From Halorubrum lacusprofundi ATCC 49239 (lineage in GTDB: Archaea > Halobacteriota > Halobacteria > Halobacteriales > Haloferacaceae): 64,000 bases of DNA. Under the pieces are notes generated by a model. The model was given only the letters and a program-made list of their open reading frames with translations, was not told the origin of the DNA and made no database searches. This document shows positions 1 to 64,000 of the stretch, one piece after another. Position 1 is the stretch's first letter, and each line of letters starts with the position of its first letter. The DNA lies in assembly GCF_000022205.1 (NCBI RefSeq), contig NC_012029.1, forward strand, positions 1,674,001 to 1,738,000, read 5' to 3'. A program made the position numbers and the translations under genes.

Positions 1-1160
1 ACGAACTGGAACAGGAGCGTGAACGTGACGAGCGCCCCGACCGTCGAGAGGAGCGGGACGACGTTCTGCATCAGCACGACGCGTGCGCTCGTGCCCGGGT
101 TGAACAGATCCGACGCCGAGGGGATGTCCGACGGGTCGCCCTCGCCGATCGGTCCCGTCTCGTCGGCCTTCAGCGCGCCGACGGAGACTTTCGGCTCCTT
201 CTCGCCGCTAATTCCCTGTTTGACCGTCACTGTTCGTGTCGCGCGCCCCCAGCCGAGGCCGACGATCGACATCGTCGCGATGATGACGAACGACGCCGGA
301 ATCCCCACCGCCGAGAGGCTGATGACGATTCCGGAGGAGACGCAGGCGACGACGATCGCCGCGGTCAGCGGGAGGTCGGTGATGTCGTTGCCGAGCGTGT
401 CGAGCGTCCGGCGCGCGATCGTGAAGGCTCCGACAGCGACGGCGGCACTCCCGAGGAGGATCATCGGTGTCATCTCGACGTTGTCGAGCGCGACGAGCGG
501 TGCGATCGCGTTCGCGATGTTCGATGTCCCCGAGGAGAAGGCCATCAGACAGCCGATCGCGATGACGACGAACCCGCCGACGAACTCGCGGCGCGTCGTG
601 TTCGGTCCCGGGACCGGTTTGGGGATAATCCCAGACCGGTCGAACACGAACAGCGAGCCTTCGGTGCTTTCGATCGCCACCCAGCTGTCGATCGCGGGGT
701 AGAAGTATCGGCCGACGACGCCGGAGACCCAGAACCCGATGATCGGCGCGACGATCCACCAGATAGCGATTTCGCCCATCACGGCCCGGTCAAGGGTACC
801 CGTCGCCAGTCCAAGTCCGGCGATGGCGCCGACCGCCGTCATCGACGTCGATGCGGGCACGCCGGCGAAGTTGCCGACGAAGAGCGCGCCTCCGATAAAG
901 AAGAGGACGACGATGCTCGTCTCCAGCGTGAACACGTTTCCGCCGGTGACGAGGTCCTCGCCGAGCGTCGTCACGACGCGCTGGCCCAACGTCCCCGCGC
1001 CGATGAAGAAGAACACCGACATCAGTGCAGCGGCCCCGGACTTGGAGAGCACATCTGCACCGACCGCCGGCCCGAACGCCGGCCCCGTCGTCGCACCACC
1101 GATGTTGTACCCGACAAACGCTGCGACCACGAACCCGACGAGAAGTAAGGCCTCAACCAT
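1..1160 (-). CDS. PiT-family inorganic phosphate transporter, 3' end outside window
   Basis: Membrane symporter of the PiT family, taking up inorganic phosphate (or metal-phosphate) with a cation. The ATG is the complement of 1158-1160. The frame is open to the window edge, so the C-terminus is missing (386 residues visible). The two family signatures are present: GYNIGGATTGPAFG at residues 17-30 and GTSNIANAIAP near residue 210, each in a hydrophobic repeat half. A polar cytoplasmic loop near residues 145-180 separates the halves. A TATA-like GTTATAAC lies just upstream on the minus strand. In many archaea PiT is paired with a DUF47/PhoU-like gene; here the DUF47 gene sits 43 kb away at 44105-44821. 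The family call is firm; the exact substrate is inferred. Confidence 0.9.
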   Translation of the reverse strand, partial: MVEALLLVGFVVAAFVGYNIGGATTGPAFGPAVGADVLSKSGAAALMSVFFFIGAGTLGQRVVTTLGEDLVTGGNVFTLETSIVVLFFIGGALFVGNFAGVPASTSMTAVGAIAGLGLATGTLDRAVMGEIAIWWIVAPIIGFWVSGVVGRYFYPAIDSWVAIESTEGSLFVFDRSGIIPKPVPGPNTTRREFVGGFVVIAIGCLMAFSSGTSNIANAIAPLVALDNVEMTPMILLGSAAVAVGAFTIARRTLDTLGNDITDLPLTAAIVVACVSSGIVISLSAVGIPASFVIIATMSIVGLGWGRATRTVTVKQGISGEKEPKVSVGALKADETGPIGEGDPSDIPSASDLFNPGTSARVVLMQNVVPLLSTVGALVTFTLLFQF

Positions 1161-1337
1161 ATATCTGTTATAACAATACACGGCGGGTTAAGCGAACAGG
1201 TTTCCGCGCCCCGATAGGCGCACGGACGATCCGATCGATCGGCGGAGCCGGAAGAGCCGTTTAAAAGCTCGACACGGATCGCGTCGCCAGCGAGTCGGAT
1301 CCGGGAGTATTTGTCTCGCGGTGGCCTCCGATCGGTC

Positions 1338-2816
1338 ATGCGAACGCTCGTCTTCGACGGTCGGACCGGTGCCGCCGGCGACATGATTTGCGCCGCGCTG
1401 ATTGCGGCCGGCGCCGACCCCGACGCCCTTGCGCCTGTGACCGATCGGCTCCCGGTCCGGTACGAGATCGGCGAGACGACCAAAAACGGGATCCGGGCGA
1501 CGACCGTCGACGTGCTTCTCGACGGCGACGACGACGATCACGATCACACTCACGGTGACGGTCACAGCCACGGCCACAGCCACAACCACGGCGACGGTGA
1601 CGGCCACGACCATGCTCATGAGCACGGTCATTCCCATGAGCATGATCACTCTCACGATCACTCTCACGATCACTCTCACGATCACACCCACGATCACACC
1701 CACGATCACGCCGAGTCCGAACACGCCGAGGGTGCCGGCGTCCACCGCACCTACCCCGAAGTCGTCGCGCTCGTCGAGTCGATGGATCTCCTCGAATCCG
1801 TCGAGTCGCTCGCGCTCGACGCTTTCGAGCGGCTCGGTCGCGCGGAGGCGTCGGTCCACGGCACCGAACTCGACGAGACCCACTTCCACGAGGTCGGCGC
1901 GGACGATGCCATCGCCGACGTGGTCGGCGCGGCGCTCCTCTTAGACGATCTCGACCCCGAGCGGGTCGTAACGACCCCAGTCGCGACGGGCGGCGGCGAG
2001 GTCGAGATGAGCCACGGCGTCTACCCGGTCCCCGCGCCGGCGACAACCGAGGTCGCGGCTGGCGCCGATTTCTCGGTAGTCGGCGGGCCGATCGACCGCG
2101 AACTCCTCACGCCCACGGGCGCCGCGATCCTCGCCGCGGTCGCCGAGGGCGCCGACGCGATCCCCGACCTCGACGTCGACGCCACTGGCTACGGGGCGGG
2201 CGACGCGACCTTCGAGAACCACCCGAACGTGCTCCGGGTGCTGGTCGGCGAGGGACGCGATCTGGAGGTAGGCGGGCGCGATCACGGCGACGCTCCCCAC
2301 CACACAGACGACCACCAAACCGACGACCACCACACCCACGGCCTCGTCCACGACGACATCGCCGTCCTCGAAACAAACCTCGACGACGCCGATCCCGAGG
2401 TACTCGGCGGGCTCCAAGAGACACTCTCGCGCGCCGGCGCCCGCGACGTGACGATCGTTCCGACGACGATGAAGAAATCGCGGCCGGGCCACCTCGTGAA
2501 AGTGATCTGCAAGCCCGAAGACGCCGAGGCGATCGCGGAGCGGCTCGCCCGCGAGACGGGGACTCTCGGCGTCCGCCACTCCGGCGCGAGCCACCGGTGG
2601 ATCGCCGAGCGCGACTTCGAGACGGTAACGCTCTCGATCGACGGCGGCGACCACGAGGTGACGGTGAAGGTCGCTTCGACCGCCGACGGTGACGTCTACG
2701 ACGTGAGCGCCGAATACGACGACGCTGCCGAGGTCGCCGAGACGACTGGGCTCCCGATCCGGGACGTGCTCCGTCAGGCGGAGCGAGAGGTTCGCGATCG
2801 GCTCGACGAGGAGTAG
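1338..2816 (+). CDS. larC: LarC-type nickel insertion protein (nickel-pincer cofactor synthesis) with His-rich insert
   Basis: 492-residue member of the LarC/TIGR00299 family. LarC uses CTP to insert nickel into the pyridinium pincer cofactor used by lactate racemase and related enzymes. The ATG at 1338 is chosen because the conserved N-terminus MRTLVFDGRTGAAGDM begins there; an in-frame ATG 27 nt upstream would add nine unrelated residues. Residues about 64-124 are a run of Asp/His/Gly/Ser rich in HDH and HSH units, and a second His cluster lies near residues 317-341. Such clusters fit metal storage or delivery. The conserved C-terminal half (ETNLDDADPEVLGG, TTMKKSRPGHLVKV) follows the second cluster. 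larB and larE are not in the window. A possible client enzyme is encoded at 30250. Confidence 0.88.
   Translation: MRTLVFDGRTGAAGDMICAALIAAGADPDALAPVTDRLPVRYEIGETTKNGIRATTVDVLLDGDDDDHDHTHGDGHSHGHSHNHGDGDGHDHAHEHGHSHEHDHSHDHSHDHSHDHTHDHTHDHAESEHAEGAGVHRTYPEVVALVESMDLLESVESLALDAFERLGRAEASVHGTELDETHFHEVGADDAIADVVGAALLLDDLDPERVVTTPVATGGGEVEMSHGVYPVPAPATTEVAAGADFSVVGGPIDRELLTPTGAAILAAVAEGADAIPDLDVDATGYGAGDATFENHPNVLRVLVGEGRDLEVGGRDHGDAPHHTDDHQTDDHHTHGLVHDDIAVLETNLDDADPEVLGGLQETLSRAGARDVTIVPTTMKKSRPGHLVKVICKPEDAEAIAERLARETGTLGVRHSGASHRWIAERDFETVTLSIDGGDHEVTVKVASTADGDVYDVSAEYDDAAEVAETTGLPIRDVLRQAEREVRDRLDEE
1530..1713 (+). repeat. Histidine-codon tandem repeats inside larC
   Basis: Short degenerate direct repeats, with perfect 12-bp units of the type TCTCACGATCAC near 1650-1685. 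They encode alternating His and Asp/Ser. The repeat is in frame and appears to have grown by slippage in 6- and 12-bp steps. Confidence 0.75.
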
Positions 2817-2838
2817 ACGCTGATCGGGACGACCCCGG

Positions 2839-3150
2839 TCACCCCGGCGGTTCGACTCGCTCGACGCACTCCGGCTCGACGCCGAATCCATCGGCCAGCC
2901 GGTCGGCAACGCAATCGGCGACGCGCTCGGCGGGTCGGTCCGCGTCCGGGACTGAGAGGGTCGCGACCGCCTCGACGATCGTGTCGTTGAGCCCGGGCTG
3001 GAGGCCGGCGATCGACAGGTCCTCGACGTCGACGCCGTCGACTCGCTCCAGTTGCGTGCGGACCCCGGCGACGAGGTCACCGGCGGCGGCCTGCGAGACG
3101 CGCACCGTTACGGTCGCTTCCACGGTCTGCGTGTGGATGGCTGCTGCCAT
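2839..3150 (-). CDS. Conserved haloarchaeal protein of unknown function (103 aa)
   Basis: Acidic 103-residue protein, convergent with larC (22 bp between the stops). It has no signal peptide or membrane segment. The sequence alternates beta-like stretches (TVEATVTVRVSQAAAG, DVEDLSIAGL) with amphipathic helices rich in Ala, Asp and Val, like a small ferredoxin-like alpha/beta fold. It has no Cys pairs or nucleotide-binding motif beyond one isolated Cys near each of residues 83 and 95. Codon use is strongly G/C-ending like its neighbours, which supports real coding. I do not recognise a named family, and function is unknown. Confidence 0.6.
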   Translation of the reverse strand: MAAAIHTQTVEATVTVRVSQAAAGDLVAGVRTQLERVDGVDVEDLSIAGLQPGLNDTIVEAVATLSVPDADRPAERVADCVADRLADGFGVEPECVERVEPPG

Positions 3151-3333
3151 AGCCCCTCGCCGCGAGTCGAACGCGGCGCGGACCGGTCCGCGGCCTCGAA
3201 CGCGAGTCCGCCGTTGGCGGACCCGACGCTCGCGAGGGGCACGGTCACGCCCGGCGGTTGGCGGGCGACACAGCGACGGCTGGAGAAGTCGGGATGCGGT
3301 CCGTCCCGCGGGGAACTCCCCAGCCGACGCGCG

Positions 3334-3447
3334 TCACGCGGTCGGGCGGACGGACCGTGTCTCCGGAGTCCCGTAGCCGTTCCAGCCGAGGAGCGCGCCG
3401 CTGACGAGAGCGGCGGACGCCGAGTCGACGGAACGGAAGCGGGTCAT
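3334..3447 (-). CDS. Possible 37-residue small protein
   Basis: Short ORF, ATG at the complement of 3445-3447 and TGA at 3334. It encodes a peptide with a hydrophobic centre (ASAALVSGALLGWNGYG). Third codon positions are nearly all G or C, as in local genes. An AT-rich TATA-like stretch (TTTAATAAC on the minus strand near 3500) lies upstream. The ORF lies in a 526-bp gap between 3151 and 3676 that otherwise shows only the aspS upstream region. Too short for recognition by eye; alternative ORFs on both strands overlap it. Confidence 0.3.
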   Translation of the reverse strand: MTRFRSVDSASAALVSGALLGWNGYGTPETRSVRPTA

Positions 3448-3676
3448 GCGTGGACTCCGGCGGCGCGAAAACGCCGTTACCGTTCAATCTGTTGGGTAGT
3501 TATTAAATCTATGGCGACCATGTGAAACGATACCGAACATCTTACAGATGGGAGGCAACCGATCGAGCCGCGACCGCGAATCCCGCGTAGATGACCCATA
3601 TCGCCCGGTTCCGGCGAGGGCGAGACGACAGGCCTATGACGAACGCCCGACCAGTTGCGCGTAAGCAGCCACCGTT

Positions 3677-4981
3677 ATGATCGAGCGAATCCACACGTCG
3701 GACGTCGAACCGGACGCGGACGAGGTCGCCATCGCCGGCCACGTCCACGAGATCCGCGATCTGGGAGGCCTCGTCTTCCTCATCGTGCGCGACCGCGAGG
3801 GACTCATCCAGATCGTCTTCAAAGAGGAGCGCGAGCCGGAGCTGTTCGAGGCCGTTCAGGACGCCGGCGCCGAGGACGTCGTCCGCGTCGTCGGGAAGCC
3901 GCTGGAGAGCGACCAGGCGCCCGGCGGCGTCGAAATCGCGCCCACCGAATACGAAGTCATCGACGAGGCCGACTCCCCGCTCCCGCTCGAGATCTCGAAG
4001 GACATCGAGGTCGACCTCTCGACCCGGCTCGACAACCGTGCGCTCGACCTCCGGAAGCCGGAGACGCTCGCGGTGTTCACGCTTCGCTCGAAGCTGATGA
4101 CGGCGATGGAGGAGTGGTTCGACGACGAGGGGTTCGTCGACATCAAGACCCCGCTCATCTCGAAGGGCGGCGCCGAGGGCGGCGCCGAGCTGTTCCCGAT
4201 CCTCTACTACAATCAGGACGCGTTCCTGTCGCAGAGCCCCCAGCTGTACAAGCAGATGCTGATGGCGTCGGGCTACGAGGCCGTCTACGAGACGGGTACC
4301 GCGTTCCGCGCGGAGGACTTCGCGACCTCCCGACACGTCTCCGAGATCGCGATGTTCGACGTGGAGCTCGCGTACATCGACGACCACCACGACGTGATGG
4401 ACGTACAAGAGAAGTCGCTGCGCCACGCGCTCCGCGCGGTCGCCGAGAACGCCGAGCGCGAGCTCGACCTGCTCGACGTCGACCTCGACGTGCCCGAGGA
4501 CGACTTCCCCCGGATCACCTTCGACGAGGCGCTCGACCTCCTCGAAACCGAGTTCGGGCACTTCCCGGACGACCCGACCGACCTCGACACGAAAGGCGAG
4601 AAGCTGCTCGGCCAGCACTTCGAAGAGCAGGGCCACCCCGCGTTCTTCGTCGTCGGCTACCCCGACGAGAAGTTCTACTACATGCAGGACGTCGAGGGCG
4701 ACGACATCGCCTCGCGGAAGTTCGACCTCATCTATAAGGGTCAGGAGCTCTCCTCGGGCGGACAGCGCGAGCACGACGCCGACCGCATGGTCGAGGTCAT
4801 GGAGGAGGAGGGCGTCGAGACCGCCAACTTCGAGTTCTACATCGAGGCGCTCAGCTTCGGCACCCCGCCCCACGGCGGCTACGGACTCGGGATCGACCGA
4901 CTCGTCCAGAAGGTCGCCGACCTCGACAACATCAAGGAAGCGATCATGTTCCCGCGCGACCCGAACCGGCTGGAGCCCTAA
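3677..4981 (+). CDS. aspS: Aspartate--tRNA ligase
   Basis: 434-residue archaeal-type class II aspartyl-tRNA synthetase, attaching aspartate to tRNA-Asp in the cytoplasm. The N-terminal OB-fold anticodon domain occupies about residues 1-105 ([21 protein letters not shown]). The catalytic core follows: motif 1 near residues 130-150, motif 2 with [15 protein letters not shown] around 215, and motif 3 with [11 protein letters not shown] near 395-405. Length fits the archaeal form, which lacks the bacterial insertion domain. Whether it discriminates tRNA-Asp from tRNA-Asn cannot be read from the sequence. It stands alone, with a 271-bp gap downstream. Confidence 0.95.
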
Positions 4982-5003
4982 CCGGACCAACAGCAGGCGA
5001 GCC

Positions 5004-5040
5004 GGTTCACCTCGCGAATCGGGTTCACCTCGTGAATCGG
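5004..5040 (+). repeat. Two-copy 18-bp direct repeat
   Basis: The unit GGTTCACCTCGCGAATCG occurs at 5004 and again at 5022, with one C/T difference, just after the aspS stop. It may be a local slippage product. The rest of the 271-bp gap (4982-5252) holds TTTATAAG near 5115 and the promoter for the gene at 5253. Confidence 0.6.
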
Positions 5041-5217
5041 TCCGCCGCGTGCGCAGAATCTCTTTCCTGATGTGGTCTGCGGCCGACGACGCAGTCGCAG
5101 CCGTCCGATCTGTTCTTTTATAAGTAATTCTTGACATCGACGGAACGGCGCCGTCGAGCCGTCTACCGGCATTTAAACCGAGTAAAATCGGGTGCAACTC
5201 GGCTGAACGGCTTGGGG

Positions 5218-5226
5218 TATTAAAGG
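5218..5226 (+). promoter_or_regulatory. TATA box of the gene at 5253
   Basis: TATTAAAGG is centred about 30 bp before the ATG at 5253, the spacing expected for a leaderless haloarchaeal transcript. Confidence 0.45.
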
Positions 5227-5252
5227 TTACAGCGGTCCGAGAGGGAACCGTC

Positions 5253-5567
5253 ATGAACGCGATCCGAACGACACTGATCGTGGCGCTGGCCACGGTGGTA
5301 CTGATCGGGACCGGCGCGGCCGCCGGTGCCGTCGCGGCGGCCCCCGGACCGGACGACGCTCCGGGAGACGCGGGACCGCCGAGCGACCTGCCGGATCAGG
5401 TTCCGGACTTCGTCGGCGATATTCTGAATAACGTGAACGACTTCCTCTCCGGCGGCGTCGACGACCTCGGCGAGACCGTGAGCGACATCGCCGGCGACGG
5501 CGCCGGTGCGGGCGACGAGGCCAGTGAGAACGACGGCTCCGGTGTGAGCGATGGGGAGGAAGCGTAA
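5253..5567 (+). CDS. Small secreted acidic protein
   Basis: 104 residues. The N-terminus (two basic-polar residues then LIVALATVVLIGTGAAAGAVAAAPG) reads as a Sec signal peptide with likely cleavage near residues 29-30. The mature part is short, Pro/Gly/Asp-rich, with an amphipathic centre (PDFVGDILNNVNDFLSGGV) and a very acidic tail. It lacks Cys and a lipobox. Its stop is 2 bp before the GTG of the next lipoprotein gene, so the two probably form an operon and act at the cell surface. No family recognised. Confidence 0.65.
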   Translation: MNAIRTTLIVALATVVLIGTGAAAGAVAAAPGPDDAPGDAGPPSDLPDQVPDFVGDILNNVNDFLSGGVDDLGETVSDIAGDGAGAGDEASENDGSGVSDGEEA

Positions 5568-5568
5568 C

Positions 5569-6303
5569 GTGACGGACCGCACGCCCGACTTCGACGCGCT
5601 TGACCGGCGAACCTACCTGCAAGCGACCGGCGCCGCCGCGCTTGGTGCGGCCGGGCTCGCCGGCTGCGTCGGCCGCGCGACCGGAACGCTCGCGACACAA
5701 GTCACCGACCAGCCCGCCGACATTGCCGACTTCGCGTCCCTCGTAGTTACGATCGAGGGGATCTGGCTCGGCCCCGAAGGCGCCGAGAGCGGTGCGGACG
5801 GGAACGTGACCGACGACGGGAACGCGACCGACGGTGACGACGCCGACGGCAACGAGACCGACGGCGGGAACCAGACCGACGGCAACGAGACAGACGGCGA
5901 CGAGGACGACAGTACCGAACCCGCCGGCCGTGAGTACTACGAGTTCGACGAGCCACAGGAGGCCGACCTCGTCCAGCTACAGAACGGGGAGACGCAGCTG
6001 ATCGACGAGCGCGAGCTTTCGGTCGGTACGTACCGGTTCCTCCAGTTGAACGTCTCGAACGTCGACGGCACGCTCGCCGAGGGCGGCGAGGCTGAGGTCG
6101 ACCGCCCGGGGAACGCGCCGCTGACGTTCAACGCGGAGTTCGACGTTCGCGAGAACACTCGAACGGTGTTCACCGCCGACTTCGCTCCGGTCCGTCGCGG
6201 GAACGGACGGTACCTCCTGCGACCGGTTCCGAGCGGGATCGAGGTCGACTACGAAGAGACGGACGGCGACGGAAGCGACGATAGCGGCAACGAGACGGAG
6301 TAG
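5569..6303 (+). CDS. DUF4382-domain Tat lipoprotein
   Basis: 244 residues from a GTG at 5569; an in-frame ATG at 5551 would overlap the upstream gene and is less likely. The N-terminus carries a twin-arginine motif (DRRTYLQ) and a lipobox LAGC with Cys33, so the protein is probably exported by Tat and lipid-anchored. Residues about 75-120 are an Asn/Asp/Gly/Thr-rich linker with repeated DGN-type units and possible N-glycosylation sites (NVT, NAT, NET). The flanking parts (SLVVTIEGIWLGPEG; VDLVQLQNG-like and SVGTYRFLQLNVSN) match the DUF4382 beta-sandwich pattern. Function unknown. The linker appears inserted within the domain rather than before it. Confidence 0.8.
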   Translation: MTDRTPDFDALDRRTYLQATGAAALGAAGLAGCVGRATGTLATQVTDQPADIADFASLVVTIEGIWLGPEGAESGADGNVTDDGNATDGDDADGNETDGGNQTDGNETDGDEDDSTEPAGREYYEFDEPQEADLVQLQNGETQLIDERELSVGTYRFLQLNVSNVDGTLAEGGEAEVDRPGNAPLTFNAEFDVRENTRTVFTADFAPVRRGNGRYLLRPVPSGIEVDYEETDGDGSDDSGNETE

Positions 6304-6338
6304 CCGGCGACGCGTCGCGTTCCCCTCGGTCCCCCGTT

Positions 6339-6395
6339 GAAGCCGCGGTCCGGCTGTGGTCAACTGCGGTCCGACTGCAGTTCGACCGCGGCTTC
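6339..6395. repeat. 12-bp inverted repeat (possible terminator or regulatory hairpin)
   Basis: GAAGCCGCGGTC at 6339-6350 is the exact reverse complement of GACCGCGGCTTC at 6384-6395. The 33-bp loop itself contains two CTGCGGTC/CGACTGCAG-like near repeats. It lies between convergent genes ending at 6303 and 6573 and has no U-rich tail on either strand. Confidence 0.6.
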
Positions 6396-6572
6396 GGGGT
6401 TAGGGCTGGGAGCAGTCCCGGGATTCGGGGACCAGGGGAATGCACGCTCGCATCGGTCTCCTGTCGGAGGCACACGACCCGTTCGATCGTCCCGCCGCGG
6501 TTCAACTCGGCGGGACGCTCGGGTTTCGTTCGGCGCAACGGCGTGAAACGGCGCCTGCCGCGCCGAAGCCGA

Positions 6573-7250
6573 TCACGCGGTCGGCGACGCGCGATCTCTT
6601 ATAAATGTCCGATACAACGGTCCGGCGAGCAGCAGCGTTCCGAGACCGGCCATCGCGACCAGCACGGTCGGATCGATCGAGGCAGTGCCGCCGTTCGCGA
6701 GTCGGTCGACGGAGACACCGATCGCGACGCCGACGATCGCCCACGGGAGTTCCCCGAGCGCCGTACCGAAAAGTAGCGACCGGAGCCGGATCCCGGACCC
6801 GCCGGCGGCGAGCGAGACGGCGTCCGAGGGGACCGGCAGCAGACGGGTCGCGGTGACGGCCCGAACGCCGCCGGTGGCGTCGGCCAGCCGCTCGCCCGCG
6901 CCGCAGAGCCGGTCGGCGATCTGCGAGCCATCGCGGGCCCGAACGCGCCCGGCGCGAGCGAGCCAGTACGGTGGAAGCGCGGTCGCGACCATCGCGGCGA
7001 CGCCGATCGGAACCCCGGCCCACCCGTACCCGAAACCGGCGACGACGGCGAGTAGCGTCGTCGGCCACGCGAGGAGCGGCCTGATCGCCGTCAGCGCGAT
7101 CAGCGCGGCGCCGAACCGGACCGGGTCGTCGGCGAGCCACGTCAGCGGCCCGAGAACGGCGTCGGGGGAGACGACCCACGCGACCGCCGAGAGCGCGGCC
7201 AGCGCGACGCCCGCGAGCACGTACCCGGCGACACCGGTTCGGCGATTCAC
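6573..7250 (-). CDS. TVP38/TMEM64 (DedA/VTT) family membrane protein
   Basis: 225 residues from a GTG at 7250; a TTG at 7274 is also possible because a TATA-like CTTAAATAG lies about 26 bp before it. Several hydrophobic segments are visible (residues about 5-25, 40-70, 80-100, 150-170 and 190-215). The family core is visible: an FGYGWAGVPIGVAAMVATALPPYWLARAG-like first half and a second half ATRLLPVPSDAVSLAAGGSGIRLRSLLFGTALGELPW, with the conserved Arg and Pro-Ser-Asp. These proteins are thought to be scramblase-like or ion-coupled membrane proteins; the substrate is not known. Convergent with the DUF4382 gene and 77 bp downstream of nadK on the same strand. Confidence 0.82.
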   Translation of the reverse strand: MNRRTGVAGYVLAGVALAALSAVAWVVSPDAVLGPLTWLADDPVRFGAALIALTAIRPLLAWPTTLLAVVAGFGYGWAGVPIGVAAMVATALPPYWLARAGRVRARDGSQIADRLCGAGERLADATGGVRAVTATRLLPVPSDAVSLAAGGSGIRLRSLLFGTALGELPWAIVGVAIGVSVDRLANGGTASIDPTVLVAMAGLGTLLLAGPLYRTFIRDRASPTA

Positions 7251-7327
7251 GAGCGGTCGTGCTCCCTCGGGCAATAAACGCTTTGTGGAGCGCTCCGGCT
7301 ATTTAAGTACCTTTGTCGCCCAGCGGT

Positions 7328-8155
7328 CTACGACAGTTTCTCGAGCGCCGCGAAGAAATCCGACGGTGGCCCCGCGATCCGCATCGGCGGGGTCGTTCGC
7401 TCGACGGTTACCTCGGTCGGGGCGGGAAGGGTCGTCACGTTTCGCCCGTCGCTGGCGACGACGACTTCGTCGACGCCCTCGACCGCCACGGTCACGGTCG
7501 CGTCGGCGTCGACCACGATCGGGGGCATCCCCTCCTCGGCGACCATCTCGTTGACGACGAGGCCGCTCACCGCGGGGTGGACGAGTGGCCCCCCCTCCGA
7601 GAGGTTGTACGCGGTCGAGCCGGTCGGCGTCGCGACGAGAACCCCGTCGGCGTGTCCGCCGGCGTACCGGCTCCCGTCGACGCGGACCTCGTAGTCGATT
7701 CCGGCGCCCGGGCCGCGTCGGGCGCCCTGGATCACGACCTCGTTGGCGGCGGGAACGGAGGTCCACTCGTCGGTCCGGGCGGCGAGCCGCGGCGCCTCTC
7801 GCACGTTCATCTCGCCGCGGTCGAACGCCTCGACCTCGGAGACGACGGCCTCCTCGGCAGCCTCTGGGGGGACGGCGTTGAGGAAGCCGACCTCTCCGAG
7901 GTTGACCCCGACGATCGGGGTGTCGCCGGCGTTGCGCGCGACGAAGAGGAACGTCCCGTCGCCGCCGACCGCGACTGCGAGGTCGCAGTCCGCGAGGGCG
8001 TCGACCTCGCGACCGGCCGCCGGCTCGCCGAGCGCATCGGCGGTCTCCGCGTCGAGCCAGACGGACGCCCCGGCGCCGGCGACCGCGTCGCGCAGCTCGT
8101 CGGCGACGGCGACCGCGCGCTCGCTTCCCTTCCGCGCCACGATTCCAACCTGCAT
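7328..8155 (-). CDS. nadK: NAD(+) kinase
   Basis: 275 residues. Phosphorylates NAD to NADP in the cytoplasm. The start MQVGIVARKGS (complement of 8153-8155) is chosen because the family begins there; a nine-residue upstream extension is possible. The GGDGTFLF motif of the DGK/NAD kinase fold is near residue 70. The downstream NLGEVGFL motif, the TPTGSTAYNLSEGGPLV substrate loop and the C-terminal Gly-rich strands are intact. A second, unrelated-branch NAD kinase-like gene (COG3199) is at 55270. Confidence 0.93.
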   Translation of the reverse strand: MQVGIVARKGSERAVAVADELRDAVAGAGASVWLDAETADALGEPAAGREVDALADCDLAVAVGGDGTFLFVARNAGDTPIVGVNLGEVGFLNAVPPEAAEEAVVSEVEAFDRGEMNVREAPRLAARTDEWTSVPAANEVVIQGARRGPGAGIDYEVRVDGSRYAGGHADGVLVATPTGSTAYNLSEGGPLVHPAVSGLVVNEMVAEEGMPPIVVDADATVTVAVEGVDEVVVASDGRNVTTLPAPTEVTVERTTPPMRIAGPPSDFFAALEKLS

Positions 8156-8276
8156 GCGCCACCGATTCTCGTCGCCGGACAAAAGGATGCGGACATCGGG
8201 CCGCGGTTCCGGAAAGTTTCAAGCCGTCCCCCCGCCTTGCCAGAACTATGCCGACCCCTCACGGCCGACTGGAACC

Positions 8277-9695
8277 ATGAGCGACGAGGACGACTGGTTC
8301 GAGCGCGCGTTGCGGGACAGCGACGCGGACAGCGATGCGGCCGAGGGCGACGAGGACGACGAGACCGGCGAAAGCAACGAGGACGACGAGACCGCCAACG
8401 GAGACGAACCTCCGGCCCGCGAAGCGTCCGATCCCGGGGGAGGCGACGACCGCGCGGACGAGCGCGGAAGCGACCCGTTCGGCGGAATCCGGAACGGCGA
8501 GCGGGATCCGTCGCGAGAGGCCGGGGACGACGTCGATGAGGACAACTTCGCCGGAGACGTATTCGGCAGTACCGAGTCTGAGAGTGACTCGCCGAAAAGC
8601 GACCTGCCGGAGGGAGACGATCCGTTCGGCGGCGAGTCGTTTGGCGGCGACGACCCGTTCGGTGGCGGATCGTTCGGCGAGGAGGACCCGTTTGGCGACG
8701 AGTCAGCGAATGACGGTACCCCCGATCCGACCGGTTCTGGAGGGGGATTCGGCGGCGGGTTGTTCGGGGACGACGATCCCTTTGACGGCGGGTCAGCGGG
8801 CAGCGGATCAGCGGGCGGCGGGTCAGCGGGCAGTAAGTCCACTGACAGCGGATCGGCAGACCCCTTCGGCGGGTATCGGGGGAACGCCGCAGGCGACTCC
8901 AGTGGGCCGAACGATGTCGGATTCGGTGAGTTCGACGGCGGAGAGGGTGGCGGTGCGTCGCCGGGGTTCGACGTCGATCCCGACGAGTTCGAGTCGTCGA
9001 TCGAACGCACCGACATCGGAATCGAGGGGCTCGACGAGATGATCCTCGGCGGGGTCCCGCGTCGCTCGCTGTTGTCGGTCATCGGCGGTGCCGGGACCGG
9101 GAAGACGACGTTCGCGCTCCAATTCCTTAACGAGGCGCTCGAATCCGACCGGAAGGGAGTGTACATCACCCTCGAACAGACCCGCGAGTCGATCCTCTCG
9201 ACGGCCGAGGAGAAGGGGTGGTCGTTCCGCGAGCACGCCGAGGCGGACCGGCTCGCGGTGGTCGCCATCGACCCGATCGAGATGGCGAACTCGCTGGCGT
9301 CGATCCGGAATGACCTCACGCGACTCATCGCCGAGTTCGACGCCGACCGGCTGGTGCTCGACTCCGTCTCGCTGCTGGAGATGATGTACGACCACCCGGC
9401 GAAGCGCCGCTCGGAGGTGTTCGGGTTCACCCGCTCGTTAAAAGAGGCCGGCGTCACCACCCTGCTTACCTCGGAGGCGAACGAGAAGAACCCCTACGCC
9501 TCCCGCCACGGGATCGTCGAGTACCTCACCGACGCGGTGTTCGTGCTCCAGTACATCCGCGGTACCGACTTCCGCGAGATGCGCCTCGCCGTCGAGATCC
9601 AGAAAATCCGCGACGCGAACCACTCTCGGCAGTCGAAGCCGTACGAGATCACCGACACCGGGATATCGGTGTACGGACAGGCGAACATCTTCTGA
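8277..9695 (+). CDS. KaiC/RAD55-like RecA-fold ATPase with long acidic DPFGG-rich N-terminus
   Basis: 472 residues from the ATG at 8277. Residues 1 to about 235 are low-complexity: a strongly acidic stretch (DDETGESNEDDE), then repeated PFGG/DPFG units separated by Ser/Gly-rich linkers. Residues 240-472 form one KaiC/RadA-type RecA domain: FESSIERTDIGIEGLDEMILGGVPR, Walker A GGAGTGKT at 270-277, an acidic LEQTRES segment, and Walker B LVLDSVSLL near 360. It is the type seen in haloarchaeal HTR-like/RAD55 ATPases involved in signalling, with no DNA-binding domain visible. It is divergent from nadK. The partner is unknown. The N-terminal motif array is discussed in the findings. Confidence 0.82.
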   Translation: MSDEDDWFERALRDSDADSDAAEGDEDDETGESNEDDETANGDEPPAREASDPGGGDDRADERGSDPFGGIRNGERDPSREAGDDVDEDNFAGDVFGSTESESDSPKSDLPEGDDPFGGESFGGDDPFGGGSFGEEDPFGDESANDGTPDPTGSGGGFGGGLFGDDDPFDGGSAGSGSAGGGSAGSKSTDSGSADPFGGYRGNAAGDSSGPNDVGFGEFDGGEGGGASPGFDVDPDEFESSIERTDIGIEGLDEMILGGVPRRSLLSVIGGAGTGKTTFALQFLNEALESDRKGVYITLEQTRESILSTAEEKGWSFREHAEADRLAVVAIDPIEMANSLASIRNDLTRLIAEFDADRLVLDSVSLLEMMYDHPAKRRSEVFGFTRSLKEAGVTTLLTSEANEKNPYASRHGIVEYLTDAVFVLQYIRGTDFREMRLAVEIQKIRDANHSRQSKPYEITDTGISVYGQANIF

Positions 9696-9735
9696 CGAAC
9701 GCTCTCAGGCAGGGCAGAGTGGATTCACACGACTG

Positions 9736-9858
9736 TGTTGAATCGCCATACGGCGTTCGAAATCACTGTTTCACGAACCGTTTGATGTTGTAGACTGCAC
9801 ACATCAGAGCGATCTCTCGGAACTCACAGAAATTGTGTCTGATGAACAGAATTCAACA
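9736..9858. mobile_element. Miniature internally deleted IS element (IS5-like relic)
   Basis: TGTTGAAT at 9736-9743 and its inverse ATTCAACA at 9851-9858 bound a segment that is AT-richer than the surroundings. Between them, on the minus strand, is the C-terminal end of a transposase. The pattern is that of a MITE-like deletion derivative. I could not define a clear target-site duplication. Confidence 0.55.
9763..9852 (-). pseudogene. C-terminal remnant of an IS transposase (29 codons)
   Basis: Translation on the minus strand gives ILFIRHNFCEFREIALM followed by CAVYNIKRFVKQ and a stop at 9763. This resembles the conserved end of haloarchaeal IS5/IS4-type transposases (REI-LMC-VYNIKR). An in-frame TGA at 9853-9855 immediately precedes it, and no upstream transposase sequence is present, so it is a dead fragment. 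Family assignment is from memory of the motif. Confidence 0.6.
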
Positions 9859-9876
9859 GCGCCAGACTGGTTTGAC

Positions 9877-9903
9877 ATCCTCCCCGCGCTGAAGCGCGAG
9901 GAT
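9877..9903 (-). repeat. IS605/IS1341-type end hairpin, copy 1
   Basis: A near-perfect palindrome with stem CGCGC-TGAA-GCGCG, extended by outer pairs ATCCT/AGGAT. On the minus strand it reads AATCCTCGCGCTTCAGCGCG, the subterminal hairpin typical at the 3' end of haloarchaeal tnpB-only (IS1341-type) elements, where the TnpB guide RNA scaffold also ends. No tnpB reading frame is present next to it. Confidence 0.65.
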
Positions 9904-10172
9904 TCCCACGGCACCGCACCGCTGGGTTGGGATGGTTACGGTTTGTAGCTACCACATTGGGCGGCTACTGGCTGTGCCAATCAGCCGTTACTCCTATCCC
10001 GGCATGGGATTCGGAGATACTTTCGTTGACTGCACCCGATTCCGACACAGAAGGGGTGCCTTCTGCTTGGAACCGTCGAATCCCGATATTGTCCGATTGA
10101 TTGGGCGGGCAGGCCGCCTCGGTTTATCGTTAAGACAACAAGCGGCTAATTAAATCCTTGCAATGTTGGATT

Positions 10173-10196
10173 CATCCCCGCGCTGAAGCGCGAGGC
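10173..10196 (-). repeat. IS605/IS1341-type end hairpin, copy 2
   Basis: The same CGCGCTGAAGCGCG palindrome as at 9877, in the same orientation, 296 bp further on. The outer pairs are degraded. The interval between the copies holds no credible ORF and its base composition is lower in GC than the genome average here. The pair may mark two ends of a decayed or non-autonomous element. Confidence 0.6.
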
Positions 10197-10251
10197 TTTC
10201 TCCTTGATTCTCCGTAACGCGGGTCTACCGGTCTCACGTTCCGGATATGGT

Positions 10252-10259
10252 CTTTATAA
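10252..10259 (+). promoter_or_regulatory. TATA box of the PRC-barrel gene
   Basis: TTTATAAC lies about 36 bp before the chosen ATG at 10292, allowing a short leader. Confidence 0.4.
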
Positions 10260-10291
10260 CTATATTCACAAGAGAAATATACGCAAATGGA

Positions 10292-10531
10292 ATGGAACGA
10301 GGTCACGTAACTGACGACGACGAGGGCAAAGCAGTAGTCGATTCTCACGGTGAAAAGATCGGTATGATAACGGAGGTCAAATCCGGGACCGCGTACGTGA
10401 ATGCGGACCCCGGGCTCGCTGACACCATCCGCTCGAAACTCGGCTGGTCCGACGCCGACCAAGACGACTATCCGCTTGAGAAGGACCGCATACACACAGT
10501 AACCGACGACGAAGTTCGACTCAAAGACTAG
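10292..10531 (+). CDS. PRC-barrel-like small acidic protein
   Basis: 79 residues from the ATG at 10292, where the haloarchaeal family consensus begins (ME-GHVTDDDEGKAVVDSHGEKIGMI). An in-frame ATG at 10247 would add a hydrophobic stretch that does not fit. The pattern GEKIGMITEVKSGTAYV followed by SKLGWSDADQDDYPLEKDRIHTVTDDEVRL is the short beta-barrel seen in many copies per haloarchaeal genome. Function is unclear (RNA-binding or regulatory adaptor are suggestions for PRC barrels). It sits alone in the relic island next to tRNA-Gly. Confidence 0.75.
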   Translation: MERGHVTDDDEGKAVVDSHGEKIGMITEVKSGTAYVNADPGLADTIRSKLGWSDADQDDYPLEKDRIHTVTDDEVRLKD

Positions 10532-10569
10532 TCTTAGGATAAACCTTCCAGCAGAGTACAGACTACTTT

Positions 10570-10891
10570 TTCAATTCTCTTGGCATACCTGTGGCTCGCG
10601 GTATTGCTCGCCACAGGTATGCACCGTCCGGGAGTCACGCGAGCGAAGCGAGCGTGACAACGGATGGTGCACGAACGAAGTGAGTGCACCGTCCGGGAAT
10701 TGAACCGAAATCAGACGTGCTCGCTCACTGCGCTCGCTGCGCGCGACTGATAGGGTTCAATTCTCTTGGTATACCTGTGGCTCGCGGTATTGCTCGCCAC
10801 AGGTATGCACCGTCCGGGAGTCACGCGAGCGAAGCGAGCGTGACAACGGACGGTGCACGAACGAAGTGAGTGCACCGTCCGGGAATTGAAC
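10570..10891. repeat. Tandem duplication (186-bp period) carrying tRNA-Gly 3'-end copies
   Basis: A stretch of about 137 bp at 10570-10706 recurs at 10756-10891 with two mismatches (C/T near 10584, T/C near 10668). Each copy holds a CCTGTGGC/GCCACAGG hairpin and a GTCACGCGAGCG/CGAGCGTGAC-type hairpin. Each ends with TGCACCGTCCGGGAATTGAA, which is the 3' end (T-arm plus acceptor) of tRNA-Gly. The second copy runs into the intact tRNA gene; the first is followed by unrelated sequence. Shorter GCACCGTCCGGGA copies also occur near 10622 and 10807. Confidence 0.85.
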
Positions 10892-10941
10892 CCGGGCTAT
10901 TAGCTTGGGAAGCTAATGTCCTACCACTGGACCAACGGTGC
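10871..10941 (-). tRNA. tRNA-Gly (anticodon CCC)
   Basis: On the minus strand the acceptor stem GCACCGT (from 10941) pairs perfectly with ACGGTGC, followed by discriminator A at 10871. The D stem is GTCC/GGAC. The anticodon arm is TTAGC-TTCCCAA-GCTAA, so the anticodon is CCC. The T arm is CCGGG-TTCAATT-CCCGG. CCA is not encoded. No intron is seen. The 3' end is duplicated nearby (see the repeat at 10570). Confidence 0.95.
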
Positions 10942-11032
10942 TCACTCGAACATCTCTAACCGTCCCACTTCAACGTAGCGTTTCCGGTGCCGGGAGCCTC
11001 ACACTTAACCCGTCGCCGGCGGAGTCGTCTCC

Positions 11033-12472
11033 ATGCACTCGGAGCCGAACGAGACGAACGCGGCGGTCGATCCGGCTGCCGTCGAGCGCGTCCGCGAGCG
11101 ACGCACCGAACTCGCACCGGCGCTCGGCCGGACGTGGACCGACGGTGACCCGTGGCGCTTCCTCACCGACCTCACCGCGATCGGGAGCCGGATGGCCGGT
11201 AGCGAGGGCGAGCGCCGGGCCGCCGAGATCGTCGCCGACGCGTTCGAGCGGGCGGGGCTCTCCGCGGTCGAGACGCGCCCGTTCGAGATGGCGGCGTGGG
11301 AGCGCGGGAGCGCGACGCTCCGCGTGACGGCGCCCGGACGCGACGGCGCGGCGGCGACCCGCGAGTTCGAGGCGCTCGCGCTGCCGTACTCGCCGGGCGG
11401 GAGTGTCACTGGGGAGCTCGTGGACGTGGGGTACGGCACTCCCGCCGAGATCGACGAGCGGGAGGTTGAGGGCCGGATCGCAGTCGCGTCGACGACGACC
11501 CCGGAGGGCGGTCGGTTCGTCCACCGGATGGAGAAGTTCGGGTACGCGCTCGACGCGGGCGCGGTCGGCTTCGTCTTCGTCAACCACCTCGACGGCCAGC
11601 TTCCCCCCACCGGATCCCTGACCTTCGGCGAGGAGGCCGAGGCCGTCGCCGTCGGCGTCTCGAAGGAGACCGGCGCGTGGCTCCGGGAGTACGCGGCCGG
11701 AGGGGACGGCGGGGTCGCCGCCGAATCGAGCCCCGCTGCGCAGGCCGAGCTGTCGGTGACGGCGACGACCGAGCCGGGCGAGAGCCGGAACGTAGTCGGT
11801 CACGCGGGACCGGACACCGACGAGCGGCTCCTCCTGCTCGCGCACTACGACGCCCACGACATCGCGGAGGGCGCGCTCGATAACGGTTGCGGGATCGCGA
11901 CCGTCGCGACCGCCGCGGGAATCCTGACCGAGGCGGACCTCCCGCTCGGCGTCGACGTGGTCGCGGTCGGGGCGGAGGAGGTGGGGCTCCTCGGTTCGGA
12001 GCAGTTGGCAGAGCGGCTCGACCTCGACCGGGTGAAGGGAGTGATCAACGTCGACGGCGCGGGGCGGTTCCGCGACCTCGTGGCGCTGGCGCACGCCTCC
12101 GAGACGGCTGCGTCGGTCGCCGAGGCGGTGTCGACGGCGACGAACCAGCCGATCGCTGTGGACGCGGAGCCGCACCCGTTCTCCGACCAGTGGCCGTTCG
12201 TCCGGCGCGGGGTGCCGGCGATCCAGCTACACAGCGACTCCGGCGATCGGGGACGCGGCTGGGGACACACCCACGCCGACACCCGCGACAAGGTCGACGA
12301 CCGAAATGTTCGGGAACACGCGATGCTCATCGCCCTGCTCGTCGCCGAGTTCGCAGCCCCCGAGCGCGACGCGCCCCGCCTCGACCGCGACGACCTGATC
12401 GCGGCGTTCCGGGACGCCGACTTCGAGACGGGCATGCGCGCGGCCGACCTCTGGCCGGCCGGCTGGGAGTAG
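11033..12472 (+). CDS. M28-family zinc aminopeptidase with PA domain
   Basis: 479 residues. Predicted metallopeptidase removing N-terminal residues or cleaving short peptides; no signal peptide, so probably cytoplasmic. The N-terminal cap is followed by a protease-associated segment (residues about 125-215, VEGRIAVASTT, GAVGFVFVNHLDG). The catalytic domain holds the co-catalytic zinc ligands: AHYDAHD (first His/Asp), DNGCG (bridging Asp), GAEEVGLLG (Glu pair), VDGAG, and a C-terminal His in WGHTHADTRDKVDD. It is divergent from tRNA-Gly and convergent with truA. Confidence 0.9.
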   Translation: MHSEPNETNAAVDPAAVERVRERRTELAPALGRTWTDGDPWRFLTDLTAIGSRMAGSEGERRAAEIVADAFERAGLSAVETRPFEMAAWERGSATLRVTAPGRDGAAATREFEALALPYSPGGSVTGELVDVGYGTPAEIDEREVEGRIAVASTTTPEGGRFVHRMEKFGYALDAGAVGFVFVNHLDGQLPPTGSLTFGEEAEAVAVGVSKETGAWLREYAAGGDGGVAAESSPAAQAELSVTATTEPGESRNVVGHAGPDTDERLLLLAHYDAHDIAEGALDNGCGIATVATAAGILTEADLPLGVDVVAVGAEEVGLLGSEQLAERLDLDRVKGVINVDGAGRFRDLVALAHASETAASVAEAVSTATNQPIAVDAEPHPFSDQWPFVRRGVPAIQLHSDSGDRGRGWGHTHADTRDKVDDRNVREHAMLIALLVAEFAAPERDAPRLDRDDLIAAFRDADFETGMRAADLWPAGWE

Positions 12473-12493
12473 CGCGGGAGCAGACCGCGTAGT

Positions 12494-13375
12494 TCACGAT
12501 TGGTCCGTCCCCGCGATCCGGTCCCGGATCGCACCCGTCGCCGCGGCGGCGTGTCGGGCGTCGCGGTACCGTTCTCCGAAGGCGACCCGCGCGCTCTCGG
12601 CCGCCTCGGGGTCGACCTCGAACGCGACGCCCTCGTACGACACGTCCCAGAGCACCAGCGGTTCGGGCGGTGCGGGACCGATCCCAAACTCGCCGGAGAT
12701 CGGTTCGGAAGCGAGCAGGCGGTCGATCAAGGAGGGGTCTGCCGTGCCGCGACCGACCGCGCGGACCGCGGCGACGAGCCGGCGCACGAGCGCCCGCGGG
12801 AACCCTCCGGCGGACACTTCGACGACAAGGATGTCTCCCTCCCGAGTCGCGGTCGTGGTCAGATCACGGACGGTTCCCGTCTCGTCGCTCGTCAGGTTGT
12901 GGAAGTCCTGTTCGCCCGAGAGCCGTGCGAGCGCGTCGCGGACGCGGCCGTCGTCGACGGCGTGGTCGTGATCGGTCTCTTCGACGCGAGCAGGCGCGTA
13001 CAGGTGGTAGCGGTAGGTCCGTCTGACCGCGTCGTGGGTGGCGTGGAATCCGGCCGGTACGTCGGCGGCCGCCCATACCCGCACCGAGCCGGGGAGGTGC
13101 CCGTTGAACGCTCGCGGCGTGAGCCAGTCGGGTGCTTCGAACGCGACCGTCTGCGCGACCGCGGAGACGCCGGCATCCGTCCGCCCCGCGGCGGCGTATC
13201 CCGGCGGCGTCGCGTGCGTCGGCCCGTCGCCGCGGTCGAGGATCCCATGTTTGGCGAGCGCCCGAAGGAGGGTTCCTTCGACGGTCGTCGCGTGGGGCTG
13301 GCGCTGGAAGCCGGCGTACTCGCGGCCGTCGTACGCGACTCGGAACGCGCGCGTCGCCGCCGAGGCGTCGGTCAC
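12494..13375 (-). CDS. truA: tRNA pseudouridine synthase A
   Basis: 293 residues. Makes pseudouridine at positions 38-40 of the tRNA anticodon stem-loop. Two similar half-domains are visible. The N-terminal half has FRVAYDGREYAGFQRQP and the catalytic motif AAGRTDAGVSA with the nucleophilic Asp in RTD near residue 67. The second half has SGEQDFHNLT and FLVEVSAGGFPRALVRRLV-like strands. The ATG overlaps the stop of the upstream usp gene by ATGA, so the two are translationally coupled. Confidence 0.93.
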   Translation of the reverse strand: MTDASAATRAFRVAYDGREYAGFQRQPHATTVEGTLLRALAKHGILDRGDGPTHATPPGYAAAGRTDAGVSAVAQTVAFEAPDWLTPRAFNGHLPGSVRVWAAADVPAGFHATHDAVRRTYRYHLYAPARVEETDHDHAVDDGRVRDALARLSGEQDFHNLTSDETGTVRDLTTTATREGDILVVEVSAGGFPRALVRRLVAAVRAVGRGTADPSLIDRLLASEPISGEFGIGPAPPEPLVLWDVSYEGVAFEVDPEAAESARVAFGERYRDARHAAAATGAIRDRIAGTDQS

Positions 13376-13890
13376 TCCGTGTCGGGATCGTCGCCCGCGT
13401 CCTCGGTATCACTCCCGTCCTCGGTATCACTCCCGTCCTCGGCGTCCTCCGCCTCCTCCTCCCGGTCGACCATCGGCACGGTGACAACGGGAACGGGGGA
13501 GACGCGCACAACCTTTTCGGTGACGCTGCCGAGCAGGACGCGCTGGAGACCGGTGCGGGTGTGGCTCGGCATCACGACGATATCGGCGCCCACGTCGCTG
13601 ATCGCGTTCTCGATGACGTTGATGGGCTCGCCGCGGACGACGTTGCCGATCACGTCGACGCCGGCCGCCTCAAGCTCTGCCGTCACGGTCTCGACTCGTT
13701 TTTCGGCCGCGTCCTCAACGCGCTCGGCGAACGCGCCGACTCGGGGGCCGCGCAGCGTCTGCGCGACCGTGTCGATCGCGGAGACGACGTGGACGGTCGC
13801 GTCGTATCTCTCCGCGAGGCTCTTCGCGTGCGGGATCGCGTCGTTTCCTTTCCCGCCCGGCGCCACGGGGAGGAGGATGTCGTCGTACAT
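13372..13890 (-). CDS. Universal stress protein (UspA family) with acidic repeat tail
   Basis: 172 residues from the ATG complementary to 13888-13890 (MYDDILLPVAPGGKG), the canonical family start; a longer in-frame ORF upstream is not supported. One Usp domain with ADIVVMPSHTRTGLQRVLLGSVTEKVVR, the ATP-binding G-2x-G-9x-G-S/T pattern with an Arg replacing the first usual Gly region partly. The C-terminus is an acidic tail with the unit EDGSDTEDGSDTED, from two 18-bp near-identical repeats at about 13400-13440. Precedes and overlaps truA (ATGA). Confidence 0.85.
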   Translation of the reverse strand: MYDDILLPVAPGGKGNDAIPHAKSLAERYDATVHVVSAIDTVAQTLRGPRVGAFAERVEDAAEKRVETVTAELEAAGVDVIGNVVRGEPINVIENAISDVGADIVVMPSHTRTGLQRVLLGSVTEKVVRVSPVPVVTVPMVDREEEAEDAEDGSDTEDGSDTEDAGDDPDTE

Positions 13891-13996
13891 ACGGGACGGT
13901 CCGATCGCCGGGTGCAAAACGGTACCGACCGTCGTGGCGGGGGGGAAACGGTATCGGTCGTCGCGGTAAGAGGCGCCGGCCGCCGAGACGACGGCG

Positions 13997-14197
13997 CTAC
14001 ACTCCGAGCGCGTCAAGCAGGTCGAAGCCGACGCCGGCGTAGCCGACGAGCTTGAACCCCAGATAGATCCCGACGATCGCCACCACGCCCGGCAGTTCGG
14101 GCGGAGCGGGGATCGGAACGCGGAGGAAGGCGAACAGCGCGCCGACCGCGAGGCCGACGACGAGCGCCGCGATCGTCACCACGGGCGTGGAACTCAT
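13997..14197 (-). CDS. XapX-domain small membrane protein
   Basis: 66 residues from the ATG at 14197 ([14 protein letters not shown]). Two hydrophobic helices flank the XapX (DUF1427) signature [23 protein letters not shown]. Such proteins are inner-membrane proteins of unknown function found with transporters. The upstream in-frame extension to 14254 lacks hydrophobic character and was not used. Divergent from the cyclophilin gene. Confidence 0.8.
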
Positions 14198-14333
14198 GTC
14201 GCCGATTCGGCGGCCTCGATTCATAAGGGCGACGTTCTGTGCCGGTTCAGACAACTGTCACCTCGCCGCCGCCGATCGACCGCCTAGAGCGCGGATGGGC
14301 AGGGTTTTCAGACGGGCGCTCCTCCGCAGAGAC

Positions 14334-14900
14334 ATGGCACGAGAGGTTTCCAATCCCGACAACCCGCAGGTGACGCTTCACACGAACCACGGCGACGTCG
14401 TCGTCGAGCTGTTCGCCGACCGCGCGCCGAAGACGGTCGAGAACTTCCTCGGACTGGCGCGTCACGACCCCGCCGCCGACGCGGATCCCGCCCGTGACAC
14501 GAACACGTGGGAGGACCCCGAAAGCGGCGAGGTCCGAGGCGACTCGCTGTACGAGGGGAACGTCTTCCACCGCGTCATCGAGGACTTCATGATTCAGGGC
14601 GGCGACCCGCAAGAGAGCGGCCGCGGCGGCCCCGGCTACCAGTTCGACGACGAGTTCCACGACGATCTGACTCACGACGGTCCGGGAATCCTCTCCATGG
14701 CGAACTCCGGCCCGAACACGAACGGCTCGCAGTTCTTCATCACGCTGGACGCCACGCCGCACCTCGACGGCAAACACGCCGTCTTCGGGCAGGTCATCGA
14801 CGGGATGGACGTGGTCGAGGAGATCGGTGCCGTTCCCACCGACCGCCGCGACGAGCCCCGCGACACCGTCGAGATCGAGCAGATCACGGTCGAGGAGTAA
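14334..14900 (+). CDS. Cyclophilin-type peptidyl-prolyl cis-trans isomerase
   Basis: 188 residues. Catalyses proline isomerisation during protein folding; cytoplasmic, no signal peptide. The compact cyclophilin core is complete: [42 protein letters not shown] (catalytic Arg in FHR), [36 protein letters not shown]. It has a haloarchaeal acidic insertion around residues 45-75 ([11 protein letters not shown]...EDPESGE). A terminator-like hairpin follows. Confidence 0.93.
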
Positions 14901-14932
14901 GTCTGCGTCAGCGGCACCATTTATAAGTAACC

Positions 14933-14952
14933 CGGACACGGGTCCGATTTTT
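14933..14952 (+). terminator. Hairpin plus T-tract after cyclophilin gene
   Basis: CGGAC (14933-14937) and GTCCG (14942-14946) can pair around a short loop, followed by TTTTT at 14948-14952. Confidence 0.4.
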
Positions 14953-15022
14953 CGACGGCACCGGACGATCGCGTAGTGGTCGCTGACGGCGGGCGGCGAA
15001 CGACCCGGGAGGGCCGGCTACG

Positions 15023-15301
15023 CTTATAAGTGGTTGCTGGCAGATCGACGACGAACATCGCCAAAACCCCAGCCGCGCTTGGCTACCCCTTTGAGTCCTA
15101 TCCCGCACAGCACCGCAACCGCACCTCACACCTCCCCAACCTCGTCGGTGATCCTCCGCTTCGCTCCGGACCACCGACTCCAGCGAGAATCGGAGATTCT
15201 CTGGCAGCCGGCGCTACGCGCCGGCGACCTCGCGCGGGCTGCTCGCGACCGTCGAGGGCGGCCGCTCGCAGGCACACGCCACCGCACGTCGTATTTATAA
15301 A
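15023..15301 (+). repeat. Structured intergenic repeat, copy A
   Basis: Full-length member of a four-copy family. CTTATAAG at 15023-15030 opens it and ATTTATAAA at 15293-15301 closes it. The conserved core is AACATCGCCAAAACCCCAGCC then CTTTGAGTCC and CACACCTCCCCAACCTCGTC at about 15053-15146. Hairpin 1 is short (AGCCG-CGCT-TGGCT from 15071). Hairpin 2 pairs GTCGGTG at 15144-15150 with CACCGAC at 15172-15178 around the loop TCCGCTTCGCTCC. Hairpin 3 (about 15230-15270) is imperfect. The right end is GGCACACGCCACCGCA. No ORF with local codon use fits. It fills the convergent gap between the cyclophilin and nucleoside-recognition genes. Confidence 0.85.
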
Positions 15302-15312
15302 TCCTCTCAGTC

Positions 15313-16296
15313 TCACCACACCGGCGCGAGCAACAGCGCGACTGTGATCGAGATGAACAGGAGCTTCAGGGCGGTGTTGACGGCGATCACCTTCGTGCCG
15401 AATTCGGCGCCCCAGATCCCGTACTGGAAGGGGATCGAGCGACGGAACGTGGAGACGGCGAACGAGAGGATACCGCCGATGAGCAGGCTCGCGACCGCGG
15501 TCCGAAGGGTGAAGATCCCCTCGGCGGTGCCGGCCAGCGTCACGGCACCGGCGGTCGTATCGAGGGTGTAGACGGCGATCACGGGGACCGCGGCGCCCGG
15601 GAGTCCTAAGAGTCCGGTGATCGGCTCCGCGACGCTCGTCAGGGCCTCGACGTCGTAGTGGGTGACGAACGCGATCACGAGGGTGTAGACGACCGCGAGC
15701 CGCGGGACGGTCCGGCGGAGCGTCGACCACGACTTCGTCGCGGCCTCCCGAACGCGCTCCCGGCTCGTGCGCTCGTCGGCGTCGGGACCGGTCGCGTCGA
15801 CCTCGGCGAGCGCGGAGCGGTCCACGTTGCGCTCGGACAGCAGAACGCCGCCCGCGAGGACGCCCGTGACGGTGATCGCCAGCGCGATCCCGGCGCGCGC
15901 GGAGACGTAGATAACTCCTGTCTCCACGCCCAGAATCGGGATCAACACCGGGATGTAGTAGGTAAACACGTGCTGGACGAACCCGAAGAACGTGTTGATG
16001 GTCACGGCGACGAGCGTCGCCCGGTCGTCGAGCAGGCCGGACTCGCGGTACTCGGCGAGCGTGGCGTACCCCGCCGTCGTCGACGCCGCAGTCGTGAGGA
16101 TCGCGGTGCCGACCTCGTCGGGGAGGTTCGCGGGTCGGGTGAGCCACCCAGCGAGTCCGGCGACGTACCGGATCAGCCCGAACGCGACCGCGACGTTGGC
16201 GGCGAAGACGCCGACCGCGATGAACGCCGCGATGCGCGCGAGCCGCGGGGCCACCTCAGTGAGCAGGGCGACGAGTTCGGCGGCGACCGATTGCAC
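15313..16296 (-). CDS. Nucleoside-recognition (Gate) domain membrane protein
   Basis: 327 residues from a GTG at 16296. Multi-pass membrane protein with about eight hydrophobic segments, in two similar halves. The first half has GTAILTTAASTTAGYATLAEY and INTFFGFVQHVFTYYIPVLIP; the second has VPVIAVYTLDTTAGAVTLAG and ISFAVSTFRRSIPFQYGIWG. This is the pattern of the Gate/nucleoside recognition family related to nucleoside and spore-maturation membrane proteins. A charged cytoplasmic loop is at residues about 160-190. Transport substrate unknown. Convergent with cyclophilin across repeat copy A and divergent from the beta-propeller gene. Confidence 0.8.
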   Translation of the reverse strand: MQSVAAELVALLTEVAPRLARIAAFIAVGVFAANVAVAFGLIRYVAGLAGWLTRPANLPDEVGTAILTTAASTTAGYATLAEYRESGLLDDRATLVAVTINTFFGFVQHVFTYYIPVLIPILGVETGVIYVSARAGIALAITVTGVLAGGVLLSERNVDRSALAEVDATGPDADERTSRERVREAATKSWSTLRRTVPRLAVVYTLVIAFVTHYDVEALTSVAEPITGLLGLPGAAVPVIAVYTLDTTAGAVTLAGTAEGIFTLRTAVASLLIGGILSFAVSTFRRSIPFQYGIWGAEFGTKVIAVNTALKLLFISITVALLLAPVW

Positions 16297-16414
16297 TACC
16301 GCCCCTACTCGGTCGGCGACCTAATGCGCATCGGAAGGCGTGAACTGGCGGGCCGGCTCCCCGCCGCCGACGCGCCGCGCGGGGCTTATGGGACCCCCGG
16401 CCGAACGCCCGATA

Positions 16415-17311
16415 ATGGCACCCGCCGAAGACGACATCTCGATCGAGGAGAAGCGCGTGTACGCCGGGACGGCGGGCCGCACCGACGCGTACGTCGCCAC
16501 CGAGAGCGGCGTCGTCCGGGTGGCGCTGTCGGCCGACAAGATCGGCGCGTTCGACATGGTCGCCCGCGAGCCCGCCCGCGACGCGGCGGTCCTTCCGCGG
16601 CGAGACGCCCCGGACCTGCTCGGCGTCGCGACCCCGGACGGGCTCCAGGTCGCGCCCGTCGGCGACGACCTCGCGTTCGAGCCCGTCGACGTCGACCCGG
16701 TCGGCTCGAAATCGCTTGTCGCCGTCGGCGTCCACGACGACGCGTTCCTCGTCGCGGGCGAGGACGGCGAGATCAATGGGATCGAGTTCGGTGACGAAGA
16801 GTCAGATCCGACGGCGACCTCGATCGGGACCGTCTCCGACCCGCGCGCAGTCGACGGCCCCCTCGTCGCGGCCGCGGACGGGGTCTATCGAGTCTCAGGC
16901 GACGGTTCCGAACTCGTCTCGGTCGGCCTCGACGACGCCCGCGACGTGGCCGGATCCGGAATGCCCCTCGCGGCGACCGCCGCGGGCGTCTACTGGCTGG
17001 GCAACGGCTGGATGACGGCGCTGGAGGGCGACGCGACCGCAGTCGCCGCCGACGGTGACGGCCACGCGATGGCGGTCGTCGACGGCGACCTGTTCGTCCA
17101 CGCGGACGACGACACCGAGTGGGACGCCGGGGCGTGGACCGCGGCGGACCTCCCGGTCGACGAGGTACCGGTCGCGCTCGGTTACGGTCCCGGCGTGTCG
17201 GTCGCGGTCACCGACGCTGGCACCCTCTGTGTCGACGCCGGTGACGGCTGGCGGCACCAGGTCGTTGGCGTGCGGGGGGTCGCGGGCGTCGCACTCGCGG
17301 TCGTGGAGTGA
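16415..17311 (+). CDS. HVO_0234-like beta-propeller protein
   Basis: 298 residues from the ATG at 16415 (MAPAEDDISIEEKRVYAGTAGRT); 25 upstream in-frame residues are Pro/Arg-rich and were excluded. The protein consists of repeated short beta strands (VYVAT-type, SGVVRVALSAD, DGLQVAPVGDDLAFE, DGVYRVSGDGSELV, AGVYWLGNGWMTALEGD), as in a propeller of about six blades. It has no signal peptide. It matches my memory of a conserved haloarchaeal family named after HVO_0234; function unknown. Convergent with the M29 aminopeptidase across repeat copy B. Confidence 0.65.
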   Translation: MAPAEDDISIEEKRVYAGTAGRTDAYVATESGVVRVALSADKIGAFDMVAREPARDAAVLPRRDAPDLLGVATPDGLQVAPVGDDLAFEPVDVDPVGSKSLVAVGVHDDAFLVAGEDGEINGIEFGDEESDPTATSIGTVSDPRAVDGPLVAAADGVYRVSGDGSELVSVGLDDARDVAGSGMPLAATAAGVYWLGNGWMTALEGDATAVAADGDGHAMAVVDGDLFVHADDDTEWDAGAWTAADLPVDEVPVALGYGPGVSVAVTDAGTLCVDAGDGWRHQVVGVRGVAGVALAVVE

Positions 17312-17337
17312 CGAAATACGAAGTAGCGCCTCAGTTT

Positions 17338-17410
17338 GATTTATAAGTGGATAACGGCAGACCAGCGGTGAAAACCACCCAAACCCGGGCCGCTCAGCTG
17401 TACGCTGGCG
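17338..17410 (+). repeat. Truncated left end of the structured intergenic repeat
   Basis: TTTATAAGTGG at about 17339-17349, then GGCAGACCAGCGGTGAAAAC and ACCCGGGCCGCTCAGCTG-type sequence, parallels the first 55 bp of copy A (TTATAAGTGG...GGCAGATCG...ACCCCAGCCGCG). It breaks off before the CTTTGAG core and abuts full copy B. Confidence 0.55.
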
Positions 17411-17415
17411 GAGTC

Positions 17416-17729
17416 ATTTATAAGCGGTCGATCGACACGAACACCACTAAAGCCCCAGCCGCGAGGTGGGCGCACGCTCGCTGCGGTCCTCACTCGGTCG
17501 CTCACTTCATTCGCTCCCTCGTTGCGGTCCTTGCTTCGCCTGCGCCCGCCTCGCGGCTGCCCCTTTGAGCCCCACCCCGCACCGCACAGCACCGCAGCCT
17601 CACACCTCCCCAGCCTCGTCGCTGGCACCCTCCGCTTCGCTCCGGGGGCCAGCGACTCCCTCGCGGCCTCCTCGCGGCCGCCCTCGGCGGCCGCTCGGAG
17701 GCGCGCCACCGCATTGTTCACTTATAAAC
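17416..17729 (+). repeat. Structured intergenic repeat, copy B
   Basis: ATTTATAAG at 17416-17424 opens the copy and CTTATAAAC at 17721-17729 closes it. Hairpin 1 is greatly extended: an 18-nt arm at 17457-17474 pairs with 17541-17558 with a single G-T position. Hairpin 2 pairs GTCGCTGGC (17618-17626) with GCCAGCGAC (17648-17656), keeping the loop TCCGCTTCGCTCC seen in copy A. Hairpin 3 is GCGGCCGCC-CTC-GGCGGCCGC at 17674-17694. The core CTTTGAGCCCCACCCCGCAC and right end GGAGGCGCGCCACCGCA are conserved. Lies between convergent genes. Confidence 0.88.
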
Positions 17730-17760
17730 AAACGACCCGCCTCCAGTCCGGGCGCCCGCT

Positions 17761-18711
17761 CTACGCGCTCGGGAGTTCGATCGCCTCGCCGTCGACGTAG
17801 ACAGTCGGGTTTCGGAGGATTCCGTCGAGGTGGACGGGCGCGTCGGTCTCGCCACCGATCCCGGCGTTGTCGCCGATCGCGATGTGAACCGTGCCGCCCG
17901 CCTTCTCGTCTAAGAGGACGGAGCCGACCAGCTCGTCGACGCCGACGTTGGTCCCGATCCCCAGCTCTGCGAGGTTGTACGCGGCGTCCCCGACCGACTC
18001 CGCGGCGGTTTCGAGCTCTTCGCGGACCGCGTCGTCGCTGACGGACGTGACGAGCCCGTCCTCGACCTCGAACGTGAGAGTTTGGTCCTCGTCGAGCAGG
18101 CCGTAGGGCATCATCGTCCCGTCGACGACGTACGTGCCGGTCGCGGTCTCGGGCGAAATAAAGACCTCACCGGCCGGCAGATTCGAGAAGTCGCCCGGCT
18201 CGTGAACCATCCCGGTGTCGGCGAGCCACTCGCGGTCGCCGATCCCGAACGTGATGTCGGTGCCCGCGGGCGAGGTCACCCGGACCTCGTCGGCGTCGGC
18301 GACCTGCGCGAGCACGTCGTCGCAGGCGGCGTCGATCGCGGCGTAGTCGGCGTCGAGCCCGGTGGTGAACACGTCCTCCGTGATCCCGGGAAGGGTCGCG
18401 CCGCGCGCTCCGGCGTCGCATGCGGCCCCACGGGCGCGGGTGTGGCTCAGGCTCTTCGTCGTCGGCGCGAGGAAGGCGTCGCTCTCGGCCATCGCGGCCG
18501 CGACCGGCGCGGGCGGCTCGGTCCCGTGCTGGTCGGCCGGCGGATACCGGAGGATCGTCGCATCGTCAGTGATGGCGCTCACGGCCTCGTAGAGCGCCTC
18601 ACCGATGGGCGCTCGCTTGTCGTCGGTGACGACGACGACGGATTCCCCTGGGGCGACGCGCAAGCACTGCTCGACGGCGGTCTCGGCCGCTTTCGCAAGA
18701 TCGCTCGACAT
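17761..18711 (-). CDS. M29-type aminopeptidase
   Basis: 316 residues from the ATG at 18711 (MSSDLAKAAETAVEQCLRVAPGESVVVVTDD). Resembles the archaeal branch of thermophilic aminopeptidases (leucyl aminopeptidase, M29). The N-terminal half has the alpha/beta region with DAFLAPTTKSLSHTRAR. The C-terminal half has the metal-binding part: GDFSNLPAGEVFISPE (conserved Glu), VVDGTMMPYG, VEDGLVTSV, ELGIGTNVG, GTVHIAIGDNAGIGG and HLDGILRNPTVYVDG. Predicted cytoplasmic peptidase. 178 bp upstream of its start, divergently, is the GapII gene. Confidence 0.82.
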   Translation of the reverse strand: MSSDLAKAAETAVEQCLRVAPGESVVVVTDDKRAPIGEALYEAVSAITDDATILRYPPADQHGTEPPAPVAAAMAESDAFLAPTTKSLSHTRARGAACDAGARGATLPGITEDVFTTGLDADYAAIDAACDDVLAQVADADEVRVTSPAGTDITFGIGDREWLADTGMVHEPGDFSNLPAGEVFISPETATGTYVVDGTMMPYGLLDEDQTLTFEVEDGLVTSVSDDAVREELETAAESVGDAAYNLAELGIGTNVGVDELVGSVLLDEKAGGTVHIAIGDNAGIGGETDAPVHLDGILRNPTVYVDGEAIELPSA

Positions 18712-18860
18712 ACCCGTCGATCCGCGACGCCGGGCGTTAGTCCTTCCCATCGCTGGCTAATTTACTCTATTTCGAAATCCAGTTCCATACTCAGCACGCG
18801 CGAATTAACCGACTGATTACTCTCGACGTAGTTAATTTCTCATTAAATCTCTCGAAAACA

Positions 18861-18866
18861 TTATAC
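18861..18866 (+). promoter_or_regulatory. TATA box of the GapII gene
   Basis: TTATAC about 27 bp before the ATG at 18890 fits a leaderless transcript. An AT-rich stretch precedes it (18760-18860), in contrast to the surrounding DNA. Confidence 0.5.
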
Positions 18867-18889
18867 TGCTCGCCGAGCGACTGGGATCC

Positions 18890-19954
18890 ATGATACGCGT
18901 GGGCGTCAACGGGTACGGGACGATCGGGAAACGCGTCGCGGACGCGGTCGCGGCCCAACCGGATATGGAACTCGTCGGCGTAACGAAGACGAGTCCGGAT
19001 TACGGCGCCGAGGTCGCGCTCCGGCGCGGATACGACCTGTACGCCGCGATCGACGACCGGGCCGCCGCGTTCGAGGACGCTGGGCTCGCGATCGCCGGGA
19101 GCCTCGGCGATCTGCTCGACGCCGTCGACGTGATCGTCGACTGCACGCCCGCCGGAATCGGGGAGCGCAATCGACCGATCTACGAGGCCCACGACACACC
19201 CGCGATCTATCAGGGCGGCGAGGACGCCGCGATCGCGGACGCCTCCTTCAACGCCCGCGCCAGCGGGGCGATCGGCGACGCCGGCTCGCTCCGCGTCGTC
19301 TCCTGTAACACGACCGGGCTCTCGCGGCTCCTCGCCCCGCTCGACGAGGCGTACGGCATCGAGAAGGCCCGCGTGACCCTCGTTCGGCGGGGCGGCGACC
19401 CGAGCGAGACCGATCGTGGTCCGATAAACGACGTAGTGCCGGACCCGGCGACGGTCCCCTCTCACCACGGTCCCGACGTGAACGCGATCCTCCCAGATGT
19501 CGACATCGACACGGCCGCGCTGAAGGCGCCGGTCACCGGCATGCACACTCACAGTGTCAACGTCACGCTCGAACGGGAGCCGACCACGGCGGAGGTGCGG
19601 GAACTGCTCCGCGAGGAGACGCGGCTGTTCCTGATCCCCGAGCGCGCCGGTATCGACGGCGCTGGGGCCCTGAAAGACTACGCGTCCGATCTCGGGCGGG
19701 ACCGCGGCGACCTCTGGGAGAACTGCATCTGGGAGGAGTCGATAAGCGTCGAGGGGCGGGACCTATACCTGTTCCAGAACGTCCACCAGGAGGCGGACGT
19801 GGTGCCCGAGAACGTCGACGCGATCCGCGCGCTGGCGACCGATATCTCCCGAGAGGAGTCGGTGGCGCGGACGAACGAGGCACTCGGCGTCGGGCTCGAC
19901 AGCCTGTTGTCCAAGGACGGAGCTACCCGCGATCAGGTCGCTGCAGACGACTGA
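18890..19954 (+). CDS. gap: Type II glyceraldehyde-3-phosphate dehydrogenase
   Basis: 354 residues. Archaeal-type GAPDH, interconverting glyceraldehyde-3-phosphate and 1,3-bisphosphoglycerate with NAD(P); in haloarchaea the type II enzyme is associated with gluconeogenesis. The Rossmann motif [17 protein letters not shown] is at the N-terminus. The catalytic Cys139 lies in [23 protein letters not shown] and the C-terminal helix [20 protein letters not shown]-type region are intact. Length matches the family (about 340). Confidence 0.94.
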
Positions 19955-19981
19955 TCGAAGAGTTCGGTGTCTGTGTCCGCC

Positions 19982-20158
19982 TCACTCTGCGGGGGTCGTC
20001 ACGAGGAACGTGCGCCCGCCGCGGCGTTCGAGGTGGACCTCGCTGTCCTGTACGCGGTTCAGCCGCGCACGATCGGCGATCCGGTTGGTCCGACATTCGG
20101 TGACATCGACGCGGGTCGGCGTCGCGTACCGCGGTCGGTCGTGGCTCGTCGCGCTCAT
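19982..20158 (-). CDS. Small haloarchaeal protein (58 aa)
   Basis: 58 residues from the ATG at 20158 (MSATSHDRPRYATPTRVD). Sequence continues VTECRTNRIADRARLNRVQDSEVHLERRGGRTFLVTTPAE, a basic middle with one Cys and a beta-like C-terminus. The longer ORF starting at 20272 has a non-haloarchaeal composition and was trimmed. Codon use is typical. No family recognised; convergent with gap. Confidence 0.55.
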   Translation of the reverse strand: MSATSHDRPRYATPTRVDVTECRTNRIADRARLNRVQDSEVHLERRGGRTFLVTTPAE

Positions 20159-20304
20159 ACGTTCAGGGAGGACCGGAGCGCCGGTATAAGCGAGCCATCC
20201 GCGGAGTGAAAGTGAAAGTAAAGGTGTTACCGGTGTGAGCGGGGAGACGTACCCGAACGACGCGACCGACACTACGCGACGCGACCGTTCCCGAACGACG
20301 CTGC

Positions 20305-20604
20305 CTACCGCCGGAGTCCCGCCTCCTCGTCACCCTCGACGAACCGCACGGTGAAGTAGTCGTAGTCGCCGTAAGCAGCGTCGAGCGCGCCCAACCACCA
20401 GTTCCAGCGCTCGACCAGTGAGGAACCGTCCGGCGCGTCGCCGAGGTGATCGATCACCCCGGGCACTGTGAGGGCGTGTCCCCGATCTCGGGAGGGCTGC
20501 CCCGAGTCGGCGAGGTCGCGGGCCGCTCGGGCGACCGCCCGCCGTTCGGCCTCGGTCCCGCCGAACTCCGCCGCAAGAGCCTTCTCCAGACGCTGTCGGT
20601 CCAT
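20305..20604 (-). CDS. Haloarchaeal conserved hypothetical protein (99 aa)
   Basis: 99 residues from the ATG at 20604 (MDRQRLEKALAAEFGGTEAERRAVARAARDLAD). Mostly helical N-terminus, then LTVPGVIDHLGDAPDGSSLVERWNWWLGALDAAYGDYDYFTVRFVEG. Tryptophan-rich centre (WNWWLG). No membrane segment or signal. Conserved look and codon use support coding; function unknown. Same strand as the membrane protein gene upstream of it (95 bp gap). Confidence 0.6.
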   Translation of the reverse strand: MDRQRLEKALAAEFGGTEAERRAVARAARDLADSGQPSRDRGHALTVPGVIDHLGDAPDGSSLVERWNWWLGALDAAYGDYDYFTVRFVEGDEEAGLRR

Positions 20605-20698
20605 GGGCGAACCTACGAGACCTGAGTATATTAGTCGCGTGGTGGGGGGTGGCACGTCCGGTGTCGACGACGCGCCGGACCCTCGTCTTCGACCGGGA

Positions 20699-21703
20699 TC
20701 AGAGCCGGGCCGCGAGTGCGAGAAAGAGGAGGCTGAACGGTGCCGTTAAGAGCGTCAACAGCACCCCGGCCGCACCCTCACCGGCTGCGAGGGCCATCGC
20801 GAGGCCGACGACGAGCGAGGATGAGCCCACGATCGCAAGGATGACGCGCTCCGGGACGCTGGCTCGGTCCGGCCCGTCGCTCCGCGCGAGCGTCGTATCC
20901 AGTCCCCGCTCGACGTCGTCGGCGAGGTGGGTTGGAACGAACAGCCACGGTGTCGAGCGGTACCACGCGTTCCCTCGGTACGCGAGCAGGAACACGGTCG
21001 TCCACGGGAGGTCGATCCGGCGCGTCCGGATCACGGACCCGAGGTCGTCCGAGCGCGTCCGGTCGTGGCTCCGGTAGGTCCGATCGATCGTCTCGGCGGC
21101 TGGGTCAAGCCGCAGGTCCGTCCCGCGCGATCTCGCGATCACCGGGAAGAGCGTGGCGAACCCGACGAGCAGCGGGGCGAACCCCGAGAACAGCGATAGC
21201 GCGGCCGAGAACGGACCGGGACCGATCGCCGCCGCGATGCCCGCGAGCACGGCTCCAGCCCCGGCGAGGGTCCAGCCGAGACGGAATTGCGAGGGGTCGA
21301 ACGAGTAGTTGCCGAACTGCGACCGCAGCTCTCGGCGTCGCTCCGGGGAGGTCAGGTCGTACGCTACGAGCCAGTAGAGCAGCGACATCGGCCCGCCGAC
21401 GAGGAGGATGACGAGTACCACCCACATCGACGCCGGCGGCCCGCCACCGCCGAGCAGCGAGAGGCCGACACCGGCAGCGACGAACAGCAGCGTCGCAAGG
21501 ACGAGCACGCCCACGGTCACGCTCGCGCCGAACGCCAGCGACCGCAGGCGCTCGAACCGAACCGGTCCCCACTCGATGGGCTCCGTGTCGGGATCGGTGT
21601 CGGGGCCAAGGAGAGCGACGGAATCGACCTCGGAATCCGCGTCGCACTCTCGGTCGGCCGGCGACTGCGTCCCGTCGATCGAGGCGCTGGAGTCGGAGGG
21701 CAT
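20699..21703 (-). CDS. Haloarchaeal multi-pass membrane protein
   Basis: 334 residues from the ATG at 21703 (MPSDSSASIDG). The first 50 residues are acidic and disordered. Hydrophobic segments appear at about residues 60-90, 95-120, 140-165, 170-190 and 285-325. A soluble loop between (residues about 195-280) carries RTRRIDLPWTTVFLLAYRGNAWYRSTPWLFVPTHLADDVERGL, which resembles a PH-like strand set. No family recognised. Divergent from the DUF5518 gene. Confidence 0.6.
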   Translation of the reverse strand: MPSDSSASIDGTQSPADRECDADSEVDSVALLGPDTDPDTEPIEWGPVRFERLRSLAFGASVTVGVLVLATLLFVAAGVGLSLLGGGGPPASMWVVLVILLVGGPMSLLYWLVAYDLTSPERRRELRSQFGNYSFDPSQFRLGWTLAGAGAVLAGIAAAIGPGPFSAALSLFSGFAPLLVGFATLFPVIARSRGTDLRLDPAAETIDRTYRSHDRTRSDDLGSVIRTRRIDLPWTTVFLLAYRGNAWYRSTPWLFVPTHLADDVERGLDTTLARSDGPDRASVPERVILAIVGSSSLVVGLAMALAAGEGAAGVLLTLLTAPFSLLFLALAARL

Positions 21704-21856
21704 AGCCGGTCGTTTGACCGGTGACGGCTTAAATTTCGGTCGCCGCATCGGTCGGAAAACGGGTGTCAGCCGCTCCGATCGGGGTCGCGTCCGCGTATTT
21801 AAAATGAGAACAGACGCGGCGGCGAGTATTTACCCCGCGACCGGGAACAGAAGGGT

Positions 21857-22219
21857 ATGACTGACTGGCGCGCCGTCGGCTACGGGTTCATCGTGATGTT
21901 GATCGCCGGGCTGCTCGCGACGTTCGCCCCAATCGTCGGCCACATCGGCGCGGGGCTAATCGGGGGGTTCGTCGCCGGCTACGTCGCCGGCGGCGGGCTG
22001 CTCTCGGGGACGTGGCACGGCCTGCTCGCGGGATCGGTGAGCGGGATCGTCGTCACCCTCATTCTGGCCGCGTTCGGCGGGCTCGTGGGACTTGCTGGCG
22101 GTCCCATCGGTAGCCTGCTGGGCGGCGCGGGCGTGCTGGTTGCCGGGCTGTTCCTGACGCTCCTGTTCGCGATCGACTCGGCGCTCGCGGGCGCGATCGG
22201 CGGCGTACTCGGCGACTGA
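21857..22219 (+). CDS. DUF5518-type membrane protein
   Basis: 120 residues, almost wholly hydrophobic, four predicted helices with Gly-rich packing (GAGLIGGFVAGYVAGGG, GTWHGLLAGSVSGIVVTLIL). The start MTDWRAVGYGFIVMLIAGLLATFAPIVGHIGAG is the family start. DUF5518 proteins are common in haloarchaea, with unknown function. Downstream is repeat copy C. Confidence 0.8.
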   Translation: MTDWRAVGYGFIVMLIAGLLATFAPIVGHIGAGLIGGFVAGYVAGGGLLSGTWHGLLAGSVSGIVVTLILAAFGGLVGLAGGPIGSLLGGAGVLVAGLFLTLLFAIDSALAGAIGGVLGD

Positions 22220-22274
22220 GTCGCTTTCTTCGAGATCACTCGGGCCGGCGGAGTCGGTAGGTGTTGCCTGCTGT

Positions 22275-22569
22275 CGGCGCGCGCCTGTGAGCGAGCCGAA
22301 GGCTCGCGAACGGCACCGTGCGAGGGAGTCGGAGCGGCGCTTATAAGCGCCGCTCCGACGAGGCTGGGGGGGGGGGGCGTGAGGCTGCGGGGTGGTGTGG
22401 GGTGGGGTGGGATTCAAAGCCCCAGCCGGCGAGGACGAAGCTCGGCGCAGTAAGCACCGCAGCGAAGGAGTGTCAGCGACTGAGCGAGGCGCACAACAAG
22501 CCGCGCGAGTCGTCGCCGGCTGGAGATTTGGAGGTGTTCACCGCCGATCTGCTAACAGCCATTTATAAG
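22275..22569 (-). repeat. Structured intergenic repeat, copy C (reverse orientation)
   Basis: Read on the minus strand, CTTATAAAT at 22569-22561 opens the copy. GCGGTGAACACCTCCAAATC and CTCCAGCCGGCG follow, then an expanded hairpin 1 (22509-22525 pairs with 22420-22436, 15 of 17 positions). The core is GGCTTTGAATCCCACCCC, with a run of twelve C (G at 22366-22377 on the plus strand). Hairpin 2 is the perfect 32-bp palindrome at 22328-22359 with TTATAA at its centre. Hairpin 3 is GCGAGCC-TTC-GGCTCGC (22291-22307). The right end keeps AGGCGCGCGCC but lacks the closing TATA box. Confidence 0.82.
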
Positions 22570-22646
22570 CGAACTGCTAGAGCGCTGGAGGAGTTAACTC
22601 CCAGATCGAGGTCATCTATTTATAAAGAATATCGACCGAGTACGCT

Positions 22647-23126
22647 CTACGCGCTCTCGACCGCGTCGAGGACGGCGTCGTAGTCCGGCTCGTTCGTCGG
22701 GTCGTCGGAGACCCAGTCGTAGACGATCTCGCCGTCGTCGTCGATCACGAACACCGCCCGATTGGCGACTCCGTAGAGGCCGAGGTCGGCGATGTCTATC
22801 TCCAGCCCGTACGCTCGGATCGCGTCGCCGGCCGTGTCGCTCACGAGGTCGAACTCGATCCCGTGCTTCTCGCGGAACGCGCCCTGCGAGAACGGGGAAT
22901 CGGCGCTGACGCCGAGCAGCGTCCCGCCGGCGTCCTCGAACTCGGCGACGCGCTCCTGAAACGCCACCATCTCGCTCGTGCAGGGGGGCGTGAACGCGCC
23001 CGGGAAGAACGCGAGCACGACCGGCCCGTCGCCGATGTGATCGTCGAGGTCGAACGATTCGTGGTCGCTCGTGCCGACCGTCGCGGTGAACGTGGGTGCG
23101 GCGTCGCCTGTGGATACCATCGTCAT
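22647..23126 (-). CDS. 1-Cys peroxiredoxin
   Basis: 159 residues. Thioredoxin-fold peroxidase reducing hydroperoxides. The peroxidatic Cys is in FFPGAFTPPCTSEM (residue 49 counting from the ATG at 23126). It is the only Cys in the protein, so a separate thiol or partner must resolve it. SADSPFSQGAFREKHGIEFDLVSD is the conserved second region. An alternative ATG (MVSTGD) lies two codons in. A rather high-scoring member of the AhpE/Q-type branch. Divergently placed from repeat copy C's left end; 96 bp from the tsr3 stop. Confidence 0.9.
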   Translation of the reverse strand: MTMVSTGDAAPTFTATVGTSDHESFDLDDHIGDGPVVLAFFPGAFTPPCTSEMVAFQERVAEFEDAGGTLLGVSADSPFSQGAFREKHGIEFDLVSDTAGDAIRAYGLEIDIADLGLYGVANRAVFVIDDDGEIVYDWVSDDPTNEPDYDAVLDAVESA

Positions 23127-23222
23127 GTAATACGAGCGACTTGTCCAAAAGGCTTGTCGCGCTCACGTTCGGGACCGGGATCCGTTTTGGTCGTTGACCC
23201 CGCAGATCGCCCGGGAGCCGAG

Positions 23223-23726
23223 CTACTCCCGATCGAGGTACTCCTGTTGGATCGCGACGACCTCGGCGGAGTCCTCGCAGGCGGCGTACCGCCGGAGCGG
23301 TTCCTCGTTGAGTTCGAGGAACGTCTCGCCCCACGTGAACTTCGCCATAATCCGTTCGGCGTGGTCAAGCTCGCCGAGGATCGCGAGCGCGGCCGCGAAC
23401 GCCTCGACGGTGGTGAGCTGCATCGGACGCCCGAAGTTCACGGGGTTGGCGGCGACGAGGTACGGGAGCGCGCGATGCTCGCCGGGGAGGCTGAACATCT
23501 TCTCGCCCGCTGACTCCCACGAGCAGTCGAGCGCGACGAGCGCGTTCTCGTTGGCGAGGTCGGCGTCGGCGGGTGACAGCGCGCGCTCGGCGTGGGGGTT
23601 GAGCACGATTCCGTAGGGCGTGTCGCGGTCGGAGCGGTGCAGTTCGGCGAGATCGAACCGCGCGAGCTTCCGGGCCGTACACTTGTCGGGGTCGTCGTCG
23701 CCCTCGTACCGAACGTGGAGGTCCAC
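23223..23726 (-). CDS. tsr3: Tsr3-type rRNA aminocarboxypropyltransferase
   Basis: 167 residues, matching the DUF367/Tsr3 family. It transfers the 3-amino-3-carboxypropyl group from SAM to a hypermodified uridine of small-subunit rRNA, acting in ribosome maturation. Visible motifs: [38 protein letters not shown] and the C-terminal [28 protein letters not shown]-like box at 23748-23756 (both-strand TATA) lies 25 bp before the ATG and probably drives leaderless transcription. Confidence 0.9.
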
Positions 23727-23807
23727 GAGTACGAGATTGGTGGGTTTGTTTATAAGCCGTGCGGAGCGTCAGGGGATGTCGGCAACGTTACGGGCGATCG
23801 GTGACAC

Positions 23808-24214
23808 GTGATCGACGACTCCGCGGTGAACACTCACAAAGCCCCAGCCGCGCTCGGCTGCCCCTTTGAGTCCCACCCCGACCGCACAGCACCGCAACCT
23901 CACACCTCCCCAACCTCGCCGCTCGCTCGGGGCTCTCTTCGGTCGCCCACATCGCTCGCGGCGTCCCTCGCGCGGCGCTCTCTTCGGTCGCCCACATCGC
24001 TCGCGGCGTCCCTCGCGCGGCGCTCTCTTCGGTCGCCCACATCGCTCGCGGCGTCCCTCGCGCGGCGCTCTCTTCGGTCGCCCACATCGCTCGCGGCGTC
24101 CCTCGCGCGGCGCTCTCTTCGGTCGCCCACATCGCTCGCGGCGTCCCTCGCGCGGCGCTCCTCGTGGCCTGTCGGCCACTCGGAGGCGCGCGCCACCGCA
24201 GTTCGGTTTATAAT
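23808..24214 (+). repeat. Structured intergenic repeat, copy D (with internal 45-bp expansion)
   Basis: Left part GATCGACGAC then GCGGTGAACACTCACAAAGC and the core CCCCAGCCG-CGCT-CGGCTG (hairpin 1), CCTTTGAGTCCCACCCCGAC and CACACCTCCCCAACCTCGCC. Hairpin 2 pairs CGCCGC (23917-23922) with GCGGCG (23958-23963). Hairpin 3 is GTGGCC-TGTC-GGCCAC at 24164-24179. The right end GGAGGCGCGCGCCACCGCA is followed by TTTATAAT at 24207-24214. It lies between the divergent genes tsr3 and cofE, the only copy not in a convergent gap. The long reading frames across it are repeat artefacts. Confidence 0.87.
23933..24157 (+). repeat. Five tandem 45-bp repeats inside copy D
   Basis: Five units starting at 23933, 23978, 24023, 24068 and 24113, each beginning CTCTCTTCGGTCGCCCACAT and ending GTCCCTCGCGCGGCG. 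They are identical as far as can be read. The unit corresponds to the loop and right arm of hairpin 2 of the repeat family. The length is a multiple of three, which keeps all frames open. Confidence 0.92.
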
Positions 24215-24324
24215 CGATCGTCGCCACAACTCGTGCCGAACCCACTTCCCACCCCCAAAACCTGATACCGTCAAACCGGCCCGGTACCGGCGGGGTTTTT
24301 CCTCGTCGCCACCCACCGGTTCGT

Positions 24325-25080
24325 ATGGAGCTGTTCGCCGTTCCGGGCCTCCCGGAGATCCGGGACGGAGACGATCTGGCGGCCATGATCGACGAGCGCG
24401 TCGACCTCCGCGAGGGCGACGTGGTCGTCGTCGCCAGCACGGTCGTCTCCAAGGCGGAGGGGCGGACCTTCGACCTCTCGGACTTCCCGGCGAGCGAGCG
24501 CGCGGAGGCGGTCGCCGACCGGCTCGCCGAAATCGCCGGCGAGGAGAAGGACCCGCGCTTCGCGCAGGCCGTCATCGAGGAGTCGACGGAGCTGATCATG
24601 GAGGCGCCGTTCCTCCTCACTGCGACCCGCTTCGGCCACATCGGCGTCAACGCCGGAATCGACCAGTCGAACGTCCCCGACGGCGACCTACTGCTGCTCC
24701 CGGAGCGCCCCTCCGAGAGCGCGGCGCGCATTCGCGAGGGGATCGCGGCCGACCGCGTCGTCGTCAGCGACACCTGCGGGCGCCCGTTCAGACACGGCCA
24801 GCGCGGGGTCGCGATCGGCTGGGCCGGGCTCCCGGCCAGCCGCGACTGGCGCGGCGAGCGCGACCGCGACGGCCGCGAGATGGGCGTCACCGTCCAGAAC
24901 GTGATCGACGAACTCGCGTCGGCCGCCAACCTCGTCGCCGGCGAGGGCGACGGCGGCACCCCGGTCGTCGTCGTCCGCGACTGGGAATTCGGCGACCACG
25001 ACGGCTCGGACAACCACTTCCGCGAGGTCGAGGGCGACTTCGTGCGGCAGGCCCTCCGGCAGTGGACATTCGACGACTAA
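24325..25080 (+). CDS. cofE: Coenzyme F420:L-glutamate ligase
   Basis: 251 residues. Adds glutamate residues to F420-0 using GTP. The family blocks are present: DGDDLAAMIDERVDLREGDVVVVASTVVSKAEG, TRFGHIGVNAGIDQSNV, VVVSDTCGRPFRHGQRGVAIGWAG and MGVTVQNVIDELASAANLV. Length is normal for the archaeal form. Two bases separate its stop from the ATG of mer, so the pair is an operon making and using F420. Repeat copy D lies directly upstream and may contain its promoter. Confidence 0.94.
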   Translation: MELFAVPGLPEIRDGDDLAAMIDERVDLREGDVVVVASTVVSKAEGRTFDLSDFPASERAEAVADRLAEIAGEEKDPRFAQAVIEESTELIMEAPFLLTATRFGHIGVNAGIDQSNVPDGDLLLLPERPSESAARIREGIAADRVVVSDTCGRPFRHGQRGVAIGWAGLPASRDWRGERDRDGREMGVTVQNVIDELASAANLVAGEGDGGTPVVVVRDWEFGDHDGSDNHFREVEGDFVRQALRQWTFDD

Positions 25081-25082
25081 CC

Positions 25083-26066
25083 ATGCTCGGTATCGAACTC
25101 ACCCCCGAACACGACCTGCACCGCCTCGTCGACCTCGGCGTCCGCGCCGAGGCAGCCGGCTACGACGCCGTCTACTCGACGTGTCACTACAACAACCGCG
25201 ACCCGTGGGCGTTCCTCTCGCAGCTGGCGACCGCCACGGACTCGGTCCGGCTTGGCCCGGGCGTCGCCAACCCCTACGAGACCCACCCGGTGACGCTCGC
25301 CTCGCGAGTCGCCACCCTCGACGAGCTGTCGGAGGGCCGCGCCGTCTTCGGGCTCGGCCCGGGCGACCCCTCGACGCTCCGGAACCTCGGGCTCGAAGAC
25401 GAGCGCGGGCTCCGCCCCGTCTTAGAGGCGTTCAAGACCGCCCAGAAGCTCTGGGCCGGCGAGCGCGTCGACCACGAGGGCACCTTCGACGCCGCGGGCG
25501 CCGGACTCAACTACGAGCCCCCGCAGGGCGCCGACATTCCGGTCCACGTCGGCGGCGAGGGCCCGCACATGTGCCGGATGGCCGCGAAACACGCCGACGG
25601 GCTGCTGTTCAACGGCTCGCATCCGAAGGACCTCGCGTGGGCTCGCGAGCAGGCCGACGACGGGCTTGCCGATCGACCTGACCATCGCGGCGACTTCGAT
25701 CTGATCGCCTACGCCGCGGTCTCGGTCGCCGAAGACGAGGCGGCGGCCCGCGAAGCCGCCCGCCCGCCGGTCGCGTTCATCGCCGGGGGCGCGGCGCCGC
25801 CCGTCTTGAAGCGTCACGGCATCGACCCGGCCGCCGCCAGCGAGGTCGGCGACCGCGTCTCGGCCGGCGAGTTCTCCGCGGCCTTCGAGCGCGTGACCCC
25901 CGAGATGATCGACGCGTTCTGCATGGCGGGCACCCCCGAGATCGTCCGCGAGCGCGCCGCCGCCGTCGCCGAGCACGCCGACGGCCTCGTGGTCGGGTCG
26001 CCGCTCGGCCCGGACCTGGAAGGCGCGGTCGACCTCGCGGCCGAGGCCGTCGACGGCCTCTTTTAA
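25083..26066 (+). CDS. mer: F420-dependent methylenetetrahydromethanopterin reductase-like enzyme
   Basis: 327 residues. Luciferase-like (LLM) fold with the start MLGIELTPEHDLHRLVDLG. Conserved blocks include YDAVYSTCHYNNRDPWAFLSQLATATDSVRLGPGVANPYETHPVTLASRVATLDELS and VHVGGEGPHMCRMAAKHADGLLFNGSHP (given in part). This is the Mer pattern, reducing methylene-H4MPT with F420H2. Haloarchaea are not methanogens, so the C1 carrier and physiological direction are uncertain. Adjacent cofE supports F420 use. Mch is at 38228. Confidence 0.85.
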   Translation: MLGIELTPEHDLHRLVDLGVRAEAAGYDAVYSTCHYNNRDPWAFLSQLATATDSVRLGPGVANPYETHPVTLASRVATLDELSEGRAVFGLGPGDPSTLRNLGLEDERGLRPVLEAFKTAQKLWAGERVDHEGTFDAAGAGLNYEPPQGADIPVHVGGEGPHMCRMAAKHADGLLFNGSHPKDLAWAREQADDGLADRPDHRGDFDLIAYAAVSVAEDEAAAREAARPPVAFIAGGAAPPVLKRHGIDPAAASEVGDRVSAGEFSAAFERVTPEMIDAFCMAGTPEIVRERAAAVAEHADGLVVGSPLGPDLEGAVDLAAEAVDGLF

Positions 26067-26159
26067 ATCGCTCGCGAGGTTCTCGCGGATCGAGAATCGG
26101 GAATCGCCCCTGATAACTCCGGGGTGAGCTTCATAACCCGCTTGCGTCGAGTTCCGTGC

Positions 26160-27893
26160 ATGTCGACGACACGACAGCGACGCCCGGGTCTCCGCGGGCG
26201 GTACGAAGACCTTCTGTGGGGCATGATGGACCGCCTCGGGATCTCCGAATCGATAGAGCGCAAGGTCGTCACGGCCGTCGGGATTCAGTTTCTCGTCACG
26301 GTCGGGATCTTCCTCGTGCCGTTTCTGGTCTCCGGGACGCTCTCGTACGTCCTCTCCGGTGCCCTGTTTCTCGGCGCCGTCCTCGCGATCTACAACACGC
26401 TGCTCATCGTGCGGCGCGACTTTGTCGCCCCGCTCCGACAGCTGGAGACTGGCGCCGACGCGATCGCTTCGGGCGAGGTTGACGCAGTCGACGCGGTCGG
26501 TGCGAAAGACGCCTCCGGCATCGCGCTGGCCGGCAGCGACCAGCCCGACGAGATCGGGAGCCTCGTGAACTCGTTCGCCGAGGTCGAGCGCTACCTCGGG
26601 ACCGTCTCCGCGCAGGCGGAGTCGCTGGCGGCACAGGAGTTCGACGACCCCGCGCTCGACGAGGATGTACCGGGCGCGTTCGGCGATTCGCTCGACGAGA
26701 TGGCCGCGAACCTCGAAGCGTACACGACGGAGCTCGAGTCGCTCGTCGACGCCTTCGGCGACGCGGCGGGACGCGCGCGTGACGGCGACCTGACCGCGAC
26801 GATCGACGACGGAGCGCTGGCGACCGACGAGGATCGGTACGTCGAGCTTGTCGGGAACTACAACCGGCTCGTGACCACGCTCGGCGGGACGGTCGGGGAG
26901 GTCGCGTCGTTCACCGGCGACGTCGCGGACGCGAGCGGTGACGTGCGCGCGAGCATGGACGAGGTCGACGACGCCAGCGAGGAGGTCGCACGCTCGGTCC
27001 AGGAGATAAGCAACGGCGCCGCCGAACAGACCGAGGAGTTGGAGTCGGTCTCCGGCGAGATGAGCACGCTCTCGGCGACCGTCGAGGAGATCGCGGCGTC
27101 GGCCGACGACGCGGCCGCGACGGCCCGAAACGCGGCGGAGCGAGGGCAAGCCGGCCGCGAGGAAGCGGCCGAGGCGATCGAGGAACTGGAGGCGCTCGAA
27201 GCCAGCATCGCCGAGACGGCGACGGCGGTCGAAGACCTCGTCGACCGGGTCGGCGAGATCGACGAGATTGCCTCCGTGATCGACGGGATCGCCGAGGAGA
27301 CGAACCTGCTCGCGTTAAACGCCTCCATCGAAGCGGCACGGGCCGAGGGCTCCGGCGACGGGTTCGCGGTCGTCGCCGACGAGGTGAAGGCGCTCGCCGA
27401 GGAGACCCGCGAGGAGGCCGCCGAAATCTCCGGGCGCATCGACGAGGTGCAGGCGGCGTCCGCGGAGACCGCCGCCGACGTGGACGAGATGGAGTCGCAG
27501 GTGTCGGACGGCGTCGACACGATCGAGTCCACGCTCCGGGAGTTTGAGGAAGTCGTCGAGGACGTGACGACCGTCGACGAGACGGTTCAGGAGATAAGCG
27601 AGGCGACCGACGACCAGGCGCGGACGACGCAGGAGGTCGTCGACATGGTCGACGACATCGCCTCGGTCAGCCGGCAGACAGCGACGGAGGCGGAGACCGC
27701 TGCCGCCGCGGCCGAGGAACAGACCGCAACGGTGTCCGAGGTCACTCGCCGGGTCCACGCGCTCTCGGACCAGTCGGACGAGCTGCTCGCGACGCTCGAC
27801 GAGTTCGACGTTCCCGAGAGCGATGAGGACTACGCGTCCCCGTCCGGGGTGAAACATCCCGGAGCACCGGCTGCGGGCGCGGACGACGACTGA
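26160..27893 (+). CDS. Methyl-accepting chemotaxis (Htr-type) transducer without extracellular sensor
   Basis: 577 residues from the ATG at 26160. Two adjacent transmembrane helices at about residues 38-80 with almost no outside loop. A HAMP-like segment follows ([19 protein letters not shown]), then a second HAMP-like unit near 120-190, and a long coiled-coil signalling domain. The kinase-contact tip is present: [32 protein letters not shown]. Several Glu-Glu/Gln pairs could be methylation sites. With no periplasmic sensor domain, the protein probably senses membrane or cytoplasmic state or a partner protein. Transcribed alone. Confidence 0.9.
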
Positions 27894-27917
27894 AGAACGG
27901 ACCGATATCGTGAAGCG

Positions 27918-28157
27918 CTACTCCGTCGGACCGCGACCGCCGAGTGAGGGGAGCGTCACGCCGATCTCCTGTAAGAGGGCACCGACCACCGCGTAGCCGA
28001 ATGCGGCCATCGCGCCCCCGAGCAGGATCTGCCCGACGACGACGAGGAGCGCCGAGATCGGATCGCCGGCACCGAGGATCAGGTCGTTCAAGAACAGGTC
28101 CACGAATCGTCCCACGTCCCCGACGAGCCGGGAGACGACATCGATGAGCGCCATCAT
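27918..28157 (-). CDS. Small haloarchaeal membrane protein (79 aa)
   Basis: 79 residues. An amphipathic N-terminus (MMALIDVVSRLVGDVGRFVDLFLNDLILGAG) is followed by one or two hydrophobic helices (ISALLVVVGQILLGGAMAAFGYAVVGALL). The short C-terminal tail is SLGGRGPTE. No Cys and no family recognised. Convergent with the transducer gene (24-bp gap) and divergent from the site-2 protease. Confidence 0.55.
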   Translation of the reverse strand: MMALIDVVSRLVGDVGRFVDLFLNDLILGAGDPISALLVVVGQILLGGAMAAFGYAVVGALLQEIGVTLPSLGGRGPTE

Positions 28158-28295
28158 GGCCGCGAGTTGGACCGGGGGGTACTTGGGTGTTGAGTTCGCG
28201 GCCGTCTCTCAAAACTGGTACAGCGGACTGCGACCGGCGGCCACCGATTTCGATAACCGAACGGCTTACACCCGACCGACACGGACCTGTTCGTC

Positions 28296-30167
28296 ATGAA
28301 CGCCCTGACGGACCTGTTCGCCGAGAACACGCTGTTGTGGGTCCTCACGGGGGTCCTCGCGTACTCCGCGGCCGCGATGTGGCTTCGGAACCGCGGGGCC
28401 CTCCCCGACTCTGTCCGCGTCTCCGGACCTGTATTGACCCTCCGCACCCTCCGTGGTCGAGCGTTCCTCGACCGGCTCGCCGCGCCGAAGCGTCTCTGGC
28501 GGGCCGTCGCGAACCTCGGACTCGGCGGTGCGCTCGTCGCGATGGTGGGATCGTTCATCCTCATCCTCTCATCGGCGCTCTCGGCGATTCGCACCGTCCA
28601 GCCCTCCGCGATCCAACAGCCGCAGAACTTCCTCATTATCCCCGGCGTGAACGACTTCCTCCCCCTGTCGGTCGCACCCGAGATCGTCGCCGGGCTCGCG
28701 GTCGCGATGGTCGTCCACGAGGGGGCACACGGCCTGCTGTGCCGCGTCGAGGGGATCGACATCGAGTCGATGGGGCTCGTCTTCTTCACGTTCCTCCCCG
28801 TCGGCGCCTTCGTCGAGCCGAACGAGGAGGCGACCCAGGAGGTCTCCCGCGGCGCCCGTGCCCGGATGTTCGCCGCCGGCGTCACCGCGAACACGGTCCT
28901 CACGGTCCTCGTCTTCGCGCTGCTTTTCGGTCCGGTCGTCGGCGCCATCGCGCCGGCGCCCGGCTACGCCGTTGGCGAGGTGACCCCCGAGTCGCCGGCC
29001 GCAGCGGCCGATATCGCGCACGGCGACCGGTTGGTCGCGGTCGCGGGGACGCCGGTCGACACCGCGGACGAGTTCGAGGCCGCGATCGCCGACGCCGGCG
29101 AGACGGTGAGCGTCACGGCCGACGACGGTGACGGAGAGCGGACCGTCGAGGTTGAGCGCCGGCTCCACGTGATCGGGTCCGCAGGTGGGAACCCGCTCGG
29201 CGTGACGATCGAGTCGGAGCCGGTGGCGATCACGTCCGTCAACGGCGAGTCCGTGGCGACCGAGCAACAGTTCCTCGACGCCGTCGGCGACGCCGAGCGC
29301 GCGACGGTGACCGTCGACGCCGACGGCGCGGCCAACGCCACGATCGATTCCGAGACGACCGAGATCCCGATCGGTGCGTACGCCCTCGGCGTGCAGGAGG
29401 ACGGGCCGCTTCACGCCGAGGGTGCGCCCCTCGGTGAGCCGCTGACGATCGTCTCGATCGACGGGGAGCGCGTCCGGAATAACGACGAGCTCTCGGCAGT
29501 GCTCGGCGAGCGCGAGCCCGGAACGACCGCCGAGGTCGTCGCGTACGACGCCGACGACGAGCGCGTCAGCTACGACGTTGAGCTCGACTCGCACCCGAAC
29601 CGCGACGGCGGGTTCATCGGCGTGGGCGTCTTCCCCGGCTCCAGCGGACTCGCGCTCGACGACTTCGGCGTCTCGGAGTACCCGGCCGGCGCGTACCTCG
29701 AACTGCTCGGCGGCGACGGCGGCGAGGGTGCGACCAACGGGCTCGCGCTCACCGGGCTCACGGACTCCCCGCTCGGGCTCGTGTTCGCCTCGCTCATCCT
29801 CCCGCTCGGCAGCCTGTTCGGGCTCCCGTTCAACTTCGCGGGATTCACCGGCGAGATGACCAACTTCTACGTGGTTGAGGGCGCGTTCGCCGCCTTCGGC
29901 GGCGGGACGTTCCTGCTCGCGAACCTCCTCTTCTGGACCGGGTGGATCAACATCCAGCTCGCGCTGTTCAACTGCCTGCCGGCGTTCCCGCTCGACGGGG
30001 GCCGCATCCTTCGGATGGTCGCCGAGGCGGTGGTCAGCCGGGTCCCGATCTCCGACCGGCATGCCGCGGTCCGAACGATCACAGTCTCCTCCGGGCTCGT
30101 GATGCTCGCCGGGCTGATCATGATGATCTTCGGCAACCAGATCCTCGGGGCGCTCGGGCTGCTCTAG
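28296..30167 (+). CDS. Site-2 protease (M50) with PDZ-like domains
   Basis: 623 residues. Intramembrane zinc protease. The HExxH motif is HEGAH at residues 141-145 in a hydrophobic helix, and the second metal motif NCLPAFPLDGG is at 559-569. Between them are two or three PDZ-like modules (residues about 225-300, 310-340 and 360-430; EVTPESPAAAADIAHGDRLVAVAGTPV, VSIDGERVRNNDEL). The N-terminus is a hydrophobic signal/anchor and the C-terminal helices complete the six-TM core. These enzymes cleave membrane-bound regulators; the substrate is unknown. Confidence 0.9.
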   Translation: MNALTDLFAENTLLWVLTGVLAYSAAAMWLRNRGALPDSVRVSGPVLTLRTLRGRAFLDRLAAPKRLWRAVANLGLGGALVAMVGSFILILSSALSAIRTVQPSAIQQPQNFLIIPGVNDFLPLSVAPEIVAGLAVAMVVHEGAHGLLCRVEGIDIESMGLVFFTFLPVGAFVEPNEEATQEVSRGARARMFAAGVTANTVLTVLVFALLFGPVVGAIAPAPGYAVGEVTPESPAAAADIAHGDRLVAVAGTPVDTADEFEAAIADAGETVSVTADDGDGERTVEVERRLHVIGSAGGNPLGVTIESEPVAITSVNGESVATEQQFLDAVGDAERATVTVDADGAANATIDSETTEIPIGAYALGVQEDGPLHAEGAPLGEPLTIVSIDGERVRNNDELSAVLGEREPGTTAEVVAYDADDERVSYDVELDSHPNRDGGFIGVGVFPGSSGLALDDFGVSEYPAGAYLELLGGDGGEGATNGLALTGLTDSPLGLVFASLILPLGSLFGLPFNFAGFTGEMTNFYVVEGAFAAFGGGTFLLANLLFWTGWINIQLALFNCLPAFPLDGGRILRMVAEAVVSRVPISDRHAAVRTITVSSGLVMLAGLIMMIFGNQILGALGLL

Positions 30168-30249
30168 TCCGGCGTCGAAGATCGAGTGAGCCCCTCGCGA
30201 CCTTCGACGAATGGGAAACGCGTTTCTCTGTGGGGCGAAAGCGTAACCC

Positions 30250-31539
30250 ATGAGCCACTCACGCACCGTCGAAATCGAGGGCCACATCATCGACAGCGGG
30301 ACGATGCAGCGCTGTTTCGGCGCGGTGATGGATCTCGGCGGCTCCTTCGACGTCGAGCAGTTCGACGTGGGAAAACACGAAGATGTGGAGTCGTACTGCC
30401 GGATGGCGGTGTCGGCCGACGACCCGGAGACGCTCCAAGCGATCCTCCACGAGCTCCACCAGAACGGCGCGGTGCTGGAGAACCCGACCGACGTGGAACT
30501 CGTGGCGGCGCCCGCGGACAAAGTCGTCCCGCCGAACTTCTACTCCACCACAAACCACCCGACAGAGGTGCTGTACGACGGCGAGTGGATCGACGTCGAG
30601 CGGATCGAGATGGACTGCGCGCTGATCGTGGAACCCGACGGCGGTCCGGATGGGGATCCCCGAGCGTACACGAAGGTGCTCAACGCGGTCGAGGAGGATG
30701 ATCTCGTCGCGACCGACCAGTCCGGAATCCGCGTGAACCCTCCCGAGCGCCCGCGCAGCGGGGGCGGCGCGTTCGGCTTCATGCAGGGCGGCGTCTCCTC
30801 TGAGCGCCCCTCGGAGTCGACGATCCGAGAGGTCGCCGAGGAGCTCCGCGAGGTGACCGAGGCCGGCGGGAACGTGATGGTCGTCGCCGGCCCCGCGGTG
30901 ATCCACTCGGGAGCGGGCGACGCGCTCGCCGAGCTGGTCGAGGCAGGCTACGTCGACGCGCTCTCGGCGGGCAACGGCTTCGCCACCCACGACCTCGAGC
31001 GCTCGCTGTACGGCACCTCGCTCGGGATGGACGTGGAGACGCTCGAACACCCGCGGAAGGGCCACAAACACCACATCTGGACCATCTCGGAGATCATCCG
31101 CGCGGGCGGGATCGAAGCCGCCGTCGAGGACGGGATCATCGGCGAGGGCGTGATGTACCAGTGCGTGCAAAACGATGTCGACACCGTGCTTGCGGGCTCG
31201 ATCCGCGACGACGGCCCGCTTCCGGACACGATCACCGACGCGGTCGAGGCGCAGAACGCGATCCGCGATCAGGCCCACGACGCCGACATCGTGTTGATGC
31301 TCGCGACGCTGCTCCACTCCGTCGCGGTCGGGAACTGCCTCCCGTCGACGACCAAGACCGTCTGCGTCGACATCAACCCCGCTACCGTCACCCAGCTGCT
31401 CGACCGCGGCTCGGCGCAGGCGGTCGGGATGGTCACCGACATCGGGACGTTCGTCCCCACGCTCGCGGAGTTCGTGCTGGAAGGGGAGGAGGCGGGAGCG
31501 AACGACGAGGCGGCGATCACCGAGGACTCAGACGCGTGA
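30250..31539 (+). CDS. Archaeal-type ornithine cyclodeaminase (TIGR00300 / LOR-SDH region family)
   Basis: 429 residues. The N-terminal domain (SRTVEIEGHIIDSGTMQRCFGAVMDLGGSFDVEQFDVGKHEDV, in part) is the LOR/SDH bifunctional conserved region. The C-terminal domain has VMVVAGPAVIHSGAGDALAELVEAGYVDAL, the conserved NGFATHDLE block, GHKHHIWTISEIIRAGGIE and VCVDINPATVTQLLDRGSAQ. The family converts ornithine to proline and ammonia. I recall that the archaeal type has been proposed to depend on a nickel-pincer nucleotide, which would link it to larC at 1338; this is inference. Its stop overlaps the GTG of the GNAT gene. Confidence 0.8.
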   Translation: MSHSRTVEIEGHIIDSGTMQRCFGAVMDLGGSFDVEQFDVGKHEDVESYCRMAVSADDPETLQAILHELHQNGAVLENPTDVELVAAPADKVVPPNFYSTTNHPTEVLYDGEWIDVERIEMDCALIVEPDGGPDGDPRAYTKVLNAVEEDDLVATDQSGIRVNPPERPRSGGGAFGFMQGGVSSERPSESTIREVAEELREVTEAGGNVMVVAGPAVIHSGAGDALAELVEAGYVDALSAGNGFATHDLERSLYGTSLGMDVETLEHPRKGHKHHIWTISEIIRAGGIEAAVEDGIIGEGVMYQCVQNDVDTVLAGSIRDDGPLPDTITDAVEAQNAIRDQAHDADIVLMLATLLHSVAVGNCLPSTTKTVCVDINPATVTQLLDRGSAQAVGMVTDIGTFVPTLAEFVLEGEEAGANDEAAITEDSDA

Positions 31540-32051
31540 CCGCCGCCCTCCGGCCGTACGATCCCGAAACCGACGCCGACGCGCTGTACGAGATGAAGAC
31601 CGCCTTCGAGCGCGGGCTTGGCGAGTCGACCGGCGGGGACGAGAAGGCCGCCGCCTACGAGGGGAAGCTTACCGACGACTACCGCGAGTCGTGGCTCGCG
31701 TGGGTGGATCGGTGCGTCTCTGACGACGAGCGGTGCGTGACCGTCGCGGTCGAGGAGGAGGAGGGCAACGACCCGAACCTCGTCGGCTACGTCTTCGTGC
31801 TCCCCGAGCGCCTCGCGATGATCTGGGATGCAGCCGTGATCAACGAGCTCTACGTCGTGCCTGAGTCTCGCGGAACCGGCGTCGCCGACGAGCTGATGGG
31901 CGCCGCCGTCGCGCTCGCCGGCGATCAGGACCTCCCGCTCGACCGGATCGTGCTCGACGTCGACCCCGCGAACGAGCGGGCCCAGCGGTTCTACGACCGT
32001 CACGGCTTCGAGCAGTGGGGCGAGATGGTGGCGCGTTCGCTCGACGGCTGA
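31536..32051 (+). CDS. GNAT-family N-acetyltransferase
   Basis: 171 residues from a GTG at 31536, overlapping the upstream stop as GTGA, so translational coupling is likely. The acetyl-CoA-binding motif is INELYVVPESRGTGVADELM (R/Q-x-x-G-x-G/A) near residues 105-125, followed by ALAGDQDLPLDRIVLDV and ERAQRFYDRHGFEQWGE. The substrate is unknown; coupling with the ornithine cyclodeaminase gene is suggestive only. 88 bp before the usp gene. Confidence 0.87.
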   Translation: MTAALRPYDPETDADALYEMKTAFERGLGESTGGDEKAAAYEGKLTDDYRESWLAWVDRCVSDDERCVTVAVEEEEGNDPNLVGYVFVLPERLAMIWDAAVINELYVVPESRGTGVADELMGAAVALAGDQDLPLDRIVLDVDPANERAQRFYDRHGFEQWGEMVARSLDG

Positions 32052-32139
32052 GTCTTCTAAGCCGCCGATCGGCGCCCGAATCTTCTGAACCCGGGAACCC
32101 CGGACAGGAGTTATGTGGGTGCCGGTACCATCTCCACGT

Positions 32140-32565
32140 ATGAGCTATCTTGTTGCAACCGACGGATCGACCGAGAGCGACAAAGCCATCCGGTACGCCG
32201 CGCGGCAGGCGGTCGCGTTCTACGAGACGCTGGTGATCGCCCACGTGTTAACGCCCGACTCGGAGCTCATCGATGGGACGCTCATCCTCCCGGGCGAGGA
32301 GGCCGCCGTCGAGGCTGGCGAGGATATTCTCTCGAACGCCCGACGGCTCGCCGACGAGGCGGTCGGCGACGAGTCGATCGACATCGAGACGCAGTTGCTC
32401 ACCGGACGGCCAGCCGATGCAATCACCGGGTACGCCCGTGAACAGCCGGTCGACGCCATCTACGTCGGCCACCGCGGGCTGAGCGAGGAGCGCGAGCAGG
32501 TCGTCGGCAGCGTCGCGAAGAGCGTCGTCGACAAGGCCAACGTGCCCGTGACGGTGATCCGGTAG
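32140..32565 (+). CDS. Universal stress protein (UspA family)
   Basis: 141 residues from the ATG at 32140 (MSYLVATDGSTESDKAIRYAARQAV). A single Usp domain with the C-terminal nucleotide-binding loop VDAIYVGHRGLSEEREQVVGSVAKSVVDKANVPVTVIR, where the G-x-x-G pattern is a relaxed GHRGLS form. Likely a cytoplasmic stress or signalling factor. Transcribed toward the rhodanese gene 88 bp away. Confidence 0.9.
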   Translation: MSYLVATDGSTESDKAIRYAARQAVAFYETLVIAHVLTPDSELIDGTLILPGEEAAVEAGEDILSNARRLADEAVGDESIDIETQLLTGRPADAITGYAREQPVDAIYVGHRGLSEEREQVVGSVAKSVVDKANVPVTVIR

Positions 32566-32653
32566 CGCCGACGAATTCCCGGTGCGTCCGAGACGACGGC
32601 AATGACCACCCATACCGTACCTTCAAAACCGGTTGGACGCGTAACACGAGTCG

Positions 32654-33526
32654 ATGACGGATGATGTACTCGTCACGGCGGATTGGGTGGAATCGAACCT
32701 CGACGCGTTCCAGGACGACGACTCGGACCTCCGGCTCGTCGAGATCAACAACCCGACCGTCACCGACGAGTCGGAGTATACGCCCTACGAAGAGGGCCAC
32801 ATCCCGGGCGCGCTGAACTTCGAGTGGGACGAGGTCTTCACCGATGAGACGGAGCGCGACATCGTCTCGAAGGCGGACTTCGCCGAGCGAAACGGCGCGG
32901 CCGGCATCGACGCCGACACGACGGTCGTGGTGTACGGCGGCGGTCGCGTCCCGAACTGGTTCGCGCTGTTCGGCTACTGGATCTACACGTACTACGGCCA
33001 CGACGACGTGCGCGTGATCGACGGCGGGAAGGGGTACTGGGTCGACAACGACTACCCGCTCTCCACCGAGGCGCCCGACTTCACGTCCCGCGAGTACGAG
33101 GCCCGCGGTCCCTTCGAGAGCGTCCGCGCGTACAAGGACGACATCGACAAGGCGATCGAGGAGGGGATTCCGATGGTCGACGTGCGCTCGCCCGAGGAGT
33201 TCTCCGGCGAGGTCATCGCCCCCGAGGGGCTCAACGAGACGGCCCAGCGCGGCGGCCACATCCCCGGCGCGAGCAACGTCCCGATCGGGACCACCCTGAA
33301 CGAGGACGGCACGTTCAAGAGCGCCGACGAGCTCCGCGAGCTGTACGCGGACGCCGGCGTCGACGGCGACGAGTCGACGATCACCTACTGCCGCGTCGGC
33401 GAGCGCTCGTCGATCGAGTGGTTCCTGCTCCACGAGCTGCTCGGCTACGACGACGTTCGCAACTACGACGGCTCGTGGACCGAGTGGGGGAACCTCGTCG
33501 GAGCGCCGATCGAGACCGGCGAGTAA
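32654..33526 (+). CDS. Thiosulfate sulfurtransferase (tandem rhodanese)
   Basis: 290 residues. Two rhodanese domains: an inactive N-terminal one (VVVYGGGRVPNWFALFGYWIY, without the catalytic Cys) and an active C-terminal one with Cys246 in CRVGER (246-251). HIPGALNFEW and HIPGASNVPIG are the paired CH2A-like motifs. It moves sulfane sulfur from thiosulfate to a thiophilic acceptor. The CRxGxR loop is typical of thiosulfate rather than 3-mercaptopyruvate sulfurtransferases. Confidence 0.92.
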   Translation: MTDDVLVTADWVESNLDAFQDDDSDLRLVEINNPTVTDESEYTPYEEGHIPGALNFEWDEVFTDETERDIVSKADFAERNGAAGIDADTTVVVYGGGRVPNWFALFGYWIYTYYGHDDVRVIDGGKGYWVDNDYPLSTEAPDFTSREYEARGPFESVRAYKDDIDKAIEEGIPMVDVRSPEEFSGEVIAPEGLNETAQRGGHIPGASNVPIGTTLNEDGTFKSADELRELYADAGVDGDESTITYCRVGERSSIEWFLLHELLGYDDVRNYDGSWTEWGNLVGAPIETGE

Positions 33527-33537
33527 GCGGCGTTCGC

Positions 33538-33566
33538 GTCCGCGCCACCGCACCATCATTTATAAG
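33538..33566 (+). repeat. Solo right end of the structured intergenic repeat
   Basis: GCGCCACCGCA at about 33543-33552 followed nine bases later by ATTTATAAG (33558-33566) matches the closing segment of copies A, B and D. The core is absent. It lies between convergent genes. The rest of the 217-bp gap (to 33743) shows a second TTTATATAC box and nothing else recognisable. Confidence 0.6.
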
Positions 33567-33743
33567 AGATCATCTCGGCCGCTCGCAACTGTTTATATAC
33601 CGTATCGTCGCCACCAGCGTGCGATACCCACTCCCGTCATCGATCGCTGCTGTTCCCGCAGTGACCGCGACCGGATCGGAATGTGTCCCTGCCGAGAATT
33701 TCGACAGCGCCACGGGTTCCGGTCGCAGGAAGTCAGCGCTCCG

Positions 33744-35645
33744 CTAGTCGTCCAGCGAGGCGACCGCGGTCCGCTCCGCGCCGATCCGGCGGTCGAGGAA
33801 GTCGTCGAGCAGTTCCAGCGACCGGATCTTCTGGTCGATGTCGCCGGAACCGTGGCCCTCCTCGCCGAGCTCCTCGTACTCGTAGTCGACGCCCTCCTCG
33901 AAGCCGGCGTCGTCGAGCGCGTCCCGAAGAATTCTGGCCTGCGAGACCGGCACCCGCGGATCGTTCACGCCGTGGACGATCAGGAGGGGCGCGTCGAGGT
34001 TCTCGACGTGGGTCACGGGACTGCGCTCGCGGTAGAGCGCCTCGTTCTCGTCTGGCTCGCCGAGGTTCTTCACCATCAGCTCCGTCCGGAAGTGCGGCAT
34101 CGTGTTCTCGTACATGTCGAACAGATCGCTCACGCCGACCCACGCGATCCCAGCGGCGTACAGGTCGGGGTACTGGACCATCTGCCAGTTTGCCGAGTAG
34201 CCGCCGTAGGAGCCGCCGTAGACGGCGACGCGATCCTCGTCGAGCCAATCGTATTCGTTGAGGACGTGCTCGACGCCGGTCGCCACGTCGCCCTGCTCGG
34301 CGCCGCCCCAGTCGTCGTACAACTCCTCGACGAACTCGCGGCCGCGCCCGGTGGAGCCGCGGTAGTTCACTTGCAGCACCGAGTAGCCGCGCGCGAGCAG
34401 GAACTGCACCCGGTAGCTGAACTGCCGACTGTCGCGGTGTCGTGGGCCGCCGTGCGGATTCACGATAAGCGGCGAGGGGCGGCGGCCGGAGTCGAACAGC
34501 AGTCCCTCGATCTCGAACTCCTCGTAGGGGGCGTGATCGACTGCCCGCGCCGGGGTCTCCGGAACGCCGTCGGAGACGAACGAGACCGTCTCGGGCTCGA
34601 CGAAGTCGTCGGGCGCGAACGGGCCGTACTCGGCGTCGAGAACCGTCTCCGTCGCGTCGCTCGCGAGGTCGTACGCGACCAGCTCCGGCCGCCGGCTCGA
34701 CGTGGTCCGGTACGCCAGCAGGCGGTCGTCGGCCAGTCGACCCTCAGTCACGTTGGCGACGCCGGCCGGGAAGTCGAGCTCGCGCGCCTCACCCGTCTCG
34801 ACGTCGTAGATTACGGGCACCGTCACGGCCCCGCGCGTCCGGCTCGCGACGAATTGGTCGCCGGCCTCCAGGAAGTGGCTCGGCGACTCCTCGAACTCGT
34901 CGCCGCCGAACCAGGTCACGTCGGCGGCGCCGGAGACGTCCCCACTCAGGTCGACGATCCCGCTGCGATTCAGATCCTCGGTGTTGTCGCTCACGAGGAG
35001 TCGGTCGCCGTCCGGCCCCCAGTCGATCGGGGCCGCCTCCGCGCCCACGTCGCCGATATCGAGGTTCCGTGGGTTCGACCCGTCGGCGTCGGCGACGTAC
35101 ACGTCGAGGTTCTCGTAGGCGTCGGTCTCGTTGGTCGCGTACGCGATCCGGTCGCCGTCGGGCGCCAGTTCGCCGGCGGCGACGGCGCGCTCGTAGTCGG
35201 TGAGTTTCGTCGTCTCGTCGCTCTGCAGATCGTGGCGATAGAGGTTCATCTGCCCGTCGCGACTGGAGCCGAGCAGGAGCGTCTCGCCGTCCTCGCTCAC
35301 GCTGTGGAGACGGAGCTGGCCGTCCATCTCGACGATCGGCTCGCTCTCGCCGTCAAGCGACATCGCCCACACGTCGTGTTGTTCGTCGCCGTCCTCGTCC
35401 CGATGGTAAAAGAGCCGGTCGCCCGACGGATCCCACTCGAACCCGGCGCGGACCGAGCGCGGGACCTCGCCGTCGCTCAGCTGCTCTCGGTTCCCGTCGC
35501 GCGGATCGAGGAGGTGGAGCTCGTTTCGGCCGGTCACGTCGTAGTAGAGGGCTACCGTCTCGCCGTCGGGGGACACCCGCGGGCTCGCGATCGTCGGGAG
35601 AGAGGCGAGTTCGCGGAGCACGTCGGCGTCGTCAGTGTCAGACAT
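33744..35645 (-). CDS. S9-family serine peptidase (acylaminoacyl-peptidase-like)
   Basis: 633 residues. The N-terminal half is a beta-propeller of repeated SPDG, DGDRL and WGPDGDRLL units, as in prolyl oligopeptidases. The C-terminal alpha/beta-hydrolase holds the nucleophile in GGSYGGYSANW, the acid in VHGVNDPRVP and the His in LGEEGHG. HGGPRHRDSRQFSYRVQFLLARGYSV (first part) is the oxyanion region. Cytoplasmic, no signal peptide. It cleaves short peptides or N-blocked amino acids. Divergent from the small membrane protein at 35729. Confidence 0.92.
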   Translation of the reverse strand: MSDTDDADVLRELASLPTIASPRVSPDGETVALYYDVTGRNELHLLDPRDGNREQLSDGEVPRSVRAGFEWDPSGDRLFYHRDEDGDEQHDVWAMSLDGESEPIVEMDGQLRLHSVSEDGETLLLGSSRDGQMNLYRHDLQSDETTKLTDYERAVAAGELAPDGDRIAYATNETDAYENLDVYVADADGSNPRNLDIGDVGAEAAPIDWGPDGDRLLVSDNTEDLNRSGIVDLSGDVSGAADVTWFGGDEFEESPSHFLEAGDQFVASRTRGAVTVPVIYDVETGEARELDFPAGVANVTEGRLADDRLLAYRTTSSRRPELVAYDLASDATETVLDAEYGPFAPDDFVEPETVSFVSDGVPETPARAVDHAPYEEFEIEGLLFDSGRRPSPLIVNPHGGPRHRDSRQFSYRVQFLLARGYSVLQVNYRGSTGRGREFVEELYDDWGGAEQGDVATGVEHVLNEYDWLDEDRVAVYGGSYGGYSANWQMVQYPDLYAAGIAWVGVSDLFDMYENTMPHFRTELMVKNLGEPDENEALYRERSPVTHVENLDAPLLIVHGVNDPRVPVSQARILRDALDDAGFEEGVDYEYEELGEEGHGSGDIDQKIRSLELLDDFLDRRIGAERTAVASLDD

Positions 35646-35728
35646 CCGATCGCAAACGGCGAGCGTATCACCTTTAAGGTTTCCCGGCCGTGCAAACGTA
35701 TTTACGGTTATGTGTTGTATTGTGGTGT

Positions 35729-35962
35729 GTGCAACAGAACGTCGGTGCGACGGACAAGCGCGTTAGAACCGCCCTCGGAGCGGTTTTCGGGATCGCCTCG
35801 ATCGGGACCCTCAGCGGTGCTGTGTCGCTCCCCGAGATCGCCGCGCCCGTGCTCGGTGTCGCCTCCCTCCTCATGCTCGGCACCGCTGCGACCGGCGTCT
35901 GCGGGCTCTACGCGCTGCTCGGCGTCGACACGTGTCCGGTGTCGGCGGTCGATTCGCGGTAG
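35729..35962 (+). CDS. DUF2892 (YgaP-like) small membrane protein
   Basis: 77 residues from a GTG at 35729 (VQQNVGATDKRVRTALGAVFG); an ATG at 35690 would add a hydrophobic stretch of unusual composition. Two transmembrane helices (ALGAVFGIASIGTLSGAVSL and VLGVASLLMLGTAATGVCGLYALLGV) with the family tail CPVS. Similar domains end bacterial YgaP rhodaneses, so function may relate to membrane sulfur handling, but this is a guess. Followed by two TATA-like boxes near 35983 and 36016. Confidence 0.7.
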   Translation: MQQNVGATDKRVRTALGAVFGIASIGTLSGAVSLPEIAAPVLGVASLLMLGTAATGVCGLYALLGVDTCPVSAVDSR

Positions 35963-36041
35963 GTCGGTCCAGTCGAGCGGTTATTTATAAGTGGCCGTGG
36001 CTGTCGTCGTCGGCTCTTTATAATTCGTCGTCGACTCGTTA

Positions 36042-36398
36042 TCAATCGTCGTCCGACGCGGCGTACGTCTCCAGCGCGGTGAGACGCCCGTCCGCGACGG
36101 AAAAAACGTCCACGAACGCGAACACCTCGTCGCCGTCGGCGTCGAGCAGCCGGCCGTGGACGGCGACGCCGGGACCATCGGGGTACACCGCGTCGACGGC
36201 GTGGCTCGTGTCCGTCATCGGGCGCTCGTCGCGCATGAACGCGACGAAGCGGCCGCGGCCCTCGAAAGTGCGGTCCGGGCGTCGCTGGACGAACTCGGGG
36301 GCGAGCAACGTAGCGAGCCGGTCGTAGTCGCCGGTATCGAGCGCGTCGTAGTACGCGCGGACGAGCCGCGCGGGATCGTCGGTCGGAGGTGTCGTCAC
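36042..36398 (-). CDS. NTF2/SnoaL-like protein
   Basis: 118 residues from a GTG at 36398, whose GTGA overlaps the stop of the upstream transporter-regulator gene. The cone-shaped NTF2 fold is indicated by DDPARLVRAYYDALDTGDYDRLATLLAPEF, RTFEGRGRFVAFMRDERP, HGRLLDADGDEVFAFVDVFSVADGRL (in parts). It may bind a small ligand or act as a cyclase-like enzyme; no catalytic residue can be named. Co-translated with the PhoU/TrkA-C gene. Confidence 0.8.
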   Translation of the reverse strand: MTTPPTDDPARLVRAYYDALDTGDYDRLATLLAPEFVQRRPDRTFEGRGRFVAFMRDERPMTDTSHAVDAVYPDGPGVAVHGRLLDADGDEVFAFVDVFSVADGRLTALETYAASDDD

Positions 36399-37600
36399 GC
36401 CGCGAGCGCCTCGAACTCCTCGGCCGAGGTGCGGGTCCCCTTCGAGAGGACAGCGTCGCCGGCCCGGAGGGTGGTGTCGATGTCGTGACCGACGAGCCAC
36501 CCCTCGTCGGGCCGGCGGATCGCGATGACGCTCGTCGAGATATCAGTCGCGGGGATTCCGTTCTCGATCCGGGTGCCGTCGAGGTTGCTCCCCTCGACGA
36601 TCACGGTCCGGGTGATGATCTCGTCGGACTCTTGGACCGCCATCTCCACGACGGGGTGGACGCCGATGTCGCGCATGACGCCCTCGGTAATCTCCAGGGC
36701 GGCGTCGGAGATCTCTTCGGTCGCGACACCGAGGTGTATCAGCCCGCGCAGCGACACGGGGTCGTCGGCCTCCTGGGCGGCCCGGAGGGTCCACGCTTCG
36801 AACCGCGACTGGAGCGCGTCGACCTCGATCTCCAGGTTCGACACCTCTTCGGCGAGCGCCTCGTTGTCGAAGAGGACAGAGCCGTACGCCAGATCGACCG
36901 CCAGCTCCGAGAGATTCTTCATCAACACGATGGAATCGACCGCGCGCTCTAAGTCGTTGATGGCGGGCTCCGGTGGCTCGTTCGGGTCGAACGGGTCGCC
37001 AGTCAGCGTCGGATGGACATCGACGACCCCCGTTTCGGGCCCGCGGAGGAGCGTCACGTCGCCGACCTCGATCTGGGTCTTCGGGCCGGGGTTGAAGATC
37101 CAGTCGTCCTCGCGCCGGATCGCGATGACGCGTACGCCCGTCTTCGACTCGAGGTCGATGTCCTTCAGCGTCCGCCCCGCATACGCGGAGTCGGCCGACA
37201 CGGTGCCGCGGACAAGCGTCTCGACGCCCTCGGTGAGCGCGCCGCGCATCGCGTCGGGGAGGCCGATCTCCTCGGTGACGATCTTGGCGATGTCGCCGGC
37301 GGCGTCGGAGATCTTGTCGGCCGCGCCGACCACACCGAGTACCGGCGCCAGCGTCTCGGCCTCGTCCGGGCTCCGGGCCGCGAGCATGAGGCTCATGCGC
37401 GCGCGCATCTGGAGCACGTCCATTCGGTGTTCGAGTTCGACGACCTCGTGGGCGATCGTCGGGCTCCCGTGGAGGACCGCGGAGTACGACAGGTCGATCA
37501 GCAGCTCGGCGGTGTCTTTCATCTCCACGAGCAGGTCCTTCACGCTCGTCGGCTCGTACCGGACCCGCAGCGGTCCGTCCCGCCCGTCGAATCGTCCCAT
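36395..37600 (-). CDS. PhoU/TrkA-C tandem regulator of ion channels
   Basis: 401 residues from the ATG at 37600 (MGRFDGRDGPLRVRYEPTSVKDLL). Two repeats, each a PhoU-like helical bundle (residues about 20-105 and 220-310) followed by a TrkA-C/RCK_C domain (about 120-200 and 320-395; ESKTGVRVIAIRREDDWIFNPGPKTQIEVGDVTLL, in part). It has no membrane segment, so it probably serves as a cytoplasmic subunit controlling a K+ or other ion transporter encoded elsewhere. Confidence 0.85.
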   Translation of the reverse strand: MGRFDGRDGPLRVRYEPTSVKDLLVEMKDTAELLIDLSYSAVLHGSPTIAHEVVELEHRMDVLQMRARMSLMLAARSPDEAETLAPVLGVVGAADKISDAAGDIAKIVTEEIGLPDAMRGALTEGVETLVRGTVSADSAYAGRTLKDIDLESKTGVRVIAIRREDDWIFNPGPKTQIEVGDVTLLRGPETGVVDVHPTLTGDPFDPNEPPEPAINDLERAVDSIVLMKNLSELAVDLAYGSVLFDNEALAEEVSNLEIEVDALQSRFEAWTLRAAQEADDPVSLRGLIHLGVATEEISDAALEITEGVMRDIGVHPVVEMAVQESDEIITRTVIVEGSNLDGTRIENGIPATDISTSVIAIRRPDEGWLVGHDIDTTLRAGDAVLSKGTRTSAEEFEALAA

Positions 37601-37671
37601 GCGATCACCGTCTCCGGCTCCGAGTAAAAGGCTTGTCACGGACCGGCTGTCGAACGCCGTAACACGGCGTT

Positions 37672-38214
37672 TCAGACCGCTTCGCCGGCGACGTAGGCGA
37701 CCGAACTCGCTTCCGGAGCCTCGCTCTCACCCGCCTCACCCGCCTCGATCTCCTCGGCGAGGTCGACGAGCGCGAGCCACCGGAGGAGCCGATCGGCGCG
37801 CTCGCGCCACGTCGCCTCCCAGTTCGGGTCGCGGGCGCGGTCGTGCCGCGGGACCGACTCTCGGGTCGCCGCAAACAGTCCTTCGGGGGTAAGCGGGTCC
37901 GCGGGCGAGGCGTCTCTCAGGGCGGTAAGCGCCTCGGGAACGAGAAGCACACCGTCGCGGAGCCCCTCTCGGACGCGCTCCGGGGTCGGCTCGGCGTCGG
38001 TCCTGACGAATCCTCGGGATGTCTCCCGGGCCAGTCCGAGCGCGCGCAGGAACGCCAGCCAGTCGTTCGCGGTCTGGCGGTCGGAGAGCCCTCGGCGCTC
38101 GCGGAGCCGGGCACAGCAGTCGTCAGTGCTTCCCGGGACGAGCGGCACCGCCCGCTGGAACGCGCGGAGGTCATCGAGCGAGTCGGGGGGTTCGGGGACC
38201 GGCTTGAGACGCAT
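37672..38214 (-). CDS. Haloarchaeal hypothetical protein (180 aa)
   Basis: 180 residues from the ATG at 38214 (MRLKPVPEPPDSLDDLRAFQRAVPLVPGSTDDCCARL). It is helical, with a winged-helix-like first half (RRGLSDRQTANDWLAFLRALGLARETSRGFVRTDAE) and a helical second half. A Cys-Cys pair occurs near residue 35. The C-terminus is Glu/Ala/Ser-rich. Downstream of mch on the same strand, with 13 bp between its ATG and the mch stop, so probably co-transcribed. No family recognised. Confidence 0.65.
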   Translation of the reverse strand: MRLKPVPEPPDSLDDLRAFQRAVPLVPGSTDDCCARLRERRGLSDRQTANDWLAFLRALGLARETSRGFVRTDAEPTPERVREGLRDGVLLVPEALTALRDASPADPLTPEGLFAATRESVPRHDRARDPNWEATWRERADRLLRWLALVDLAEEIEAGEAGESEAPEASSVAYVAGEAV

Positions 38215-38227
38215 CGTGGGGACCGCC

Positions 38228-39166
38228 TCAGCGGTAGCCGAACGACTCCGCGAGCAGCTCCTCGTCCGTCTCGCCGACCGTGTAGACGGGGCCGTCGACG
38301 ACGTCGACGGTGACCTTCGCGGGCGCGAAGACGCGCTCGTCGACCTCGTAGAAGTCCCAGTCGGCGTCCTCGAACACCTCGACGAAGGGCGTCCCGTACT
38401 CCTCGCGGGCGGTCGAGACGATCTGGTCGAAGCGGTCGTCGTCTCGCGCGACCTGCAGGTGAACCTCCCCACCGTAGGCTAAGGCGTCGTTCGTCCGCCC
38501 CATCGCCAGATCCTCGTCGCGGGTGGCCGGGGCCATCGGTGCGGCGCCGGAGGCGTGGAGCACGTCGGTCGGCTCGTAGCCGAGCTCAAGCAGGCGGAAG
38601 ACGGCGAGCTCCGCGGCGCGAGCCGCAGTCGCGACCGAGCCCGCGGTGGAGCCGGTCGCGTAGGCCGGCAGGAACACGCCCTCGGCCTCGACCTCGGCGA
38701 GGTCGGCGACGTGTTCGGCGACCTCCTCGGTCGGAAGCGTCGTCGACTCAACGGTGAGCGTCGCGAACTCGGAGGAGTCGTAGTAGCCGACGCGCTCGAA
38801 CTCGGCCTCCTGTCCGACGAGCGCCCGGGCCGGCCCCGAGCCGAGTCCTTCGAAGCCGGAGTCGAAGGCGAGTTCCCAGCCGGCCTTCTGCGAGCAGAGC
38901 AGCGCGATCGCTGGGTGGTCGGTCGACAGCTCGACGTACTGACGCGGCGCCCCTGCGACCTCGCCCATGCGGGTGCGGAGATTCGCGAGCCCAGCGGTCT
39001 GGATCTCGGCGAGCAGCAGTCCCGCCTCGACGCCGCCCGCGGCGTCGATTCCGAAATCGACGACGGTGGCGCCGTTGTCCAGCTCGTAGCCGACGACGTC
39101 GAGCTCGCCGGCGAAGTCGAGCGCCTCGTCGACGAGCTCGATCGCGGTCCGGTTGATGCTTTCCAT
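38228..39166 (-). CDS. mch: Methenyltetrahydromethanopterin cyclohydrolase
   Basis: 312 residues. Interconverts 5-formyl- and methenyl-tetrahydromethanopterin (or the haloarchaeal carrier). The family motifs are clear: MESINRTAIELVDEALDFAGELDV, DFGIDAAGGVEAGLLLAEIQ, YVELSTDHPAIALLCSQKAGW, LGSGPARAL, AYATGSTAGSVATAARAAEL and LHASGAAPMAPATRDEDLAMGRTNDALAYGG (in parts). Length matches the archaeal enzyme. Together with mer and cofE it indicates a C1/F420 route in a non-methanogen. Confidence 0.93.
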   Translation of the reverse strand: MESINRTAIELVDEALDFAGELDVVGYELDNGATVVDFGIDAAGGVEAGLLLAEIQTAGLANLRTRMGEVAGAPRQYVELSTDHPAIALLCSQKAGWELAFDSGFEGLGSGPARALVGQEAEFERVGYYDSSEFATLTVESTTLPTEEVAEHVADLAEVEAEGVFLPAYATGSTAGSVATAARAAELAVFRLLELGYEPTDVLHASGAAPMAPATRDEDLAMGRTNDALAYGGEVHLQVARDDDRFDQIVSTAREEYGTPFVEVFEDADWDFYEVDERVFAPAKVTVDVVDGPVYTVGETDEELLAESFGYR

Positions 39167-39222
39167 GCCCGACCGTTCTCGCTCCCGCAGTAAGTGGTTT
39201 GTCAGTCGTCGTCGTCAGCGTC

Positions 39223-39552
39223 TCAGTTACCGTCGCCGGCGGCGACCGGCTCGACGTGGAACACGTACCCCTCGTACGCGTCGTCCAGGTTCATCGGGGA
39301 TTCGACGGCGGTGTGGTCCACACAGAGGAACGCCGTCGCCTCCACGGCGCCCGCCCCGGTTTCCTCCTGGTACCGCTCGGTGACAGAGAACGCCACGGGC
39401 TCGGAACAGCCCCGGCGGTGGCACTCGGTCGGCGGATCGGGGGTCGGCTCCAGTTCGTCGCCGCGTTCTCGGGCCTCCGAGATGTCTCGCTGTATCTGTC
39501 GGCGCTCCGCGTCGCGTGCCTGTTTGTCGCGCCCGGATTTGGTGTCCGCCAT
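39223..39552 (-). CDS. Haloarchaeal protein with Cys/His zinc-like cluster (109 aa)
   Basis: 109 residues from the ATG at 39552 (MADTKSGRDKQARDAERRQIQRD). The N-terminal third is a charged helix (coiled-coil-like). The C-terminal part has TECHRRGCSEPVAFSVTERY, then VEATAFLCVDHTAVESP and GYVFHVEP, where CHxxxC plus a later C-x-x-H could bind one zinc. Function unknown; transcribed toward mch. Codon use typical. Confidence 0.65.
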   Translation of the reverse strand: MADTKSGRDKQARDAERRQIQRDISEARERGDELEPTPDPPTECHRRGCSEPVAFSVTERYQEETGAGAVEATAFLCVDHTAVESPMNLDDAYEGYVFHVEPVAAGDGN

Positions 39553-39653
39553 ACGTCTCCCGTCGCGCTTCAGCCGCATAATGCTACGGCTGATTTTGAC
39601 GAATGGCTCGGCTGACGCTCGCGGAAAGTTGGAGCCAATTCTCGCTTCCGATC

Positions 39654-40118
39654 CTACCAGAAGCCGCCGCCTGAGCCGCCTCCGCCCCCGTCAGGCCCCG
39701 GCGGACCACTCGGTCCGCGCGGCCCGCTCGGACGTGGATCGGGGTCGATCTCCACCAGTTCCGACTCGGCGCGCGGGTCGATCTCGCGGCCCTCCTCGTA
39801 GCGCACGAAGGAGAGGTAAAAGGGCTCGCCGCAGCTGGGGGCGTCGCGCGGTTCACCACTCGTTTCGCCCTCGTCACTCGTCTCGCTCACGTCCGGCCCG
39901 CGCACGCCGTCGTGCGGGTCCCAGTCGACCCCGTCACTCTCGCCGCAGACGAATCGGACGCCGTCGGCGTCGTCGCCCTCGAACGGCTCCGTCGGGTCGA
40001 CGTACGTCCACCCTTCGAGGGGGTACGGCGTCACCGACTTGTCCGCGAGGTAGCCGTCGCGTTCCAGCTCGACGAGGGTCCCGCAGTGCGGACAGTAGTA
40101 GGTGACCGGATAGCTCAT
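39654..40118 (-). CDS. Haloarchaeal zinc-ribbon protein with Gly-rich tail
   Basis: 154 residues from the ATG at 40118. The N-terminus carries CPHC at residues 9-12 (MSYPVTYYCPHCGTLVELERDGYLADKSVT) and a later C in VRFVCGESDG and CGEPFYLSF, together a likely zinc ribbon. The middle is acidic (DVSETSDEGETSGE). The C-terminus is Pro-Gly-Arg-rich with PSGPRGPSGPPGP and GGGGGSGGGFW. Such tails look disordered and could be a phase-separation or binding tail. No family recognised. A TTTATAAA box at 40138-40145 precedes its start on the opposite side. Confidence 0.6.
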   Translation of the reverse strand: MSYPVTYYCPHCGTLVELERDGYLADKSVTPYPLEGWTYVDPTEPFEGDDADGVRFVCGESDGVDWDPHDGVRGPDVSETSDEGETSGEPRDAPSCGEPFYLSFVRYEEGREIDPRAESELVEIDPDPRPSGPRGPSGPPGPDGGGGGSGGGFW

Positions 40119-40181
40119 GTGGATCGTACGGTCGTTGTTTATAAAGGATCGTCGGCGGGTGAGGGAATGGAAGAGGTCCGG

Positions 40182-40733
40182 TCAGTGAAAGCCGCGGTCC
40201 ACGTCGTCTTCGTCGATCAGGTCCTCCAGCTCGGACGAGAGAAGCTCCTCGGCCTCCTCGAAGGTGTCCGAGAGCTCGTCGAGCTCGTCCGGGCGGCCGT
40301 CGAACTCGTAGTCCATCGGGCCGAACGCCGGCGAGTCGATCGCCTCCATCACGTCCTCGAACAGGTGATCGGGGCTCGTAGGCGCCTCCGCGTGCACCTT
40401 CAGCGTCTCGCGGAGTCGGGTCGCGGCGTCCTCGGCCGCCGCCTCGTCCTCGGGCGGCGACCGCACCGCGAACCGTCCGGCCGACTCCTCGTTCGGGAGC
40501 AGGGGATCGAGCTCGTCGTCGACCCGGCGGGCGATCTTCGCGCCCACGCCGCGGAGGTCGCGGGGGTTCTTCGCGTACGTCTTCAGGTGGTAGACGCCGA
40601 CGCTCGGGTGGCCGAAGTAGAGGTCCTCACCGAGCCCCTCGCGTCTGGAGCCAGCGACCGCGCGCCAGCCGTCGGGGTCGGTCGAGTCGCTTGCGACATC
40701 GGCGAGGATGTCGTCCCAGTCTCGCACGCGCAT
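40182..40733 (-). CDS. Conserved haloarchaeal hypothetical protein (183 aa)
   Basis: 183 residues. Start MRVRDWDDILADV; conserved-looking block DPDGWRAVAGSRREGLGEDLYFGHPSVGVYHLKTYAKNPRDLRGVGAKIARRVDDEL (in part), then an acidic helical C-terminus (DELDELSDTFEEAEELLSSELEDLIDEDDVDRGFH). I recall similar short proteins in other haloarchaea, but no function. No membrane segments or Cys. TATA-like TTATAAG at about 40745 precedes it on the minus side. Confidence 0.7.
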   Translation of the reverse strand: MRVRDWDDILADVASDSTDPDGWRAVAGSRREGLGEDLYFGHPSVGVYHLKTYAKNPRDLRGVGAKIARRVDDELDPLLPNEESAGRFAVRSPPEDEAAAEDAATRLRETLKVHAEAPTSPDHLFEDVMEAIDSPAFGPMDYEFDGRPDELDELSDTFEEAEELLSSELEDLIDEDDVDRGFH

Positions 40734-40789
40734 GTCGACGGATCCTTATAAGTGAGCGCGCTTGAGCGTGTCGGTGAGCGTCGATCGCC

Positions 40790-41164
40790 TCAGTCGTCGG
40801 CCGTGCGATACTCCGCGAAGAACAGCCACAGCGCGACCGCCAACAGTCCGACGCTGAAGATGCCGTTGACCGCGCCGAGGACGAGGAACGCGCGTCCGCC
40901 GAGGACCCAGACGACGCCGAGCGCGATGACGTGGACGACGCCGACGAGGTACACCGCCGGACTCCAGAACCGGGTGAAAAAGAGGCCGACACCGAAGACG
41001 AAGCTCCCGGCGACCGCGAGGAAGTGCGGCATCCCGGTCAGCGTCCAGACGTAGAGATTGATCCCGGCGATCCCGACCGAACACAACAGGCCGAGCCAGT
41101 AGAGCGCTCCCCACGATCCGACCTCGTCGACGCGGAACAGGGGCGCGGAACCGGTGTCGGTCAT
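40790..41164 (-). CDS. Haloarchaeal four-helix membrane protein (124 aa)
   Basis: 124 residues from the ATG at 41164 (MTDTGSAPLFRVDEVGSWGALYWL). Four hydrophobic helices follow (LYWLGLLCSVGIAGINLYVW, MPHFLAVAGSFVFGVGLFF, SPAVYLVGVVHVIALGVVWVL, NGIFSVGLLAVALWLFFAEYR). No charged residues inside the helices and no transporter motif. Function unknown. Divergent from the Dna2-like gene. The longer in-frame ORF to 41548 is a shadow of the helicase gene. Confidence 0.65.
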   Translation of the reverse strand: MTDTGSAPLFRVDEVGSWGALYWLGLLCSVGIAGINLYVWTLTGMPHFLAVAGSFVFGVGLFFTRFWSPAVYLVGVVHVIALGVVWVLGGRAFLVLGAVNGIFSVGLLAVALWLFFAEYRTADD

Positions 41165-41377
41165 GGGGAATACACTCAGAGCATCGTCAAAACCGTTGTG
41201 CCGGGAGCGAGCCGACGCTGCCCCAGAACACGCGAGGTACAACAAGACCCGAAAACGGAACGTATCGAATCCCTCGCGGAACAGGCCCCACAGCATGAGA
41301 CCGGCGACGTGGACGCTCACGGCGCTGTCTGCGAGCGCGACGATCCCCACCGACAGCGTTTTTCGAGGTCGCCGCCG

Positions 41378-44083
41378 ATGACGGCCGTGAACGTTCGGGG
41401 GCCGATCCTCTCCGTCGGAGAGACACGCACGGTGTCGACGTCGTACGGCGATCGCGAGCTCCGGGAGCTCCGGATCCGGCCCGACCGCGGCGCCGGCGAC
41501 GCGGTCGACGTGACGCTGTGGGGCAAGTGGACCGAGACCGCCGAGCACGCCGAACCGGGCATGGAACTGCTGGTCACCGACGCCGAGGAAGACGAGTTCG
41601 GCGGCGAGACGGGCTACGCGACCACGGGCGACTCGTGGGTCGTGCTCGAACCCGACTTCCTCGTCGACGTGACCGGGATCCGGTCGTGGGTGCAGTGCCC
41701 GCGGATGTACTATTTAAACAAGCTCTCCGGGATTCCGCTGAACTACCCGGTCGTCAAAGGGACCGTCGTCCACGAGGTGTTCGGCGACCTGCTGCGCGGG
41801 ATGGAGTTAGAGGACTCCGTCGTCGACCGCGTTGAGGAGGCGGGCCTCGAACTCGGTCTGCTGGGCTACGAGCCCGAGGAGGTCGCCGACGAGGTGCGCC
41901 GGAACGCCGCCGCGATCGAGGGGTGGCTCTCGCAGGGCACGCTGACCGACGAGGACACGTGGCGGTCGGAGTTCACCCTCATCTCGCCGACGTTCGGCTT
42001 AAAAGGACGCGCCGACGCGCTCCGGCGCGGGACCCCCGTCGAGCTGAAGACCGGGAAAAACACCAAGCGGGAGCCGCGCTTCCACGACAAGATCCAGGCG
42101 GCCTGCTACGCGCTCATGCTTGAGGAGCGCGGCGTCGATCCCGATATCGGCACGTTGCTGTACACGAAGAATACCGCGCTCGATCGCAACGAGGAATCGG
42201 GCAATCTCGCGCCCGCCAAGGAGTTTTCCGTGGGTCAGGGCCTCTTGCAGTTCGTCGTCCGCGAGCGCAACGCCCTCGCGGCGATGGAGTGGCGCGCGCT
42301 CAACGACCGCGGCGAGCGCCCCACCGTCCCGACGGGGTACGAGGCCGACGCGAAGTGTCAGTACTGCTTCGAGCAGGACACCTGCATGGTCGTTTCCGGC
42401 CGGCTCGATCAGGAGTCGAAGGCGGGGTCGGTCGGCACGCCGGTCCCCAACGAGGAACGCGACTACTTCGACCGGTTTTACGTCGCCTTAGAGGAGGAGC
42501 GGCGTGAGACCCACGCCGAGTACCGGAAGCTGTGGGAGCAGACCCCAGAGGAGCGCGCCGCGGACGACCGCGCGCTGATCGATCTGGAACCGGTCTCACA
42601 GACCGAGATCGACGACGCTCGGTGGGAGCTCCGCGCTCGCAAGCCGGGCGACGCCGTCTCGAAGCTCCGCGAGGGCGACGTGGCACTTGCGAGCGACGGC
42701 GACCCCGTGACCGGCCACGGCGAACTCGGCCGCATCACCGCGCTGAGTGAGGACGAGGTCGTCGTCGAGACCGACGAGCCGGTCGAGCTCCGGCGGCTCG
42801 ACGTGTACCCCTCCGAGATCTCCGTCGACCGCTCGCTCACCGCGCTCCACGACGCGATCTTAAAAGGGAGCGAGGCGCGCAAGGACGTGCTGTTCGGCCG
42901 GCGCGAGCCGGAGTTCCGGGATGCTGCTGACCGCCCCGCCGACGCCCCCGAGGCCTACATCGACAACAACGCATCCCAGAACGAGGCCGTCTCACTCGCC
43001 GTCGACGCCGAGGACGGCGCACTGATCCACGGGCCGCCGGGCACCGGGAAGACGTACACCATCGCTCGGACGATCCGCGCGCTCGTCGAAGAGGGGAACC
43101 GGGTGTTGCTCTCGGCGTTCACCAACCGGGCGGTCGACAACGCCTTGGAGGCCCTGCGCGATCAGGGCTTTGACGAGGTGCTCCGTGTCGGGAGCGAAAC
43201 CGGCGTCCGCGACGACATGCAGGACGTGCGGCTCGTCCAGCGCGGCGACCCCAACGCGAAGGCCGCCGAACTGCGGGACGCACCGGTCGTCGCCGCCACC
43301 ACCGCGGCCTGCGGCTCTCGCGTCCTCCGCGAGTGCGAGTTCGACGTGGCCCTCGTCGACGAGGCCTCACAGCTCACGGAGCCGGGCACCCACGCCGCGA
43401 TCAACCGTGCGGACCGGTTCGTCCTCGTCGGCGACCACGAACAGCTCCCCCCGGTCGTGCGCGCGGAGAACGACCTCCAGACCTCTCTCTTCCAGCGGCT
43501 CATCGAGGAGTACCCCGACGCGAGCGTCATGCTCGACCGCCAGTACCGGATGAGCCAGCGCATCCAGGCGTTCGCCTCCGCGGAGTTCTACGACGGCGCG
43601 CTCCGCCCCGCGACCCCCGAAGTCGCGGGCCAGACCCTCCGCGACCTCGGCGTCGACCCCGCCGACCTCCCCGACGGGCTCGCGGGCGGCGTCGACTTCG
43701 ACGACCCGGACGGGACCCGCGACGGGAACCGGAACGTTCGGGAGGCCGAGCGCGTCGCCGAGATCGTCGACGCCTACGTCGCCGCCGGCGTCGATCCGGA
43801 CGACATCGGCGTCATCGCCCCGTTCCGAGCGCAGGTCGCCGAGATCGGTCGGCGGACCGCGGTCACCGTCGATACCGTCGATCGCTTCCAGGGCTCCTCG
43901 AAGGAGGTGATCGTCGTCTCGCTGGTCGCGACCGGCGATCTCGACGGCCCGATCTTCGAGGACCACCGCCGGATGAACGTCGCGCTCACGCGGGCGAAAA
44001 AGCAACTGACGCTGGTCGGCGACGACGATGCGCTCGCCTCGGAGCCGTTCTACGCGCGTATGCTGGAGTGGGCGCAGCGGTGA
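41378..44083 (+). CDS. Dna2-like nuclease-helicase
   Basis: 901 residues from the ATG at 41378. The N-terminal part is an OB-like segment, then a RecB/Cas4-type PD-(D/E)xK nuclease (HEVFGDLL, RADALRRGTPVELKTGK) flanked by four Cys (107, 327, 330, 336), likely holding an iron-sulfur cluster. From about residue 470 it is a superfamily 1B helicase: Walker A GPPGTGKT near 551, ALVDEASQLTEP, LVGDHEQLPPVVRAE, MSQRIQAFASAEFYDG and VDTVDRFQGSSKEVI with NVALTRAKKQL. Probably processes flaps, replication intermediates or broken ends with 5' to 3' polarity as in Dna2. Confidence 0.9.
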   Translation: MTAVNVRGPILSVGETRTVSTSYGDRELRELRIRPDRGAGDAVDVTLWGKWTETAEHAEPGMELLVTDAEEDEFGGETGYATTGDSWVVLEPDFLVDVTGIRSWVQCPRMYYLNKLSGIPLNYPVVKGTVVHEVFGDLLRGMELEDSVVDRVEEAGLELGLLGYEPEEVADEVRRNAAAIEGWLSQGTLTDEDTWRSEFTLISPTFGLKGRADALRRGTPVELKTGKNTKREPRFHDKIQAACYALMLEERGVDPDIGTLLYTKNTALDRNEESGNLAPAKEFSVGQGLLQFVVRERNALAAMEWRALNDRGERPTVPTGYEADAKCQYCFEQDTCMVVSGRLDQESKAGSVGTPVPNEERDYFDRFYVALEEERRETHAEYRKLWEQTPEERAADDRALIDLEPVSQTEIDDARWELRARKPGDAVSKLREGDVALASDGDPVTGHGELGRITALSEDEVVVETDEPVELRRLDVYPSEISVDRSLTALHDAILKGSEARKDVLFGRREPEFRDAADRPADAPEAYIDNNASQNEAVSLAVDAEDGALIHGPPGTGKTYTIARTIRALVEEGNRVLLSAFTNRAVDNALEALRDQGFDEVLRVGSETGVRDDMQDVRLVQRGDPNAKAAELRDAPVVAATTAACGSRVLRECEFDVALVDEASQLTEPGTHAAINRADRFVLVGDHEQLPPVVRAENDLQTSLFQRLIEEYPDASVMLDRQYRMSQRIQAFASAEFYDGALRPATPEVAGQTLRDLGVDPADLPDGLAGGVDFDDPDGTRDGNRNVREAERVAEIVDAYVAAGVDPDDIGVIAPFRAQVAEIGRRTAVTVDTVDRFQGSSKEVIVVSLVATGDLDGPIFEDHRRMNVALTRAKKQLTLVGDDDALASEPFYARMLEWAQR

Positions 44084-44104
44084 GGGGGCCGGTGGCTCGA
44101 CCCC

Positions 44105-44821
44105 CTACTCCACGTCCGCGTCGGGGTCCGTATCGGTCACGATCCCCGGCTCCTTGCTCGCGATCACGACGATCCGATCGGTGAGGTCCTCGATCGTGTT
44201 CGCCAGTTCGTCCAACAGGATCGCGAGCTCTCGGTAGACGAGCGGCTGGTCGATGTCGGTGTCGGCGAAGGCGGTCTCGATGGCGTCGTTGCGGAGGTCG
44301 TCGCACTCGCTTTCCAGATCGCGGATCGCCTCGATGCCTTCGGTGAGCGTCTCGGTGGCGTCGCTCCGCGCAAGCCCGCGGACGAACCTTTCGACCACGT
44401 CGCCGAGGACCGCGGTCATCTTGGTGATCCGATCGGCCATCTCGCGCATGTCGCGGAAGGAGTCGGTGTCCGCGTCCGGCCGCATCATGGCCACCTCCTG
44501 AACGATCCGTTCGGTGTGGTTCGGGACCACGTCGAGCTCCTTATAAAAGTCGAGCAGCGCGGACTCGTTGAAGTTGATCCGGGTGTTCAACAGGCCAATG
44601 TCGTCCGGGCCGGCGTTGGTGATGACGCCCGTGATCTCCCTGACTTGGTCGTCGCACTCGCTTTCGAGGGCGGCAATTTCGTCGACCGTCTCGCGGTACG
44701 GGCCGCCGCTCGCGTACTCGTCGAAGGCCTGCGGGAGGAGGGCGACGCAGTCGTCGATCCGATCGAGGTACGTGGCGGTCTGGGCCTCGAGTCGTTCCCC
44801 GAAGTCGGCGTCGGTGGACAT
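44105..44821 (-). CDS. DUF47 (PhoU-like) protein
   Basis: 238 residues from the ATG at 44821 (MSTDADFGERLEAQTATYLDRIDDCVALLP). A helical bundle with the DUF47 hallmarks: ALESECDDQVREITGVI, LNTRINFNESALLDFYKELDVVPNHTERIVQEVAM and RDLESECDDLRNDAIETAF, the metal-binding E-x-x-x-D-x-x pairs. These usually regulate a PiT phosphate transporter next door; here none is adjacent (the only PiT seen is at the window start). Convergent with the Dna2-like gene. Confidence 0.85.
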   Translation of the reverse strand: MSTDADFGERLEAQTATYLDRIDDCVALLPQAFDEYASGGPYRETVDEIAALESECDDQVREITGVITNAGPDDIGLLNTRINFNESALLDFYKELDVVPNHTERIVQEVAMMRPDADTDSFRDMREMADRITKMTAVLGDVVERFVRGLARSDATETLTEGIEAIRDLESECDDLRNDAIETAFADTDIDQPLVYRELAILLDELANTIEDLTDRIVVIASKEPGIVTDTDPDADVE

Positions 44822-44926
44822 GTGCTGACCCACGCACGTTGGGGCTAAAGAGGTTCCCTCGCGTTTCGTCGATCGTGAGGGTTCGGGCGTTCTCTCCGGT
44901 GTCTGCAGTCGCATAGCTGCGCCCGG

Positions 44927-46003
44927 CTACAGCCCGTCGACCGTGTCGAGCGCCGCCTCGATATCGGGAACGTCGAACCACTCGCGATCGGTGTACGCGT
45001 TCGTCCCGGCCGCGTACAGCTCGGAGACCGCGTCAACGACCGCCTGCGGCAGCGGTTCGGGGTCGCGCTCGCAGAGTTCGCGCCAGTCGTCGATGTCGCG
45101 GTCGGCGACCGCCGTTTTTGCCTCTGTCACGGCCTCGACCCACGCGGGGTCGTTCGCCTTGTACCACTGGCGGACGACCTCCTTCGAGATCCCCCGTCCC
45201 CCGTAGGAAAAACGATTCTCGTCGAACGTGCCGACCACGTCGGCGACGCGGAGTTCGCCGTCCGTGTACAGGCACTCGATCTTTCCGTCCTCGTGGACGA
45301 AGCCGGCCGCCTCGGCGCGCTCGGTGACGACCCGGTTCACGTCGCGCGCGAGCGATTCGAGAGCGTCGATGTCGGCTCTGCCGGCGATCTGATCGGCCTC
45401 GGCGCGGGTCAGGTAGCGGTCCTGCTGTTCGTACTTCGTCGAGAACTCCACGACCGGCTCGGGGAGGTCGACCGGCCCGTCGGGCCACTCGTCGGCGTCG
45501 ATATCGGGGTCCGCGTCGAGCCCGAAATCGGCGGGGTCGGCGCGCCGCCGCAGGCTGGACCCGACCGGGACCCGGTTCCGGAAGACGACCTCCAGCGGGA
45601 CGAGGTAGTTCTCCCCGCCCGCGGCGTGGAAGGCGTCGTAGTCGTAGCCGGCCTCGGGGTCCTCGTAGGGAAGGTCGGGAACCTGCGTCAGGTCGATGGC
45701 CATCTCCGTCGGCGGGGCGGTCGCGTCGGCGAGCGGGACGATCCCGGTCTCACCCTCCTCGCCCGCGTCAACGTCCCGGCCGGGATCCGCGACGCCCCGG
45801 TAGTGGGTCGGGATGCCCTCGTCTTCCAGCAGTTCGAAGTTGAACGCGCCCATCGCACAGAGGCTCGCGCCCTTGCGCGGGATCGCGTCCGGCATCTGCC
45901 CCCAGTCGAACACCGAGTAGGCGTCGGTGAAGACGAACCGACCCCGGCCGAGCGAGTCGGCGGTCGCGGGCTCGTCGACGCGGAACTCCTTGACGCTCGT
46001 CAT
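44927..46003 (-). CDS. purC: Phosphoribosylaminoimidazole-succinocarboxamide synthase
   Basis: 358 residues from the ATG at 46003 ([39 protein letters not shown]). Purine step 8: CAIR, aspartate and ATP give SAICAR. Conserved parts include [81 protein letters not shown] and [27 protein letters not shown] (in parts). Larger than bacterial PurC, mainly from acidic insertions, as usual for haloarchaea. Divergent from the aTrm56 gene. Confidence 0.9.
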
Positions 46004-46181
46004 ACTGCACCCGGCGACCGCCTCCCCCATGAATCTTTCACTTACGTGGTCACCTCTATCCGGTTTTGACGGGAACGATCCACGGTCGTGGCTATACTCG
46101 TCGGAAGGCCTGCCGTCGAGGAGGACGGCCCCGACTAGCCCGCATCGAAAGGACCACGCCGCTCGCGGGCGCACCGCCGGT

Positions 46182-46742
46182 ATGCACGATGCGCGCGAGG
46201 TCGTCGTCCTCCGGTACGGCCACCGGCCGGGCCGCGACGACCGCATGACGACGCACGTTGGGCTCACGGCCCGAGCGCTCGGCGCCGACCGGGTGATCTT
46301 CCCAGACAACGCCGGGCAGTCGGCGGAGACGGTGCGAGACATCACCGACCGGTTCGGCGGCCCGTTCGCGGTCGAACTGCGCGACGACCAGAAGGCGATC
46401 GTCCGGAACTTCGAGGGCGTCGTCGTCCATCTCACGATGTACGGCGAGCGCGTCCAAGACGTGGAGGGAGACGTTCGCGAGTCGATCCAAGGGGGCGACG
46501 GCCTCCTGATCGTCGTCGGCGGCGAGAAGGTGCCGTGGGCGCTGTACGAGCGCGCCGACTTCAACGTGGGCGTGACGAACCAGCCGCACTCCGAGGTCGC
46601 CGGGCTCGCCGTGTTCCTCGACCGGCTGTTCGAGGGGACGGAGCTGGACCGCGAGTGGGAAGACGCCGACCGGCGGGTGATGCCGGAGGCGACCGGCAAG
46701 ACGGTGATCGACGCCGACGAAGAGCGCAGCGACGGGGACTGA
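46182..46742 (+). CDS. tRNA (cytidine-56-2'-O)-methyltransferase (aTrm56)
   Basis: 186 residues from the ATG at 46182 ([33 protein letters not shown]). SPOUT-class SAM methyltransferase acting on C56 of archaeal tRNA. The knot region [15 protein letters not shown] and [42 protein letters not shown] (in part) are diagnostic. Length normal. Transcribed alone. Confidence 0.92.
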
Positions 46743-46815
46743 TCCGGATCGGGGCGTACCATCCTCCGGTGGTACCGGCGTCGCACCGCTCGTCACCGTC
46801 GGCGAAACCGGTCGC

Positions 46816-48315
46816 TCAGCAGTCCTCGCTCTCGCGGTCGACACCGCGGCGCTGGCGCTCCCGGTCGTCGTCGACGACCTCGGGCGTGCCGCTCAGAATT
46901 CCTCGCATCCCCGACATCGGCTCGCCGACCTTGAGCCCGTGGCTGGTGATCTGGAACTCGCGGATGGTCCGCTCGAAGTCGCTCGTTCGCTTTTTCAACA
47001 CGCCGATCGCCTTCCGCATCTCGCCGTGAACCTCCAGGTGGCGGAGGAAGACGATGTTGTCCGCGAGGTAGCTGATGTTCTCCATCGTCGCCTGAAACTC
47101 TCCCGTGACGTTCCGCGTCTCGTCGACGAAGATCGCCGTCACGCCCGCGTTCTTGAGATATCGGCCGAGCGCGTGCATCTGCTGGAGCATCATCCCCTCC
47201 TCGCCGCGCAGCGTCAGCCGGTACCCGGCGATCCCGTCGATCATGACGATGTCCGCGCCGCGCTCTTCGACCTCCTCGCGGACCATCCGCCCGAACTCCT
47301 GTGGGGACCGCTCTAACGCCTCCACCTCGTTCACCTGGAGGGTCCCTTTCTCCATCATCTCGTCCACCGGGATGTTTACCGCGCGCGACCGAGTGAGGAA
47401 CGTCCCCTTGTTCTCCTCGAAGAGATAGATGACGGAGCGTTCCCCCCGACCCGCGGCCTCCTTCATGAACTGGGTGCTCAGGGTTGTCTTCCCCACGCCG
47501 GTCGGCCCGCTCACGACCGTGACGGTCCCCCGTTCGATCCCGCCGTGGAGCAGCTCGTCGAACTCCGGGATCCCCGAGGAGATCTGCTCGAACGTGGCGT
47601 CCTCGTCGCGCTTTCCGGGCTGGAGCGCGGGGTACACCTCGATGCCCGAGTCGGTGACCCGGTAGGCGTGCTCCCCGCTCTGGGTCGCCGATCCGCGGAA
47701 CTTCGGGACGCGGACCGTCTTGCCGTACTCCGCCGCGTCCAGCCGGATCGTCCCGTCCGTGATGAACTCGAGATCGTCCGTCGGCAGCGATTCGGTGTTC
47801 TGGACGGTGAAGAGCACCGTCGCCTCCCGGTCTTTCAGGAAGCGCATGAACCCGACCACCTGCTTCCGGAACTGGTAGTCGTCGGACAACAGGAAGCGGA
47901 GCTGGGTCAGCGGGTCGACGACGACGCGGTCGGGGTCGACCGCGGTCACGCCCGCGACGATCTTGTCGGTCAGCGGCTCCCGCTCGACCTCGGCGGGCGC
48001 GAACACCTCGTACGAGTCGTCCTCGACGAACACGTCCGCGCTCGGGCTGAGATCGAGGAACTCGATGGCGTCGGTGTCGAAGCCGAGCGCCGCCGCGTTC
48101 GCCTTCAGGTCGCGGAGATCCTCCTCGAGGTTGATGAAGAGCACCGTCTCCCCCTCGTCGACGCCCTGCTGGAGGAAATGGAAGCTCAGGATCGTCTTTC
48201 CGCTGCCGGCCTGACCGCGGACCATGTAGCTCCGCTCCGGGACGAGCCCCCCCGACAGAACTTCGTCGAGTCCCCGGATGCCGGTCGAAGCGCGACCGGC
48301 AAGTGGTGTTGACAT
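46816..48315 (-). CDS. Double-domain KaiC-like ATPase
   Basis: 499 residues from the ATG at 48315 (MSTPLAGRASTGIRGLDEVLSGGL); an ATG three codons earlier is possible. Two KaiC/RecA domains. The first has Walker A GQAGSGKT near residue 40, LFINLEEDLRDL, and Walker B RVVVDPLTQL. The second has Walker A SGPTGVGKT, IYLFEENKGTF, and DIVMIDGIAGYR, and ends with a basic/acidic tail. The EE pair of KaiC is retained in both domains. Homologous haloarchaeal genes are the cirA/kaiC-type proteins and signalling ATPases. No kaiA or kaiB is nearby. Role is probably signalling or gene control. Confidence 0.88.
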   Translation of the reverse strand: MSTPLAGRASTGIRGLDEVLSGGLVPERSYMVRGQAGSGKTILSFHFLQQGVDEGETVLFINLEEDLRDLKANAAALGFDTDAIEFLDLSPSADVFVEDDSYEVFAPAEVEREPLTDKIVAGVTAVDPDRVVVDPLTQLRFLLSDDYQFRKQVVGFMRFLKDREATVLFTVQNTESLPTDDLEFITDGTIRLDAAEYGKTVRVPKFRGSATQSGEHAYRVTDSGIEVYPALQPGKRDEDATFEQISSGIPEFDELLHGGIERGTVTVVSGPTGVGKTTLSTQFMKEAAGRGERSVIYLFEENKGTFLTRSRAVNIPVDEMMEKGTLQVNEVEALERSPQEFGRMVREEVEERGADIVMIDGIAGYRLTLRGEEGMMLQQMHALGRYLKNAGVTAIFVDETRNVTGEFQATMENISYLADNIVFLRHLEVHGEMRKAIGVLKKRTSDFERTIREFQITSHGLKVGEPMSGMRGILSGTPEVVDDDRERQRRGVDRESEDC

Positions 48316-48388
48316 ACGACTCACACCGCGTCCTAGATCATTATAAATGGGTAACTCTTAGTGGTCGCGCGGTCGTCTTACAGGAAGC

Positions 48389-49866
48389 ATGGCCTCAGAC
48401 TCCGAGGGGACCGACGACGACCTCCCTTCCGGAAGATCGTCCGACTCGGACGACGAGGCCCGCGTTCTGCTTTTCATGCGGTCGGGTCGCGATCGCGAGC
48501 TGGTGGCCGAAGCCATCGGCGACCGGTTCCGCGTCGAGGTGACGACGGACGCGGCTGCGCTCGAATCGACGTTCGACTGCTGCGTCTTCGGCACCGGCGA
48601 GTTCGACCGGGTCGCCGGAGCGATCGAGCCGCGGCGGGAGCGCGCGGCGCCCGCCTTCCTCCCGTTCGTGCTGCTCGCGGGCGACGACGCGTCGCCGGCG
48701 GCGGCGGAGGCCGCGTGGGACCACGCCGACGACGTCGTCGAACTCCCGGTGCGAAAGCGGGCGCTCCGCACCCGGATCGGGAACCTCGTCGAGCGGCGAC
48801 ACACCTCCCTCCGGCTCGCGGCTCGCGAACGGAAACTCGCCGACACGGTCGACGACCTCCGACTCAAAGAGCGCGCGATGAACGAGGCACCGGTCGGCAT
48901 CACGATCGCGGAGTCCGGCGACGACGGGAACCCGATCGTGTACGCGAGGGGTTCGAGGCGCTCACCGGTTACGGCTCGGAGGTGTTAGGCCGGGACTGCC
49001 GGTTCCTGCAGGGCGAGGGGACGAACCCGGAGACCCGGGCGACGCTCCGCGAGGCCATCGACGACGAGCGGCCGGCGTCGGTCGACATCCTGAACTACCG
49101 GTGCAACGGCCAGCAGTTCTGGAACCGGCTCACGGTCGCCCCGATCAGCGACGCGGACGGGGAGGTCACTCACTACGTCGGCTTCCAGACGGACATCACG
49201 GACCGGAAAATCCGCGAGCGGCGGTTGGAGGTAATGAACCGCGTCCTCGATCACAACCTCCGGAACAAGATGAACCTCCTCGCCGGGTACGCGGACCTGT
49301 TGCGGAGCGACCTCGACGACCCGGACGCGCTCAAATCGGTCGAAGTGATCGCCGAGACGACCGACGACCTGATGCGGATCGCGACGGCGGCCCGGAAGAT
49401 CGACCACACGCTCTCGGCCCCCTCGCCGGCGGCGACGAGCGCCGGGCTGCGCGGCGGGATCTCGCAACTCGCGAGCCGGATGCGCGATCGGTACCCCGCG
49501 GCGACGATCACCCTCTCACTCCCCGAGGACGACTCGCTCGACACGACGGTCGTCGGGCTGCCGACGGCGATCGAGGAGGGAGTGGAGAACGCGATCAAAC
49601 ACAACGACAGCCCGAACCCCGCCGTGGACGTTCGCGTCGAGCGACGATCGCCGGAGTGGCTCGCGGTCGAGATCACCGACAACGGTCCCGGCATTCCCGA
49701 CCACGAGACCCGAGTCCTCGACCGCGGTGAGACGCCGTTAACTCACGCGGACCGACTGGGTATCTGGCTGATCTACTGGGTCGTGAGCAAGGCCGGCGGC
49801 GAGTTCTCGGTCGACACGTCCGCCGAGGGGACCACGCTCCGACTGGTCGTGCCCGCGAACCCCTGA
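48389..49866 (+). pseudogene. PAS/LOV-type histidine kinase, frameshifted
   Basis: The reading frame starting at 48389 encodes a degenerate receiver-like domain (FDCCVFGTGEF without a clear phospho-acceptor Asp) and the start of a PAS domain up to NPIVYA. The continuation GFEALTGYGSEVLGRDCRFLQGEG, the rest of the PAS, the H-box NRVLDHNLRNKMNLL, N-box ENAIKHND, DNGPGIP and LGIWLIYWVVSKAGG lie in another frame ending at 49866. The join is at about 48945-48950, where NPIVYA-NEGFEAL would be expected and four bases appear missing. All domains are otherwise intact, so this is a recent mutation, a sequencing error or recoding. The Cys in GRDCRFLQ is the LOV flavin-binding position. Confidence 0.82.
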
Positions 49867-49892
49867 TCTCTCGGCGGCGACCGCCTCCGTGC

Positions 49893-50915
49893 TCACAGCG
49901 CCCGTTTCGACCGGATCCGTGCGAGCCGCGTTCGCGCCTCCTGCCGGCTCGTCCCTCGCACTCGACCAGTCTCGGCGTCCGCCATCGAGATGAGCGAAAG
50001 CCGGTCGAGGAGCGGCGGCCAGTCGGCGGCACCCGCGGCGTCGCTGGCGAACGCAACCGCGTTTCCGAGTCCCTCGCGCTCGGCGGTCCCGACCCGCGCG
50101 ACCGTCCCGTCCGCGTCCCGACGCCCGCCCGCGACGTAGAGCCGGTCGCCGACGGTCGCCGGGACCCACGCCGGCAGAAGCAGTATCCAGAGCGCAACGC
50201 CGACAACCGCGTACGCCCACGACGGGATCCGGTCGCGCTCCGGCTCGTACCCGTGGATTCGATTGACGCGACGGTCCGCCGCCGTCCGGTCGCCGCGGTG
50301 CCCGACGAGCAGGGTCGCCAGAAGCGCCACCGTCTCGACCGCTGCGAGCGCCGGGAGCAGCGCGGTCGCGACGAGCGCTTCCCGAGTCCGGAGCCGGACG
50401 AGCGCGTGCCGGAGCGCCGCGTCCCGGTCGGCCTCCGGCAGCGAGAGGAGCCGCGTCGAGACGACGAGCCGCGAGCCGCGGTGGCCGTCGGCGACGGCAA
50501 CGTTGGCGGCGTCGGCGCGGACGACCGTCACTTTGGGAGCGTCGACGCCGACCTCGTCCGCGAGCGTCGCCACGCGGTCGGCGACGAAGTCGGCGGGGCG
50601 GTTATCCAATTCGGCCTCGGGGAGCCGGGCGATCCGGCGGTCGACCACGATCGGACCGAGGAGCGCGGAGCCGCCGAGTCCGACGACGACGGCGGCGATA
50701 ATCCCCCCGAGAACGCCCGGGCCGGCGACGCCGAGGCCGGCGGGTCCGAGGAGCGCGGCGGCGGGGACCAGCGGGACGGCGGCGAGCAGGACGGGGACGG
50801 CGAGAAGCGCAAGCACGCCGACGGCCCGGCGGACACGCGTTCCGCCCGTCGGAGATTCGGCTCCGTCGGACTCCTCCGAGCCGTCTCGCTGGTCGCCGCC
50901 GCCGGTCGATGCCAT
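49893..50915 (-). CDS. HtpX/M48-like membrane protein lacking the zinc motif
   Basis: 340 residues from the ATG at 50915 (MASTGGGDQRDG). Acidic head, two N-terminal transmembrane helices (residues about 30-65 and 68-95), then the M48-like region: ADRVATLADEVGVDAPKVTVVRADAANVAVADGHRGSRLVVSTRLL (in part), where HtpX has its substrate strand. The segment that should be HExxH reads HALVR at residues 170-174, so the catalytic Glu and second His are missing. Two later helices and a DADGT segment follow. Best read as a non-catalytic paralogue, possibly regulating a real HtpX. Divergence may hide other family ties. Confidence 0.72.
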   Translation of the reverse strand: MASTGGGDQRDGSEESDGAESPTGGTRVRRAVGVLALLAVPVLLAAVPLVPAAALLGPAGLGVAGPGVLGGIIAAVVVGLGGSALLGPIVVDRRIARLPEAELDNRPADFVADRVATLADEVGVDAPKVTVVRADAANVAVADGHRGSRLVVSTRLLSLPEADRDAALRHALVRLRTREALVATALLPALAAVETVALLATLLVGHRGDRTAADRRVNRIHGYEPERDRIPSWAYAVVGVALWILLLPAWVPATVGDRLYVAGGRRDADGTVARVGTAEREGLGNAVAFASDAAGAADWPPLLDRLSLISMADAETGRVRGTSRQEARTRLARIRSKRAL

Positions 50916-50975
50916 ACGACCGTGTCGTGTCACAGGCGGGGTAAAGCTTTGCCGGAGGCAATCGACGGCGTTAGG

Positions 50976-51848
50976 TTACTGTTTTTCAGGCAGTGAGACG
51001 GTCAGTACGGGGACGTCTGCGACACGGACGATTTTCTCGGTGACGCTCCCGAGGAGGTACCGTTCTAGGCCGGTTCGGCCGTGCGTCCCCATCACGATGA
51101 GGTCGATATCGCGTTCTTCCGCGTAGTCCAAGATGGCTCGGGCAGGTGTCCCACTCAGAATCGATGCCTCCACAGATCGCAGACCCGCGTCTTCGGCTCG
51201 ATGAATGACGTCGTCGACGGCTTGTTGCCCTGCTTCCTCTAATGCAGTTAGCACCTCAGCACTACCGAACTCTCCCGAGACGGCGGTGAGATCGACGACG
51301 TGAATGACATGCATCGCTGCATCGGTCGCCTCTGCGATAGTTATCCCGTGATTCGCAGCAACGTTCGCCGCGTCGCTGCCGTCCGTCGGAACGAGGACCG
51401 TCTCGAAGTCGGAATCGAGCGTGGTGTCCTCGTGGACGGTAAGGACGGGCACCGGCGAGGTGCGAAGCGTCCGCTCGGTTACGCTGCCGAGGACGAGACG
51501 ATTCAACCCTGTTCGTCCGTGCGTCCCCATCACGATGAGATCTACGTCGTGGTCTCTCGCGTAGTCGATGATCGTCTGGTGGACCGGGTCAGCGGTTTCT
51601 ATGACGTGAGTCGTCGCTGAAACGCCGACGTCAGCCGCCTGATTCCTGAGTGTCGCTAGCGTCTTCTCCCCGCGTTGAGTTCCTTCCTCAGCAACTTCCG
51701 ATTCAACGTCAGCCGGAGGCTCGTCCAGTTCAACGACGGTAATCGCGTGGAGCGAGGCGTCGAAGCGTTGTGCGAGGTCAAGCGCTGTTTCAGTTGCTGT
51801 TCCCGCAGCAGCGCTCCCGTCTGTCGGAACCAAGATCTCGTTGTACAT
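50976..51848 (-). CDS. Tandem universal stress protein (two UspA domains)
   Basis: 290 residues from the ATG at 51848 (MYNEILVPTDGSAAAGTATETALDLAQRF). Two complete Usp domains in tandem: the first ends DLIVMGTHGRTGLNRLVLGSVTERTLR and the second DLIVMGTHGRTGLERYLLGSVTEKIVR. Both have the full G-2x-G-9x-G-S ATP-binding motif. Codon use is slightly less GC-rich than the neighbours (more A/T third bases), which together with the adjacent IS relic hints at horizontal gain. Confidence 0.92.
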   Translation of the reverse strand: MYNEILVPTDGSAAAGTATETALDLAQRFDASLHAITVVELDEPPADVESEVAEEGTQRGEKTLATLRNQAADVGVSATTHVIETADPVHQTIIDYARDHDVDLIVMGTHGRTGLNRLVLGSVTERTLRTSPVPVLTVHEDTTLDSDFETVLVPTDGSDAANVAANHGITIAEATDAAMHVIHVVDLTAVSGEFGSAEVLTALEEAGQQAVDDVIHRAEDAGLRSVEASILSGTPARAILDYAEERDIDLIVMGTHGRTGLERYLLGSVTEKIVRVADVPVLTVSLPEKQ

Positions 51849-51869
51849 GCTTCGCTCTTCGGGTTGATA

Positions 51870-52160
51870 CACTGTAAAGTCGATCTCGACCGTATCTACG
51901 GATCAATTGCGGTTGACGAAAAGATGCTCCGCCTTCACGGCCAGCAGTCCCGGCTGTACGGCGCAGTCGATCCGTATACGAACGAGGTCCTTCGCGTGAG
52001 CCTCTATCCGACCGCAACGAAACAGACGACACGATGGTTGCTGACCGAGCTACACCAGCGCTACCAGCTTGATGACGCGGAGTTTCTCGTCGATAACGCA
52101 GACAATCTTGGTCGCGTTCTCGCTGAAGATGGCTATCGATTCCAAGCGCTCGCGGTCGGG
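51870..52160 (+). pseudogene. IS6-family transposase fragment
   Basis: Frame from about 51870 reads DRIYGSIAVDEKMLRLHGQ, SRLYGAVDPYTNEVLRVSLYPT, TRWLLTELHQRYQLDDAEFLVDNADNLGRVLAEDGYRFQ. This is the catalytic-core pattern of haloarchaeal IS6 transposases (first and second DDE Asp regions). The N-terminal helix-turn-helix and the final Glu region are absent, and no terminal repeats were found. The fragment ends about 100 bp before the tfe promoter. Base composition is lower in GC than the flanks. Confidence 0.75.
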
Positions 52161-52256
52161 AGCGACAGCGGGACGCCGCGGCGCGGAAAAGGGGATCGGA
52201 CTCGGCAAGGGCGGACAACCGCAACTGCGGTCAGCGGTGACCGTTTCTTCCGGAGC

Positions 52257-52262
52257 TTTTAA
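52257..52262 (+). promoter_or_regulatory. TATA box of the tfe operon
   Basis: TTTTAA about 27 bp before the ATG at 52288, consistent with a leaderless transcript for tfe-DUF2110-DUF5803. Confidence 0.55.
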
Positions 52263-52287
52263 CCCGGTTCTCTACCAGATCCACGTA

Positions 52288-52812
52288 ATGGCTTTTGAGG
52301 ATCTACTGAACGACCCCGTCATCCAGAAGTACCTCCACGAGCTGGTGGGGCCGACGGGGATGCCGGTCGCGGCCGCACCGCCCGACGGTGAGGTCACCGA
52401 TGAAGAGCTGGCGGAGGAGCTCGGGTTGGAGCTCAACGACGTCCGACGCGCGCTGTTCATCCTGTACGAGAACGACCTCGCCACCTACCGTCGGGTGCGC
52501 GATGAGGACTCGGGGTGGCTCACGTACCTCTGGACGTTCCACTACGACAACATCCCGGAGAATCTCGAAGAGGAGATGTACCGCCTGCTCGACGCCTTAG
52601 AGGAGCGCGAGGAGTACGAGCGCACCCACGAGTTTTACCTCTGTGAGGTGTGTTCGATCCGCTTCGAGTTCGGCGAGGCAATGGACTTCGGCTTCGAGTG
52701 CCCCGAGTGCGGCTCTCCGGTCGAGGCGATGGACAACGACCGGCTCCGCGAGGCGATGGGGCAGCGCGTCGAGAAGCTCCGTAACGAGCTCAACGTGGAC
52801 GTGACGGGCTAA
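52288..52812 (+). CDS. tfe: Transcription initiation factor E (TFE alpha)
   Basis: 174 residues from the ATG at 52288 (MAFEDLLNDPVIQKYLHELVG). General archaeal transcription factor, helping open the promoter with TBP, TFB and RNA polymerase. An extended winged-helix domain (residues about 1-90; GEVTDEELAEELGLELNDVRRALFILYENDL in part) is followed by a zinc ribbon CEVC...CPEC (about residues 120-150). The stop TAA overlaps the next ATG (TAATG), so DUF2110 is translationally coupled. Confidence 0.95.
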   Translation: MAFEDLLNDPVIQKYLHELVGPTGMPVAAAPPDGEVTDEELAEELGLELNDVRRALFILYENDLATYRRVRDEDSGWLTYLWTFHYDNIPENLEEEMYRLLDALEEREEYERTHEFYLCEVCSIRFEFGEAMDFGFECPECGSPVEAMDNDRLREAMGQRVEKLRNELNVDVTG

Positions 52813-53507
52813 TGGTCGTTCTCGCAACCAAGTGCTACGTCGAGGGTGACGCCCGCGACCGCGCACTCGACGGCATGAACTCGCTGGTCGCCAACGACAT
52901 CGGCGAGCTCGACGTCGACTGGCAGGTCGGCGTCCGCGACGACGACTTCGTGCAGGTGGACGTGAGCGGCGAGGACGCCGAAGTCGCTCGCAACGTCCTC
53001 GCGGAGACGTGGGGCGAGATCGTCGCCCACGACGACGGACTGGAGGCCGGCGAGGAGTACGTCGGTACCCTGGAGTCGTGGGACGACGACGGGTTCGTCC
53101 TCGACGCCGGCGTCGACGTGCAGATTCCGGCCGACGAGATCGGCCTCGGCAGAGGGTCGCCCGAGCAGGTCGTCGAGCGATTCGGACTGGTCCAGCACCT
53201 CTCCGTGCGGTTCGTCTACGGCGGCGACGTCGGCGACCCGGACGCCGAGCCGAGCCGGCTGTCGGACGCCGAGCGCGACCGCCTGTACGACTGGCAGCGC
53301 GGGGACGGTCGTCTCAACGTTAACTCGGCGACTCGCGGCGAGGTCCGCGCGACCGTGAACCGTGCGGGTCACGCGCAGGACATCATCACCGTCGAGCGAC
53401 TCGGGCTCTTAGAACAGAGCGTCGTCTGTACCGAGGACACCGACCCGCCGGGGCTGTTGGCCTCGATCGGCTCGTATCTCCCGGCGGAGATGCGCTGCGT
53501 CGTGTAA
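52812..53507 (+). CDS. DUF2110-family protein
   Basis: 231 residues. Start MVVLATKCYVEGDARDRALDGMNSL. Conserved blocks: DVDWQVGVRDDDFVQVDVSGEDAEVARNVLAETWG, IPADEIGLGRGSPEQVVERFGLVQHLSVRFVY and NSATRGEVRATVNRAGHAQDIITVERLGLLEQSVVC (in parts). This gene follows tfe in many haloarchaea and may be linked to transcription or RNA handling. Function is unknown. 3 bp separate its stop from the next GTG. Confidence 0.88.
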   Translation: MVVLATKCYVEGDARDRALDGMNSLVANDIGELDVDWQVGVRDDDFVQVDVSGEDAEVARNVLAETWGEIVAHDDGLEAGEEYVGTLESWDDDGFVLDAGVDVQIPADEIGLGRGSPEQVVERFGLVQHLSVRFVYGGDVGDPDAEPSRLSDAERDRLYDWQRGDGRLNVNSATRGEVRATVNRAGHAQDIITVERLGLLEQSVVCTEDTDPPGLLASIGSYLPAEMRCVV

Positions 53508-53510
53508 TCT

Positions 53511-54284
53511 GTGAACCGACGCTTCGCTCTCGCTCTCGCGGTCGTCGCGCTGCTCGTCGTCAGCGCCGGGTGTCTCACCTACATCAACGACGGCGGCGAG
53601 GTCGCGAACGAGACACTCGACGCCGAGCCGCCACAGGCGTACGACTTCGCGACCGACCGCGACACGGCGATCAACCTGTCGACTGGGACGCGGTACACCG
53701 CGGTGTACAACGTCTCCGGCGTCGACGAGATACGGTTCTACCGGCAGACCCCGTACACGGGCGATCAGCCCTTCGAGTTCGAGGCGTTCCGGTATCAGTA
53801 CCCCGACGGCGAGGTGGTTAACGGGAGCGAGTTCCGCGCCCGCGGCGGCGAGATCGATCGCACCCCCGACGAGACGTGGGTCCGGTTCGACGACGAGATG
53901 GACGGCGGACGAATGGCCATCTCGGCGTCCGGGTCGCCCCGTCGATTCACCACGCTCACCTACATCGAGGGATCGTACGTGGTGACGCTCCCGCCCGGGT
54001 TCAGCACCGACATGCCGATCGTCGGGCACGTGTCGCCGCGCGGTTACGAGATCGAGACGATCGACGGCCGCGATCAGATCACGTGGGATTCCGTCACCAG
54101 CGGGTCGGTCGTGGTCCAATCGTACCGCGAGACCGATCTGCTCGTCTTCGGGGTGATCCTCGTGATCGCCGCGATCGCCGCCGTCATCGGGACGGTCTAC
54201 TTCCGGCGACAGCTGGAGGAGCTTCGCGAGCGACGCCGGCAGATGGGTCTCGGCGTGTACGAAGACGACGAGGACGACGAATAG
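53511..54284 (+). CDS. DUF5803-type lipoprotein with C-terminal transmembrane helix
   Basis: 257 residues from a GTG at 53511. Signal peptide with lipobox VSAGC (Cys21). The outside domain is beta-rich (SGTRYTAVYNVSGVDEIRFYRQTPYTG, STGTRYTAV-type) and carries N-glycosylation sequons such as NET, NLS and NVS. A transmembrane helix LLVFGVILVIAAIAAVIGTVYF (about residues 205-226) and a charged coiled-coil tail follow. Third gene of the tfe operon. Function unknown. Confidence 0.78.
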   Translation: MNRRFALALAVVALLVVSAGCLTYINDGGEVANETLDAEPPQAYDFATDRDTAINLSTGTRYTAVYNVSGVDEIRFYRQTPYTGDQPFEFEAFRYQYPDGEVVNGSEFRARGGEIDRTPDETWVRFDDEMDGGRMAISASGSPRRFTTLTYIEGSYVVTLPPGFSTDMPIVGHVSPRGYEIETIDGRDQITWDSVTSGSVVVQSYRETDLLVFGVILVIAAIAAVIGTVYFRRQLEELRERRRQMGLGVYEDDEDDE

Positions 54285-54354
54285 CTCCCCCTTCCGTCGG
54301 CAACTTTGCTTTCGGACTGGCGCCCTTTTTCAGTGCGCGACGCCTTGTGCGGGT

Positions 54355-55050
54355 ATGGACGCCGCAATTGTCACCGTCGGGGACGAACTCCTCGTCGGTG
54401 ATACCGAGAACACGAACGCGACGTGGCTTTGCGGCCGGCTCGCCGACCGCGGCGTGACGGTCCGCCGGGTAACGGTCGTCCCCGACGAGGTCGCCGAGAT
54501 CGCGCGCGTCGTCAACGAATACTACGCCGAGTACGACGCCGTGCTCGTCACCGGCGGGCTCGGACCGACGCACGACGACGTGACGATGGAGGCGGTCGCG
54601 GCCGCGTTCGGGCGCGACCTCGTCGCCAACGATCAGGCCGCGGACTGGCTCGCGGAGCGTGGGTACAGCGCGGACGATCTGGTCGCCGAAACGACCCACC
54701 TCCCGGCCGACTGTCGACCGCTCGCCAATGAGGCGGGCGTCGCGCCCGGCGCCGTCGTCGAGTCAGTCTACGTTCTCCCCGGTGTTCCGGCGGAGATGGA
54801 GGCGATGTTCGAGTCGGTCGTCGAGGAGTTCGAAGGGACCCCAACCCACACCGTCGTCGTCGACGTCGACGAGCCGGAAAGCGAGTTGCTAGAGCGATTC
54901 ACGGAGCTACAGGAGACGTTCGACGTGACTGTCGGATCGTACCCCGGTGAGAGCGTACGGGTGAAGATCACGGCGGCGGCCGCCGACGAGGCGGAGCGCG
55001 CCGCCGAGTGGGTTCGAGAGCGGTCGGAGCTGGTCGATTCGGAGAACTGA
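54355..55050 (+). CDS. CinA/MoaB-like molybdopterin-binding-fold protein
   Basis: 231 residues. One MoCF (molybdopterin-binding) domain as in the N-terminus of CinA: MDAAIVTVGDELLVGDTENTNATWLCGRLADRG, VLVTGGLGPTHDDVTMEAVAAAFG and VYVLPGVPAEMEAMFESVVEE (in parts). The bacterial pyrophosphatase/deamidase half of CinA is missing. May act in nicotinamide or molybdopterin metabolism. Transcribed alone, followed by a small membrane protein gene on the other strand. Confidence 0.88.
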   Translation: MDAAIVTVGDELLVGDTENTNATWLCGRLADRGVTVRRVTVVPDEVAEIARVVNEYYAEYDAVLVTGGLGPTHDDVTMEAVAAAFGRDLVANDQAADWLAERGYSADDLVAETTHLPADCRPLANEAGVAPGAVVESVYVLPGVPAEMEAMFESVVEEFEGTPTHTVVVDVDEPESELLERFTELQETFDVTVGSYPGESVRVKITAAAADEAERAAEWVRERSELVDSEN

Positions 55051-55066
55051 GGACTGAGACGCAGAC

Positions 55067-55180
55067 TTACCGGTATAAGTACGCGAGCCACAGCGCGGTG
55101 ATCACGAGGCTCGCGACGAGCACGGCGGTCGCGGTCGCGTCGATCGGGAGCGGCTCGACTGGGGCGGCTTCGAGGATCAT
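55067..55180 (-). CDS. 37-residue single-pass membrane protein
   Basis: A short ORF with ATG at the complement of 55178-55180 and TAA at 55067. It encodes MILEAAPVEPLPIDATATAV, then LVASLVITALWLAYLYR, a single transmembrane helix with a Tyr/Arg cap. Third codon positions are mostly G or C and the whole ORF fits between the CinA-like and COG3199 genes. It lies divergent from the latter, with 89 bp between starts. Too short for family recognition. Confidence 0.6.
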   Translation of the reverse strand: MILEAAPVEPLPIDATATAVLVASLVITALWLAYLYR

Positions 55181-55269
55181 GGTTCGCGCTTGTTCTGGGG
55201 GCGCCTTAATCTTGATCTTCCCGCGGCGAGACGCCTCCCGCTTAAGGGCTCGCCGCCGAAGGACCGGAC

Positions 55270-56370
55270 ATGCACGTCGGATTCGTGGTGAACCCGGTCG
55301 CCGGGATGGGCGGCCGCGTCGGGCTCAAGGGCACCGACGGGAAGGTGGCGGAGGCGGTCGCGCGCGGCGCCGAGCCGCGAGCGCCGGACCGGGCGCGGCG
55401 GGCGCTGGAGCGGCTCGCGGCGGTCGCGCCCGAGGCGCGTATCTCGACCGCCGCCGACCCCATGGGCGAGCGGCTGGTCCGCGAGGCCGGCTTCGAGCCG
55501 ATCCGCGTGGTCGACCCGTTCGACGGCGCGACGCCCGACCCCACGGAGACGACGGCCGACCACACCGCGCGCGTCGTCGAGGCGTTCGTCGCCGGCGACG
55601 ACCCGGTGGACCTCGTCCTGTTCGTCGGCGGCGACGGCACGGCGACGGACGTGGCGACGGTGTTGGAACGGACCGGAGCCGAGATCCCGATGCTCGGCGT
55701 CCCAGCCGGCGTGAAGGTGTACTCGTCCGTGTTCGCCGTCTCGCCCGAGGACGCCGCGGCGGTCGCGGCGACCTTCTCCCGCACCGAGCGCCGCGAGGTG
55801 ATGGACATCGACGAGGACGCCTACCGCGAGGGGGAGGTTCACCCGGAACTCCGAGCCGTCGCGCGCGTCCCGGTCGCCGAGGACCTCCAGTCGTCGAAAC
55901 AGACCGCGAGCGGGACCGTCGAGTCGCTCGCCGAGGGCGTCGCCGACGACATCCGCGAGCGGGAGGGCGAGGGCGTCACCTTCGTGCTCGGCCCGGGGTC
56001 GACGGTCGGCGCGATCAAGGAGGAGCTCGGGTTCGAGCCGTCGCCGATCGGCGTCGACGTGTGGCGCGACGGGGCGGTTATCGTCCGGGACGGCACCGAG
56101 TCGGAGATCCTCGACGCGCTCGGCGAGGAGAACGTGATCGTCGTCTCGCCGATCGGGGGACAGGGATTCGTCTTCGGCCGCGGAAACCCGCAGCTGTCGC
56201 CGGCGGTGATCCGGCGGTGCGACCTCCGGATCGTCGCCTCGCGGACGAAACTCGACGACGTGCGGGCGCTCCGGGTCGATACCGACGATCCCGACCTCGA
56301 CGCGGAGCTCGCCGGGTGGGTGCGCGTCCGCGTCGGCAAGTTCGAGACGCGGATGATGAAAATCGCTTAA
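55270..56370 (+). CDS. COG3199-type ATP-NAD kinase-like protein
   Basis: 366 residues. MHVGFVVNPVAGMGGRVGLKGTDGKV (Gly-rich start), then LVLFVGGDGTATDVATVL (GGDG motif near residue 120), TIPMLGVPAGVKVYSSVFAVSPEDAA, and a C-terminal VSPIGGQGFVFGRGNPQLSPAVI. This branch is related to NadK but larger, and its substrate may differ (other nucleotides have been suggested for COG3199). Stop overlaps by 4 bp the end of the convergent 64-aa gene. Confidence 0.87.
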   Translation: MHVGFVVNPVAGMGGRVGLKGTDGKVAEAVARGAEPRAPDRARRALERLAAVAPEARISTAADPMGERLVREAGFEPIRVVDPFDGATPDPTETTADHTARVVEAFVAGDDPVDLVLFVGGDGTATDVATVLERTGAEIPMLGVPAGVKVYSSVFAVSPEDAAAVAATFSRTERREVMDIDEDAYREGEVHPELRAVARVPVAEDLQSSKQTASGTVESLAEGVADDIREREGEGVTFVLGPGSTVGAIKEELGFEPSPIGVDVWRDGAVIVRDGTESEILDALGEENVIVVSPIGGQGFVFGRGNPQLSPAVIRRCDLRIVASRTKLDDVRALRVDTDDPDLDAELAGWVRVRVGKFETRMMKIA

Positions 56371-56561
56371 ACCGGCCCGTCGCCGTCCGCGAAGAGGAAG
56401 TACACCTCGCCGAGTACGACCGCCGCGACCGCCGCGAGCGGGACGACGAGGACGCTCCCCGCGCCGAGCGCGTACAGCGCGCCGCCGAGAAGCACGCCGG
56501 CGACGAGGACGGCAAGCCGCGTGACGAGCATCCGCATCGGTTCGGAAAGGGAGTCGAGCAC
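56367..56561 (-). CDS. Small two-helix membrane protein (64 aa)
   Basis: 64 residues: MLDSLSEPMRMLVTRLAVLVAGVLLGGALYALGAGSVLVVPLAAVAAVVLGEVYFLFADGDGPV (given in part). Two transmembrane helices and an acidic C-terminal tail. It overlaps the stop of the COG3199 gene by 4 bp on the opposite strand. Codon use is typical. Function unknown. Confidence 0.6.
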   Translation of the reverse strand: MLDSLSEPMRMLVTRLAVLVAGVLLGGALYALGAGSVLVVPLAAVAAVVLGEVYFLFADGDGPV

Positions 56562-56638
56562 AGGTGATACTGGTGTCGAACGATGAAAAATCGACGGCCC
56601 GGTAAGCTCCGCAGAGACGGCGAAAACGCACCCATGCG

Positions 56639-56663
56639 ACGGCGTTTTAAATACGGACGCCGT
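56639..56663. promoter_or_regulatory. Promoter of the cdc48 leader operon with TATA inside a palindrome
   Basis: ACGGCGT (56639-56645) and ACGCCGT (56657-56663) form an inverted repeat around TTTTAAATA (TATA, about 56645-56653). The first ATG, of the upstream small ORF, is at 56674, so transcription would start near it. A repressor bound to the palindrome would cover the TATA box. Confidence 0.5.
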
Positions 56664-56673
56664 ATCGTGCTAT

Positions 56674-56793
56674 ATGATGACACAGATCGCCGAATCTCCC
56701 GAGGTATGTGGAAGAATCGGCGGGACCGGCACGGGCAACAAGCTTATTCCCGAACCGGGTGCAGTTACTGACAACCCCCGCGAGGAATCATGA
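56674..56793 (+). CDS. 39-codon upstream ORF overlapping the cdc48 start
   Basis: ATG at 56674 (second ATG at 56677), TGA at 56791-56793. The peptide is [20 protein letters not shown] then [19 protein letters not shown]. The TGA overlaps the cdc48 ATG as ATGA. The ATG lies about 26 nt after the TATA-like TTTTAAATA, so the mRNA is probably leaderless for this ORF and cdc48 is read by translational coupling. The peptide may be a regulatory leader or simply an entry point. No family recognised. Confidence 0.5.
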
Positions 56794-59012
56794 ACGAAGT
56801 CCAACTCGAAGTGGCGAAAGCGTACCCGAACGACTCGGGTCGCGGCATCGCCCGACTCGACCCCGATACGCTGTTGCACCTCAAGCTCTCGCCCGGCGAC
56901 ATCATCGAGATCGAGGGCGCGGAGACGACCGCCGCCAAGGTCTGGCGCGCCGACCGCCAGGACTGGAACACGGACACGGTCCGCGTCGACGGCTTCACCC
57001 GTCAGAACGCCGACGTGGGCATCGGCGAGCGCGTGACGATCCGGAAGGCGGAGGCCGAAAAAGCCGAGAAGCTCGTCTTGGCTCCGCCCGAGGAGGCGTC
57101 CGTCCAGTTCGGCTCCGACGCCGCTGGCATGGTGAAACGCCAGATCCTCAAGCGGCCGGTCGTCGAGCGCGACATCGTTCCCGTGATGTCGTCGACGAAC
57201 CACCCGTTCATGCGATCGCCCGGACAGGCGATCCCGCTAATCGCGGTCGACACCGAGCCCGACGGCGTCTGTCTGATCACCGAGGACACCGAAGTCGAAC
57301 TGCGCGAGGAGCCGATCTCCGGGTTCGAGAAGACCGGCAGCGGTATCACCTACGAGGATATCGGCGGGCTCCAGTCGGAGATCCAGCGCGTCCGCGAGAT
57401 GGTCGAGCTGCCGATGAAACACCCGCAGATCTTCTCGAAGCTCGGGATCGAGCCGCCGCAGGGCGTCCTCCTGCACGGCCCGCCGGGCACGGGGAAGACC
57501 CTGCTCGCGAAGGCGGTCGCCAACGAGACGAGCGCGTCGTTCTTCTCGATCGCCGGCCCGGAGATCATCTCGAAGTACTACGGCGAGTCCGAACAGCAGC
57601 TCCGAGAGATCTTCGAGGACGCGAAAGAGGAGAGCCCGAGCATCATCTTCATCGACGAGCTCGACTCGATCGCGCCGAAGCGCGAGGACGTGACCGGCGA
57701 GGTTGAGCGCCGCGTCGTCGCGCAGCTGTTGACGATGATGGACGGCCTCGAAACGCGCGGACAGGTGGTCGTCATCGGCGCGACGAACCGCGTCGACAGC
57801 GTCGATCCCGCACTCCGGCGCCCCGGGCGCTTCGACCGCGAGATAGAGATCGGCGTCCCCGACGAGGTGGGTCGCAAGGAGATCCTCCAGATCCACACCC
57901 GCGGGATGCCGCTCTCGGACGACGTCTCTCTCGATCACCTCGCCGACGAGACGCACGGGTTCGTCGGCGCCGACATCGAGAGCCTCACGAAGGAGGCCGC
58001 GATGAAGGCGCTTCGGCGGTACCTCCCCGAGATCGACTTAGACGACGAGGAGGTCCCGCCGAGCCTCATCGACCGGATGATCGTCAAGCGCGACGACTTC
58101 GGTGCCGCGTTAAATGAGGTGGAGCCCTCCGCGATGCGCGAGGTCCTCGTCGAGCTCCCGAAGATATCGTGGGACGACGTCGGTGGGCTCAGTGAGGCCC
58201 AACAGCAGGTTCAAGAATCCGTAGAGTGGCCGCTCAGCTCGCCGGAGAAGTTCGACCGGATGGGCGTCGACCCCCCGAAGGGCGTGCTGCTGTACGGCCC
58301 GCCCGGCACCGGGAAGACGCTGATGGCGAAGGCGGTCGCCAACGAGACGAACGCGAACTTCATCTCGGTCAGGGGGCCACAGCTGCTCTCGAAGTGGGTC
58401 GGCGAGTCGGAGAAGGCGATCCGGCAGACCTTCCGGAAGGCCCGGCAGGTGAGCCCGACCATCATCTTCTTCGACGAGCTGGACAGCCTCGCGCCTTCGC
58501 GCGGGCAGGAGATGGGGAACAACGTCTCCGAGCGCGTCGTCAACCAGCTGCTGACGGAGCTCGACGGGTTAGAGGAGATGGGCGACGTGATGGTGATCGG
58601 CGCCACCAACCGTCCCGACATGATCGACCCCGCGCTGCTGCGCTCCGGCCGGTTCGACCGGCTCGTCATGATCGGACAGCCCGACCAGGAGGGCCGCGAG
58701 CGGATCCTCGAGATCCACACGCAGGACACGCCGCTCGCACCCGACGTGACCCTCCGCGAGATCGCCGAAATCACCGACGGCTACGTCGGCTCCGATCTGG
58801 AGGGCATCGCCCGCGAGGCCGCCATCGAGGCGCTGCGCGACGACGACGACGCCGAGGAGGTCGAGATGAAGCACTTCCGGCGCGCGCTGGAGTCGGTGCG
58901 CCCCACGATCAACGACGACATCCTCGCGTACTACGAGGAGGTCGAAGAGCAGTTCAAGGGCGGCAGCGGCAACGCGATCCGCGACACCGGCGGCAAGATC
59001 GGGTTCCAATAA
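56790..59012 (+). CDS. CDC48/VAT AAA+ ATPase
   Basis: 740 residues. Hexameric unfoldase feeding substrates to the proteasome or extracting proteins. The N-domain (residues about 1-180) has the double-psi barrel with [34 protein letters not shown] (in part). D1 has Walker A GPPGTGKT near 229 and Walker [14 protein letters not shown]2 has Walker A GPPGTGKT near 504 and [13 protein letters not shown]. Arg fingers RPGRFDRE-like and RSGRFDRL are present. The C-terminal tail lacks the usual hydrophobic-Tyr-X HbYX ending. Read from the overlapping upstream ORF (ATGA). Confidence 0.95.
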
Positions 59013-59049
59013 CGCTCTCCGCGTCCTCACTGCGAATCACGTTCCGCGC

Positions 59050-59055
59050 CTTTTA
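59050..59055 (+). promoter_or_regulatory. TATA box of the DUF5815 gene
   Basis: TTTTAA about 26-30 bp before the ATG at 59081. Confidence 0.5.
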
Positions 59056-59080
59056 ACCCCAACATCGACCAATAACGGAT

Positions 59081-59614
59081 ATGTCCCAGCCGCGCGTCCC
59101 GGGCGACGACGAGAACACGCTAGAGCTGCCCTGCGGGCAGACGATGGTGGCCGGCGAGCTGGATCTGGGGATGCGTGAGTTCAAGTGCGATTGCGGCGAG
59201 ACGCACGCGGTCGTGATGGACGTGCATCCCCCGGAGCGGTTCCTCCCGGACTTTCTGGTCGAGGTGCTCCGCGAGGCGATCGAGACCACGAGCGAGGAGA
59301 TGCCGGAGTTCGACACGCCGCATCTGCTTGGGGTCGTCTTAGAGGAGTTTCCGGAGGCGGTCGTCGCGTACGACGCCAGCGAGAACGCCGACGTGGGGTA
59401 CGCGATGGCGTGGGTGACTGAGTTCGACTCGCGCCGACTCCACGAGATCGTCGTCGAGCTCGTCGTCGAGCTGATGGAACACGCCGTGAGCCACGCCGAC
59501 GACGACGAGGCGCTCTCGGCGTTCGAGCAAGAAATGGTCGAGTTCGACGTGGCGGAGTTCGTCGATCAGTATCGCGCTGAGCGCGACCTTGAGGCCGAAG
59601 ACCCGTACGCCTGA
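59081..59614 (+). CDS. DUF5815-type haloarchaeal protein
   Basis: 177 residues. Starts MSQPRVPGDDENTLELPCGQTMVAGELDLGMREFKCDCGETHAVVMDVHPPERF (in part), with Cys in LPCGQ and KCDCGE that could bind a metal. The rest is acidic helices ending VDQYRAERDLEAEDPYA. The family is confined to haloarchaea; function unknown. Followed by a 169-bp gap with an inverted repeat and the next promoter. Confidence 0.82.
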   Translation: MSQPRVPGDDENTLELPCGQTMVAGELDLGMREFKCDCGETHAVVMDVHPPERFLPDFLVEVLREAIETTSEEMPEFDTPHLLGVVLEEFPEAVVAYDASENADVGYAMAWVTEFDSRRLHEIVVELVVELMEHAVSHADDDEALSAFEQEMVEFDVAEFVDQYRAERDLEAEDPYA

Positions 59615-59718
59615 GCGCGAGGCCGACCGCGATCTCGGGTTTGGGGGTCTCGGATCCTTTTAAAACGCCGTCCACGATCGGTGGATCAAACCCCGATAAC
59701 GACCGCTACAGCTATTGT

Positions 59719-59760
59719 GTCAGACTATTGTCTGACTCCCGTCTCACTGAACCCTATATG
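59719..59760 (+). promoter_or_regulatory. Promoter and operator-like palindrome of the winged-helix gene
   Basis: GTCAGAC (59719-59725) and GTCTGAC (59730-59736) form a perfect 7-bp palindrome around TATT. CCTATATG at 59753-59760 is a TATA box 26-30 bp before the ATG at 59784. The spacing fits an operator just upstream of the TATA box. Confidence 0.5.
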
Positions 59761-59783
59761 TTCGGAGACCGTAGGCAAGACGT

Positions 59784-59999
59784 ATGAGCGCCGCTGAATA
59801 CGACCGGTACGACTGGATCCGCGGCGTGCTCGCCGCGGCCGACAAGCCGCTGACGGCGCGGGAGATCCTCGCACTCGCCGGGAAATGCGAGGAGATCGAC
59901 AGCCCGCACCGCATCGCCACCGTGTTGGGGCGGTGGGCCGAGCGCGGCGAGGTCGAGGTCATTGCGGATCGGCCGTATCGATACCGGCTGGAGGCCTGA
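59784..59999 (+). CDS. Small winged-helix protein (71 aa)
   Basis: 71 residues: MSAAEYDRYDWIRGVLAAADKPLTAREILALAGKCEEIDSPHRIATVLGRWAERGEVEVIADRPYRYRLEA (in part). The pattern KPLTAREILALAG (helix-turn-helix), HRIATVLGRWAERGEVEVI (recognition helix and wing) fits a MarR/ArsR-like wHTH. It could bind its own promoter palindrome. No family name can be given. Confidence 0.75.
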   Translation: MSAAEYDRYDWIRGVLAAADKPLTAREILALAGKCEEIDSPHRIATVLGRWAERGEVEVIADRPYRYRLEA

Positions 60000-60015
60000 G
60001 CGGGAGGACCCACGA

Positions 60016-61050
60016 TCAGTCCGGTCCGAACCGGAGCGCCTTCTCCTCCGGGTCGAGCGTCGCGACCGCGCCGAGCGGGAGCGGGAACGAGGGATCGGTG
60101 TGGCCGAAGTCGTAGCCGAAGCCAGCGACGGCGTCGGGCACGTATCGTCCAAGCTCCCGAGTGACGACGTTCTCTAGCTCGGCGGGGTACTCATCGGGGT
60201 CCGGATCCCACTCTAGCGGCGGTGCGTTGGTCCGCGGGCGACCGACGAGCACGCCGTCGAACCGCTCTAACAGCCCGCGCTCACCCATCGCGCGAAGCGT
60301 GTAGCCGACCTCGCGCGGCGGCGGTACGTCCTCCGAGGTCTCCAGCGCGAGGACGGCCCCGTCGAGTCGGTCGGGCGCCGGGAGGTAGCGGTCCGTCTGG
60401 AGGTGCCACTTCACGATCGCGAACGTCCCGCCCCACACCCGACCGCGGACCGGTTCGGCGGAGTCTCCCTCCGGCCCCACCCACATCGTCGGGCCGGGGG
60501 TATCGTCCCACTCGCGGGGCTCGCGAGCCTCGAAGTCGAACCAGTCGTCGGTCCACTCGTCGGCGGGCACGATCCGGCCGAGCGACTCCTCAAACAGCGC
60601 GCGACGGAGGTACCGCTCGGTGTAGGTGTGGAGATCGGCGTCGCAGACGAGGTCCGGGTGGACGCCGAGCCCGTAGCTGACGATCCCGCGGTTCCAGAGG
60701 AACAGCCGGAGGTTGTCGTTGTCGCTGTAGCCGAAAAAGCGGGTCGGGCTCGCCGCGAGCGCGTCCCCGTCGAGGTGTCGCAGGACCCGAATCTGGTCGT
60801 CGCCGCCGGTGTACGCCATCACGGCGCCGATTTCGGGATCCGCAAAGGCGTCCTCGATGTCGGCCGCGCGCGCCGCGGGCGACGCCGGCTCGTCGCGGTC
60901 GGGATCCGCCGTCGGGAACACCCGCGTCTCGACGCCGAGCCCGGCGAGTCGTTCGCGACCGATCTGGAGCTTCGTCGCGTCGGGGGGCCGAGAGGGAGCC
61001 ACGATCGCGAGCGCTTGGTCGTCGCCGAGCGGCGGGGGCGTGGTGAACGC
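60016..61050 (-). CDS. S66-family LD-carboxypeptidase (MccF-like)
   Basis: 344 residues from the ATG at 61050 (MAFTTPPPLGDDQALAIVAPSRPPD). The nucleophile is Ser110 in GYSDND, in the Ser-Glu-His S66 fold. The N-terminal half has AIVAPSRPP and VMAYTGGDDQIRVLRHLD; the C-terminal half RVWGGTFAIVKWHLQTDRYLP, ALETSEDVPPPREVGYTLRAMGERGLL and the His in HTDPSFPLPLGAVATLD. Haloarchaea lack murein, so the substrate may be other peptide-like molecules; MccF-type immunity to a peptide antibiotic is another option. Convergent with the winged-helix gene. Confidence 0.85.
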   Translation of the reverse strand, partial: AFTTPPPLGDDQALAIVAPSRPPDATKLQIGRERLAGLGVETRVFPTADPDRDEPASPAARAADIEDAFADPEIGAVMAYTGGDDQIRVLRHLDGDALAASPTRFFGYSDNDNLRLFLWNRGIVSYGLGVHPDLVCDADLHTYTERYLRRALFEESLGRIVPADEWTDDWFDFEAREPREWDDTPGPTMWVGPEGDSAEPVRGRVWGGTFAIVKWHLQTDRYLPAPDRLDGAVLALETSEDVPPPREVGYTLRAMGERGLLERFDGVLVGRPRTNAPPLEWDPDPDEYPAELENVVTRELGRYVPDAVAGFGYDFGHTDPSFPLPLGAVATLDPEEKALRFGPD

Positions 61051-61211
61051 CATACTGACGGGCTGCGTCAGGCATCCTGATAAACCGTCGGCATGCTTGG
61101 TACCGACGCTCATGCGATATGGGACGACATACCTTGCGAAAATCGCAAACTTGCTGCGAGATTCGTATTCTATCGCCGACCTTATTACGATGAACGTATT
61201 CCGTCCGCGTA

Positions 61212-64000
61212 ATGAGCGAGGACCGGACGATACTACTCATCGGCAGCGGACCGATCCAGATCGGACAGGCGGCCGAGTTCGACTACTCCGGGGCACAGGC
61301 GTGCCGCGCCCTTCAGGAGGAGGGCGCTCGCGTCGTCCTGGTGAACTCGAACCCGGCGACGATCATGACCGACCCCGAGACCGCAGACCGGGTGTACATC
61401 GAGCCGATCACGCCCGAGGCGATCTCGGAAGTCATCCGGATCGAGGAGCCCGACGGCGTCATCGCCGGACTCGGCGGCCAGACCGGGCTCAACGTCACCG
61501 CCGAACTCGCGGAGGAGGGAATTTTGGAGGAGTACGACGTCGAGGTGATGGGGACGCCGCTCGACACCATCTACGCGACGGAGGACCGCGACCTGTTCCG
61601 CCAGCGGATGGAGGGTCTGGGCCAGCCGGTTCCCGCCTCGACGACCATCTCGCTCGACGAGGGCGAGTCGGTCACCGACTTCGACGAGGAGGCCTTCCGC
61701 GGGCGCGTGCAGGCCGCCGTCGACGAGGTCGGCGGGCTCCCCGTTATCGCCCGGACGACGTACACCCTCGGCGGCTCCGGCTCCGGCGTCGTCGACGACT
61801 TCGAGGAACTGGTCGAACGCGTCCGCAAGGGGCTCCGCCTCTCGCGGAACAGCGAGGTGCTCATCACCGAGTCCATCGCTGGCTGGGTCGAACTGGAGTA
61901 CGAAGTGATGCGGGACGCCGACGACTCCTGTATCATCATCTGCAACATGGAGAACATCGACCCGATGGGGATCCACACCGGGGAGTCGACGGTCGTCACC
62001 CCCTCGCAGGTGATTCCCGACGACGGGCATCAGGAGATGCGCGACGCCGCGCTTGAAGTAATTCGGGATCTGGGCATTCAGGGCGGGTGTAACATCCAGT
62101 TCGCGTGGCACGACGACGGGACGCCGGGCGGCGAGTACCGCGTGGTGGAAGTGAACCCGCGCGTCTCCCGCTCCTCCGCGCTCGCGTCGAAGGCGACCGG
62201 CTACCCGATCGCTCGCGTCACCGCGAAGGTCGCGCTGGGCAAGCGGCTCCCCGAGATCGACAACGAGATCACCGGCGAGACCACTGCCGCCTTCGAGCCC
62301 GCCATCGACTACGTAGTGACGAAGGTGCCACGCTGGCCCATCGACAAGTTCGACGACGTGGATTTCGAACTCGGCACCGCGATGAAGTCCACGGGCGAGG
62401 CGATGGCGATCGGCCGGAACTTCGAGGAGAGCCTGCTGAAGTCGCTCCGCTCCTCCGAGTACGACCCCGCCGTCGATTGGCCCGCGATCGACGACGAGAC
62501 CCTTGAGACCGAGTACCTCGAACGCCCCACGCCGGACCGCCCGTACGCGATCTTCGAGGCGTTCGACCGCGGCTACACCGTCGCGGACGTCGAGGACCTG
62601 ACCGGGATCAAGCCGTGGTACCTCGAGCGGTTCAAGCGCGTCAGCGACTCCGCGCAGGCCGCGCAGAACGGCGAGTTCGCACAGGCGGCCACCGCGGGCC
62701 ACACCAACGCCGACATCGCGGCCCTCGACGGCGGCGTCGACGTCGAGACCGTGGAGGAGGACGTTCCCGGCCGGACGTACAAACAGGTCGACACCTGTGC
62801 CGGCGAGTTCGCCGCCGAGACCCCGTACTACTACTCCGCCCGTCAGTCCGAGTTCAACCGGGGACCGCTGAAGGGCGACGCCGCGGCCGGCGAGCTCGTC
62901 GTCGACAAGAGCGTCGACAGCGTGGTCGTCGTCGGCGGCGGGCCGATCCGGATCGGGCAGGGCGTCGAGTTCGACTACTGCTCGGTCCACGCGATTCAGG
63001 CGCTTCGCGAGCTCGGTATCGAGGCGCACGTCGTCAACAACAACCCCGAGACCGTCTCGACCGACTACGACACCTCCGACGGGTTGTTCTTCGACCCGAT
63101 CACCGCCGAGGAGGTCGCCGACGTGGTCGAGGCGACCGGCGCCGACGGCGTGATGGTTCAGTTCGGCGGACAGACGTCGGTCAACATCGGCGAACCGCTC
63201 GAAGCGGAACTCCAGCGCCGCGGGCTTGACTGCGAGATAATGGGCACGAGCGTCGAGGCGATGGACTTAGCGGAGGACCGCGACCGGTTCAACGTCCTGA
63301 TGGACGAGATGGGGATCGCCCAGCCGAAGGGCGGCACCGCGACGAGCGAGAGTGAGGCGCTCGAACTCGCTCACGATCTCGGGTACCCCGTCCTCGTGCG
63401 CCCCTCCTACGTGCTGGGCGGGCGTGCGATGCGGGTCGTCGAGGACGACGCGGAACTCGAAGAGTACATCGAGGAGGCGGTCCGGGTCTCACCCGACAAG
63501 CCGATCTTAGTCGACCAGTTCCTCGACGACGCGGTCGAACTGGACGTCGACGCCGTAGCGGACGGGGATGACGTGCTGCTCGGCGGCGTGATGGAGCACG
63601 TCGAGAGCGCGGGCGTCCACTCGGGCGACTCCGCCTGTATGATTCCGCCGCGCTCGCTGGGCGAGGAGACGCTGGCTCGGGTCCGCGAGGTCACCGAGGA
63701 CATCGCCCGCGCGCTCGACACCGTCGGCCTGCTCAACGTCCAGCTCGCGGTAACGGGCGTCGGCGACGACGACGCCGAAAGCGAGGTGTACGTGCTGGAG
63801 GCGAACCCGCGCTCCTCGCGGACGGTCCCGTTCGTCTCGAAGTCGACGGGCGTCCCCATCGCGAAGCTGGCTGCGAAGGTGATGACCGACGACCTGACGC
63901 TCGCCGACCTCGACGTCGACGAGCAGATCCCCGAACACCGCAGCGTGAAGGAGGTCGTCCTCCCGTTCGACCGCCTGCCGGGATCGGACCCGCGGCTCGG
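61212..64000 (+). CDS. carB: Carbamoyl-phosphate synthase large subunit, 3' end outside window
   Basis: 929 residues visible, frame open to the window edge. Makes carbamoyl phosphate from glutamine-derived ammonia, bicarbonate and ATP for pyrimidines and arginine. The first ATP-grasp unit starts LLIGSGPIQIGQAAEFDYSGAQ and the second GGGPIRIGQGVEFDYCSVHA (from about 62930). ARTTYTLGGSGSG and NPRVSRSSALASKATG mark the first, and RPSYVLGGRAMRVV the second. An acidic insert separates the halves. The 161-bp gap before it (61051-61211) is AT-rich and divergent from the S66 gene; I see TTATTACG near 61182 as TATA. Confidence 0.95.
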   Translation, partial: MSEDRTILLIGSGPIQIGQAAEFDYSGAQACRALQEEGARVVLVNSNPATIMTDPETADRVYIEPITPEAISEVIRIEEPDGVIAGLGGQTGLNVTAELAEEGILEEYDVEVMGTPLDTIYATEDRDLFRQRMEGLGQPVPASTTISLDEGESVTDFDEEAFRGRVQAAVDEVGGLPVIARTTYTLGGSGSGVVDDFEELVERVRKGLRLSRNSEVLITESIAGWVELEYEVMRDADDSCIIICNMENIDPMGIHTGESTVVTPSQVIPDDGHQEMRDAALEVIRDLGIQGGCNIQFAWHDDGTPGGEYRVVEVNPRVSRSSALASKATGYPIARVTAKVALGKRLPEIDNEITGETTAAFEPAIDYVVTKVPRWPIDKFDDVDFELGTAMKSTGEAMAIGRNFEESLLKSLRSSEYDPAVDWPAIDDETLETEYLERPTPDRPYAIFEAFDRGYTVADVEDLTGIKPWYLERFKRVSDSAQAAQNGEFAQAATAGHTNADIAALDGGVDVETVEEDVPGRTYKQVDTCAGEFAAETPYYYSARQSEFNRGPLKGDAAAGELVVDKSVDSVVVVGGGPIRIGQGVEFDYCSVHAIQALRELGIEAHVVNNNPETVSTDYDTSDGLFFDPITAEEVADVVEATGADGVMVQFGGQTSVNIGEPLEAELQRRGLDCEIMGTSVEAMDLAEDRDRFNVLMDEMGIAQPKGGTATSESEALELAHDLGYPVLVRPSYVLGGRAMRVVEDDAELEEYIEEAVRVSPDKPILVDQFLDDAVELDVDAVADGDDVLLGGVMEHVESAGVHSGDSACMIPPRSLGEETLARVREVTEDIARALDTVGLLNVQLAVTGVGDDDAESEVYVLEANPRSSRTVPFVSKSTGVPIAKLAAKVMTDDLTLADLDVDEQIPEHRSVKEVVLPFDRLPGSDPRL

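Follow-up and report, generated by a model that had tools for sequence, protein, structure and literature searches.

Between tsr3 and cofE of Halorubrum lacusprofundi ACAM 34, five identical 45-bp units stand head to tail within one copy (copy D) of a dispersed intergenic hairpin element, and with good probability they represent a recent, probably neutral minisatellite expansion that arose by slippage or unequal exchange. The array lies in the window analysed here, a 64,000-nt stretch of chromosome 1 (1674001-1738000). Direct comparison shows that all five units are one and the same sequence, and the period of 45 is exact from 23932 to 24160 (229 bp, 5.09 periods). In parallel, Tandem Repeats Finder reports 23922-24160 with a period of 45, 5.3 copies, 98% match and a score of 464, far above every other of the 32 rows obtained for the 64-kb window. 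Besides this array, the 64 kb contain one exact array, with a 12-bp unit, when at least three periods and period lengths of 10-149 are considered. The period-45 array is not due to chance, and with a unit between 10 and 100 bp and at least two head-to-tail copies beyond chance it can be considered an ordinary minisatellite, hosted by a hairpin family that seems to be undescribed. Unit identity, exact periodicity and Tandem Repeats Finder thus bear out the five identical repeats reported in the first-pass annotation, and their assignment to an expansion within hairpin 2 of copy D of a repeat family is likewise supported. The features of the locus are collected in Table 1.

Table 1. Copy D and its neighbouring genes, in window coordinates
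Feature	Position	Strand	Basis
tsr3, DUF367 family protein (Tsr3-like)	23223..23726	-	NF002621 230 bits, cut-off 152
Element head (GATCGACGACTCCGCGGTGAACA...)	23810..23836	+	sequence
Hairpin 1, CAAAG-CCCC-AGCCG...CGGCT-GCCCC-TTTG	23837..23868	+	RNA fold -12.2 kcal/mol, z -2.41
Conserved C-rich linker AGTCCCACCCCGACCGCACAGCACCGCAACCTCACACCTCCCCAACCTC	23869..23917	+	sequence; linker core pattern counts
Hairpin 2, one-unit (ancestral) extent, base GCCGC/GCGGC	23918..23962	+	sequence comparison, arm pairing
Left imperfect direct repeat CTCGCTCGGGGCTC	23922..23935	+	left arm of hairpin 2
Five identical 45-bp units	23933..24157	+	sequence, Tandem Repeats Finder
Right imperfect direct repeat CTCGCGCGGCGCTC	24147..24160	+	hairpin 3 start; 12/14 identical to left
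Hairpin 3 and tail (GCGCGCGCCACCGCA)	24147..24200	+	RNA fold -31.6 kcal/mol, z -2.78
TTTATAA just past tail	24207..24213	.	TTATA/TATAA recurrent after tail in own-genome copies
cofE, coenzyme F420-0:L-glutamate ligase	24325..25080	+	TIGR01916 288 bits, cut-off 181

The element opens with a head that carries a TATA-like box and GGTGAACACC, after which come, in order, hairpin 1 (starting with CAAAGCCCCAGCCG and ending with CGGCTGCCCCTTTG), the C-rich linker, hairpin 2, TCCCTCGC, hairpin 3, the tail CGCGCCACCGCA and TTATAA. In copy D, hairpin 1 is present in a short form, its length being about 100 nt in most copies, the TATA usually found at -38 from CAAAG has decayed (ACACGTG), and the nearest TTTATAAG is located at 23749-23756, adjoining the tsr3 start. 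The 45-nt form of hairpin 2 is likewise found in many copies of other genomes. The unit had been described as the loop and right arm of hairpin 2; this holds for 30 of its nucleotides, whereas the other 15 of the 45 (GTCCCTCGCGCGGCG) lie downstream of hairpin 2 and consist of the spacer after it and the hairpin 3 start. The left arm is absent from the unit, and the base arm can pair with any unit, as previously proposed, since GCCGC at 23918-23922 finds GCGGC in every one of them.

Stop codons are absent from all six frames of the unit, whose peptide reading is SLRSPTSLAASLARR, a rotation of the peptide given earlier, and a 752-aa ORF (23808-26066) is open on the plus strand, as would be expected if the array coded for a repeat peptide. 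However, gene calling by codon usage predicts no gene at the array, and the 752-aa ORF overlaps cofE and just prolongs a mer-like gene (25083-26066) upstream in the same frame. A coding origin of the array was rejected on these grounds and is extremely improbable, the long ORFs with the repeat peptide being false, as the first-pass annotation had stated.

Tandem arrays are a classic site of assembly and cloning artefacts, by which the true number of units could differ from five, and a G+C-rich stretch troubled sequencing in another strain of the species, as mentioned in an excerpt of its report (PMC6011602). Against this, the H. lacusprofundi genome was finished from Sanger shotgun reads of 3 kb, 8 kb and fosmid clones at about 12x, with an error rate below 1 in 50,000 according to the excerpted genome report (PMC5018182), so that the unit count is likely right. 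Furthermore, the first unit is preceded by two diagnostic differences (23927 and 23931) and the last one runs into unique sequence. The length of a Sanger read suffices to span the 229-bp array. The assembly risk is small, and an artefactual unit number can be considered very unlikely.

The expansion may be traced to a one-unit ancestor with a pair of imperfect 14-bp direct repeats, of which the left one would have been located in the left arm of hairpin 2 and the right one, at a distance of 45 bp, at the hairpin 3 start. The first duplication would have come from unequal exchange or slipped-strand mispairing between these two repeats, probably assisted by polymerase stalling at the G+C-rich hairpins, and further slippage between two identical units may then have led to five. 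The breaks of the exact units fall at the edges of these repeats, CTCGCTCGGGGCTC and CTCGCGCGGCGCTC. Among 31 copies of the same hairpin-2 subtype, it is in the window copy that the two repeats match best at a distance of 45 bp (12/14, with 7-11 and mostly 9 in the others); for the ancestor we infer this figure, since homogenisation with the units may have altered the 14-mer on the right. In the same set, 28 copies have one unit, one has two and one was scored 0 because the motif was missed, the window copy alone having more than two. The exact junction between units occurs four times in the own genome and, at 0-1 mismatch, in none of 51 other Halorubrum genomes, where matches with 2-3 mismatches are mostly ordinary single hairpins 2, the remainder being hairpin 3 starts. 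Slippage seeded by the direct repeats thus represents the best account, since the window copy has both the best repeat match at 45 bp and the only array of more than two units, and the junction is absent elsewhere. The identity of the units, from which the recency of the expansion is deduced, is compatible with the very recent event that had been claimed, although repeated homogenisation would give the same look.

Tandem duplications are also present elsewhere in the family. Hairpin 2 is duplicated as 63 bp x2 in one genome (G008) and as 72 bp x2 in another (G046), both duplications containing N and thus possibly being assembly joins. In addition, head modules form arrays with units of 51-57 bp and up to six copies: on chromosome 1 (about 466.2 kb; L017, 1109-1367) the head module is repeated 4.8 times with a 54-bp unit and 96% match, and further arrays of 51-57 bp occur in L030, L052, L114, L121 and, with 6.1 copies, in L147.

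The pairing of the hairpin arms was compared with that obtained by shuffling right arms among copies. In a sample of 111 elements, from which copies without clear anchors were left out, hairpin 2 has at least five consecutive base-arm pairs in 90/106 copies (2000 shuffles: mean 26.9, maximum 39), and hairpin 1 at least six consecutive arm pairs in 61/88 (shuffles: mean 29.4, maximum 41). In a separate count the outer arms of hairpin 3 are paired in 34/80, a number that the shuffles also reach (mean 26.9, maximum 34). Counts of this kind are inflated by related copies, as the shuffling takes no account of relatedness. Nine different left arms of hairpin 2 were found, including GCCGC, GTCGC, GTCGG, GCGGT and GCGGC, and at the tsr3-cofE locus alternative hairpin 2 helices (GCCGC/GCGGC, GCGGC/GCCGC and GTCGN/NCGAC) are present in different species. 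Judged by these sequence comparisons, hairpins 1 and 2 keep pairing while their arms change, which identifies a structure-conserving repeat.

These paired and changing helices (90/106 copies and nine left arms for hairpin 2), together with the GCGGC partner offered by each unit, would suit a different explanation, namely that the extra units are functional and selected in number, making a structured spacer, or an RNA, that lies between tsr3 and cofE longer or stronger. The folding data argue against it: as RNA, the stability of the unit alone does not exceed that of shuffled sequence (z +0.36), nor is the whole element, array included, more stable than shuffles, be it as DNA (z -0.79) or as RNA (z +0.21), and these values give no support to the earlier suggestion that the expansion enlarges a structural element. 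Hairpin 2 with a single unit is slightly better than shuffled (RNA z -0.87). Moreover, at the orthologous locus ten other species have the element without the array and 19 are devoid of the element. A function of the extra units is unlikely, and neutral expansion by slippage is the preferred explanation.

Additional features of the hairpins emerged from the same comparisons. A wobble test for the RNA strand gave 5 G.T versus 18 A.C mismatches and was set aside because too few of these are independent events, six A.C cases being one recurring position. At one stem position of hairpin 1 (index 18) a C.C mismatch is found in 27 of the hairpins counted. Short perfect palindromes (e.g., GCCGGCGGCAAAGCCGCCGGC and GAGGGACCTTCGGTCCCTC) are nested in hairpins 1-3 of many own-genome copies of the element (L017, L034, L038 and L041 among them), looking like hairpins inserted into hairpins. 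In 3 of 86 hairpins 1, one arm has been altered towards complementarity with its partner (CCCC to GGGG), making the palindrome perfect or nearly so; such arm-to-arm conversion would possibly reflect template switching at hairpins. Three further copies in the window (15062-15300, 17448-17727 and, on the minus strand, 22268-22530) are probably copies A-C of the first-pass annotation, and the minus-strand copy at 22.4 kb has a hairpin 1 arm rewritten to GGGG with a nearly perfect palindrome.

The element belongs to a dispersed intergenic repeat family. With up to two mismatches, the core TGCCCCTTTGAGTCCC has 56 matches in the own genome (control, 2), 55 of which are on chromosome 1 and the remaining one, with two mismatches, on contig C1 (contigs C1 and C3 being chromosome 2 and plasmid), and the linker core pattern has 69 (control, 0). 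None of the 38 placed copies overlaps a gene called by codon usage. The 37 copies with both neighbours called comprise 15 in convergent, 18 in tandem and 4 in divergent gaps, copy D being among the last, compared with 6, 9 and 14, respectively, for the intergenic gaps of at least 100 bp in the window. By BLAST, the part from head to hairpin 2 is found in 52/52 Halorubrum genomes. Within the order, the core pattern with up to one mismatch is present in 41 of 293 genomes, including 19/19 of Halorubrum with 6-185 matches each and 22/274 of other genera with at most 4; for the linker the corresponding figures are 52/293, 19/19 (17-195 matches) and 33/274, the top count outside Halorubrum being 104 in a genus (g35) of family f17. 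Most of 20 loci from outside Halorubrum share the linker, followed by a hairpin 2 of variable sequence, TCCCTCGCGCG, a likewise variable hairpin 3 and GCGCGCC, two of the 20 (L208 and L209) resembling chance matches. Genera of haloarchaea besides Halorubrum also have this linker-hairpin 2-hairpin 3 core in abundance. Instead of CAAAG/CTTTG, hairpin 1 carries GAAAG/CTTTC in family f4 and elsewhere, so that the outer pair is changed on both sides, and in f4 genomes (L181-L184) two hairpin-1/AGTCCC units were seen opposed as a large inverted repeat. Carriage on plasmids or by viruses was rejected: out of 72,556 plasmid records two have a match, one being a plasmid of Halorubrum salinarum and the other, with the linker-hairpin 2-hairpin 3 core, a plasmid of Halorussus caseinilyticus, and two exact core patterns gave no match in viral contigs. 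The best full-length similarity to the query copy within one copy-rich genome is 88% among the 40 of 389 candidates scored, and thus the element looks old, with no recent burst seen.

Comparison with known systems places the array and its host in different classes. As in the minisatellites and VNTRs of prokaryotes, identical units of tens of bases, with short direct repeats as their seeds, stand head to tail in a single strain; here, however, the array is surrounded not by a gene but by a dispersed hairpin element, and one genome per species was compared. Bacterial REP/BIME and ERIC sequences are dispersed intergenic palindromic repeats. The element resembles them in its approximately 55-70 intergenic copies, its G+C-rich imperfect palindromes and its genus-wide presence, but differs in having three hairpins and a conserved C-rich linker, wholesale helix change and, at each end, a TATA-like box with fixed spacing. 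No element head, core, linker or tail was found at the 8 loci read among the 9 Y1_Tnp places of the genome, and mobilisation of the IS200/IS605 type, or of REP with RAYT, was rejected on this basis. MITEs are reportedly present in haloarchaea such as Haloquadratum walsbyi, and like them the element is short, non-coding and dispersed in a haloarchaeon; unlike them, it has no sign of target-site duplication beyond the shared TTATAA and no recent burst. Indeed, in 35 copies the left and right TATA flanks match at 3.63 of 8 positions versus 3.40 in shuffles (p 0.12), and an assignment to MITEs by target-site duplication was discarded. By eye, the element ends resemble direct, not inverted, sequences bearing TTATAA. 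The 51-57 bp head arrays can be compared, by description, with the class I intergenic repeats of halovirus HF2, which according to an excerpt of the source are 58 bp long and carry promoters (PMC8707807); TATA-bearing, intergenic and of similar length, these repeats are nonetheless viral, and no hairpin 1-2-3 body is reported for them in that excerpt. In Rfam, the sole match for 23700-24350 is outside the element and below threshold (16.5 bits, gathering 37). A search of the open-access literature by text and by four core sequences, with most subscription papers outside its scope, returned no description of the family.

The TATA-like boxes raise the question of transcription. TTATA/TATAA is present upstream in 40 of 49 own-genome copies, mostly 38 nt before CAAAG; past the tail, 23 of 38 have it within 45 nt, the distance being 6-9 nt in 21 cases, against a background of 0.7% of 45-nt flank windows. 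In HF2 promoters the TATA box begins at -26 from the start, as given in the excerpted report (PMC8707807), and the same spacing would put the first base of a transcript some 12 nt ahead of hairpin 1. It is conceivable that the element is a transcribed structured RNA, although copy D itself has a decayed TATA. More broadly, and rather doubtfully, the array might mark an undescribed, haloarchaea-wide structured family in which whole helices are exchanged or rewritten with their pairing retained, the C-rich internal loop and the C-rich linker are kept, and in which the TATA of the head is placed for a start about 12 bases before hairpin 1; its tens to nearly 200 copies per genome would act as transcribed RNA or as protein-bound DNA hairpins, and tandem expansion would be a by-product of folding. 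By itself, the expansion has little import beyond a possible use as a strain marker of H. lacusprofundi. The host family is more important, being present in every searched Halorubrum, with its core in other haloarchaeal families and with helices that change and remain paired. Transcription would make it a very numerous haloarchaeal structured RNA; otherwise it is a large archaeal family of DNA hairpin repeats. Its tandem duplications and arm conversions provide naturally occurring cases of archaeal mutation driven by hairpins.

The occurrence of the element at the tsr3-cofE locus is patchy. Of 41 rows, 11 in which tsr3 is missing were left out; in the remaining 30 cofE loci, with adjacent tsr3, the element is present in 11 (one truncated) and absent in 19, a locus with only a tail-like remnant being scored as element-free. 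On a cofE tree built from 40 of 58 fetched loci, 18 having been dropped because they were named for other genera or came from more distant MAGs, the presence of the element requires at least 8 changes, and thus the pattern fits neither plain descent nor one insertion event. The 45-bp array is absent from the element copies of the ten other species at this locus. In element-free species (L047, L048, L056 and others) the gap has a different, similar-sized content, seemingly a small minus-strand ORF, and the two kinds of gap alternate among sister species, as if recombination had swapped them.
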